39,281 nt of DNA from Nitrososphaeraceae archaeon (GTDB taxonomy: Archaea; Thermoproteota; Nitrososphaeria; Nitrososphaerales; Nitrososphaeraceae). The position numbers were made by a program, and so were the translations under genes. The notes beneath the pieces are model-generated. The model saw nothing but the letters and a program-made list of their open reading frames with translations. It made no database searches and was not told the origin of the DNA. The DNA lies in assembly GCA_009377575.1 (NCBI GenBank), contig WHTU01000028.1, positions 1-39,281 of the forward strand, written 5' to 3'. Of this stretch, positions 1-39,281 are shown piece by piece. How positions within the stretch are numbered: the stretch's first letter is position 1; each line of letters opens with the position of its first letter.

Positions 1-2
1 AC

Positions 3-86
3 AAAAACGTAAAGATTAAGATTAATTCTGTGGGAAGTAGATTTGCTACTGCAGAAAAAGTAGCGGGTTCAACAGAACCAACTTAA
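3..86 (+). CDS. 3' end of an unidentified gene
   Basis: An open frame enters from the left edge and stops with TAA at 84-86, giving 27 residues that end in STEPT. The stretch is rich in Lys, Ser, Thr and Ala and has no recognisable motif. It is taken as the C-terminus of a gene that starts outside the window only because the frame is open to the edge and its composition looks protein-like. Chance openness over 84 bases is quite possible. Confidence 0.3.
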   Translation, partial: KNVKIKINSVGSRFATAEKVAGSTEPT

Positions 87-367
87 GTTTTTGTTATATT
101 CTTAGACCAAACTCAACCAATCGGAAAGAAATTCGCTAACACTTTCCGTTATCTTATTTTCTATTTATTCAAAAAGCTAAATTGCATGTTTCACAGAAGA
201 GATTATGCTATTGAACATACTTAGTCAGAAGACTTCTCTGCTATATTGATGACAATAATAGCAGCAACGTTGGTGCGAAAAACAATAATAACAGCTGTTA
301 GCGCTTTTGCATATAACAAGAATCAAGCGATATCTTAAGTCTCAATTGGGTATTGTTATGCTATTGC

Positions 368-2146
368 TCACGTGCATCGACTATAAAATATGTCACTAGA
401 GCTTTGCCATACGACGAAAAGATTGTTTCCTGATACGGCTATGTTAGGAGAAAGTGACTCTTCAATATCCTCGCTTACATTTTTTACAGGATTAAAGCTA
501 GCTCCAGCATCTGTGCTTCTAGCAAGAAATACACTTTCATTTCCTAACGAATCATCCACCCACACAACATAAACATCATTGTTGGATACTCCTATCCTTA
601 GACCACCATGTGTAAAATCGCCTCCATTGTTACTCAGGTTCTTTACTGGTTCAAAGCTAGCTCCAGCATCTGTGCTTCTGGAAAAGAAAGCATCTTCTCC
701 CCCCCATATTACGTATACATTACTACCAATAGTAGCTATCTGTGGTTCAAATGAATCCGGAGTGTCTTGACTTAGAATCTTAACAGGATCAAAGCTGGCT
801 CCAGCATCTGTACTTCTGGTGAAGACTATATCTGCCTTACCTATGTCATGTTCCCAAACCACATAAACGTTGTTTCCTGACAGAACCACATGAGGATTAG
901 TGTTACGACCTCCAAGGGCTTCATTCAAGTTCATTACGGGTCCAAAAGTGGCTCCCCCATCTGTACTTATTGCAAACAAGGCATCAATGTCACCTGGTTG
1001 ACCACCACCTGCGCTTTGCCAAACTAATGCCACATTGTTGCCAGATGCGGCTAGCTTTACAGAATTTCCACCAGCTTCATCTCCAATACTCACGGGCTCA
1101 AAATTGGCACCGGCATCTATACTTCTGGTGAAAAATACGTTTGTACCAGAATCCCAAGCCACATAAACGTTGTTACCTGAGGCGATAACTTGTGGAGCAG
1201 TAAATGTTTCTGGAAATGGATCGCTAAGCTCCACTACGGGACCAAATGTCATTCCCGCATCAATGCTTTTTCTGAGCAGTATTTTTTCTCCATCACCTGG
1301 ATTGCCATTATCCCAAACTACATACACATTATTACCGGATACAGCTACCTGGGGTTGTCCTACGGAATCGCCGGGAGTGTTCTCCATCAGATTCTGAGTA
1401 GGACCAAATGTGGTACCACCATCCGTGATTTTTCTGAAGAATAAGTCAATGGTTCCTGTGGGGGTAATGTTATCCGCCCATACGACATACACATTGTTTC
1501 CAGATACAGCTATCTGGGAGAATAATGAACTTCCTTCATTATCACTTAGGTTTTGTATTGGCCCACATTCAAAAATGGTGTATTGATTTACTATTGTACA
1601 CGAAAGAGAATCGCCCGAACCTATTGTACCATTACATCCAGGAGAAAATGATGTTTGCAAAGTGAGCCCTGGAGGATTAGAGAGGGATCTTTCACTCACT
1701 GAGTACATCCCGGGGTCTAACCTAACGAAGGTACCTTGAGCAGAACCAGGAAATGAGCTAGGTGAGGGATTGTTACCAGATACCGATAGAGTAAAATCCG
1801 AAGGAGTAGGACAGACGACATCTTCAAGGCAAAGAACAATTTTGGTTACTTTAAGAACCGATCCTGTAGGTTGACCAACATTTGATGTCTGAAGTCCGAT
1901 AATATTCATTGCATTTTCATTCCCCTGTACTTCAGAGTCTAAATTCTGACACAAGACGCTTAATGGGAATTCACCATTTCCACATCCATTTAATACTGAA
2001 GTAACCTGAGTCTTATCGTATTTCAATGCAAAGGCTTCTTCAGAACTTGAAATAACAGAAGAGTGTAATGACGCAGGAACTATCAAAGCAATCAACAACA
2101 TGGTTGCAGTCAAGCTCTGAATGAACTTTTTATTATTATTGTTCAA
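368..2146 (-). CDS. Secreted sialidase-like (BNR) beta-propeller repeat protein
   Basis: 592 residues. A signal peptide is clear at about residues 8-30 (a basic KK followed by a hydrophobic LLIALIVPA core), so the protein is exported. After an N-terminal domain with several Cys (about 50-190), eight repeats of roughly 45-50 residues follow. Each has a core like SGNNVYVVW and most are followed by a Ser-Thr-Asp-Ala-Gly 'Asp-box' (STDAGASF type). This is the pattern of BNR/sialidase-fold beta-propellers. No full set of sialidase catalytic residues can be identified, so glycosidase activity is not claimed; a surface binding or adhesion role is inferred. The start is a TTG followed by four Asn codons; no ATG lies nearby. 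A CTAAATAA TATA-like element lies about 35 bases upstream. The repeats are very alike at DNA level, suggesting recent internal duplication. Confidence 0.8.
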   Translation of the reverse strand: MNNNNKKFIQSLTATMLLIALIVPASLHSSVISSSEEAFALKYDKTQVTSVLNGCGNGEFPLSVLCQNLDSEVQGNENAMNIIGLQTSNVGQPTGSVLKVTKIVLCLEDVVCPTPSDFTLSVSGNNPSPSSFPGSAQGTFVRLDPGMYSVSERSLSNPPGLTLQTSFSPGCNGTIGSGDSLSCTIVNQYTIFECGPIQNLSDNEGSSLFSQIAVSGNNVYVVWADNITPTGTIDLFFRKITDGGTTFGPTQNLMENTPGDSVGQPQVAVSGNNVYVVWDNGNPGDGEKILLRKSIDAGMTFGPVVELSDPFPETFTAPQVIASGNNVYVAWDSGTNVFFTRSIDAGANFEPVSIGDEAGGNSVKLAASGNNVALVWQSAGGGQPGDIDALFAISTDGGATFGPVMNLNEALGGRNTNPHVVLSGNNVYVVWEHDIGKADIVFTRSTDAGASFDPVKILSQDTPDSFEPQIATIGSNVYVIWGGEDAFFSRSTDAGASFEPVKNLSNNGGDFTHGGLRIGVSNNDVYVVWVDDSLGNESVFLARSTDAGASFNPVKNVSEDIEESLSPNIAVSGNNLFVVWQSSSDIFYSRCT

Positions 2147-2149
2147 CCG

Positions 2150-2700
2150 AATCTAACTTGTAACATTAGTGAATGCCTTATTTAGAATCGTCTAGATTTC
2201 ACTAACAATTAAATAAGATAAGATTAGAACATGAATCTTCTTTAATTCAAATAGATAATCTTATACTTTTACTACGTGATACTATTGTAATTAACAACTT
2301 ATTCGAATCAGGGGGGTGGTTAAATTTGGCTAGAATATCAGCATTATTGACTGACATTCTTTCAGTCATCATTGTAACATAATACTTATTGAGTTCAGAT
2401 GTAGCTTCTGCTATCCGTTGTCGGATTTCTGCTTCGTGATTACCATTATTTTTACAGATGGATTCAAATCATTGTGTTTTTGTTTTGTCTTCAATGAGCC
2501 ATATGTATTACAATTTGCTTAGTATATTATCATTCACATAGTAAATAATACGATCTTATTATGATTTCCATATCGGAAAAACTGTCTCTTTCCTTTAACT
2601 TTATTCCTAAAATGAGAAAGATTTCTTTTCCTAAAGGGAAATTATTAGTAGAGAATTATTTCCGTCTAAGATATTTAGTGATAATCACTATATATAACTC
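2150..2700. other. Intergenic region with a possible degraded frame
   Basis: About 550 bases lie between the propeller gene and the next gene. On the minus strand 2247-2468 is open for 73 codons and encodes a plausible charged helical stretch (EIRQRIAEATSELNKYY near its start), but the only ATG codons come half way through and the family is not recognised. It may be a relic of a gene. The rest is AT-rich promoter-like DNA with no other visible structure except the inverted repeat at 2677-2689. Confidence 0.35.
2677..2689. promoter_or_regulatory. Inverted repeat, candidate operator upstream of the 2701 gene
   Basis: AGTGAT-A-ATCACT is a perfect 6-bp inverted repeat with a 1-base centre. It lies between an ATATTTA element (2671-2677), which is at TATA-box distance (about 25 bases) from the ATG at 2701, and a TATATATA run (2689-2696). 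A site there could block the transcription machinery. Short palindromes arise by chance in AT-rich DNA, so this is only a candidate. Confidence 0.35.
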
Positions 2701-3012
2701 ATGAAACAAGATTATTTTGAAATCGATAGGGTAATTGAAGACCTAGCTAAATCCTATGCAGCTCCTTGTGCTACCAGTTGGTTTAAGGTTAACAATATCA
2801 AAAGACCTTCACAAGAAGATTATAGGAAAAAAGTAGTAGAGTTTATGAAGCATTTTGAGCAGACATTATCAATTTCTTATCCAAATGATATACAGTCAGA
2901 AGAGTTTAAGGAATATGTAAGAAGTGGATTGCGAAAAGCAATCTACAGCGTTAATAGCGGTAATAGCAAAGAAGTAGAAAGAAGGTACAAGTATTATGCA
3001 GATTACAATTAG
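2701..3012 (+). CDS. Hypothetical protein, 103 residues
   Basis: Family not recognised. The protein is soluble, charged and mostly helical, with a Tyr/Lys-rich C-terminus and no signal peptide, membrane segment or metal-binding motif. Two Cys do not form a pair motif. The ATG start is preceded by an AT-rich promoter region with a small inverted repeat. The next gene on the same strand begins 55 bases downstream, and half of that gap is a GT microsatellite, so the two could form a small operon whose spacing can change by slippage. Confidence 0.65.
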   Translation: MKQDYFEIDRVIEDLAKSYAAPCATSWFKVNNIKRPSQEDYRKKVVEFMKHFEQTLSISYPNDIQSEEFKEYVRSGLRKAIYSVNSGNSKEVERRYKYYADYN

Positions 3013-3026
3013 GAAAACCTACGTAA

Positions 3027-3057
<31 letters not shown>

Positions 3058-3067
3058 AGACCTTGAG

Positions 3068-3448
3068 ATGATCGACTTTCATAGGTTGGCAATACCAATT
3101 ATTGTCATTTTAATAGTAGGTGGTACCATAGGTTTTTTCTTAGCTTATGGTTTTTACCCAGAGAAACACGTTAATGTGAAAGTAGATGAGAAGTGTTATG
3201 AGTTTTTAGATAATGCTCTTACAAAGTACAATAGATTACAAGCTGAAAGAGAATTATTAGTATTAAAGCTTCAAACCAATGTAATAATATCATTTGATGC
3301 AATAGTACCGGTGGTTTTTAGTGGAACGAGAGAAGAAATTGATAACCTCATTTCTGATTACAATATAAAGATAACCACTTCTCAGAGATTGGGAGCGGAT
3401 AATAATCACATCGATAAATACATAGTCAAAACAATATACAGTCTATAA
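3068..3448 (+). CDS. Small membrane-anchored protein, 126 residues
   Basis: Residues 7-28 form one hydrophobic membrane segment (PIIVILIVGGTIGFFLAYG), followed by an outer or soluble domain of about 95 residues with mixed helix and strand character and a single Cys. No family is recognised. The start ATG is 13 bases after a (GT)14 tract. The last four residues (IYSL) and the stop codon are encoded by the first unit of a 14-bp tandem repeat array that continues past the gene, so the C-terminus may have been set by the repeat itself. Confidence 0.7.
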   Translation: MIDFHRLAIPIIVILIVGGTIGFFLAYGFYPEKHVNVKVDEKCYEFLDNALTKYNRLQAERELLVLKLQTNVIISFDAIVPVVFSGTREEIDNLISDYNIKITTSQRLGADNNHIDKYIVKTIYSL

Positions 3449-3539
3449 TATACAGTCTATAATATACAGTCTATAATATACAGTCTATAATATACAGTCT
3501 ATAATATACAGTCTATAATATACAGTCTATAATATACAG
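3435..3539. repeat. 14-bp tandem repeat array, 7.5 copies
   Basis: The unit TATACAGTCTATAA repeats seven times without a mismatch (3435-3532), followed by a half unit (3533-3539). The first unit is the coding end of the preceding gene and its TAA is that gene's stop. The ends of each unit are self-complementary (TATA...TATA), giving a regularly spaced AT-rich array. It could be a slippage product, a terminator or a protein-binding array; the sequence alone does not decide. Confidence 0.97.
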
Positions 3540-3705
3540 CCAATTCGCTACATCTGGAACGTTCTAACTTTAGATAGCAGATTGTGGTTTACTTATCTAA
3601 ACCTTGCACTTATTTACACTGGTCAAATCGATTACATATATACATTTTTAATGAAATTAAGAGATATTAATTTCGTTTCATTTTTAATTGTTAGTTTGCT
3701 AGTAA

Positions 3706-4776
3706 TTATTTTTCTAAATCATCTACCCCTTTCTCATTAACCGTAAAACGTATATCAGAATAAGGATGATATGGAGAATCGATCATCTTCGCTATTCTAT
3801 TCTCACCTGATTTTCTAAGGTATATCCTATATGTAGAAGTATGACCTATAACATTTCCGCCTGCTGCCTTTGTTGGATCTCCAAAGAATGTATCAGGAGA
3901 TGATTGCACTTGATTAGTAATCACAATTACTATGTTAAATATTTCAGCAAGTCTTATTAATTTATGTAAAATAGAATTAAGTCTCTGTTGTCTATCCGCA
4001 AGTGTGCCTCTACCTAAGAACTCTGCTCGATGAAGAGAGATAATACTATCTATTATTACTAATTTAGCGTTAAATTCATTTATATATCTACCAAGATCTT
4101 TGATAATCAATTCCAAATGAGAACTATTATATACTTTACATATTGCAGCATTCTTCAAAACTAACATTGGATCAAAACCTCTTGCCCTAGCGATCTGATT
4201 TAATCTTTCGGGCCTGAATGTTCCTTCTGTATCAATATAGATTACGCCTCCATCAAGGCCCCCTTCATTTATAGGTTGTTTTGCCATAGCACATAAAGTA
4301 TGACATATCTGTGATTTGCCTGAACCAAATTCTCCATAAAATTCTGTAACAGCTTGTGTTTCTATTCCTCCTAGCAACAATTCATCCAAAGATTTAGAAC
4401 CAGTAGAACATCTTAGCATAGCTTTCCTTTTTTCAAGAACAAAGTCAGCAGTCACAAATTCCTTGTCTAATATATTCGATTCTCTAAGCAGTTTCTGAGC
4501 TGCCATAATAAATGCTGCAGCGCTATCCTTGGAAGAATTAATATCTACAGCTAATTGGTCTGCACTAGTTACCGCTAGGTCCATCACTGATACGATCCCT
4601 GCCTCCTTAAGCTTCTTTGCTGTTGTTGGGCCTACTCCATCAATATCCTGTATCTCAAGGTCTATAGCATGAACAGACATTTTTTCGTTAGCATTGTATA
4701 TAGTTACGTCATTATTATCATGTTCAGAAGGATCTATACTAGGATCGGCTTGGATCCTTGTCTTTTTATCTGTCAT
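3706..4776 (-). CDS. radA: DNA repair and recombination protein RadA
   Basis: 356 residues, the usual length for archaeal RadA, the RecA/Rad51-family recombinase that forms filaments on single-stranded DNA and performs strand exchange in double-strand break repair. An N-terminal helix-hairpin-helix domain is at about 43-65 (DIDGVGPTTAKKL), Walker A at 148-155 (GEFGSGKS), the FRPERL motif at 187-192, Walker B at 239-243 (LVIID) and an L2-like segment around TNQVQSSPD. A polymerisation-type FVTADFVL segment lies in the linker. The start ATG fits the family start; a TTTAAATAAG element about 30 bases upstream fits an archaeal promoter. No intein is present. The gene is monocistronic, transcribed away from the SRPBCC gene. 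Confidence 0.97.
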   Translation of the reverse strand: MTDKKTRIQADPSIDPSEHDNNDVTIYNANEKMSVHAIDLEIQDIDGVGPTTAKKLKEAGIVSVMDLAVTSADQLAVDINSSKDSAAAFIMAAQKLLRESNILDKEFVTADFVLEKRKAMLRCSTGSKSLDELLLGGIETQAVTEFYGEFGSGKSQICHTLCAMAKQPINEGGLDGGVIYIDTEGTFRPERLNQIARARGFDPMLVLKNAAICKVYNSSHLELIIKDLGRYINEFNAKLVIIDSIISLHRAEFLGRGTLADRQQRLNSILHKLIRLAEIFNIVIVITNQVQSSPDTFFGDPTKAAGGNVIGHTSTYRIYLRKSGENRIAKMIDSPYHPYSDIRFTVNEKGVDDLEK

Positions 4777-4803
4777 TAACTAACTTATTATTAATTACTG
4801 ACA

Positions 4804-4814
4804 CTTATTTAAAG
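4804..4814 (-). promoter_or_regulatory. Probable radA TATA box
   Basis: Read on the minus strand, CTTTAAATAAG lies 28-38 bases upstream of the radA ATG. It matches the archaeal TATA element at the distance expected for a short-leader or leaderless transcript. Assigned by position and sequence only. Confidence 0.55.
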
Positions 4815-5013
4815 GTCGAAGAACGTAACAGAGAGGGAGGGAATCACTAGAGCTGAAAAAAGGAAAAGTATGTAATAGCCGTTCAACCGTCCACGTGATT
4901 CAGGCCTCTAACAGTTGCCAACTTCAGAAAGTCACGTAATTATCTTGTCTTTCATAAGTGGACTCGTGCATTGCTGTTTATTAGGCAGCCCCCCATTATC
5001 CGATAATGCAATG

Positions 5014-5406
5014 ATGAAATCCAGAACGATGAATACCTCGATAAATAGCAATCCTCAAATAGTTTATGACTTCGTCTCAAACTTGGAAAACCTGCCTAGG
5101 TGGGCTTCCAGCACCTTTCCATCCATAAAGGAAGTAAATGGGGAATGGATCGTAGACACTCCACAAGGACAGAATAAAGTCATGCTTGTGGAAAGAAATA
5201 ACTTTGGAATTTTAGACCACCATGTGAAGTTGACTTCTGGGGTAGAGGTATACGTTCCTATGCGTGTGGTGAAGAATGGTAATGGAAGCGAGGTAATGTT
5301 GACGGTGTTTCAGACACCGGATATGACAGACGAGAGATATGCCGAAGATATAAAAACGGTTGAAAAAGATCTGAACCACTTGAAGACCGTCATCGAAGAG
5401 TGTTAG
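5014..5406 (+). CDS. SRPBCC (START-like) family protein
   Basis: About 130 residues. The segment with INSNPQIVYDFVSNLENLPRW is the typical beginning of the polyketide-cyclase/START-like fold: a strand, then a V-[YF]-[DE]-F-[IV] helix and an L-P-x-W turn. The fold forms a hydrophobic pocket for a ligand; the ligand and pathway are unknown here. The frame is open further upstream to a TTG at 4915, but the extra residues are Cys- and Pro-rich and unlike the fold, so ATG 5014 (or 5011 or 5029) is preferred. A remnant of a flavin-oxidoreductase gene follows 28 bases downstream. Confidence 0.7.
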   Translation: MKSRTMNTSINSNPQIVYDFVSNLENLPRWASSTFPSIKEVNGEWIVDTPQGQNKVMLVERNNFGILDHHVKLTSGVEVYVPMRVVKNGNGSEVMLTVFQTPDMTDERYAEDIKTVEKDLNHLKTVIEEC

Positions 5407-5433
5407 AACAAAACTGGTAGTAATTACATCACG

Positions 5434-5565
5434 ATGACAGCGATATCAAAAGGTGAACTTAGTAGTTTTCTAAATCAGGGAACTTTTACGGCAAAACTAG
5501 CCACAGTTAAGGAAGACGGTATCACTAATATAATGCTCATTTTTGCTATGAGTAGGCGGTTTTAA
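5434..5565 (+). pseudogene. Truncated PPOX-family flavin oxidoreductase remnant
   Basis: The 43-codon frame begins MTAISKGELSSFLNQGTFTA and continues KLATVKEDG. This aligns over its first 29 codons with the start of the intact PPOX protein at 37122-37589, sharing QGTFTAKLATVK and DG, then diverges into unrelated residues and stops. The intact relative is 155 residues long, so only the first fifth remains. The remnant ends 4 bases inside the fen1 3' end on the opposite strand, so the missing part is simply absent. It could still yield a short peptide, but a deletion relic is the simplest reading. Confidence 0.8.
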
Positions 5566-6584
5566 AACCAATTTTCTAGAGATTGATTGCGACTTGATAT
5601 TGATTTCTTTAGCCTGTCTAAAGCTCCAGTCACACGTTCTCTAGAGAAGTCTTTTTCTCCGCAAAGAAAATCAACTATACTACAGTAGTCGACATCAGCA
5701 TATTCAATATTATTGATCTTTGGAACATCGGGATTTAGAAATATGTCGCGAATATCTTGATAAGGGATCTGTACTATTTTATCTTTTATTTTATCAATAT
5801 TTTCTAATTTGCCATTTTCTCTAATTAGTTTTAAAGCAGTCTTGGGACCTATTCCAGCTACACCTTCAGGATTAAAATCAGTACCTATTAAAATTCCAAT
5901 ATCTACCAACTGTTCATGAGTCAATCCTATTTTGTCAAGTACGTCTATATGATTGATAATTTCCGGCTGAATATCAAGATATAGATTTCTATTAGGTACT
6001 TTTCTCTTACCACTTATAGTGAGATTGCGTACTAGTCTCTTCGCTCCAAATAATATCGAATCATAATCTTGACTAGCTGCACAAAAAGCGTTATCAGATT
6101 TAGTCAAATAAGCTGCTGCTGCCTCTCCTTCTGATTGGGCCTGAACCACGGGTATTCCTAAAAGAGCGAGTATTCTTTTTGATTCTTCTACCATGGTTTG
6201 TGTCAAAACGGAAGTGGCTTGACCAAATTTTCTTGCGTCTTCAAATCTTCCTTGTGTTATCGCTTCCTGGTATTTTTCGACAGCTTCTTGCTTAATACGT
6301 TTTCTTCTCTCGATTTCTTTTGATTTTAAATGATGAGGCTTACCATCAAAAACGTATATCAATCTTAGATTTTCAGCTAGCAAATTTATGTTACGATAAA
6401 ATAAACCACTCAAATGACTTGTTATATTTCCTTCATTATCAGTAAGTAATTCTCCAGTCTGACCCCTAATTGTAGAGAGAAACTGGTAAATGGTATTATA
6501 GGCATCCACAGCTATTACTCTACTTGATAACTCAGTTGTAAAAATAGGTCTGGGTGATACAAGCAGTTTAAGATCTAAACCCAT
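5562..6584 (-). CDS. fen: Flap endonuclease 1
   Basis: 340 residues, the normal length for archaeal FEN1, the structure-specific nuclease that removes 5' flaps during Okazaki fragment maturation and repair. The metal-binding acids are all in place: D27 (IAVDAYN), D80 (VFDG), E152 and E154 (SEGEA), D173 and D175 (QDYD) and D236 (GTDF). The helix-hairpin-helix is at 241-254 (GVAGIGPKTALKLI). The last eight residues, NQSLENWF, look like a PCNA-interacting peptide with Asn instead of Gln at its first position. No TATA box is obvious close upstream. It forms part of the replication and repair gene set around the putative origin. Confidence 0.97.
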   Translation of the reverse strand: MGLDLKLLVSPRPIFTTELSSRVIAVDAYNTIYQFLSTIRGQTGELLTDNEGNITSHLSGLFYRNINLLAENLRLIYVFDGKPHHLKSKEIERRKRIKQEAVEKYQEAITQGRFEDARKFGQATSVLTQTMVEESKRILALLGIPVVQAQSEGEAAAAYLTKSDNAFCAASQDYDSILFGAKRLVRNLTISGKRKVPNRNLYLDIQPEIINHIDVLDKIGLTHEQLVDIGILIGTDFNPEGVAGIGPKTALKLIRENGKLENIDKIKDKIVQIPYQDIRDIFLNPDVPKINNIEYADVDYCSIVDFLCGEKDFSRERVTGALDRLKKSISSRNQSLENWF

Positions 6585-6757
6585 TTCTTTCTTAAATTAT
6601 GAGCAAGTAAGATTTACCTTTTTCTCTTCCTGTGGATTAACTATTCGAGATCGTACATTTCCCATGCCAGCATCATCAGAATATAGCTAGGAATATTTCA
6701 TCTGTATAGTAGAGAAAGAATATTATAAAGTTACAGATCGTCTGATAGTATACGCGA

Positions 6758-7330
6758 TTGCATGATACTGTACGAACATTTATTGCTATGGATGCATCAA
6801 ATATAACTGCTCTAGAGCATCTACAAAAAGAAATAACATCTAGCATTGGATGGGATTTAAATGTGATTAAGCCGATAGAAAAAGACAAATTTCATTTCAC
6901 AATTCTATTTTTGGGTGAAATACATAAGGATATGATAAAAAATATTACGGAAAAACTATGGAGAGTCGAATTTGAATCGTTTAAGATATTGTACAATAAC
7001 ATCGGGGCATTTCCTAACAAGAACTTTCCTAGAATTGTATGGATAGGGATTGACGATGATGGAAAAAAGAAGATGATGAATCTTAGTCGTACTATCTTAT
7101 CAAAATTGGATCGGGAAGGACTTAGAACGGACCAGATTTGTGTACCTCATTTAACATTATTCCGTCTGAAAAAGCAAGTAAAAATAGATTTTGATAGTTT
7201 ATCTAATTTGATGGGAAACAGGATCTTTGGTGCTGACACTGACACTATGGATAGATTTCATCTGAAAAAAAGTGATCTTACATCGCGAGGTCCGATTTAT
7301 TCAAATATGCTTACAGTTTATGCAAAATGA
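6758..7330 (+). CDS. thpR: RNA 2',3'-cyclic phosphodiesterase (2'-5' RNA ligase family)
   Basis: 190 residues. The two hallmark H-x-T motifs of the 2H phosphoesterase fold are H46-F-T48 (FHFTILFLGE) and H131-L-T133 (PHLTLFRL). Members open 2',3'-cyclic phosphates at RNA ends and can join tRNA halves in vitro. The start is a TTG: the family begins with VRTFIAMD almost at residue 1, and the next ATG lies after this conserved strand. The stop overlaps the cca start (ATGA), so thpR, cca and the kinase-like gene form one operon, consistent with tRNA end processing. Confidence 0.9.
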   Translation: MHDTVRTFIAMDASNITALEHLQKEITSSIGWDLNVIKPIEKDKFHFTILFLGEIHKDMIKNITEKLWRVEFESFKILYNNIGAFPNKNFPRIVWIGIDDDGKKKMMNLSRTILSKLDREGLRTDQICVPHLTLFRLKKQVKIDFDSLSNLMGNRIFGADTDTMDRFHLKKSDLTSRGPIYSNMLTVYAK

Positions 7331-8697
7331 GCCAATTGAACTCAGTTCTCCTAAAAGCATTAGAACTATCCAAACCTATGCAAGGAGAGGTAAAAAAAGT
7401 ATCTTCTGTTGCAAAGGAAGTCAAGGAAAGTATAATCAAACATGCATCCTCTACACAAATTAAGGATGTAGTCTTAGGAGGATCCTATGCAAAAGGAACC
7501 TGGCTTAAAGGTGATGTAGATATTGATATATTCGTCAAAATGAACAGTTCTTTGAAAGAAGAAGAATTTGAACTACTTGGCAAGCAAATAGGATTGGAAT
7601 CACTAAAACAATATCAACCGTATCTGAGATATTCTGATCATCCGTACGTTGAGGCATTTGTCGAAGGAATAAGAGTAAATATAGTCCCTTGTTACGACGT
7701 TGAAAAGTGGAATTGGATAAGCGCAGCTGATAGATCACCATTTCATACAGAGTATGTTACAAAGAAGTTGGATGAGGAAAAAAGGGATCAGGTTAGACTA
7801 TTAAAGAAGTTTCTAAAATCCCTGGGAATATATGGGGCTGAAATTGCTAAAAATGGTTTTAGTGGATATGTCACAGAAGTGTTAATTCTTAAGTACGGTT
7901 CATTTCAATCTACTTTAGAAGCATTATCTCATGTACAAGAGGAAAAAGTCATAATCTCGACGGATCCAATAGATGAAGAGGCTGCAAAGAAAACATTTAA
8001 ACATTCTGTAATTATATTGGATCCGATTGATCCTAAGAGAAACTTAGGAACAGCAATTTCGGTAGAGAACTTTGGCAAATTTGTATTAGCAGCAAGAACA
8101 TTTCTAAAGAAACCATCGATAGAATTCTTCATACGTCAAGAGAGGGAAGGAAATGCCAATATTTTTTCAGAGATATATCCAAATATATTAGTAGTAAGTT
8201 TTAGCTACAGAGAACGCAGCCCAGATGTGATTTGGGGTCAACTTAAAAAGAGTATAAATACTATTTCCAAGCAATTGACACTTGGGGGGTTTAATGTTAT
8301 AAGAAGTATATGTACTACAGACGAGAGAACAGAAGCAGCTTTCATATTTTTGTTAGAATCAATAACTCTACCATCATATATGGTAAAAACTGGTCCGAAG
8401 GTTTTAAGGAAATATGATTCTAGTAAATTCATTTCAAAGAATAATAACATTGCACGATTAATGTGGATTGATAATGAGATGCGAATAACCACCTTAGTAG
8501 CAAGAAAGGCTACTGATGCAAGAGAATATGTTAGACTTCTTTTAGATGAACGAATTGATAGTATAGGTATCACTAAGGGCCTTGTACCGGATCTCGGGAA
8601 TAAAACACAAATTTATACTGCAAATGAAACTAAATTTACATATTTGGTGAAGACAGCAATTAATGAACTCACTACAATTGAAAAGATATTTTTCTGA
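7327..8697 (+). CDS. cca: CCA-adding enzyme, class I tRNA nucleotidyltransferase
   Basis: 456 residues, typical for the archaeal class I enzyme that adds or repairs the 3' CCA of tRNA without a nucleic-acid template. The nucleotidyltransferase signature is GGSYAKGTWLKGDVDID at 51-67, with the catalytic D65 and D67; a third carboxylate is expected in the VNIVPCYD region near residue 122. The central and tail domains follow without a break. The start overlaps the thpR stop by four bases and its end overlaps the next gene by 35 bases, so translation is probably coupled. Confidence 0.96.
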   Translation: MSQLNSVLLKALELSKPMQGEVKKVSSVAKEVKESIIKHASSTQIKDVVLGGSYAKGTWLKGDVDIDIFVKMNSSLKEEEFELLGKQIGLESLKQYQPYLRYSDHPYVEAFVEGIRVNIVPCYDVEKWNWISAADRSPFHTEYVTKKLDEEKRDQVRLLKKFLKSLGIYGAEIAKNGFSGYVTEVLILKYGSFQSTLEALSHVQEEKVIISTDPIDEEAAKKTFKHSVIILDPIDPKRNLGTAISVENFGKFVLAARTFLKKPSIEFFIRQEREGNANIFSEIYPNILVVSFSYRERSPDVIWGQLKKSINTISKQLTLGGFNVIRSICTTDERTEAAFIFLLESITLPSYMVKTGPKVLRKYDSSKFISKNNNIARLMWIDNEMRITTLVARKATDAREYVRLLLDERIDSIGITKGLVPDLGNKTQIYTANETKFTYLVKTAINELTTIEKIFF

Positions 8698-9445
8698 TAA
8701 AAATGATCCGAATTTATCTAATCTTGCCAAGATCATTTCCTATCCCACTCTGAGTACGAGTGAATTCATCAAACGCATTGAAGAAATGCAAGATCTGGGA
8801 ATAACTGATATCATATTTGAAGGAAATACTCAGATTGGTAAAGTATCAATCTTGGGCAAAGGTTCAGTCAGTATAGTACTTAAAGTGAGGATTGACAATA
8901 AAACCTATGCTTTAAAGATTAGAAGAATGGATGCAAATAGGAAGACAATGTTAAGGGAAGCTTCAGTACATCAAATAGTAAATACAATTGGCATAGGTCC
9001 TAAGTTAATTAAATTCTCAGAAAATCTAATTATCATGGAATTTATTGATGGTTTAAGTATTATTGATTGGATTCGACAACAATGTCTTAACAAGTATAGA
9101 GTGCTAAATATTGTCACTAATATACTAAAACAATGCTTTATTTTGGATATGGCAAATATTAATCATGGAGAATTAAGTAATTTGAATTATCACATAATTG
9201 TTTCGTATTCAGATCGCGTTAGCATTATAGATTTTGAGAGTACGAGCTTAAATAAGAAGAAATCTAATAATGTAACTTCTGCAAGTCAATCACTACTTAT
9301 AAATGGGATGATATCACATTATATAAATAGTATGCTAAATCTTTTGTCCAAAGACAACATTATAGAGAAACTAAGAGTATATAAGAGAGATCAGAATGTT
9401 ACAAATTTTGATTCCTTAATACAAACCCTTTCAAATGGTGTTTGA
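8663..9445 (+). CDS. Putative Ser/Thr protein kinase, RIO/Bud32-like
   Basis: 260 residues. It resembles the small archaeal kinase group of COG2112. A glycine loop is at 65-70 (GKGSVS), the ATP-binding Lys at 85 (YALKIRR), a helix-C Glu at about 99 (LREAS), a catalytic-loop-like HGELSNLN at 168-175 and a metal-binding D190-F-E in place of DFG. The catalytic-loop Asp of normal kinases is Glu (HGE rather than HGD), so activity may be low or of another kind. The ATG lies 35 bases inside the cca end and no later start keeps the N-terminal region. The position in a tRNA-processing operon suggests an RNA-related role; substrate unknown. Confidence 0.75.
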   Translation: MNSLQLKRYFSDKNDPNLSNLAKIISYPTLSTSEFIKRIEEMQDLGITDIIFEGNTQIGKVSILGKGSVSIVLKVRIDNKTYALKIRRMDANRKTMLREASVHQIVNTIGIGPKLIKFSENLIIMEFIDGLSIIDWIRQQCLNKYRVLNIVTNILKQCFILDMANINHGELSNLNYHIIVSYSDRVSIIDFESTSLNKKKSNNVTSASQSLLINGMISHYINSMLNLLSKDNIIEKLRVYKRDQNVTNFDSLIQTLSNGV

Positions 9446-9629
9446 TATTAGCACACATTGAATTCTTATTGATGTATTCTTTTTCCAGTAGAATGATCAC
9501 TTCTAAGATCAGATAATTACAATTGATGCAACAGCTAAATATTTTAATTAAATACATACTAATGTAATTATCAGTAATAATAGAAGGTTCACATAAATAT
9601 TTAGTTTACATGTTCTATTTGATTCTATC

Positions 9630-9995
9630 ATGAAATACAGAAGTAGAACAGAAATTGTGGGTCTGATCTTAGAGGCTGCAAATGGAGGAGGAGCTATTAA
9701 GACAAAAATAATGTACAAAGCATTTTTATCATTTGCTCAGCTCCGAGAATATCTTACAATGTTACAGGACAATGGACTTATCGAATATGAAGGTGGGAAG
9801 CAGACGTATAGAACAACAGAAAAAGGAATGCGTTTACTACACATCTATAACAAAATGTATGAATTAGTACCACCACTTACAACAATAGCTGTAACTGATA
9901 AGGACATTAACATAGGACATAATAGTACTAGTAATGATAATGATAATGATAATGGCAATAATAGTGACAAGAACTTCGTAGTCAATGATAATTAA
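9630..9995 (+). CDS. Winged-helix DNA-binding protein (copy A)
   Basis: 121 residues. The first 75 residues form a winged helix: helices from RSRTEIVGLILEAA, a turn-helix around [19 protein letters not shown] and a wing at YEGGKQTYRTTEKG. This is the small 'transcriptional regulator' type common in Nitrososphaeria. The tail is low-complexity Asn/Asp (SNDNDNDNGNNSD), encoded by repeated GATAAT-like triplets. A close paralogue is at 24041-24307 (minus), with the same [10 protein letters not shown] start and IMYKAFLS core but without this tail. A TATA-like AAATATTTA lies about 30 bases upstream, so it is probably transcribed alone. Confidence 0.85.
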   Translation: MKYRSRTEIVGLILEAANGGGAIKTKIMYKAFLSFAQLREYLTMLQDNGLIEYEGGKQTYRTTEKGMRLLHIYNKMYELVPPLTTIAVTDKDINIGHNSTSNDNDNDNGNNSDKNFVVNDN

Positions 9996-10205
9996 TCAAA
10001 TTAGGAAAGGGTAAGCAGAAAGCTTCAGTATAGCAATAATCCGTACAGCTCAGCCTCTGGCTACTTTCCGAACACTTTTTGACCATGTGATCCAAAAGTT
10101 CATATTTTATGCCTTATAAAGGCAACTTCAACCTAAAAAATTGAAAAGGTAATTACAACATTATAATATTTATGATATTTGCAATCAAATAAGGTTGCAA
10201 AAACA

Positions 10206-10230
10206 TTGTATTGTATTGTATTGTATTGTA
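10206..10230. repeat. Pentanucleotide repeat (TTGTA)5
   Basis: Five perfect TTGTA units lie just past the 3' end of the minus-strand zinc protein gene (10278-10421) and about 210 bases after the winged-helix gene. No coding role is evident. A short hairpin (GCCTT-ATA-AAGGC, 10111-10123) lies nearby and could belong to a 3' end. Confidence 0.95.
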
Positions 10231-10277
10231 TCTCCCCATCAACACGGGGGGATGGCAATATCCTATACTTTTAGAAA

Positions 10278-10421
10278 TCATTTACCTATTCTAAACATTT
10301 TAGTTCCGCAAGTAGTACAAATGCCCTGGGTAGCTGGTTTACCATTCTTCATTGTGACCTTTTTTTCATCTTTCATTAGTCTTTTTGACTTACACTTAAC
10401 GCAATATGCTTCCATACTCAT
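10278..10421 (-). CDS. Small zinc-binding protein, DUF5679-like, 47 residues
   Basis: The frame encodes M-S-M-E-A-Y-C-V-K-C-K at its start and ICTTCGTKMFRIGK at its end. The two CxxC pairs, about 27 residues apart, with the basic Met-Lys-Asp-Glu and NGKPATQG segment between them, match the short zinc-ribbon proteins annotated as DUF5679 in archaea and actinobacteria. The start is ATG 10421; a second ATG is two codons on. The plus-strand frame that covers the same bases has no such pattern and is a shadow. Function is unknown in the family; zinc binding is inferred from the Cys pairs. Confidence 0.85.
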   Translation of the reverse strand: MSMEAYCVKCKSKRLMKDEKKVTMKNGKPATQGICTTCGTKMFRIGK

Positions 10422-10427
10422 GCAGTA

Positions 10428-11093
10428 AAGAGCCTAGATAAAAGAAGTGGTGTATAAAATGATTGTCAGAAAGCCTAGCAAGACTTATCCTTTTTTAGAT
10501 TATCGTTATAATATCATGATCCTAGATCTAATCCTAAGTACGATTATTCTTGAAAGTATTTGTAAAGCTGATGATTATTTATATATTTAATGCATAATAC
10601 GTCGGATTATTTGTAAATATAATTCACTTACTGCCATCATGGAAACCTTTCTTAATCATATATGTATCATACTATTGTATATGACAAGTACCTATATGCG
10701 TTGATGTTAGTGAGTTCGAATTGTAGCATTTAGTAGAAAAATATTCCCAGATTCTATACTAATGTATCTGAATTTGGAGATTACAGATCAAGATAGGATT
10801 CCAGTAGAGGTCAAAGATGGTGCCTGTTTGTGACTGTAGACGGGATTCGCCATATTCTAAATCAAAAGCAGCAGCAGCAGTTGCTATTTCCCATGTATCA
10901 ATATGTTCTAATCAGAACTATAAATTAAAGTAATAAGATTAGTCCCAACTACAAACGTAAAGGAAAACTACTAAATGAATTGCTATCTATGGAAAGTGGA
11001 AAAATAGTAATTCTCAAGACATTATAGATTTGACTTATTTCTAGATTTTCAAAAATAAAGATTAGATCAGATTATTTGTGTGTTTATGCAATG
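10428..11093. other. Long intergenic stretch before glyA
   Basis: Nearly 670 bases with no convincing gene. A 43-codon plus-strand frame at 10459-10590 begins with ATG but has no recognisable features. On the minus strand 10759-10911 is open for 50 codons and encodes a protein-like stretch (EIATAAAAFDLEYGESR) without a start codon, perhaps a relic. I see no tRNA, hairpin or long repeat. Confidence 0.4.
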
Positions 11094-11103
11094 TTTTAAA
11101 TTA
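11094..11103 (+). promoter_or_regulatory. Probable glyA TATA box
   Basis: TTTTAAATTA lies 26-35 bases upstream of the glyA ATG, the expected place for a TATA element of a nearly leaderless archaeal transcript. Assigned by position and sequence only. Confidence 0.5.
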
Positions 11104-11128
11104 GGACAGAAAACGAAACTAGTAAATA

Positions 11129-12457
11129 ATGGATACGAATGAGTTATTTGATAAAGTATTAAGTTTATTAAGAAAACATCATGAATGGTTCAACAACTCT
11201 ATCCCATTAATTGCTAGTGAGAATATACCGAGTCCAGCAGTAAGAGAGGCAATTATATCTGATTTCGGAAATAGGTATGCAGAAGGATGGCCCGGCGAGA
11301 GAGTCTATGCAGGTTGTACGTATATAGATCAAGTAGAGATAATATGTAACGATTTAGCGAAGAGAGTCTTTGGTGCAGAATTTGCAGACTGTAGGGCAAC
11401 ATCCGGAGTGGTAGCAAATCTTGCAATATATTCTGCATTCGCAGATCCAGGCGACTATATGATTGCTGCATCTATACCCTCTGGCGGTCATATTTCACAT
11501 GGCAAGAAAGAACATTCTGGTACTGCTGGTTTAGTACATGGATTGAATATAGAACATTATCCTTTCTCAAAGGAAGAAATGACCATCGATGTAGATGCAA
11601 CAAAGAAAAAGATCGAAGAAATGGCTAGATCTGGTAAGACGCCAAAGTTAGGAATGTTTGGAGGTAGTCTATTTCTTTTCCCTCATCCTGTAAAGGAATT
11701 AGCTGACTTTATGCACGATTACAATATTCATATTAATTACGACGGAGCTCATGTGGCTGGTCTAATTGCCGGAGGTAGATTTCAAGATCCATTAAGAGAG
11801 GGAGTCGATACAATGACGATGAGCTCACATAAAACTTTATGGGGTCCCCAAGGAGGGATTATAGTTTCGTATGATAAATACGCAGAATCCATAAAAAAGG
11901 CAATCTTCCCTGGTAATACTAGTAGTCACCATCTTCATCATGTCGCAGGTAAGGCAATTGCATTGACTGAATCACTAGAGTTTGGAAGAGAGTATGCTAC
12001 ACAGGTAATCGTGAATGCCCAAAAACTTGGAGAACAGCTTGCAGGTTTAGGTTTTGGAGTATTAGGAGAAAAGAGAGGATACACTGAGTCACATCAAATT
12101 GCTGTTGATGTATCAAAGTTTGGTGATGGAGGAACTGTTGAAAAAGATTTGGAAAATGCGAATATAATTTTGAATAGACAACTATTGCCGGGGGACATTA
12201 AAGCGGGGAGACATTATATGCATCCCAGTGGGATAAGGATCGGAGTTCCTGAGGTTACTAGGCTAGGAATGAAAGAAGATCAAATGATAGATATCGCTCA
12301 TTTTATAAAACGAGTAGTGATTGAAAAGGAGGATCCGACTATTGTTGCAAATGACGTATCCAATTTTAGAAAAGAGTTTCAAAAAGTCCACTATACATTC
12401 GACAACATAACAGGTGCATATGAGTATATTAGTCTAGTTAATAGGTCTAAACAATAA
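11129..12457 (+). CDS. glyA: Serine hydroxymethyltransferase
   Basis: 442 residues, normal length for the archaeal enzyme. This PLP enzyme interconverts serine and glycine with transfer of a one-carbon unit to a pterin carrier. The PLP lysine is K235 in MTMSSHKTLWGPQGG. The D205 that pairs with the pyridine nitrogen is in NYDGAHVAGL, and the N-terminal SENIPSPAVRE and NRYAEGWPGERVYAG segments are family signatures. Start ATG 11129 fits the family. It is convergent with the DP2 gene, 42 bases apart, and stands alone as a transcription unit. Confidence 0.96.
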   Translation: MDTNELFDKVLSLLRKHHEWFNNSIPLIASENIPSPAVREAIISDFGNRYAEGWPGERVYAGCTYIDQVEIICNDLAKRVFGAEFADCRATSGVVANLAIYSAFADPGDYMIAASIPSGGHISHGKKEHSGTAGLVHGLNIEHYPFSKEEMTIDVDATKKKIEEMARSGKTPKLGMFGGSLFLFPHPVKELADFMHDYNIHINYDGAHVAGLIAGGRFQDPLREGVDTMTMSSHKTLWGPQGGIIVSYDKYAESIKKAIFPGNTSSHHLHHVAGKAIALTESLEFGREYATQVIVNAQKLGEQLAGLGFGVLGEKRGYTESHQIAVDVSKFGDGGTVEKDLENANIILNRQLLPGDIKAGRHYMHPSGIRIGVPEVTRLGMKEDQMIDIAHFIKRVVIEKEDPTIVANDVSNFRKEFQKVHYTFDNITGAYEYISLVNRSKQ

Positions 12458-12499
12458 CAAAATATTATCAAAATAATCAATCGTCATTAGTATTTTTTA

Positions 12500-15400
12500 T
12501 TATTTATTCATGAATTCAATTAGTGTAGATTGTTCCTTCTTTTGTTCTCGAAAGATCAGTTTCAATTCGGTAGTTAGAGATTCTACTCTGTTACGCAGAT
12601 AATCATTAATCTTAAATTCTCTACACATATAATGTGCAATATTAAGATATTTCTCAACAGAACCTCTTGTTACTGTTTGTAATAATTCATTTTCGCATCT
12701 AAGACAATTACCACGCAATGGAATTCTGCGATATTTTTCTGCACATTTACTACATCTAAATGTCTGAGAGGAATAGGCTCTCATGTTGCCCATTATATCA
12801 GGTAGGATATGTGTAGTTAGTACCATTGATACTACTTCATCTTCATCAACTGCATTAATTAATCTTGCAGTAGATATTTGCATCTGCAACTTTTCATCCA
12901 TAGTACTTAATCTAGAATATGCACTATGTTGAACATTTGTTGTTAATGATTCAGTAAAATGTGTAAACATATAGTTGAAAAATTGATCCTCTTTTCCAAT
13001 CCTATTCTTTATGATCTCTATTTTGGAAGCGATATCTGCTGCTTTAGCTCTATTCCAGGTAGCCTCGTAGAATTCTAGAGGATAGAAAGAGGATATGTCT
13101 ACGTTGTGTGCCTGTCGCTGTACTTCATAAGGTAATACAGTAGGCTGAATCAATAACGGAGCATCCATAAGTCCACCAATTTTATCGGGCAAAAAATCAA
13201 AAGAAAAATTTAGAAATGCATCCAGAAGAAGCATTATGGAGTCAGCATCACCATCGCAATCTCTTCGCTTTGCTGAATGCCATATAGGAGATGCCAGACA
13301 TACCTGAGATTTTGTGAATCCGATAATTCTACCTATAATACCAACTGATGTGTGCGGAGCAAGGCCAACAATCAAATGACCTATCAAATCTTCAATAGTA
13401 GAAATGCCATAGTAAGGTTCTAGATGATATACTTTTACTAATTCCTCATCTATAAATTTGGCCACATTAACTAGATGTTCTGCACAATCCAGAGGAAGGA
13501 CTATGTCTTGCAGCAATAGTTCGATAAGCTGATCGGATGAAGTTAGATCTTTGTCAATATAATCCTTATTATATCCTAATTTCTTAATTTTTTCAATATT
13601 GGTCATTATCCAAACTGGTTTAAAATGTGTGAGTGGTTCATTGGTTGCATCGAATCTTATAGTTCCATCTTTAAATGTATACAACTGATGTTTTTGTCGC
13701 AGCAATCCCTTCTCCAATAATTCTGCCGATTTATTTTTGCTCATCAGAGCCTTGACTCCTTTAAAAGGTTCTGCAGCCTTTAGACCGAGTTTGTGTTGAG
13801 CTTGCTCAATTACTTTACTCAAAGGAAAGCTAACAGGTGAATAGGATTTACCTTCCCTGCCACATCTACTACAACGATTGTTCTTTCCATTATACAAGAT
13901 CTCTTCTCTACAGACTATACACAAATTACGAATAGGAGTGGATGATCCGCATTTAGTACATTTTGTTCCTAGTGAAGGAAATCTACAACTATTACAAAAT
14001 CTATTCGCGATTTCTGTAAAAAAGGATGATTTGGTCTTTGAAGCCTTTAGAATATCTCTAGTGGAGCCACCTTTTGAACCTATAGGGAATAATACATGAA
14101 CTGGAGGTTTCATTTTTCGTTCTGCAGCCTTTTCAGGGCGGCCGACTCTTACTGCAATTGAAGAAGCGAATTTTGGCATCAATCGAATTCCAGAAATAGA
14201 TGAGACAAATTCTATTGTATTCAATGATTTGATATTATCATTAGCACAAAACTGTAAACCACATCTTTCTGTAGGGATGCTAGAATCCGAAAACAGGAGT
14301 CTCTGCAAAGAGTATACCTGATCAGGATTATCTATCTTAATATGTTCATCTACTAATGAATGGTATACTCCAAGTCGCTCCAAAATATCTTTTAATTGAA
14401 AATTATTCTTAATTAAGAAATAGGAACATGATGCTCCATTATTATCATCCTGAATATAGGAACAAATTAGGTTTTCCTTTAAGAATAATACTTCATCTAT
14501 ACTAATGTGTTCCCAGAAAAAAGAATACCTTGGACATAATGGTATGCCTAACATCAGACTCATCCTAAATGCATCTTTTATATTTGGTATGTCTTTGAAT
14601 GATTTGCTCATTAGTTTAATCAATTGGGGATTAATTTCTGATCTTTGCAGGTTTGAAATACTTGAATTTGACAGATGGGAGTGTAATTCTTGAAGCCATG
14701 CCTCTTCCACGTAAGACGCAGGAAGCAGCTCAGCATTATTTTCAAGAAAATCACCATAGCTTATAAGTATGTCACCAAGATAAAGGATTTTTTCAATTCT
14801 TTGTCGTACAACTGAAGCATGTTCAGCGGTTCTTACTTGCAAAACACTCCCATCATTAAGTCGTACTATTGGTGGATCTATATCATCTACCAACGCTATG
14901 GTTGATGCTTTGCCTGGTACGTCCATTTTTATCTGTGTTCCTACAACTATTGCGTGATCTAAAAGAACTGGAACTGCAGGATGGATTCCAATTGTTGCGA
15001 AGCCAGTATTACAACACCTGCCATATCTTAATCTAAATCCACCCAGCCGCTTTGGCATAGAAAGTACAGGTCTTCCAGTAATAACTTCCGACATTCTGTG
15101 ATTGGCCGCATCGTCACCATCACCAGTTTGTACTGCTCCTTTTAGATCTTTAAGCCACTCCCAGCCAACAAGGTCCAGAGCTTCGACGAGTTTAAGTAAT
15201 TTTCTACTTCTGCCAATAATACCATCATTCATTACCCTTAATGCACCCCCGCGTACCCTATCAGTAGAGATGCGCCTCATGTTTCTATGGCCTGCAACCT
15301 CTACCTGGTCTGTATCAATACCGTCAAGTTCTACGGGTAAACTTTTGATGCATTTAATAACATCTTCGTCTAAAACTTTGAATTGAAAATTACCTACTTC

Positions 15401-16012
15401 ACGTTCATAAGTACGAAGTTCTTCTACAAATCGACCGGTTTCATCATCGTAGGAGTTTGCAATGTATTTACTTATACCAACAACTTTTCGAGCGTGATCT
15501 GCTATTAACATAGTAAGTGCCGCTTCGGTTCCTCCAGCAGACCGTATTGGGCCAGCAAATGAGATAGAAAGATAGGTACTACCATCAGAATTATTTTTAA
15601 GTTGAACATTGGAGATACCCTGTAATGGTGCCACCGTCACACCTTCTGTGACTACAGCTAAGCTCACTCGGACGGCACTATCAAGTCGAGTTCTAAGATC
15701 TCCCGCATCATATTCTCCTAAAGCAATTTCTTCGGCAATCTTGAGTGCCGCTTTTTCTTTAGTAGTCCGTTCTAATAAGGTCCTTAGCCTACTTGCAATA
15801 TCAATATCATGCATTTTTGCCACCCTATCAGCCAGATCGTATGCTATTTTGGACTCAATTGTGTTTGAAGGATCTAGACCAATTTTTCTTGCTTTCGAAC
15901 CTAATTCATAAATTTGCTCGACTTTTCTAAGAATATCTTGTTGATAATTCATATAATAAACTGGCATATGGATATTTCTCAGACGAGTTATACCATCGCT
16001 AGTTATCGTCAT
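12500..16012 (-). CDS. polC: DNA polymerase D large subunit DP2
   Basis: 1170 residues, without an intein. This is the catalytic polymerase subunit of the archaeal D-family replicase. The active-site segment is RRDCDGDADSIMLLLD at about residue 915, with the two DGD aspartates intact; from memory, euryarchaeal enzymes have DGDED here, so the third acidic position is Ala. Zinc-finger Cys pairs lie at about 660-715 (CNSC, CTKC, CIVC, CSRC) and at about 1083-1107 (CSKC, CLRC). The last residues contain QSTLIEFM, a good PCNA-interacting peptide. The ATG follows the GGGP synthase gene by 13 bases, and a GGAG lies at the end of that gene about 16 bases upstream, so the two are an operon. Confidence 0.97.
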   Translation of the reverse strand: MTITSDGITRLRNIHMPVYYMNYQQDILRKVEQIYELGSKARKIGLDPSNTIESKIAYDLADRVAKMHDIDIASRLRTLLERTTKEKAALKIAEEIALGEYDAGDLRTRLDSAVRVSLAVVTEGVTVAPLQGISNVQLKNNSDGSTYLSISFAGPIRSAGGTEAALTMLIADHARKVVGISKYIANSYDDETGRFVEELRTYEREVGNFQFKVLDEDVIKCIKSLPVELDGIDTDQVEVAGHRNMRRISTDRVRGGALRVMNDGIIGRSRKLLKLVEALDLVGWEWLKDLKGAVQTGDGDDAANHRMSEVITGRPVLSMPKRLGGFRLRYGRCCNTGFATIGIHPAVPVLLDHAIVVGTQIKMDVPGKASTIALVDDIDPPIVRLNDGSVLQVRTAEHASVVRQRIEKILYLGDILISYGDFLENNAELLPASYVEEAWLQELHSHLSNSSISNLQRSEINPQLIKLMSKSFKDIPNIKDAFRMSLMLGIPLCPRYSFFWEHISIDEVLFLKENLICSYIQDDNNGASCSYFLIKNNFQLKDILERLGVYHSLVDEHIKIDNPDQVYSLQRLLFSDSSIPTERCGLQFCANDNIKSLNTIEFVSSISGIRLMPKFASSIAVRVGRPEKAAERKMKPPVHVLFPIGSKGGSTRDILKASKTKSSFFTEIANRFCNSCRFPSLGTKCTKCGSSTPIRNLCIVCREEILYNGKNNRCSRCGREGKSYSPVSFPLSKVIEQAQHKLGLKAAEPFKGVKALMSKNKSAELLEKGLLRQKHQLYTFKDGTIRFDATNEPLTHFKPVWIMTNIEKIKKLGYNKDYIDKDLTSSDQLIELLLQDIVLPLDCAEHLVNVAKFIDEELVKVYHLEPYYGISTIEDLIGHLIVGLAPHTSVGIIGRIIGFTKSQVCLASPIWHSAKRRDCDGDADSIMLLLDAFLNFSFDFLPDKIGGLMDAPLLIQPTVLPYEVQRQAHNVDISSFYPLEFYEATWNRAKAADIASKIEIIKNRIGKEDQFFNYMFTHFTESLTTNVQHSAYSRLSTMDEKLQMQISTARLINAVDEDEVVSMVLTTHILPDIMGNMRAYSSQTFRCSKCAEKYRRIPLRGNCLRCENELLQTVTRGSVEKYLNIAHYMCREFKINDYLRNRVESLTTELKLIFREQKKEQSTLIEFMNK

Positions 16013-16025
16013 TATTGTGTAATTA

Positions 16026-16766
16026 TCATCTCCTTATTGAGTGTATAATAGAAGATAGTTTATTCGCCCAATCATCATCTTTCTCTATTATTGTTCCAAC
16101 TACTATTATATCTGCACCTGCATTAGCGATTTCCTTAGCTTTCTCAGGAGTACGAACGCCACCACCTACGATTAAAACACCAGTAAAGTGTTTTCGCACT
16201 GCTGCTATCATATCTGTGGGAATACTGTGAGGTGCACCCGATCCGGCCTCAAGGTATAGAAACCTCATCCCTAAGTACTGTGCCGCCAACGCATACATTA
16301 CTGCTATTCCTCCCTTATCAAAAGGGATAGACCTAGCGTGACCAACAAACCATGCTGTTGTATGTTCACCTATAACAAGATACCCCGTAGGTAATGACTC
16401 GATGTTATATTTTTTAACTGACAGAGCTCCCAAAGCTTGTGCCCCAGTAATAAAGTAAGGATTCTCTGAATTAAGTAGGGAGCTGAAAAGAATTGCATCA
16501 GCTTTAGGTACAACTCCAGTTACATTACCTGGAAATAGTATTACAGGTATATTGATTTTAGACTTAAGAGTAAAGACCGTTTCTGCTAGTTCAATCTGAT
16601 CTGTCGCTGACGAACCACCGATAAGGATTGCAGATGCACCTAGACTCTGAGCCTTATTTCCTATAAGTGCTGCATTGGTAGAGTTTTCTGAATCAATGAG
16701 TGGAAAGCACAGTGTACCATACTTCTTTAATTCGTCTAATATGTAATTCTCGATCCTGTGTTCCAC
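16026..16766 (-). CDS. Geranylgeranylglyceryl phosphate synthase
   Basis: 246 residues, TIM-barrel prenyltransferase of the GGGPS/PcrB family, which makes the first ether bond of archaeal membrane lipids from glycerol-1-phosphate and geranylgeranyl diphosphate. Visible signatures are LIDSENS near the N-terminus, LIGGSSATD (about 48-56), FPGNVTGV, the YLEAGSGAP segment and the phosphate-binding VGGGVRTPEKA with NAGADIIVVGTIIE. Start ATG 16766 keeps the first helix. It is the first gene of an operon with the DP2 gene, linking lipid synthesis and replication in one transcript. Confidence 0.95.
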   Translation of the reverse strand: MEHRIENYILDELKKYGTLCFPLIDSENSTNAALIGNKAQSLGASAILIGGSSATDQIELAETVFTLKSKINIPVILFPGNVTGVVPKADAILFSSLLNSENPYFITGAQALGALSVKKYNIESLPTGYLVIGEHTTAWFVGHARSIPFDKGGIAVMYALAAQYLGMRFLYLEAGSGAPHSIPTDMIAAVRKHFTGVLIVGGGVRTPEKAKEIANAGADIIVVGTIIEKDDDWANKLSSIIHSIRR

Positions 16767-16770
16767 ATTC

Positions 16771-16804
16771 TAGTCATTCCTAAGCACTAGTCATTCCTAA
16801 GCAC
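16771..16804. repeat. 17-bp direct repeat, two tandem copies
   Basis: TAGTCATTCCTAAGCAC occurs twice head to tail, starting 4 bases upstream of the GGGP synthase ATG. It therefore occupies the leader or core promoter of the GGGPS-DP2 operon and may bind a regulator or be a simple duplication. Confidence 0.95.
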
Positions 16805-16869
16805 TATATATCATTGCTTTGATAAGTCACGGGTCAAATCCATAAAGGATATTATTTAGCTATACCAAT

Positions 16870-17256
16870 TTGTATAGTACATTGGCTTCTAACGAAATAC
16901 AATATAATGATATAATCAAACACATTATTACAAATTCTCTATTTACTGAACGCCAGATATATGTACTTTATAATAAATTCTCTAGGAGGAGTCCTCCTGA
17001 CAGAATAAGTAAAGGTGCATATTATAGACAGCTTAAGCAATCTGAACAAAAAGTCGTTGGAGTTCTTTATAGTCTCATTATCTTAAGATATCTAAACATG
17101 ATTGATACAGGAACATTTCATACAATAGAAGTAATATTAGATAACACATCACATCTTATGGAACGCATCAAACGTGATACGATATCCCAGAACGATAGCC
17201 GTAACGTGATATCGCTTTTAGATGAAATAATACAAAAATTAATCCATCAAAAATAA
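16870..17256 (+). CDS. Hypothetical protein, 128 residues
   Basis: Not recognised. The product is helical and basic, with FTERQIYVLYNKFSRRSPPDRISKGAY resembling a helix-turn-helix with a basic loop, a hydrophobic VVGVLYSLIILRYL helix and a C-terminal helix. A DNA-binding role is only a guess. The start is TTG 16870 or TTG 16882; no ATG occurs until the second half. It lies 34 bases upstream of the membrane-bound winged-helix gene on the same strand and is divergent from the GGGPS-DP2 operon, so it is part of the block left of the putative origin. Confidence 0.6.
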   Translation: MYSTLASNEIQYNDIIKHIITNSLFTERQIYVLYNKFSRRSPPDRISKGAYYRQLKQSEQKVVGVLYSLIILRYLNMIDTGTFHTIEVILDNTSHLMERIKRDTISQNDSRNVISLLDEIIQKLIHQK

Positions 17257-17274
17257 AAGTTATATCAATGATAT

Positions 17275-17292
17275 ATCACATTTAGATGTGAT
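17275..17292. promoter_or_regulatory. Perfect inverted repeat across the start codon of the next gene
   Basis: ATCACAT-TTAG-ATGTGAT has 7-bp arms with a 4-base centre, and the right arm covers both possible start codons (GTG 17288, ATG 17291). It may be an operator, plausibly for the winged-helix protein encoded next to it, or an RNA hairpin hiding the start codon. Confidence 0.6.
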
Positions 17293-17923
17293 GTTTGACG
17301 GCTATGACATGCCCACCCTGCTATTGGTAGTAGTTTCTTTTTTTTGTGGAGTTGCAATAATTCTATCTTACAAGGCTGTGAAATTCTTTAAGCATAATAA
17401 CAGTTCCCTAAAAAATGCAATTGTTGATAACAGAATAAAACAATATGCCGACAAATTACAAGTATATGATAAAGCAATTGCAGATCTCCAATTTAAGGTT
17501 GACATGTTAGAGATGTCGAAAAGGACTCACTTAATATCACGTGACATAGACAATAAAAAGGACGTTTCAGAACGTGATTCAGAACGTGATATTGATAGGA
17601 TATCACAAAATGGTGTGATTATTGAAGAATCTACGGAGAAACCTGCACAAACACATACGTACATAGATACCTTAGAGCAAATATTGTTATTGTTAAAGGA
17701 GAAACCAATGACGACCAGGCAAATTCAAGAGAGGGTCAGAAAGACACGTGAACATACATCCCGTATAATGAATGGATTATATCACTCAGGTTTTGTGATG
17801 AGAGATACAAGTTCTAAGCCATTTAAATATAGCATTACTGACACAGGATTACGACATTTACATGATTTGCATAATGATTTGAACATCACAACTAGGACTG
17901 AACAGAATCTAGAATCGGTATAG
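17291..17923 (+). CDS. Membrane-anchored coiled-coil protein with C-terminal winged helix
   Basis: About 210 residues in three parts. A membrane segment is at about residues 9-29 (TLLLVVVSFFCGVAIIL), then a charged, coiled-coil-like stretch at about 45-125, then a winged helix at about 128-205 (LEQILLLLKEKPMTTRQIQE as first helices, EHTSRIMNGLYHSG as recognition helix, FKYSITDTG as wing). It should hold a DNA-binding domain at the cytoplasmic face of the membrane. The start is ATG 17291 or GTG 17288, inside a perfect inverted repeat. The coding region holds several ACGTGAT words. It lies directly left of the putative origin. Function unknown; membrane-linked regulation or origin attachment are hypotheses. 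Confidence 0.8.
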   Translation: MFDGYDMPTLLLVVVSFFCGVAIILSYKAVKFFKHNNSSLKNAIVDNRIKQYADKLQVYDKAIADLQFKVDMLEMSKRTHLISRDIDNKKDVSERDSERDIDRISQNGVIIEESTEKPAQTHTYIDTLEQILLLLKEKPMTTRQIQERVRKTREHTSRIMNGLYHSGFVMRDTSSKPFKYSITDTGLRHLHDLHNDLNITTRTEQNLESV

Positions 17924-18092
17924 GCCTGTTCTGCATATTTGATTTATTATTTCAAGCTTGTTAACATTACCTTAAATCATCATTAACATGCTTTATTAAT
18001 TGCAAACTGTTAAGGAAAAATTATGAGAAGCTGGGATTAAATCATTTTCTCATTGTTTGTTAATAACAAATTCTGAAATGCAGTTCAGATTT

Positions 18093-18192
18093 ACTCTCCA
18101 GTGGAAATAAAGGGGTATATTTTGGGACATTAACAATGTTAAAAACGTTATTAACTCTCCAGTGGAAATAAAGGGGTATATTTTGGGACATT
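18093..18192 (+). repeat. Two direct 39-bp origin recognition box repeats
   Basis: Two identical 39-base copies (18093-18131 and 18154-18192) have a period of 61 bases, about six DNA turns. Each contains CTCCAGTGGAAATAAAGGGG followed by TATATTTTGGGACATT. The TCCAGTGGAAA and AGGGGT parts fit the archaeal ORB pattern as I remember it. A 22-base spacer between them is not conserved. Confidence 0.85.
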
Positions 18193-18248
18193 TTATGCCA
18201 GCAAAGTATGGTTGAGAACCAGCGTTAACACCTGATTTAGTAGTGTAT

Positions 18249-18272
18249 TACCCACACCCCTTGATTTCTTTT
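18249..18272 (-). repeat. Reverse-oriented ORB-like element
   Basis: Read on the minus strand it is AAAAGAAATCAAGGGG followed by TGTGGGTA. It shares the 12-mer GGGGTGTGGGTA exactly with the two copies in the 58-bp tandem repeat and 20 of 24 positions overall, but faces the other way across the AT-rich stretch. Confidence 0.7.
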
Positions 18273-18411
18273 GCAGTTCATATCTCATTATCTAATATAT
18301 TCATTGATAGATAGTTAAGTTAAGAATTAACAATAATTGATTCTCCTGTTTAAAATCGTTTGTTAACTTGTTGTTAACACCCTATTAGTTTAGTATCTTT
18401 CTTAAGTTGGA

Positions 18412-18527
18412 AAGGAAAAACAGGGGTGTGGGTATATTTACATGGTAATAGGAATGATGAATAAATTTGAAGGAAAAACAGGGGTGTGGGTATATTTACA
18501 TGGTAATAGGAATGATGAATAAATTTG
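18412..18527. repeat. Perfect 58-bp tandem duplication at the cdc6 start
   Basis: Two identical 58-base units (18412-18469 and 18470-18527) each carry an ORB-like GAAAAACAGGGGTGTGGGTA, a TATATTTA element and a terminal AAATTTG. The second copy's TATATTTA (18491-18498) is 27-34 bases before the cdc6 TTG (18525-18527), which is the last codon-sized piece of the repeat. So the duplication doubles both initiator site and promoter. Confidence 0.95.
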
Positions 18528-19751
18528 AATGATGATAGCCTTGATAGTATATTTGATAAAGCTGCTTCGGGAACGTCGCTAGTTGTTAAAGATAGAAGAG
18601 CATTAACCATAGATTATGTGCCTGACCGACTTCCATTTAGAGATGAAGAAAGTAAGAGTATCGCACATACTTTATCTATTGTTTTAAAAGGATCTCGACC
18701 ATCTAATTTATTGCTTTTTGGGAAACCAGGAACGGGAAAGACTGCCGTGGTTAAGAATGTCTTACATCGACTTTCTGTTAAGGGCGAGGAGTTAGGATTA
18801 GAATTAACAGTGCCATTTGTAAATGCAAAGAGTGCTAATACAGCATATAAGGTCTTACACGAAATTGCTGAAAAAATGGGCATTAATAAAGGAGAAAAAA
18901 AATTACAGGTTCATTTTACAGGCTTATCAATGGGTGAGGCGACCGACAGAATATTAGAATTTATTCAAAGAAGGAAAAAACTTTATGTGATTCTTGTTAT
19001 AGATGAAATTGATTCACTGGTGGAAAAGAATGGGGATGATATACTTTATAATTTTACTAGGGCTAACGAGAGAATCTCAACTGAATCATTTGTTAGCCTA
19101 ATAGGAATATCTAATAGTCTAACATTTAAGGATAAACTTGATCCTAGAGTTAGGAGCAGTCTCAGCGAAGAAGAGTTGGTGTTCAATCCGTATACTGTAG
19201 AACAACTGCAAAGAATCCTTGCAGAAAGGACAATGATAGCATTTAATAAAGACGTAGTTTCAAGTGCGGTTATTAATCTTTGTGCAGCTATGGCCGGTAG
19301 AGAGCATGGAGATGCCAGAAAGGCGATTGACCTTTTAAGAGTAGCAGCTGAAATTGCAGAAATAGAAAGAGCAAATAAAGTTGAAGAAAAGCATATTAGA
19401 TTAGCACAAGAAAAAATTGAAAAGGATACAAATTATGAAGTTTTGAGAAATTCAACAACGCATACCAAAATACTAGTGTTAGCAGTATTGAAATCAAGAA
19501 ATGGCAACACTGGAGAAGTATATGAAATATACTCAGATATATGTAGACGTATTGAGCAAGAACCATTAACCCAACGTCGAATAACCCAAATAATGAGCGA
19601 GTTAGATCAATTAGGACTAATAACTAGTGATGTAATAAGTCAAGGCAGATATGGTAGATCACAAAAACTTAGGATCACCGTGCCACATTCAACTGTGAAG
19701 GAAGCCTTAAAAGAGGATTCTATCCTCACAGGATTATTTTCTATTGATTAA
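18525..19751 (+). CDS. cdc6: Origin initiator Orc1/Cdc6
   Basis: 408 residues, typical length. This AAA+ ATPase recognises the origin and loads the MCM helicase. The segment DYVPDRLPFRDEE (30-42) is the family entry motif, Walker A is at 66-73 (GKPGTGKT), Walker B at about 158-163 (VIDEID), sensor 1 around ISNSLTFKDKLDPRVRSS, and a C-terminal winged helix at about 320-408 binds DNA. The start is TTG 18525: the frame has a TGA at 18516 and no ATG near, and NDDSLDSIFDKA suits the family N-terminus. Its promoter lies within the ORB-bearing duplication, suggesting self-regulation. It converges with the DP1 gene, with 11 bases of overlap. Confidence 0.96.
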   Translation: MNDDSLDSIFDKAASGTSLVVKDRRALTIDYVPDRLPFRDEESKSIAHTLSIVLKGSRPSNLLLFGKPGTGKTAVVKNVLHRLSVKGEELGLELTVPFVNAKSANTAYKVLHEIAEKMGINKGEKKLQVHFTGLSMGEATDRILEFIQRRKKLYVILVIDEIDSLVEKNGDDILYNFTRANERISTESFVSLIGISNSLTFKDKLDPRVRSSLSEEELVFNPYTVEQLQRILAERTMIAFNKDVVSSAVINLCAAMAGREHGDARKAIDLLRVAAEIAEIERANKVEEKHIRLAQEKIEKDTNYEVLRNSTTHTKILVLAVLKSRNGNTGEVYEIYSDICRRIEQEPLTQRRITQIMSELDQLGLITSDVISQGRYGRSQKLRITVPHSTVKEALKEDSILTGLFSID

Positions 19752-21309
19752 AATCCATTATAAATGGTTGAAGTGTAGACAGATCAACTATAACTGCAAC
19801 TCCAGGATTAGGTATAATGCCCATGGTTCTTTGATAGTTTGTCTGTCCCTGCCAAGTTCCAGAATTTACTATTAATGTTCCACGGTAATTTTGAGCATCT
19901 AGAACATGTATGTGTCCTGAATGAAATATGTCTGGAACTTCAGTAATTACCATATGGTCTTCTTGTTCGGGTGCTATAGGAGTACGTTCTCCGTAAATAG
20001 GAGAAAGATGTCTTGCCCTCAATAATACTTTCATTGCTTCAGCAGGCTTGGCATAACTTAGATCAGGGATCGTACCTATGATATCATCTAGACTCTGTCC
20101 GTGGTACATTAGTATCTTTACACCATTCAATTCGATTAAACTGGGATTTCCAAGCATCTTAAAATTTTGAAATGTGTAAAGTTTTTCAGAGTTTTGCCTA
20201 GGAATAGAAGGTTGTGGTAATGCTCTTCGACCAGGATCATGATTTCCAGGAATAACAAAAACATTAATGTGTTTAGGTATACGTGAGAGTAAGTCTATTA
20301 CATGTGACATCTGACTATTAATATTTAATTCAAGTAATTCTTTGTCTTGATTAGGAAATATTCCTATACCATCAATTAAATCACCGCCAATACATAGAAA
20401 TTTGATCTTCCTTACAATTTCATCATCAACTGCTGATATCCAATTCAAAAATTTCATAAATGCGGTTTCCATGAAATATATGCTTCCTACATGTAAGTCT
20501 GAGATTAATACCACGTAGGATTCAGATTTGGCCCTGTTTGGCAAATGATCTGGAATATCAGGTGATATTATATTTTTTATAACGAAACTTTGACTTTTCC
20601 CACTGTTCTCTAATTCTAACATAACCATTTGATCTGTGGTAATCAACGATCCCTGTTTTTTTATATCCTCAGTCGTACCCATCGCATGTAAATCTCCACT
20701 AAAATCATCTATCACTATTTCTAATCCATGACGCTTTAACTGTCTTGACATAACCAAGCCAGCTACAACCATTGTTGAGGATAATCCTGAAAATTGTTCA
20801 TATCGCATGTATGGTTTCTGATTTCCAGTATCTGTATTTTTTTTCTTCAGAGTTTTTACTCTTGTGATTCGTCTACTATTGGGACGTAAGGATAAGATGC
20901 GCATAGATTTTTCATACCTGCTTCTAAATAGCGAAATATACCCTTCAACTCCTTCTCCACTATTAATTATAGGAGTTGGATCTAAAAGTACTCTGTATGA
21001 TATTGGTTCTGATGTATCACTATTGTGTAGATGTAATGAATCTAATGATGAAGACTTATTGCAAGAACTACTGTTTTGAGATCCTCCATTTTTAGAATGT
21101 TTATCAACGACCATTTTTATATCTTCAACCAGAATTAAAGAATTATCTTTACCAATTACCTTGGCTTTAATTATGTCTTGAATGATCCCTAGAATATCTA
21201 TATCAAGCCCTTTAAGCATTTCAAAAGCGTCAGGATGTACCTGATATCCTTTACTAATTGCAAAACATAGGGCATTGGATATTTCTGTTCCGAAATCCAA
21301 ATTGTCCAC
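19741..21309 (-). CDS. polB: DNA polymerase D small subunit DP1
   Basis: 522 residues. DP1 carries the proofreading 3'-5' exonuclease of the archaeal D-family polymerase and holds the DP2 catalytic subunit. The calcineurin-like phosphodiesterase metal motifs appear in order in the C-terminal half: ISDLHVGS (about 270), GGDLIDGIG (about 308), IPGNHDPGRR (about 353), MYHGQS (about 400) and HSGHIHVLD (about 463). An OB-fold region precedes them, and the N-terminal part (1-60) is the helical domain. With all metal ligands present the exonuclease is probably active. A low-complexity Asn/Ser linker lies near 75-100. Its partner DP2 is encoded about 3.7 kb away on the same strand, on the other side of the putative origin and cdc6. 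Confidence 0.96.
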   Translation of the reverse strand: MDNLDFGTEISNALCFAISKGYQVHPDAFEMLKGLDIDILGIIQDIIKAKVIGKDNSLILVEDIKMVVDKHSKNGGSQNSSSCNKSSSLDSLHLHNSDTSEPISYRVLLDPTPIINSGEGVEGYISLFRSRYEKSMRILSLRPNSRRITRVKTLKKKNTDTGNQKPYMRYEQFSGLSSTMVVAGLVMSRQLKRHGLEIVIDDFSGDLHAMGTTEDIKKQGSLITTDQMVMLELENSGKSQSFVIKNIISPDIPDHLPNRAKSESYVVLISDLHVGSIYFMETAFMKFLNWISAVDDEIVRKIKFLCIGGDLIDGIGIFPNQDKELLELNINSQMSHVIDLLSRIPKHINVFVIPGNHDPGRRALPQPSIPRQNSEKLYTFQNFKMLGNPSLIELNGVKILMYHGQSLDDIIGTIPDLSYAKPAEAMKVLLRARHLSPIYGERTPIAPEQEDHMVITEVPDIFHSGHIHVLDAQNYRGTLIVNSGTWQGQTNYQRTMGIIPNPGVAVIVDLSTLQPFIMDFNQ

Positions 21310-21405
21310 CTTGACTATGAAACCGCCATATTTAATTACATTTCTATAACAGATAAATGAATAATAACTACAAATAATTATAGGAGCAAATACCCATACA
21401 TTGAA

Positions 21406-21948
21406 TTGTATCTCACCATCAAGAGACGTTTACTGTATCTTGCATTAGGTATAATCACTTTTCTTATCTCGTATTATTGGGGTTCATCAATATATATGAG
21501 CGGCTCAGAAGTAAATGATCTAAAAAACCGGTTCATGGATCAAATTAAAGATATTGATCAGACAGGGATATTCATTAATAATGCAAAGATTGCATTAGGC
21601 ATGTTTGTTCCATTACTAGGTGTAGGTTTAGGAATTTTTTCTGGTTTTTCAACAGGTATGGTATTTAATGCAATAGCAGCAACATCTGCTAACCTTAATG
21701 ATGTCTCACCTTTACTGATTCTTGTTACTCCTTTTGGATTAATGGAAATTGTTGCTTACGGTCTTGCCATATCCAGAAGCGGTATGCTCTTCTATTCTTT
21801 ATTAAAGAGAAAGTATTGGAGGGAATATCTTCTGTCTACTTTAGTAGAGATAGGAGTTGTAGCAATCCTACTCTTGAGCGGGGCAATTATAGAATGGGAA
21901 ATGATCGCTAGATTGAATGGATTATCCGATACTAGAATTAGCATTTAA
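21406..21948 (+). CDS. SpoIIM/DUF95-type integral membrane protein
   Basis: 180 residues with four membrane segments at about 9-26, 64-90, 101-122 and 143-163. The segment with IFINNAKIALGMFVPLLGVG and the following F(N)A(I)AA stretch is the hallmark of the 'stage II sporulation protein M' family, which is widespread in archaea that do not sporulate; the name is historical. The start is TTG 21406, giving LTIKRRLLYL as a basic lead to the first segment. It is divergent from DP1, about 96 bases apart. Function unknown; membrane remodelling has been suggested for the bacterial relative. Confidence 0.85.
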   Translation: MYLTIKRRLLYLALGIITFLISYYWGSSIYMSGSEVNDLKNRFMDQIKDIDQTGIFINNAKIALGMFVPLLGVGLGIFSGFSTGMVFNAIAATSANLNDVSPLLILVTPFGLMEIVAYGLAISRSGMLFYSLLKRKYWREYLLSTLVEIGVVAILLLSGAIIEWEMIARLNGLSDTRISI

Positions 21949-22022
21949 CTGTTTGTCATTTATCTGTTAGACAAAAATTAGAATTTCCTATATACGACAA
22001 AAATAATAGGTAAAATTTAGAT

Positions 22023-22148
22023 TTAAATCTGACTTTCTCCACAGGCAGGGCAAATCCGCAACTTTTTGGACATTTTCGCTCCACACTCTATACAATATTT
22101 TATTGCATCATCTGTTTCGGAAGTAATATCAACAGATTTATTTTCCAC
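22023..22148 (-). CDS. Mini zinc-ribbon protein, 41 residues
   Basis: The frame encodes DDAIKYCIECGAKMSKKLRICPACGESQI at its C-terminus. The two CxxC knuckles (CIEC, CPAC), ten residues apart, are the classic short zinc-ribbon found at the ends of archaeal proteins and as free mini-proteins. The start is taken as GTG 22148, since no ATG is in frame. The product is acidic before the ribbon. It lies between the SpoIIM-like and PAC2 genes on the opposite strand. Confidence 0.6.
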   Translation of the reverse strand: MENKSVDITSETDDAIKYCIECGAKMSKKLRICPACGESQI

Positions 22149-22247
22149 ACACTGATATGTATGTAATAAAATTTTAAGTCTAAATTATATTTAAATCCAT
22201 CTTGCAATAATTTTTATTCCGGAAAATAATTCTACTAACAGTAGAGT

Positions 22248-23000
22248 ATGCTTAATTTAAAGATTCATAAGATTCCCACTTTTGTCTCACAACCAACTAT
22301 GATTGCTGCTTTGCCTGATATGGGCAATGTTGCAGGTATGGGAATGACTCTTTTGGCTACGAGACTTGCAGCTGACCTCTTCGCCGAAATTTATGCATTT
22401 TGGCCACCTTTTGTAACATATAACCAAGGCATCATTAGGTATGTTCAGTCAAGTTATAAATTTTATTGGGTTTCTAAATATGATCTTGTAATATTTACAG
22501 GAGATTTTAATCCTTCTGATCCACGAAGACTGTACGAAATATGCTACGAAGTTCTGAAAATGGCTGAAAGAGTTGATGCAAAAATATTGTATTCAATAGG
22601 CGCAGCCTTGAGACAAAATACCTCTACTTCTACTTCTAATTCAAGTGGGGTGTATGGCGCAGTGAATAATGAACAGATTGTTGATAAGATAAGTAAATTC
22701 AATATGAATATCTTAGAGGGAGAAGGACAGATTATAGGATTTAATGGTCTAATATTAGGACTTGCAAAAGAAAGAGGATTGAATGCGATGTGCATTCTGG
22801 GCGAAATCGATAATCCTAATGTTATCCAACCTATGACTGCTAAGGCTATTCTACATACATTAACAAAGATTCTAGGAATCCCTTCTTTGGATATGAAAGA
22901 ATTAGAAGAAGAAGAAAAGCGCAAAAAGTTTATGGAACAGCAAGCGAATTACATAGAAAATGTGATGGAACATGGGGGCAAACCCCCTGGGATAGCGTAG
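22248..23000 (+). CDS. PAC2-family (proteasome assembly chaperone-like) protein
   Basis: 250 residues. The N-terminal PTMIAALPDMGNVAGMGMTLLATRL segment and the FTGDFNPSDPRRLYEICYEVL and LGEIDNPNVIQPMTAKAIL segments match archaeal PAC2 proteins (COG1938/COG2047), relatives of eukaryotic proteasome assembly chaperone 2. Whether the archaeal versions assist proteasome assembly is not established. The Lys/Glu-rich end (KELEEEEKRKKFMEQQ) is a helical tail. Start ATG 22248 fits. It is followed 121 bases later by cdvA on the same strand, so the two may be co-transcribed. Confidence 0.88.
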   Translation: MLNLKIHKIPTFVSQPTMIAALPDMGNVAGMGMTLLATRLAADLFAEIYAFWPPFVTYNQGIIRYVQSSYKFYWVSKYDLVIFTGDFNPSDPRRLYEICYEVLKMAERVDAKILYSIGAALRQNTSTSTSNSSGVYGAVNNEQIVDKISKFNMNILEGEGQIIGFNGLILGLAKERGLNAMCILGEIDNPNVIQPMTAKAILHTLTKILGIPSLDMKELEEEEKRKKFMEQQANYIENVMEHGGKPPGIA

Positions 23001-23121
23001 ACTGGAATAGAAGTTAGTAAGCTAGCAAAAGTTTTCGAATTCGCTTACGATGAAATCTTTTGCTAAATAATTCAACAATTTTGACAATATTGCCATTATA
23101 TCAGCTTAATAAAGCGTTTGC

Positions 23122-23946
23122 ATGAGTGAAGTAAAGTTAGAGTTTATTGGTAAACAGGTTAAGGATATGTACGGAACCTACATGGGAAAAGTTATTGGTA
23201 TGGTGACAGATATTGATGGGTCTATAGAATCTGTTAGTGTAGATTGCGGTTATGCAGGGTTAAAGCAGTTAGTATACGAGCAATTATTAGTACAGGGTGA
23301 CTACGTGATCTTTATTCCAAAATGGAGATTGGATGTCCAAAAGTTACTTAGGCAGAAAAACCTCGCATTACAAAGGATCAAAGCATTACAGGAGATGGTT
23401 ACAGCTAATGATTTGATGAGAGAGGACGTAGAATTGGTCTATATAAAGTACCAGAAGAGATTGCAAGACCTTGAGGATAAAGGAAAAATAGTTCTTGAAC
23501 AACTACAAGAAAGACTGAACCAAATAGATACGGAAAGCCAGAATATAAAATCGGTACTATTTGACGCTAAGTTACAGTATAGAAGCAATGAGATCACCGA
23601 AGAAACATATCAACAAATTAGCCTATCTACAAATGATCTAATAGAACATATTAACTTAGAAAAAGGAGAGATCAATAACGTCATATCTAGATTAAACCAA
23701 CAGACATTTGAGAGGATAGATTTGAATTCAGTACAAAATTCATCTATATCGGATCAACCAAAATCTAACTCAAACCTTGAATCAAATTCGCAATCCCCTG
23801 AAGGTGATATCCCTGTAACAGGGCCTCAAGCTGTTAGTGCAGCAGCAGACAATGACTACAATAATGATCATCATAAGACTATTCGTAAGGAAACTGATGA
23901 TGAGACTGAAACTAGCTGGCTTAACCAGGTTCTACAACATGATTAA
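23122..23946 (+). CDS. cdvA: Cell division protein CdvA
   Basis: 274 residues. CdvA is the archaeal-specific first component of the Cdv (ESCRT-III-like) division machine; it binds membrane and DNA and recruits CdvB. The N-terminal beta domain (about 1-75, VKDMYGTYMGKVIGMVTDIDG) is PRC-barrel-like. A long coiled coil follows at about 75-200 (LALQRIKALQEM to EINNVISRLNQQ), and then a flexible Ser/Asn/Pro-rich linker. The C-terminal TETSWLNQVLQHD is a short conserved-looking motif that may be the CdvB-binding tail; that is inference. Presence of CdvA with PolD points to Nitrososphaeria. cdvB and cdvC are not in the window, as is usual for dispersed thaumarchaeal cdv genes. Confidence 0.9.
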   Translation: MSEVKLEFIGKQVKDMYGTYMGKVIGMVTDIDGSIESVSVDCGYAGLKQLVYEQLLVQGDYVIFIPKWRLDVQKLLRQKNLALQRIKALQEMVTANDLMREDVELVYIKYQKRLQDLEDKGKIVLEQLQERLNQIDTESQNIKSVLFDAKLQYRSNEITEETYQQISLSTNDLIEHINLEKGEINNVISRLNQQTFERIDLNSVQNSSISDQPKSNSNLESNSQSPEGDIPVTGPQAVSAAADNDYNNDHHKTIRKETDDETETSWLNQVLQHD

Positions 23947-24040
23947 ATTAAATTTTATTAACAAATAAAAAATAAATAATTTGAATATAAATTAAATCTC
24001 ACTTAATCTTTTAGAAAAAAAGGAAGACTTTTAAATATTT

Positions 24041-24307
24041 TTAGGCTCCGCCTTGTTTTGCTGATGTCTGTAAAAGCTCGCCTATTTCATTATGCATTCT
24101 TAGAAAATTCAGACCCTTCTCAGTTGTCTTGTATGTTTGAGAACCCTCAAGATACTCTAATAAGTTGTTCTCAATGAGTACCGAAAGATATTCTCTTAGC
24201 TGTGCATAGCTAAGGAAAGCTTTATACATTATTTTTGTCTTGGTTGCTCCTCCATTTGCAGCCTCTAGGATCATTGCTACTATTTCTGTTCTGCTTCTGT
24301 ATTTCAC
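24041..24307 (-). CDS. Winged-helix DNA-binding protein (copy B)
   Basis: 88 residues, a winged helix with helices from [17 protein letters not shown], a central [19 protein letters not shown] and a wing at [14 protein letters not shown]. It is the close paralogue of the 9630-9995 gene: the first ten residues are identical and the match is strong to about residue 70. It differs by one Gly fewer in the AANGG loop and lacks the Asn/Asp tail. It is divergent from the acetyl-CoA synthetase gene, so it could regulate that gene or itself. Its target is unknown. Confidence 0.88.
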
Positions 24308-24393
24308 AATTTAGATACACTGAATTTCTTTATTTTAATATATTGACACATTCTACAGTAAGAAATTTCTATATTGATATTATACTCTATAGT

Positions 24394-26436
24394 ATGATTT
24401 CTAGAGTTTTGACGTATTCAGATAAAATTAATCTCCCCCCTAATGTTTTAAAATTATTCGGATCTAATATAATAATGTCTGACCTCAAATCTAATAAGGT
24501 ATCAAAGTTGTATGAAGATATCAAGCGAGCTAAAATATCTCTTCAAGGTAAGAAATATGATATACTAAGAAAGAATGCGGTAGAAGATTCAGAACAGTTT
24601 TGGGAGCAACAAGCAAAAAATTTGGTATGGTTCAAGTACTGGGATAGAACATTAACTTGGGATCCCCCTTTTGCAAAATGGTTTGCTGGAGGTTCATTGA
24701 ATGCTTCTGTAAATTGCATTGATAGACATATGGACTCACAATTCAAGAATAAGGCAGCAATTATTTGGCAAGGAGAAAATGAGGAAACGAGGACGATTAC
24801 TTATTACCAATTGTTCAAACATGTCAATATATTTGCTAATGCATTAAAAAGTCTTGGAGTAAAAAAAGGTGATCGTGTTATTATTTACCTTCCGATGGTT
24901 CCGGAAGTCGTAATTGCAATGCTAGCATGTGCAAGAATTGGCGCGACACATATAGTTGTTTTTTCTGGTTTCAGTGCCAAGGCTTTAGCTGATAGGGCTA
25001 ATGATTCTGAATCCAAAGTTATAATAACTGCTGATGGAGGTTATCGTAGAGGTAAGATCATAGAACTAAAAAAGATCGTCGATGAATCTACTTTGTCGAT
25101 CCCTTCGCTAGAAAAGGTCATTGTATTAAAAAGAGCCTCTAATGATATTAAAATGACCAATATGGATGTATGGTGGCATGAGATTGTTCAGAATGAGCAA
25201 CAATATTGTAAACCCGAGATTCTAGCTAGTACTCATCCATTGTTTATTTTATACACGTCAGGAACCACTGGGAAACCAAAAGGCGTCTTGCATAGTACTG
25301 GTGGCTACCTTACACATTTATATGCCACAACGAAATTGGTCTTTGATTTCAGATCTACAGACATATTCTTTTGTACTGCTGACGTTGGATGGATTACAGG
25401 GCACAGCTATGTCGTTTATGGGCCTCTTATGCATGGTATAACCGAAATAATGTATGAGGGAACACCTGATTATCCTACAACTGATAGATATTGGGCAGTA
25501 GTGGAAAAGCATGGCGCAACAATCTTGTATACTACTCCTACTGCTTTACGTATGTACATAAAATTTGGAGATAATACACCTAAGTCATTTGATTTGTCCT
25601 CTCTTCGTTTATTGGGGACTGTAGGCGAACCTATCAATCCTGATGTATGGCAGTGGTATTTTGAGACTATAGGAAAAGGAAATTGTCCTATAGTTGATAC
25701 GTGGTGGCAGACTGAGACAGGTGGCATTATGCTAAGTACATGTACTGGAATAGATGATACTATTCCAATGAAACCTGGTTCTGCATCGTTTCCAGTGCCT
25801 GGGGTCGATATGGCTATTGTAGATGAACATGGAGAAGTTGTTGATGCTAACAAGAAGGGATATTTGATGGTCAAGAAACCATGGCCTGGAATGCTGATGA
25901 CTCTGTGGAGGAACGATAACGCCTATCAGGATTTGTACTGGAATAAGTTTAAGGGTATGTACTATACAGGCGATTATGCATTAATGGATGAAGATGGTTA
26001 CTTTTGGCTTTTGGGCAGATCGGATGATGTGCTTAAAGTTGCAGGTCATAGACTAAGTTCAATGGAGCTAGAAAGTACGTTTGTTTCACATAAAGCTGTT
26101 GCTGAAGCTGCTGTAACAGGAAGGTTGGACCAAAAGAAAGGTGAATCTATAATTGCATTTTTAGTATTACGTAGTGATTATCCACCTACAGAAGAACTAC
26201 GTAAAGTACTTACTGATCATGTAAGAAAAACCATAGGGCCCATTGCGGTGCCAGAAGGGATCTATTTTGTAAGTAAACTTCCTAAAACGAGAAGCGGAAA
26301 AATAATGCGAAGACTACTTAAATCGATAGCAAACAGAGAAGATTCGATAGGTGATCTAACAACACTAGAGGATAATACATCGGTTGATGAAGTCAAACAT
26401 GTATTCAATCAGTTAAAAAATGAAATAGTAGAGTAG
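24394..26436 (+). CDS. acs: Acetyl-CoA synthetase (AMP-forming)
   Basis: About 680 residues from ATG 24394, or 653 from ATG 24475. This is the adenylate-forming enzyme that activates acetate (or another short acid such as propionate or 3-hydroxypropionate) to its CoA ester. AMP-binding motifs include [18 protein letters not shown], the [10 protein letters not shown] segment, [19 protein letters not shown] and the adenylation lysine in [15 protein letters not shown]. The frame is open up to 24235, but that overlaps the divergent regulator and encodes an unlikely hydrophobic lead. A TATA-like TATATTGATATTATA at about 24370 sits 24 bases before ATG 24394. Substrate preference cannot be read from sequence. 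Confidence 0.94.
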
Positions 26437-26582
26437 CTTTATTCAAAGCAAAAGAGAATAACAATAATAGATTTATGTTTATTCAAAGAATAAAAATGGA
26501 GATACGACAAATAGAATAGGCACTCCATTGATGTCACCAATATTTCTGTCTACATGAATTCTAAATAAATCATTATAATCTT

Positions 26583-26693
26583 ATGTGTCTATGTAATAAG
26601 AAGAGTCATACTAAACGATGTCCTAAATGCAGCATTGGCTCAAAATTTCATTGTGAGTACAATATAGAACATTTAAGAAGACTAGTAATATGA
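26583..26693 (+). CDS. Candidate 36-residue zinc-binding mini-protein
   Basis: The frame begins MCLCNKKSHTKRCPKCSIGS and continues with KFHCEYNIEHL to a TGA at 26691. The Cys spacing is CxC, CxxC and one more Cys with nearby His residues, enough to bind a metal ion; the rest is basic. It lies alone between acs and the AAA+ gene. No relative is recognised. The dense Cys/His pattern in a clean ATG frame is the only evidence. Confidence 0.5.
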   Translation: MCLCNKKSHTKRCPKCSIGSKFHCEYNIEHLRRLVI

Positions 26694-26713
26694 TATTTAA
26701 CATCTACTTATAT

Positions 26714-27460
26714 CTAGATAACCTCTGTTTCGTGTCCTTCCCTCATAGCATATTTCTTGTAAGTGTGAATTAGCCAGTCTATATCTAAGTCCGTTTCTTC
26801 GTGCTTTGCCATCTTGCCAACCTTTAAGACGTCTCTTATATCCTTGCTGTTCAGTTCATTCCATACCTTATCTGCAACCTTAGAAGCCGTTCGAACTTCA
26901 ATTTTATACTTTTCCTTCAATAACTTTGTCGAGATCTCGACAAATTCTTCATACTTGTATTCTGGAAGATAAAATATTAAGAATCTTGATTTTAATGGTT
27001 TTGAAAGATCATCTAAACTATTTGAGGTTGCAAATATCCATAGGCTCATCTCCAGTTGTCTGGTTTTCCTAACCTTTGTAGAACTAAGAATACCAGTTTC
27101 CATTATGTTTAATAAGGCAACCTGATCATTTTTCTTCATCTTATCTATTTCATCTATCAACAAATACTTTGTTGACGGATGCTCAAATAAGTAATCAACC
27201 ATACCTATTCCGCTAGTTCCTATTCCATCTGTAAAGTAACTATTGTCTAATCCTTTCATCATTTGTAGGAGAAATATCGTCTTGCTTGATGCAGGCGGAC
27301 CAGTTAAGAGAATGTGTGAAGGTTCCTTACTAATTATTGATCTCATGAATAGTTTCTTAAGATCAGAATATCCTACTATACCCGAGAAGAATTTCTCTTC
27401 TGGAGGTTGAATATCTACTTCATGCTCGATGCCTAGCCTTTTGAATAGAGTCCTGAACAA
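26714..27460 (-). CDS. AAA+ ATPase, RuvB-like
   Basis: 248 residues, short for a full initiator or helicase. The N-terminal FSGIVGYSDLKKLFMRSI is the usual box before the P-loop. Walker A is GPPASSKT at 54-61, in which the usual Gly before Lys is Ser. Walker B is YLLIDEID at 99-106, sensor 1 is FATSN at 143-147, and the arginine finger is probably in SRF (about 159). A small helical lid follows. The closest fold type is RuvB/MoxR-like or Rfc-like. Partner genes are not obvious; the nearest neighbours are small unknown genes. No DNA-binding wing is visible, so it probably remodels a protein partner. Confidence 0.8.
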   Translation of the reverse strand: MFRTLFKRLGIEHEVDIQPPEEKFFSGIVGYSDLKKLFMRSIISKEPSHILLTGPPASSKTIFLLQMMKGLDNSYFTDGIGTSGIGMVDYLFEHPSTKYLLIDEIDKMKKNDQVALLNIMETGILSSTKVRKTRQLEMSLWIFATSNSLDDLSKPLKSRFLIFYLPEYKYEEFVEISTKLLKEKYKIEVRTASKVADKVWNELNSKDIRDVLKVGKMAKHEETDLDIDWLIHTYKKYAMREGHETEVI

Positions 27461-27632
27461 TCTCTATGTTTATGTATAGAAATGGCTTGTAATAAATTAG
27501 ATCCCGATTATAAATTGTCTATTAAAATTCTATGGTCTTATAGATATGGGTATTGTATTAGTAATAACTTATTGGAAAAGAATAACTAAAAAAGTTATAT
27601 ATTTGATCTATAGTACGTATTGTACGTTAATA

Positions 27633-27767
27633 ATGAGAGTGCATCAAACAAGTGATTTGCACAGGCAAATTGAAAAGCTGCCTAGGGTTGAAACATACTA
27701 TTTAGAATTCCATAATCCTGGGTTTCTTGCTGGTGAGAGGACAACTCAAGTAGATTTCTATGTGTAA
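27633..27767 (+). CDS. Hypothetical small protein, 44 residues
   Basis: ATG 27633 opens a frame with RVHQTSDLHRQIEKLPRVET and then FHNPGFLAGERTTQVDFYV. The composition is soluble and protein-like. The frame extends upstream to 27546 with hydrophobic and basic residues that look non-coding. A TATATATT element about 35 bases before the ATG supports this start. No family recognised. Confidence 0.4.
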   Translation: MRVHQTSDLHRQIEKLPRVETYYLEFHNPGFLAGERTTQVDFYV

Positions 27768-28044
27768 TATGATTAGCAGACCATTATTTGCAAGCAGAGG
27801 GCTATAATAGTAAGGGCTCTAAATCTAGAGACAAGTATGAAGATAGGCATAGCTGTTGCCATCATAATCATTGCACACAAGTACTAGTGGATGCTTTCTT
27901 GAATGAATATTATTATTAATCATTGCTTCTTATATTGGTTGTTTATGTATGGAGAAGACTAACAATAGTAGTTGTGATAGTCGTATTCATGCTTATAAAG
28001 ATGGTAAGACCTAATGGAAACGATTCAAACGCGCCATCTGAACG

Positions 28045-28203
28045 TTATTCCCGCCGTAAACCTGACTGCTTTCGTAGGTATTCCAGTAATTCTTTGTCAT
28101 CGTCTTGATGTTCTATTCGCAAATAACGTTTCATTCCATTGAGTAGATCATTACTTTTTTTAGAATATTGAATTGAGCTGTTATTTTTAGAATCATTTAT
28201 CAT
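28045..28203 (-). CDS. Small charged protein, 52 residues
   Basis: From ATG 28203 the frame encodes a Ser/Asn-rich lead and then the helical GMKRYLRIEHQDDDKELLEY and LRKQSGLRRE. Upstream, TTATATATCA lies about 25-32 bases before the ATG, a good archaeal TATA box. It is unlike any family I recognise. It lies 54 bases downstream of another small gene on the same strand with similar amphipathic character. The plus-strand frame across it is hydrophobic, Arg/Ser-ended and unconvincing. Confidence 0.5.
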   Translation of the reverse strand: MINDSKNNSSIQYSKKSNDLLNGMKRYLRIEHQDDDKELLEYLRKQSGLRRE

Positions 28204-28257
28204 GATAATAATTATATTATATGATATATAAGACTTTGAATGTTGCTCTAGATAGAC

Positions 28258-28425
28258 CTAATCGAACTTTGGGACGTGACTATGTTCTAAGAAATCTACT
28301 AACTGCTCATAGCTCTCTAACTCAAGATATTTCATTAGACACTCGACAGTACTGTCGTCGTATTCAGAATTCTTGTACTTTTCTTTGCTAAGCGTTACTT
28401 GAATATGCTCGGTTTTTTCATCCAC
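28258..28425 (-). CDS. Small acidic protein, 55 residues
   Basis: From GTG 28425 the frame encodes VDEKTEHIQVTLSKEKYKNS, then YDDSTVECLMKYLELESYEQ and ends HVPKFD. A strand followed by two acidic helices is expected. A TAATATATATAATA element (about 28456-28468) lies roughly 35 bases upstream. There is no ATG in frame, so the start is less certain than the frame. Family not recognised; with the gene at 28045 it may form a pair of mini-proteins. Confidence 0.5.
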   Translation of the reverse strand: MDEKTEHIQVTLSKEKYKNSEYDDSTVECLMKYLELESYEQLVDFLEHSHVPKFD

Positions 28426-28985
28426 GTTAGTATTACTTAGTACCGATTTAGGCAGTAATATATATAATACTTTATGAGTTATATTTTGAAGAAGCTAAGA
28501 GAAATAAAGGTATATCTTTACTATTATACCATGAATACTGGAATTAATTTGATAAAACAATCTTTCTAATACGAATCTGTACTGATGTATCCAGTCTTTG
28601 TCAACAAATCAGAAGTTACGGGACCAAATATATAACAGTTTTTTGGTAATAATGCATAAGATTCGCTATGCCAAATTGCCTATCGATAGCGCTATGATAT
28701 TAAGTTTAATATTCTTCCGCTTTTTTCTGATGTCTATTTAGCAGTACGAAATTTGACATAGATGGATTAAATTACTAGAATATCAAAGTTCTCAATCTCA
28801 ATGTGAACTGTAAATCATAGATCTATATATCTTGTTATAATACCAATTTTGGTTAATATAATCAATCCACATACTTTACTAGAGTACTAGTGAGATTTAA
28901 AGATGTAAGGCTGCTTAAAAATGTTGAAACTCATTAAGATTATGCCCAATAGTCTGATATACATTTCGCTTTAACTAATGGGTGT
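28426..28985. other. AT-rich intergenic region
   Basis: About 560 bases separate the small minus-strand genes from the MDR oxidoreductase. On the minus strand 28566-28679 is open for 37 codons and encodes a peptide with YIFGPVTSDLLTKTGY, faintly like part of uroporphyrinogen-III synthase, but it has no start codon and may be chance. TATA-like elements for the flanking genes are the only other structure I see. Confidence 0.3.
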
Positions 28986-30023
28986 ATGGTAGAAGAAAGA
29001 CTTGTTAGCCGTGAGATCCATTTGAGACAACGTCCATTTGGAATTCCTACTGAACATAACTTCCAGCTTGTTAAGATAAATATTCCAGATCTAAAAGTTG
29101 GCGAATTCTTGGTACGTAACTTATGGATGTCAGTAGATCCATATATGCGTGGACGCATGAGGGAAATTAGGAGCTATATATCTCCATTTGAAATAGGTAA
29201 GCCTCTAGAAGGAGGTTGTATAGGTCAGATCATAAAATCAAATAATGACCAATTTAAAGTAGGTGACTACGTTCTTGGAAATTTAGGCTGGAGAGAGTAC
29301 TGGCTCTCAGATAGTACTGAAAGTGATGTAACAAAGATCGACTCAAACATGGCACCGCTTCAATGGTACTTGGGTATCTTAGGTCTCACCGGTCTTACAG
29401 CTTATGTGGGTCTTTTAAAAATTGCCCAGTTAGTTGATAATAGCAATAGTACTGTATTTGTTTCTGCAGCTGCAGGAGCAGTTGGTTCTATGGCATGTCA
29501 GATTGCAAAGATAAAGGGCTGCCGTGTTATAGGAAGTGCTGGCTCACATGAGAAGGTAAAATGGTTACTTGATCAAGTTGGAATAGATCATGCCTTTAAT
29601 TATAAAGAGGTAGGAGAGAATAATCTTTCAGCTGAATTAGGAAAATCTTGTCCAGATGGAATAGATATCTATTTTGATAATGTTGGTGGAAAGCATTTAG
29701 AAGGGGCTATTGACAACATGAAGACTTTTGGTAGAATTGTACTCTGTGGTATGATATCACAGTATAATCTAACTTCAACACCCATAGGACCGTCTAACAT
29801 CTTTATAGCAGTCCCTAATCGACTCAAACTTCAGGGATTTATTGTAAGAGATCATTATGATATGTTAAATGAATTTTATGCTGAAATTTACAAATGGATT
29901 AGTGAAAGAAAAATAAAATGGAGAGAAACCGTGTTTGAAGGTATAGAAAATGCACCTAAAGCTTTCCTGTCCCTGTTTAAGGGAGAAAATATTGGAAAAA
30001 TGTTAGTTAAGGTTGGATTATGA
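28986..30023 (+). CDS. NADP-dependent MDR oxidoreductase (alkenal reductase type)
   Basis: 345 residues of the medium-chain dehydrogenase/reductase superfamily without catalytic zinc. The N-terminal LRQRPFGIPTEHNFQLVKI and LWMSVDPYMRGRM are hallmarks of the 2-alkenal/prostaglandin reductase and curcumin reductase branch. The Rossmann turn is SAAAGAVGSMACQIAK at about 158-173, and the FDNVGGKHLEGAIDNM segment follows. It probably reduces the double bond of alpha,beta-unsaturated carbonyls with NADPH, possibly for detoxification. ATG 28986 fits the family start. Transcribed alone; the next gene is convergent. Confidence 0.92.
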   Translation: MVEERLVSREIHLRQRPFGIPTEHNFQLVKINIPDLKVGEFLVRNLWMSVDPYMRGRMREIRSYISPFEIGKPLEGGCIGQIIKSNNDQFKVGDYVLGNLGWREYWLSDSTESDVTKIDSNMAPLQWYLGILGLTGLTAYVGLLKIAQLVDNSNSTVFVSAAAGAVGSMACQIAKIKGCRVIGSAGSHEKVKWLLDQVGIDHAFNYKEVGENNLSAELGKSCPDGIDIYFDNVGGKHLEGAIDNMKTFGRIVLCGMISQYNLTSTPIGPSNIFIAVPNRLKLQGFIVRDHYDMLNEFYAEIYKWISERKIKWRETVFEGIENAPKAFLSLFKGENIGKMLVKVGL

Positions 30024-30146
30024 TCTATCGTAGACTCTCACCCCTACCATTCTTGTGCTTCAGCACCGAACAGAATAGATTCAAAGATTCTCATTAACCA
30101 GATCGTGTTTTTGATAGAACATCAATGCAATAGATACGAGTTATCA

Positions 30147-31349
30147 TCAAAACCATTCACTCAGTCTTCTTCTTTCGAAATCTATTTTCTTTTTATACGA
30201 TTCCTTTGATGGTGATTCAAGTGATGTAGCAGGACCTTCCTCGTTATAAAAATCTGCAGCTACATAACCTGCTTGTTGATTACCAGTTTCCATAAAGCAA
30301 AAGCCTTTTCCATCAAATCTTGATGATGATAAAGACAAATTGTTAGTCTCAATATCGTCAATAATTAGTTGGCTTACTACTTTCGCCTGAGCTTCTGCAA
30401 ATATTCCGGCTTTGGGGATAAAAATATTTCCATTCACCTTAATTTCATTTACATCCCCTATCGCGAAAACATTTTCATATTCTGTTTTAAGAGTATATTT
30501 GTCAACACTCATATAATTTTGTCCTTGTTTTATAAGACCTGAATTTCTTATAACCACAGGCGCTTTGTGTGGTGGAATACCTATAAGTATATCATAATCA
30601 ACTCTCTTTCCATTTTCGAAGTCAATTTTCCCTTTATCTAAAACCTCCTTTATTTTATGTGACGGATGAAAATGGATGTCATTATCATTAAGCATGTTAA
30701 CAACACTCTGGCTTATCTTTGTCCCAGCCACAGGTAGAGCAATTGGAGTTGGTGTATATATATCAACATAGACAGAGTCTCTAGAACCATTTTTCAGCAA
30801 CATGTCGTTAATTAGTAACGATGCTTCATATGGCGCTGGAGGACACTTATAAGGAATAGATGTTATACATATTGCTATTCTTCCGTTCTTCAGTGAAAGG
30901 AGTTTTTCTCTTAAGCTTGGAATTTGGTCAGCGTCATACAAATTAATGCCTCCGTTTTCAGAAAATCCGTTGACTTCTTCTAGTGCAAATTCTGCGCCTA
31001 ATGCTATGACCAAATAGTCATATTCCAATTTAAGATTAGAAGCTCTGCCAATTGTGACAGTTTTTGATATAACATTAATCGCCGTAACTTCATCATGTAA
31101 AAATCTTATTCCTTTGTCTTCCAGCTTACTCAGAGAAATTTTAGAGTCCTCAAGCGTTCTGATTCCATTTAATATCCATAAGTTTACTAATCCCATCATG
31201 AAATAATCTTTTTGATCGATAATGGTGATTTGGTGCCCTTTTGATGCTATTGTTGGGTTATTTCTTAGTAAATTAGCCGCACTTATTCCTCCAAATCCTG
31301 CTCCTAAGATCAGTATACGTTTTGTCTTCGAAGACAAATTACACAACAT
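30147..31349 (-). CDS. FAD-dependent pyridine nucleotide-disulfide oxidoreductase (SQR/NDH-2 type)
   Basis: 400 residues with two dinucleotide-binding parts. The FAD-binding ILILGAGFGGISAANLL is at about 12-28, and the C-terminal FAD motif NVFAIGDVNEI is near 293-303. The single-chain layout and ITIIDQKDYFMMGLVNLW resemble sulfide:quinone reductase, flavocytochrome c-sulfide dehydrogenase and type II NADH dehydrogenase. A Cys near 160 (ITSIPYKCPPAPYE) matches the position of one SQR catalytic Cys, but the other conserved Cys are not evident, so sulfide oxidation is unproven. No C-terminal membrane helix is seen; membrane contact would be peripheral. Confidence 0.85.
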   Translation of the reverse strand: MLCNLSSKTKRILILGAGFGGISAANLLRNNPTIASKGHQITIIDQKDYFMMGLVNLWILNGIRTLEDSKISLSKLEDKGIRFLHDEVTAINVISKTVTIGRASNLKLEYDYLVIALGAEFALEEVNGFSENGGINLYDADQIPSLREKLLSLKNGRIAICITSIPYKCPPAPYEASLLINDMLLKNGSRDSVYVDIYTPTPIALPVAGTKISQSVVNMLNDNDIHFHPSHKIKEVLDKGKIDFENGKRVDYDILIGIPPHKAPVVIRNSGLIKQGQNYMSVDKYTLKTEYENVFAIGDVNEIKVNGNIFIPKAGIFAEAQAKVVSQLIIDDIETNNLSLSSSRFDGKGFCFMETGNQQAGYVAADFYNEEGPATSLESPSKESYKKKIDFERRRLSEWF

Positions 31350-31478
31350 ATAAAGTAAGATCTAGCGTAAAAAGATTGCTAGATAAAGATATTATGACAA
31401 ATTCCCAACAATTTCATTTGTGATGTCTTAACACTTTCACGAGGGGGACTTTGTTACTATTGAGCTAGTAAGAATATT

Positions 31479-31712
31479 TCAATGGATGCCTGATTGGACA
31501 AATTCTCTTACTGCCGTGCCAGCATGCTTTTCTCGGGCGTGCGTTCTAATACTGCCTCTGAAGTATTTCTGGCATAAATTACAGTAATCAGATAGTGTAT
31601 GTCCCTGATCTAAGTATTGGTCCAATGCTTGTCTCATATGTTTTTTTCTTACATGCGTATACGGGTTTCTGTACCAGGCCCCACAAATCCTACAGTTTAT
31701 ACCATACTTACT
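31479..31712 (-). CDS. Double C2H2 zinc-finger ORF with no visible start codon
   Basis: This 77-codon frame encodes two fingers: CRICGAWYRNPYTHVRKKH (C-x2-C-x9-H-x4-H) and CNLCQKYFRGSIRTHAREKH (C-x2-C-x10-H-x4-H). That spacing is diagnostic of classical-type zinc fingers, which occur as small proteins in archaea. The frame opens after a TAG at 31713-31715, and only Ser-Lys-Tyr-Gly-Ile-Asn precede the first Cys. There is no ATG, GTG or TTG before the first finger; the first ATG lies after it. Either the start is unusual, the 5' end has been lost or frameshifted, or there is a sequence error. Confidence 0.65.
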   Translation of the reverse strand, partial: SKYGINCRICGAWYRNPYTHVRKKHMRQALDQYLDQGHTLSDYCNLCQKYFRGSIRTHAREKHAGTAVREFVQSGIH

Positions 31713-31771
31713 CTATTCGAGGTTTGCTCTACATACACATTATCAATTGCAGAGTAACTTTCCACTAGAAC

Positions 31772-31978
31772 CTATTTACGCAGCAGAACTAGACCTTCGG
31801 TGTCAAAACGTGACGGATACCATTCCCCCTTTTTTGGTACCTTTACCCCAATAACGGGTTCGTTACATTTCGGACAAATCTGGTAGTAGACAAACACCCA
31901 CTCCTTATTTTTATTCTGGCCAACCGTGGCGTTATTCATTTGCGGGTGGAGACTAACATTGCAGTTTGGACATTCCAT
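31772..31978 (-). CDS. Zinc-ribbon protein, 68 residues
   Basis: Starts MECPNCNVSLHPQ with CPNC and continues to ICPKCNEPVIGVKVPKKGEW. The two CPxC knuckles about 30 residues apart should bind one zinc, with a beta hairpin (EWVFVYYQ) between. The C-terminal part (YPSRFDTEGLVLLRK) is a tail with no known motif. It is a single-gene unit, divergent from the Cys-rich gene at 32047. A shared AT-rich promoter (TTATATAATATATT) lies between the two. Function unknown. Confidence 0.8.
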   Translation of the reverse strand: MECPNCNVSLHPQMNNATVGQNKNKEWVFVYYQICPKCNEPVIGVKVPKKGEWYPSRFDTEGLVLLRK

Positions 31979-32046
31979 AAAGTACGCGGAAGGAAGTTCC
32001 TTATATAATATATTAAGTGCCTATCGAGAACTTCAGTCTGCTATCA

Positions 32047-32298
32047 ATGGGTTGTGAAAATCCAAATCACCAAGAACACTTAGAGAGCTTTCTGAGGAAA
32101 TATCCGACAGCAAAGAGAGACGCGAAGTATGCAATCCTGACGGTAAACCTTGAAGATTGGGCAATCTCCTTAGATGATCCAAAAAAGAATAGAGTGAAAT
32201 GTTGTCAGGTTTGCAGCATTAGTGAAGATATACTAAGAGTGGACACTTGGAAGAATGAACATGGTAGATATTGTTCTTGTCAATGGGATATAGTATAA
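32047..32298 (+). CDS. Cys/His-rich small protein, 83 residues
   Basis: From ATG 32047: GCENPNHQEHLESFLRKYP, then a CCQVCS segment and a final HGRYCSCQWDIV. Five Cys and several His could build a metal site, but no family is recognised. The frame is open to a GTG at 32017, but the TATA-like TTATATAATATATT at 32000-32013 lies too close to that and at a fitting distance from the ATG. Divergent from the zinc-ribbon gene at 31772. Confidence 0.65.
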   Translation: MGCENPNHQEHLESFLRKYPTAKRDAKYAILTVNLEDWAISLDDPKKNRVKCCQVCSISEDILRVDTWKNEHGRYCSCQWDIV

Positions 32299-32704
32299 AA
32301 TAGGCTAGGTCTTGTCTACTGAATAATGGTTGTTAGGTTTGCTCCTTGCTGATTTTAATGCTGTGATTACTTCCTCCTGCATGGGTGTCTGTTATAATTC
32401 AAAGTGACAAAGTAATTGTAACGAATAATCATGTTTCTTATGAGTAGTATTGCTGAAGCCTTATTTGTAATTTTAAACTGTATGGACGCAGAATAAGAAT
32501 TAATAGAACAAATTTTCAAGAAACGACATATCCCACGTTCATATTGTCGTACTATTACGACAATTCTATTTATTCTCTTATTGATATCTTCTAGCAGGAA
32601 GACTCTACTCGGTTATAAATGTCATTATCATAGTATGGTTCTATCTTCTCAAGTAAGTAATGTGTTTATTGTTACTTATTGGATCCTAGAATTGCAAATT
32701 GATT
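32299..32704. other. Intergenic region, no convincing gene
   Basis: About 400 AT-rich bases. A 25-codon minus-strand frame at 32305-32382 starts with ATG and reads MQEEVITALKSARSKPNNHY, followed by five more residues; it is too short to judge. Nothing else is seen. Confidence 0.3.
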
Positions 32705-32896
32705 CTATTCGGCTTTATCGTCCATGAAATTGATTGACTTATGCATACCATCACAAAATGGTTTGTTGTTAGAAGCCCCACATCTGCAGAGAGTATAATG
32801 TTCCTTTGAAGATCCATTAGCCCATTGTATATTATCTCCTATTAGATCTATGCCTCCTGTTATTAGATATGGACCATTCTTTGAAACAGTAACCTC
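32705..32896 (-). pseudogene. CDGSH iron-sulfur protein gene lacking a start codon
   Basis: The frame encodes VTVSKNGPYLITGGIDL, then YTLCRCGASNNKPFCDGMH. This is the complete CDGSH signature, C-x-C-x2-S-x3-P-x-C-D-G-x-H, which holds a 2Fe-2S cluster through three Cys and one His. The VSKNGPYL opening is also typical for the family, so the body of about 63 residues is intact. But TGA at 32897-32899 stands two codons before VTVS, and no ATG, GTG or TTG exists in frame before the motif. So the gene is either broken at its 5' end by a small mutation or misread there. Confidence 0.75.
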
Positions 32897-33032
32897 TCAA
32901 TATATCTGGAAAGTATTCGAATAGGAAACATTATTTGAATCTCTTTGTTTGCCATAGATATCAAATGAGAGTCTCTGGGCTATAGCACGATCGTAATTGT
33001 TTAATTGTCATAACTAGTATCTCCAGACCTGA

Positions 33033-33065
33033 AATTCTCGCTTAGCTGGTAAAGAGTCGAGAATT
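33033..33065. other. 8-bp inverted repeat hairpin
   Basis: AATTCTCG and CGAGAATT are perfect complements separated by 17 bases. This could be an RNA hairpin or a binding site. The loop contains AGCTGGTAAAG, which recalls a tRNA D-arm, but no complete tRNA can be drawn. It lies in a 285-base gap without genes; a TATA-like AGATATATAG for the next gene is at about 33147-33156. Confidence 0.4.
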
Positions 33066-33181
33066 ACGTTTATTTAGAGTCTTAAACTGGGAAGAACACA
33101 AGGGTAAAATCGCACTCGCCAGAATTATTACCGATCCCTTCTGAAGAATAGATATATAGTAGATCAAGGTAAAAGAGCTTT

Positions 33182-33367
33182 ATGACAAGTATTACACAGG
33201 AATTTCATATAAAACATCATCTACTAAGAGAACATTTGACTTTTTCAGTAACTGGAGATACACTTAGTGAGTGTCTGGAGAAAGCAAAGCAATATGCTCG
33301 AGAGTACAGTAATTTGAAGAGATGGGATGAAACCCCTGAAGTAGAGTTCGGATCGGGTAAACTTTGA
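33182..33367 (+). CDS. Hypothetical small protein, 61 residues
   Basis: ATG 33182 follows an AGATATATAG box by about 27 bases. The product has a strand-rich start (EFHIKHHLLREHLTFSV), then the helix LSECLEKAKQYAREYSNL and the end VEFGSGKL. It has the look of a compact soluble mini-protein. No family recognised. A second small gene follows 52 bases later on the same strand. Confidence 0.6.
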   Translation: MTSITQEFHIKHHLLREHLTFSVTGDTLSECLEKAKQYAREYSNLKRWDETPEVEFGSGKL

Positions 33368-33419
33368 CATTATCAAATACGACTGAACGTAACACTTAGC
33401 TACTTAGCTGTGTGAATAG

Positions 33420-33551
33420 ATGTGCGTTACCGGATCTCCTCCAGGAAGCCTTTGCGGACCAAGGGAACGAAGTATTGACGAAGATAATATAGATGAGATC
33501 TTTGATGAAAGATTAGAAGCAATAGGAGTACCCTTACCACCACCATCTTAA
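33420..33551 (+). CDS. Candidate small protein, 43 residues
   Basis: The frame from ATG 33420 starts MCVTGSPPGSLCGPRERS, then an acidic IDEDNIDEIFDERLEAIG and ends VPLPPPS. The acidic amphipathic centre with Pro-rich end suggests a real but disordered peptide, possibly a binding partner of another protein. No clear promoter lies immediately upstream; it may be co-transcribed with the gene at 33182. Not recognised. Confidence 0.4.
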   Translation: MCVTGSPPGSLCGPRERSIDEDNIDEIFDERLEAIGVPLPPPS

Positions 33552-33898
33552 CCATTCAATATTTTTTTGTTATTTTTGTTTCTCATTCATATTATCATTT
33601 GTCTGTTATTTATTAGGGGTACTAGGAAATGCATCCTCTTAAACATACAAAACTAAGAAGGATCAAAAACCAGAATAAAAGAAGATAGACTTGCCTTTGA
33701 AATATATATTTGATTATCAACATTAGCACCAATCAGGAATTCGAAGGGGACTGAAGACCAGCACAAACAGTATCTATGACCATTAGCATTAGTCCGGTAT
33801 GGCTAATATCGCTAGTGATAAATGGTATATAATCTCTTCAAGTTCTAAATCCGAAAATGCATAGGAAGCGCAAAGAAGTCAATCTTCAATTAGCAATT
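33552..33898. other. Intergenic region, nothing seen
   Basis: Some 350 bases, AT-rich at the left and more mixed at the right. GACCA/AGCAC/AGCATTAG-like fragments recur near 33727-33800 (CATTAGCACCAATC, CATTAGCATTAGTC), but there is no clear repeat, RNA gene or coding frame. Confidence 0.4.
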
Positions 33899-34276
33899 CT
33901 ATCTTCCGCCTATGCCACCTGTATAATCTCCAGTAATCTTTACTATATCTTTTTGAGATTCACAAAATTCCTTAAGCAATTCTAAGCTCAATCTCATATT
34001 AGCTACATAGTGAGTTCCATTTTCAGTAATCGAAGGTAGAAATCCCGTTTTTTCAAAGATCATACTTTTCATCATTTCTTGATCTGTTCCCTTTACTGTT
34101 CTTATTTCAACTATATAGAATGGAGGTAACGAAGACGTATTCTTAGATGTTTTAACTAGCTCACGAACAAGTAAATTATGTATGAGAGCTGGATCTACTT
34201 TTGGAAGATGTGTCTGATACAAGGTCTGTAATCCTTGAAAGACCATTCTTATCTGCTGTAACTCGCTGGTAGACAT
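33899..34276 (-). CDS. Hypothetical protein, 125 residues
   Basis: Soluble protein with an N-terminal helical part (SELQQIRMVFQGLQTLYQTH) and a strand-rich centre (PPFYIVEIRTVKG, FLPSITENGTHYVANMRLSL), ending in a Gly-rich GDYTGGIGGR. No catalytic or metal motif. One Cys. ATG 34276 follows an AT-rich stretch. It lies 79 bases downstream of the membrane protein gene on the same strand, so both may be co-transcribed. The family is not recognised, but length and composition support a real gene. Confidence 0.7.
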   Translation of the reverse strand: MSTSELQQIRMVFQGLQTLYQTHLPKVDPALIHNLLVRELVKTSKNTSSLPPFYIVEIRTVKGTDQEMMKSMIFEKTGFLPSITENGTHYVANMRLSLELLKEFCESQKDIVKITGDYTGGIGGR

Positions 34277-34355
34277 TAATTCAAAGTTAGGTTTAGCATA
34301 ATAGTAAAAAAAGTTGTTAGTGGGCTGTTGAACCTAGGAATTTAGGAAAGTAAGA

Positions 34356-34889
34356 TCATATTACAGCCAACCTGGAGCAAAATCCCATTACCCCTCCAAA
34401 TAGCATATGCAATGCGAGTGAACCTATGATTACCGTACCTGACAATTGAATCAGCTGATTAGCTATCGACGAATCCAGACTACCAGCATTAGCTATACTA
34501 GAAAGCGCAGGTTGTATGACATAATAATGCATCGGCAGAAATAGAACACCCCAGACTATTACCCCAGCAAGTATACCTGTACCTATTCCTTTAGGCATAG
34601 AGCTTATGTGAAATATTCTGATGCGTTTTGATACATAGTTGTAAATAATTGAAATGATTATGGCTGTTACCATGAATAGAAGAAAGCCTACATACATAGC
34701 ATAAGCAGAATCGATTCCAAAGACTAGTCCAACCGTCTTATAGAAAGTACCTGGAGGAACGTTTAGTTGAGAATCAACAGCTAAAAATAATCCAAATATT
34801 GCCCAAGCTGCTGTTAGACCAGCGATTATACCTGATGGTCTTCTAATACTAACTGTGCTCAATGATTTTGAAAGCATCTTGTAATACAC
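34356..34889 (-). CDS. Integral membrane protein, four segments
   Basis: 177 residues (GTG 34889) or 173 (ATG 34877). Membrane segments lie at about 19-38, 62-83, 102-120 and 150-170, with short loops; there is a basic patch at about 84-95 (YNYVSKRIRIF) on the inner side. No transporter or enzyme motif is seen, nor copper-binding His clusters despite HYYV and HMLF near segments three and four. An AATATTATAAT box lies about 15-25 bases upstream. Family not recognised. Confidence 0.75.
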   Translation of the reverse strand: MYYKMLSKSLSTVSIRRPSGIIAGLTAAWAIFGLFLAVDSQLNVPPGTFYKTVGLVFGIDSAYAMYVGFLLFMVTAIIISIIYNYVSKRIRIFHISSMPKGIGTGILAGVIVWGVLFLPMHYYVIQPALSSIANAGSLDSSIANQLIQLSGTVIIGSLALHMLFGGVMGFCSRLAVI

Positions 34890-35234
34890 ATACGCAATTA
34901 TAATATTTAGACTTAAGTAATCGTTATTCTATAAAAGTTACTTATTTTTACAAAATAGATAACAAATTCCAATCAAATATGCATTGATTTATAAATGAAA
35001 TATAATTCATAGGCTTGTTAATTTTGCATAATAACCCTTCAACATGATATAGAGGTTCGATGAAGAAAGTAGCTAGATTTCCTTGATTTTGTAAAAGCTC
35101 TATTAGGGTATAAAAATTCTATTATTAGTAGAAAGAATTTTATGAATAACAGATACATCTAGTCAATATATCAATATATGCAAGATGTAAATTGCACTAA
35201 AATGTGAGGTAGACATTTCTGATTTCTCTTTAAA
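34890..35234. other. AT-rich intergenic region
   Basis: About 345 bases between divergent genes, very AT-rich, holding promoters for both sides. No coding frame, RNA gene or repeat of note. Confidence 0.4.
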
Positions 35235-36428
35235 GTGGATCGAGATATGAACAAAAAAAAACTGCATTACCCTTCTACACATACTGCGATCATTTTCTTG
35301 TCTTTAATCATTTTCGCATTAACTAATCTTCCAGATAACCTTCCAGATAACCTTTTTATTCTAATGAATAGAAATGGTCATGAACTTGATTCTATCAATT
35401 TAGTTGAACATAACCTTTCTACCGCCTCTTTCATTCAGAAAATTACTGCGAAGTCAGATGCTGATAGCATCATCATTTCTAATCGTATAGTAGATGAAGT
35501 GCATCCAGCTAACCTTGAAAAAACTGTTCGTGAACTATCTTCTTTTCATACTCGACATACAGAATCTGAATTCATAGATGACGTTGCTTATTGGTTAACA
35601 GAGAAACTTCAAAGTGTTTGCGGCACAGATGTCTACGTCCAAAATTTTACATATACGCCAGAGAAGACTAATGATGATAACGATAGTGATGTCAACAGCA
35701 ATCATCGTCAAAGACCATTTTCCTATAACCTGAAAAATTTAGTATGCGAGAAACCAGGTTCAACAAATAATACGATAATTATTTCTGCCCACTATGATAG
35801 TAGGATGGAGAATATTAACAATAATACAGCTAGAGCTCCTGGAGCTGACGATAATGCTAGTGGCGTTTCCGCATTATTAGAAGTTGCACGAATCCTTTCA
35901 AATTTCAGTGTGTATCATAGTATCATCTTTGTACTATTCTCTGGCGAAGAGCAAGGCAAATTGGGTTCAACACATTATGCTGACTATATTGATAAAAAAG
36001 ATGTAGACCTTGATCTATTAATTAATTTAGATATGGTCGGATTCTCTTCACAAGGATCCAATGATTTCTTAATAGAGTATGATAACGGAAACGTTGTACA
36101 GGATAATGACAGATATTCACTAGTTGTTGCCAGCTTCATCAAAGGCGTTGCTTCAAAATATACCAATCTGAATACAATCCTAGGCGTGTTAGGAAATAGT
36201 GACTATCTTCCATTTGAGGCTTTAGGTTATACAGTTATAGGTTTTCATGATGATGGTGTAACAAAGAATCTAAATCATCATACAATGACTGATACTCCTG
36301 ATATTCTGAATTACGAATACTTAACTTCTACAACTAAATTGGTCTTGGCTACGATTTTGAATCTTGATAAATTGATAACATCTAGCAATCCTGATTATGC
36401 TCCTTTATTCTTAGTAAAGATTCAATGA
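35235..36428 (+). CDS. Membrane-anchored M28-family zinc peptidase
   Basis: 397 residues from GTG 35235; ATG 35247 is four codons on. A hydrophobic segment at about 16-30 (TAIIFLSLIIFAL) targets it to the membrane or outside. The M28 metal ligands are in order: H186 (SAHYDS), D205 (PGADDNASG), E238-E239 (FSGEEQGKLG), D266 (INLDMVGF) and H349 (NHHTMTDTPD). The family comprises aminopeptidases and related amidohydrolases with two zinc ions. An Asn/Asp-rich insert lies at 145-160, and LPDNLPDNL after the anchor comes from a short DNA duplication. The gene likely degrades peptides at the cell surface. Confidence 0.9.
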   Translation: MDRDMNKKKLHYPSTHTAIIFLSLIIFALTNLPDNLPDNLFILMNRNGHELDSINLVEHNLSTASFIQKITAKSDADSIIISNRIVDEVHPANLEKTVRELSSFHTRHTESEFIDDVAYWLTEKLQSVCGTDVYVQNFTYTPEKTNDDNDSDVNSNHRQRPFSYNLKNLVCEKPGSTNNTIIISAHYDSRMENINNNTARAPGADDNASGVSALLEVARILSNFSVYHSIIFVLFSGEEQGKLGSTHYADYIDKKDVDLDLLINLDMVGFSSQGSNDFLIEYDNGNVVQDNDRYSLVVASFIKGVASKYTNLNTILGVLGNSDYLPFEALGYTVIGFHDDGVTKNLNHHTMTDTPDILNYEYLTSTTKLVLATILNLDKLITSSNPDYAPLFLVKIQ

Positions 36429-36599
36429 CTGCTAAAATTTCTATGGGATTGATGCCCTTCACGATATTAGTTTTGATAAGGGGTTCAATGTCAATCCTTA
36501 GACCTTTTAGCACAATCAGAATACTAAAATGAAAGAAAAAGAGATGCGAGAGAATTAGGTTATCTATTTTCTAATTCTGTCCATCAGATGAACTTGTCT

Positions 36600-36968
36600 T
36601 TATTCTGTTCCACCGCCTTCTTCTTCATCTTCACTTCCGGTGTTATCTGCATCGCTAGTTTCTTCATTGCTAGGAGGACTATCGGTTGGAGTAGTAGTAC
36701 CACCACTACCACTAGCCGTTCCCGTATTGTAAATCGGAGCGAAGCAATCTCTTATTTGTTGTTCGGAAACAGATCCATCTACCTCAGCATTAGAAAGACA
36801 CGATTGAAAGTCCTGATAATTCTGACTGGCTGAACTGGTATCTCCACCCGTTTCATCAGACTGCGCTAGTAATGGTGAAGCATAATTCATACTTGGTATC
36901 ATCAGTGCTAGGAGTATTGTTACTGTTATACTTGAAGCTCGAGTTTTTCTTGAATCCATCGCCCTCAT
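36600..36968 (-). CDS. Secreted Ser/Thr/Glu-rich small protein
   Basis: 122 residues. A signal peptide is visible at about 8-35 (basic start, then VTILLALMIPSMNYASPLLA). The mature part has two Cys (SCLSNAEVDGSVSEQQIRDC) that can form one disulfide, flanked by a Gly/Thr/Ser/Pro-rich and then acidic tail (DEEEGGGTE). Such tails are common in exported thaumarchaeal proteins. No family assigned. Lies alone between convergent and same-strand neighbours. Confidence 0.7.
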   Translation of the reverse strand: MRAMDSRKTRASSITVTILLALMIPSMNYASPLLAQSDETGGDTSSASQNYQDFQSCLSNAEVDGSVSEQQIRDCFAPIYNTGTASGSGGTTTPTDSPPSNEETSDADNTGSEDEEEGGGTE

Positions 36969-37121
36969 AATCGATTAATAATGTATATAACTATTGGCGT
37001 TCGAAAGTTTGTAAGGGAGAATTAGGAATACTTGACAAGAATACACAGTTATAGTCATAAGTTGATCTCTGTGGATTGATTCTTTGTTGAGAGCTGTTGT
37101 TGTCAATGAAGACAATCGTCA

Positions 37122-37589
37122 TCATTCCCATTCGGCTGTATCTTTTTCCGCTATTATTTTCGTAGTTTTCACGCGTACTAGAACTGCACCTTCAGTACTA
37201 TTTTTTCTGCCATACACCTTTGCATTATTTTTCCCCATATACCGCCTTGCTATTTTTGTAGCCCACTTGAAAAGTTCATACTGCTTATGATGATATATTT
37301 TCGCAATACCAAGAATAGTTACAAAGGAAAACTGTGGTATCTGATCGTCAACGCAAATGCTTACTCTATTATCACGTTGAATGTTTCGTGCCTTAAGTGA
37401 GCCATCATACGTGGTAAAAACGATATCTCTTACCACTCCTTCTCTTGTCCGATTTTTTTGGTCGTCGTTCAATACGAACCAAATTGGAACTACATGAGGA
37501 CTCCCATCTTTTTTTACCGTTGCAAGTTTGGCTGTAAAAGTACCTTGCGTAAGAAACTTTTTAGTTTCCTTTTTGGACATTTCTGTCAT
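37122..37589 (-). CDS. PPOX-class flavin or F420-binding oxidoreductase
   Basis: 155 residues with the split-barrel PPOX fold: FTAKLATVKKDGSPHVVPIWF at the start, DIVFTTYDGSLKARNIQRD in the middle and the VSICVDDQIPQFSFVTILG strand pair. Many small relatives bind F420 or FMN and reduce unsaturated substrates; which cofactor is used here is not certain. ATG 37589 is supported because the broken copy at 5434-5565 starts at the same place. It lies downstream of the SIS gene on the same strand, 69 bases apart. Confidence 0.85.
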   Translation of the reverse strand: MTEMSKKETKKFLTQGTFTAKLATVKKDGSPHVVPIWFVLNDDQKNRTREGVVRDIVFTTYDGSLKARNIQRDNRVSICVDDQIPQFSFVTILGIAKIYHHKQYELFKWATKIARRYMGKNNAKVYGRKNSTEGAVLVRVKTTKIIAEKDTAEWE

Positions 37590-37658
37590 TATAGTTATAA
37601 TGTCTAGCTTTCTAAAAAGTAATTCACGGGTATCCTCTCATTCAGTGCTGTCATAAAT

Positions 37659-38633
37659 CTAAAGGGATATTTCATTACCAGCATTCGCGTAAATGCATTG
37701 GTCCTTTCTTACCTTATCTGGATTCGTACCGAGTTGCTTTGCCAGCTCCAATGCAAGTTGTTGCCCCCACACAAGTTGAGCAAACCAGTTAAACTCATGA
37801 GATAATGAAGCGAACGATTGCTGCTTCTCGTCGTTTATCTCTATCAATTCTGCACCTATGGCATTTACATATTTTATTAACGTATCCTGTCTGTTTTGTG
37901 ATTTGGAAGTAAACGCTACTACGCTTGATTCTTTGTCAAGAGTAACTCTTGGACCATGCAGAAACTGTTCTATTCCGTAACTTCTAACTGGCAAGTACGA
38001 AGTTTCAGAAATCTTAAGGGCAACTTCATGAGCTATAGCTTCTCTGATCAAATCTCCCACTAAAATCAGCTTATCAGAGAATTTCGGTAGTTTATGAATA
38101 TTAAAAGGAAGTCGAAAGGATTCTAACCAGATTTTGAATCTTTCGATCAGTCCTCCTGAATACATATCTATCCATTGCAGGATTCGAACTATGGCAGAAG
38201 TAAGAGAGATCGTGAATGCTCCACAATTCTCTTGAGGACATGTTTCAATGCGGATATCAGTATTAATGGAAATCGGACTTTCCATTCCGGTAACAAGAAC
38301 AGTCGTAGCACCAAAATGTTCTTTCACTACTTCTAAAGCTCTTATGCTGAAGGTCTTGGTTCCTCGATGTGAAAAAATAACGACAATATCATCTGGAGAA
38401 ACAATGTATCTTGAGTTAACAAAGTCGTAGCTTTGCACTGCAATGGCATTCATTTCTACATACTCTCTCCATAGAAATTCAGCGATTTTGGCAACCCAGA
38501 AACTACTACCAATTCCTATAAAATAGATTTTTTTAAAATCAAGAGCAGATAATCTAGAAGGTAGCTGATTATCTAGTATCCTTCTCCATTCAAGAGGTTG
38601 ATTGAGTATATTAGTTTCATAGAGAAAAGTCAT
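37659..38633 (-). CDS. SIS-domain sugar isomerase-like protein
   Basis: 324 residues, two SIS (sugar isomerase) domains, as in the isomerase half of GlmS or in AgaS-like deaminases. FIGIGSSFWVAKIAEFLW near 37-54 is the first domain's phosphosugar site, FSHRGTKTFSIRALE is the second Ser/Thr loop, and SYGIEQFLHGPRV (about 218-230) is the hallmark GlmS segment with the histidine. The N-terminal glutaminase domain is absent, so it cannot use glutamine. It may act on an aminosugar phosphate. The start ATG 38633 is preceded by AT-rich promoter DNA. Confidence 0.85.
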   Translation of the reverse strand: MTFLYETNILNQPLEWRRILDNQLPSRLSALDFKKIYFIGIGSSFWVAKIAEFLWREYVEMNAIAVQSYDFVNSRYIVSPDDIVVIFSHRGTKTFSIRALEVVKEHFGATTVLVTGMESPISINTDIRIETCPQENCGAFTISLTSAIVRILQWIDMYSGGLIERFKIWLESFRLPFNIHKLPKFSDKLILVGDLIREAIAHEVALKISETSYLPVRSYGIEQFLHGPRVTLDKESSVVAFTSKSQNRQDTLIKYVNAIGAELIEINDEKQQSFASLSHEFNWFAQLVWGQQLALELAKQLGTNPDKVRKDQCIYANAGNEISL

Positions 38634-38693
38634 GCAGATTATTATAATTATTATATTGGTAGCATTAAAATAAACTTGATATATTATTGGTTG

Positions 38694-38843
38694 ATGCCAA
38701 AAATAATAAGCGATGTTGCTGCTGATGTTGTTTTACCTGGTGGATATACTATTACACAGGCCCGGGTTTTTAGAGAATTTTTTTTGCCTTCTAAAATTAA
38801 ATCAAATATTTTCTTCCAATTTGTCACAAAGGCAAGAATCTAA
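38694..38843 (+). CDS. Doubtful small frame, 49 residues
   Basis: ATG 38694 opens MPKIISDVAADVVLPGGY and then a basic/aromatic FFLPSKIKSNIFF stretch. It is divergent from the SIS gene and not recognised. The first half looks protein-like, the second half looks like translated AT-rich DNA. Kept only as a low-confidence candidate. Confidence 0.2.
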   Translation: MPKIISDVAADVVLPGGYTITQARVFREFFLPSKIKSNIFFQFVTKARI

Positions 38844-38903
38844 CTCTTTCATATTCAGCCAGAAAAATAGTGGTTAATACTAAGATTATTACAAAACTGA
38901 GAT

Positions 38904-39281
38904 CTAACATTCTGTCATTTCATTAGAACCGTTCTCTCCATCTATTCCTTGGATTCCATTTGTGGCATCTCCTCCGTATCCGCCAGCTCCGCCAATTGCA
39001 GTACCGTCACAAATTGCTACTGCATCTCCACCAACTCCACCATCTCCTCCAAACGCATTATCTCCTGCTGCATCTCCACCAGCTCCACCATCTCCTCCAA
39101 ACGCATTATCTTCTGCTGCATCTCCACCAGCTCCACCATCTCCTCCAAACGCATTACCTCCTGCTGCATCTCCACCAACTCCACCATCTCCTCCAAACGC
39201 ATTACCTCCTGCTGCATCTCCACCAACTCCACCATCTCCTCCAAACGCATTACCTCCTGCTGCATCTCCACCAACTCCACC
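38904..39281 (-). CDS. C-terminal part of a glycine-rich 16-residue repeat protein
   Basis: The window ends inside this gene, which runs off the right edge; 125 residues are visible. Five units of GGVGGDAAGGNAFGGD (48 bp each) occur with small changes (V/A, GG/ED/GD), then a related end with GGAGGYGGDATNGIQGIDG and SNEMTEC before TAG. The Gly-rich, Asp-rich units resemble surface or cell-wall structural proteins. All frames are open through the array because 48 is a multiple of three; this frame is chosen since its Gly pattern continues past the repeats into unique sequence to a natural stop. Confidence 0.75.
   Translation of the reverse strand, partial: GGVGGDAAGGNAFGGDGGVGGDAAGGNAFGGDGGVGGDAAGGNAFGGDGGAGGDAAEDNAFGGDGGAGGDAAGDNAFGGDGGVGGDAVAICDGTAIGGAGGYGGDATNGIQGIDGENGSNEMTEC

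Follow-up and report, generated by a model that had tools for sequence, protein, structure and literature searches.

Positions 17924-18527 of the window, which is the whole contig of 39,281 bp from a draft genome of 3.89 Mb in 380 contigs, are read with high confidence as an oriC1-type chromosomal replication origin of an ammonia-oxidising Nitrososphaerales archaeon from soil. This reading, made from the DNA and its counterparts in relatives, is the best one because the region combines exact matches to the consensus of initiator boxes (ORBs), an Orc1-1-type gene as neighbor between the genes of DNA polymerase D (PolD), inverted boxes around an AT-rich core, uniqueness within the genome, and a conserved layout. 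An origin as such is of an already known kind; an array of TGTTAA sites and an element at the center of the AT-rich core make it a variant undescribed in the literature searched. The primary paper on the Nitrosopumilus maritimus origin lay outside that search, in which we found no description of either the array or the central motif, and an earlier description is possible.

Initiator boxes, initiator gene, and conserved layout

Five exact GAAAnnnAGGGGT cores were found within 382 bp, at 18104-18116 (+), 18165-18177 (+), 18256-18268 (-), 18415-18427 (+), and 18473-18485 (+), in precisely the order and orientation given by an initial annotation of this DNA. Matches to the core with at most one mismatch numbered 8, where 1.9 would be expected, and 100 shuffles never gave as many. 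Genome-wide (3.89 Mb), 13 exact matches were present, and the 8 outside the origin were singletons on 8 separate contigs (compared to 6 genome-wide matches for a reversed-core control). The box cluster is unique in its own genome, and widespread occurrence of the boxes, which the initial annotation had named as speaking against an origin, was not found. Chance as the source of the cluster is excluded (Poisson P of ~2e-18 for five cores within 382 bp).

The boxes fall into two classes. ORB-A1 (18097-18116) and ORB-A2 (18158-18177), both on the + strand, carry the TCCAGTGGA dyad (TCCAnTGGA) and GGGGT, and the full dyad ORB, TCCAGTGGAAAnnnAGGGGT, has two exact matches in the genome, both in this origin (at 18097 and 18158). 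Both boxes are also exact matches to the common archaeal ORB expression TCCASTKGAAAYRAAGGGGT, published with Ori-Finder 2 (PMC4164010), where 0.02 matches would be expected at up to 3 mismatches, which bears out the earlier remark that this block resembles the archaeal ORB. They lie 61 bp apart in two repeat units, 18089-18131 (with TCCAGTGGAAATAAAGGGGT as its core) and 18150-18192, with 98% identity; the repeat had been recognized in the initial annotation, and its length is 43 bp rather than the 39 bp given there. The remaining boxes (cores at 18256 [-], 18415 [+], and 18473 [+]) are without the dyad, have a longer G-run (GGGGTGTGGG), and are degenerate relative to the ORB consensus. The edges of the AT-rich element are formed by these G-extended boxes: the reverse box (18249-18275, - strand) forms its left boundary and pairs with the forward box at 18408-18434 as an inverted repeat (81%) around 146 AT-rich bp.

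The gene downstream of the boxes, orc1/cdc6 (18525-19751, + strand), encodes a 408-amino-acid initiator of the Orc1-1 type with Cdc6_lid, Cdc6_C, and TIGR02928 matches. Its best PDB sequence match was 2v1u (E value of 7e-95), and almost the whole protein could be aligned with 2v1u and 2qby, archaeal initiators of known structure. Among the parts conserved with these are the winged-helix region and two that contact DNA in both structures, the initiator-specific region and the GRYG wing. The named relatives of the protein were from Nitrososphaerales archaea, and no other Cdc6_C gene was found in the genome. A second gene of the orc1/cdc6 family (L037:4677-5843, on contig C360 of the same genome) scored just above the TIGR02928 cutoff; such a gene was found in most genera of the family but not in most genomes of genus g2. 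We found no ORBs upstream of this second gene, whose presence makes a further, ORB-less origin possible.

The origin and cdc6 lie between the genes of the PolD large subunit DP2 (12500-16012, - strand) and small subunit DP1 (19741-21309, - strand), and in most relatives the locus is likewise beside the PolD genes, with the PolD-cdc6 order conserved. From 12500 to 23946, PolD DP2, oriC, cdc6, PolD DP1, PAC2, and CdvA stand together, a neighborhood of DNA metabolism and division whose order is largely kept in relatives.

The order of two forward boxes, a reverse box, an AT-rich stretch, and a forward box was present in all 33 genomes of the family (f1), representing 11 genera, which makes the region very probably oriC. 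The search for the same boxes upstream of cdc6 in related genomes, proposed in the initial annotation, thus recovered the skeleton in every member of the family. The spacing of A1 and A2 was 60 to 62 bp in all 33 genomes, and the gap between the reverse and forward boxes was 133 to 182 bp (mostly 138 to 148 bp); box-to-box spacing was held, and the distance to the cdc6 start was variable. Families f2 and f3 have the same box order with variant cores (GGTGT for GGGGT), and family f9 has a comparable layout. The earlier interpretation of the opposed boxes around an AT-rich core as an archaeal origin is supported by the inverted boxes, the Orc1-1-type gene, and conservation together. In genus g13 of f2 (L158, L159, L160, L161, and L163), a third forward ORB was observed upstream of cdc6, with ~41 + 60 bp spacing and GGTGT cores. 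Helical phasing of the spacing between A2 and the reverse box (68-71, 81-83, 90-95, and 105) was considered and is suggestive at most, with a p of ~0.04 for four states that is phylogenetically confounded.

A skew extremum is a frequent predictor of origins and not a strict criterion in archaea. GC skew, put forward as a check in the initial annotation, was sampled in three closed relatives (G005, G016, and G025; values for G023 were ambiguous), with twenty 20-kb stretches taken per genome. In these stretches skew followed gene orientation (r of 0.70 to 0.92), and there was no switch at cdc6, that is, no half-chromosome difference centered there. The test is uninformative here, a negative result for the method and not against the origin; a 2026 survey reported low cumulative GC skew amplitude in archaea (PMC12999951).

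The right-hand duplication and the AT-rich element

The right-hand side of the origin consists of two exact copies of a 58-bp unit on the + strand. The first (18412-18469) contains the ancestral right-hand G-extended box (core at 18415-18427) and a TATATTTA leader, and the second (18470-18527; core at 18473-18485) has the TTG start codon of cdc6 as its last three bases, so that the gene does begin at the last repeat, as had been noted. The spacing of the first copy to the reverse box equals that of the single box in relatives; since the right-hand box of these one-copy relatives is at the position of 18415, the copy next to cdc6 is the additional one. The five boxes of the initial annotation are all exact cores but not a shared set: relatives have four of them in common, and the fifth stems from a duplication seen in this assembly only. 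An assembly error as the source of the fifth box is a possibility to be taken seriously, if somewhat unlikely. In its favor, the two copies share 100% identity, and none of the other four genomes in the genus has the duplication junction; against it, ordinary reads could span a tandem of 116 bp, and recent slippage would produce a duplication of the same appearance.

The stretch between the opposed boxes, a putative DNA unwinding element (DUE; 18269-18414), measures 146 bp at 75% AT, in agreement with the approximately 145 AT-rich bases previously described. Only ~1.6% of the 100-bp windows of the contig were less stable than the best window of this gap. At its center lies TTGATTCTCCTGTTTAAA (18337-18354, + strand), an exact TTGATTN5GTTTAAA and the sole such match in 3.89 Mb. 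An element of this TTGATT-N5-GTTTAAA type, with a few variants, was found in 33 of 33 family genomes, 66 to 70 or 77 to 79 bp from the reverse box and with its center mostly ~3 to 10 bp off the midpoint of the inverted box pair. Because 6-mers shared inside the DUE alone were only weakly above shuffles, the case for the motif is made by its position. Position also bears on whether the element is a BRE/TATA promoter of cdc6 instead of a part of the origin, a reading we consider unlikely: TTTAAA is like an archaeal TATA box and the motif is on the cdc6 strand, but its distance to the cdc6 start ranges mostly from ~95 to 188 bp. Being fixed relative to the reverse box and variable relative to cdc6, the central element more probably has an origin role, and a promoter role is possible.

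The TGTTAA array and neighboring proteins

The initial annotation had missed an array of 12 TGTTAA/TTAACA sites between 17959 and 18379 (on the + strand at 17959, 18008, 18058, 18137, 18361, and 18372 and on the - strand at 17961, 17983, 18130, 18225, 18327, and 18374). Twelve sites in 17924-18524 versus 27 in the remaining 38.7 kb amount to 20 per kb at the origin and 0.7 per kb elsewhere in the window (~30-fold), and the 39 sites of the whole window equal the chance expectation. With ORBs masked and dinucleotide shuffles as the control, TGTTAA was the most overrepresented hexamer in the origin regions of 12 representatives (eleven f1 genera and one f2), with 125 sites versus 11 expected and presence in 12 of 12.

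Sites of the array are often paired, either as palindromes (offset 2 or 7; TGTTAACA or TTAACANTGTTAA) or 11 to 12 bp apart, as would be expected of a dimeric binder. The palindrome TTAACAATGTTAA (18130-18142), between ORB-A1 and ORB-A2, occurs in 3 places in the genome; all 33 family genomes have a recognizable form of it (8 to 12 of 12 positions) between A1 and A2, at an offset of 12 to 14 in all but one.

The array was present in every origin examined of f1 (33 genomes), f2 (six loci and G025), f3 (one), and f9 (21). All four families had amoA in the genomes tested, and the genome under study carries archaeal amoA. In ten families without amoA no array was found, the densest 500 bp upstream of cdc6 containing 0 to 4 TGTTAA/TTAACA sites; nor was a substitute array found in these families, in which the outstanding motifs were usually ORB-derived. 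The array thus seems confined to ammonia-oxidising archaea, as far as the genomes compared indicate. We regard it as very improbable that the sites are low-complexity, AT-rich intergenic sequence without function. The region is indeed AT rich and the 6-mer signal within the DUE by itself is weak, but the excess over dinucleotide shuffles is large, the density is the same in origins with 52 to 53% AT (L011, L167, and L173) as in those with 77% AT, the ten array-less origins are mostly of similar AT content, and outside the origin at most 4 to 5 sites per 500 bp were found in 400-kb samples of three family members. A second spot with 5 sites per 500 bp was observed in G023 at L057:9445, ~54 kb from its cdc6.

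Two proteins are encoded next to the origin on the + strand. One (17288-17923) combines a predicted transmembrane helix with a coiled coil and a winged-helix domain, in which an REH..R motif is invariant, and its orthologs (e.g., L147, L209, L144, and L150) flank the origin throughout the order, in every family examined. The other (16870-17256), a 128-amino-acid, all-helical protein and likewise a conserved origin neighbor, belongs to no known family; invariant Q, G, R, and Q positions were shared with its orthologs, and no match was found among Pfam, NCBIfam, or PDB folds. At the fold level the best target-normalized matches of the winged helix included AspA, the centromere-binding protein of plasmid pNOB8 (PDB 4rs8 and 5k5q; TM score of 0.84 by target length for 4rs8), at 14 to 18% identity and with ordinary MarR-type regulators scoring equally, so that the likeness is a lead only. 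An anchor between origin and membrane is a possible role for this protein.

As factors specific to ammonia-oxidising archaea both neighbors were rejected, as they also occur in families without amoA; since the pair is also found where the array is absent, nothing in these comparisons links either protein to the array. The second orc1/cdc6 paralog is not favored as array binder either, because most genomes of genus g2 and all of f2 keep the array with the cdc6 copy alone found. Origins of ammonia-oxidising archaea may conceivably possess a second, clade-specific cis-system, in which a putative protein bound to the array would control initiation, anchor the origin, or segregate it, with the membrane-anchored winged-helix neighbor as one candidate; we consider this doubtful. 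If true, the tether version would amount to an origin-membrane tether in archaea.

Proposed mechanism and comparison with known origins

By analogy with Sulfolobus and haloarchaeal oriC1, Orc1/Cdc6 would bind the dyad ORBs A1 and A2 as well as the opposed G-extended boxes on either side of the 146-bp AT-rich element. This inverted pair would direct MCM loading and melting at that element, and forks would then depart both ways. A second putative factor would probably sit on the TGTTAA array and the inter-ORB palindrome and shape, control, or anchor the complex. As the right-hand box adjoins the cdc6 start, Cdc6 may repress its own gene, and occupation of this box would perhaps lower cdc6 transcription. 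That the boxes are mainly an operator for such autoregulation, with initiation elsewhere or without a fixed origin, is hardly credible: in L003, a single-copy relative, 52 bp do separate the right-hand box from the cdc6 start, with the TATA-like TATATTTA beside the box, and some archaea are reported to replicate without origins (PMC5663688), but autoregulation would call neither for opposed boxes with 146 AT-rich bp between them nor for a tandem pair ~420 bp upstream, spacing is held among the boxes while the start-codon distance varies, the TATA-like TATATTTA is not conserved in the family, and one origin has been mapped in a related thaumarchaeon (PMC4010727).

Few microbes are as abundant as the ammonia-oxidising archaea, yet the reviews consulted report only one of their origins as mapped. 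Read as an origin, the layout offers a precise anatomy for testing which boxes are essential and what spacing they require. The clade-wide array and central element imply that one or more additional factors bind the origin, and candidate genes adjoin it. As sister lineages lacking amoA are without the array, its appearance can be dated. The array-binding factor, once found, would show replication control in ammonia-oxidising archaea.

As in other thaumarchaeal cdc6-proximal origins, ORB repeats lie directly upstream of cdc6. N. maritimus has one origin mapped by marker frequency (PMC4010727), and the origin of Nitrosocaldus cavascurensis was placed before ORB repeats and a cdc gene by analogy with it (PMC5797428). 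The skeleton described here is shared with f9 and f2 genomes, and the array too with those tested; A1 and A2 are full GGGGT ORBs, in contrast to the GGTGT of f2 and f3 origins, and the extra right-hand box created by the 58-bp duplication is unlike these cdc6-proximal origins.

In Sulfolobus oriC1, an inverted ORB pair around the DUE is essential, and the ORB2-DUE-ORB3 arrangement contains the ucm motif bound by UBP (PMC12141716). Our origin resembles it in the inverted ORBs around an AT-rich element, the short conserved motif near the midpoint, and the Orc1-1-type initiator. Identity of the central motif with ucm was rejected, as its placement is similar but its sequence (TTGATT-N5-GTTTAAA) different: a search of 17924-18527 for the 11-bp ATTATACAAAC, allowing 2 mismatches, gave no hit, and the total for this motif in the window was at chance level. 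Two features go beyond the Sulfolobus arrangement, namely the upstream tandem of ORBs and the TGTTAA array. Haloarcula oriC1 likewise requires a pair of inverted ORBs flanking an AT-rich element, and haloarchaeal oriC1 has G-extended inverted boxes in which mutation of either G-string abolishes oriC1 (PMC3936714). The G-rich extension GGGGTGTGGG of the boxes that bound the DUE recalls these, whereas no G-rich inverted repeat enhancer was seen inside the boxes here and the other elements differ.
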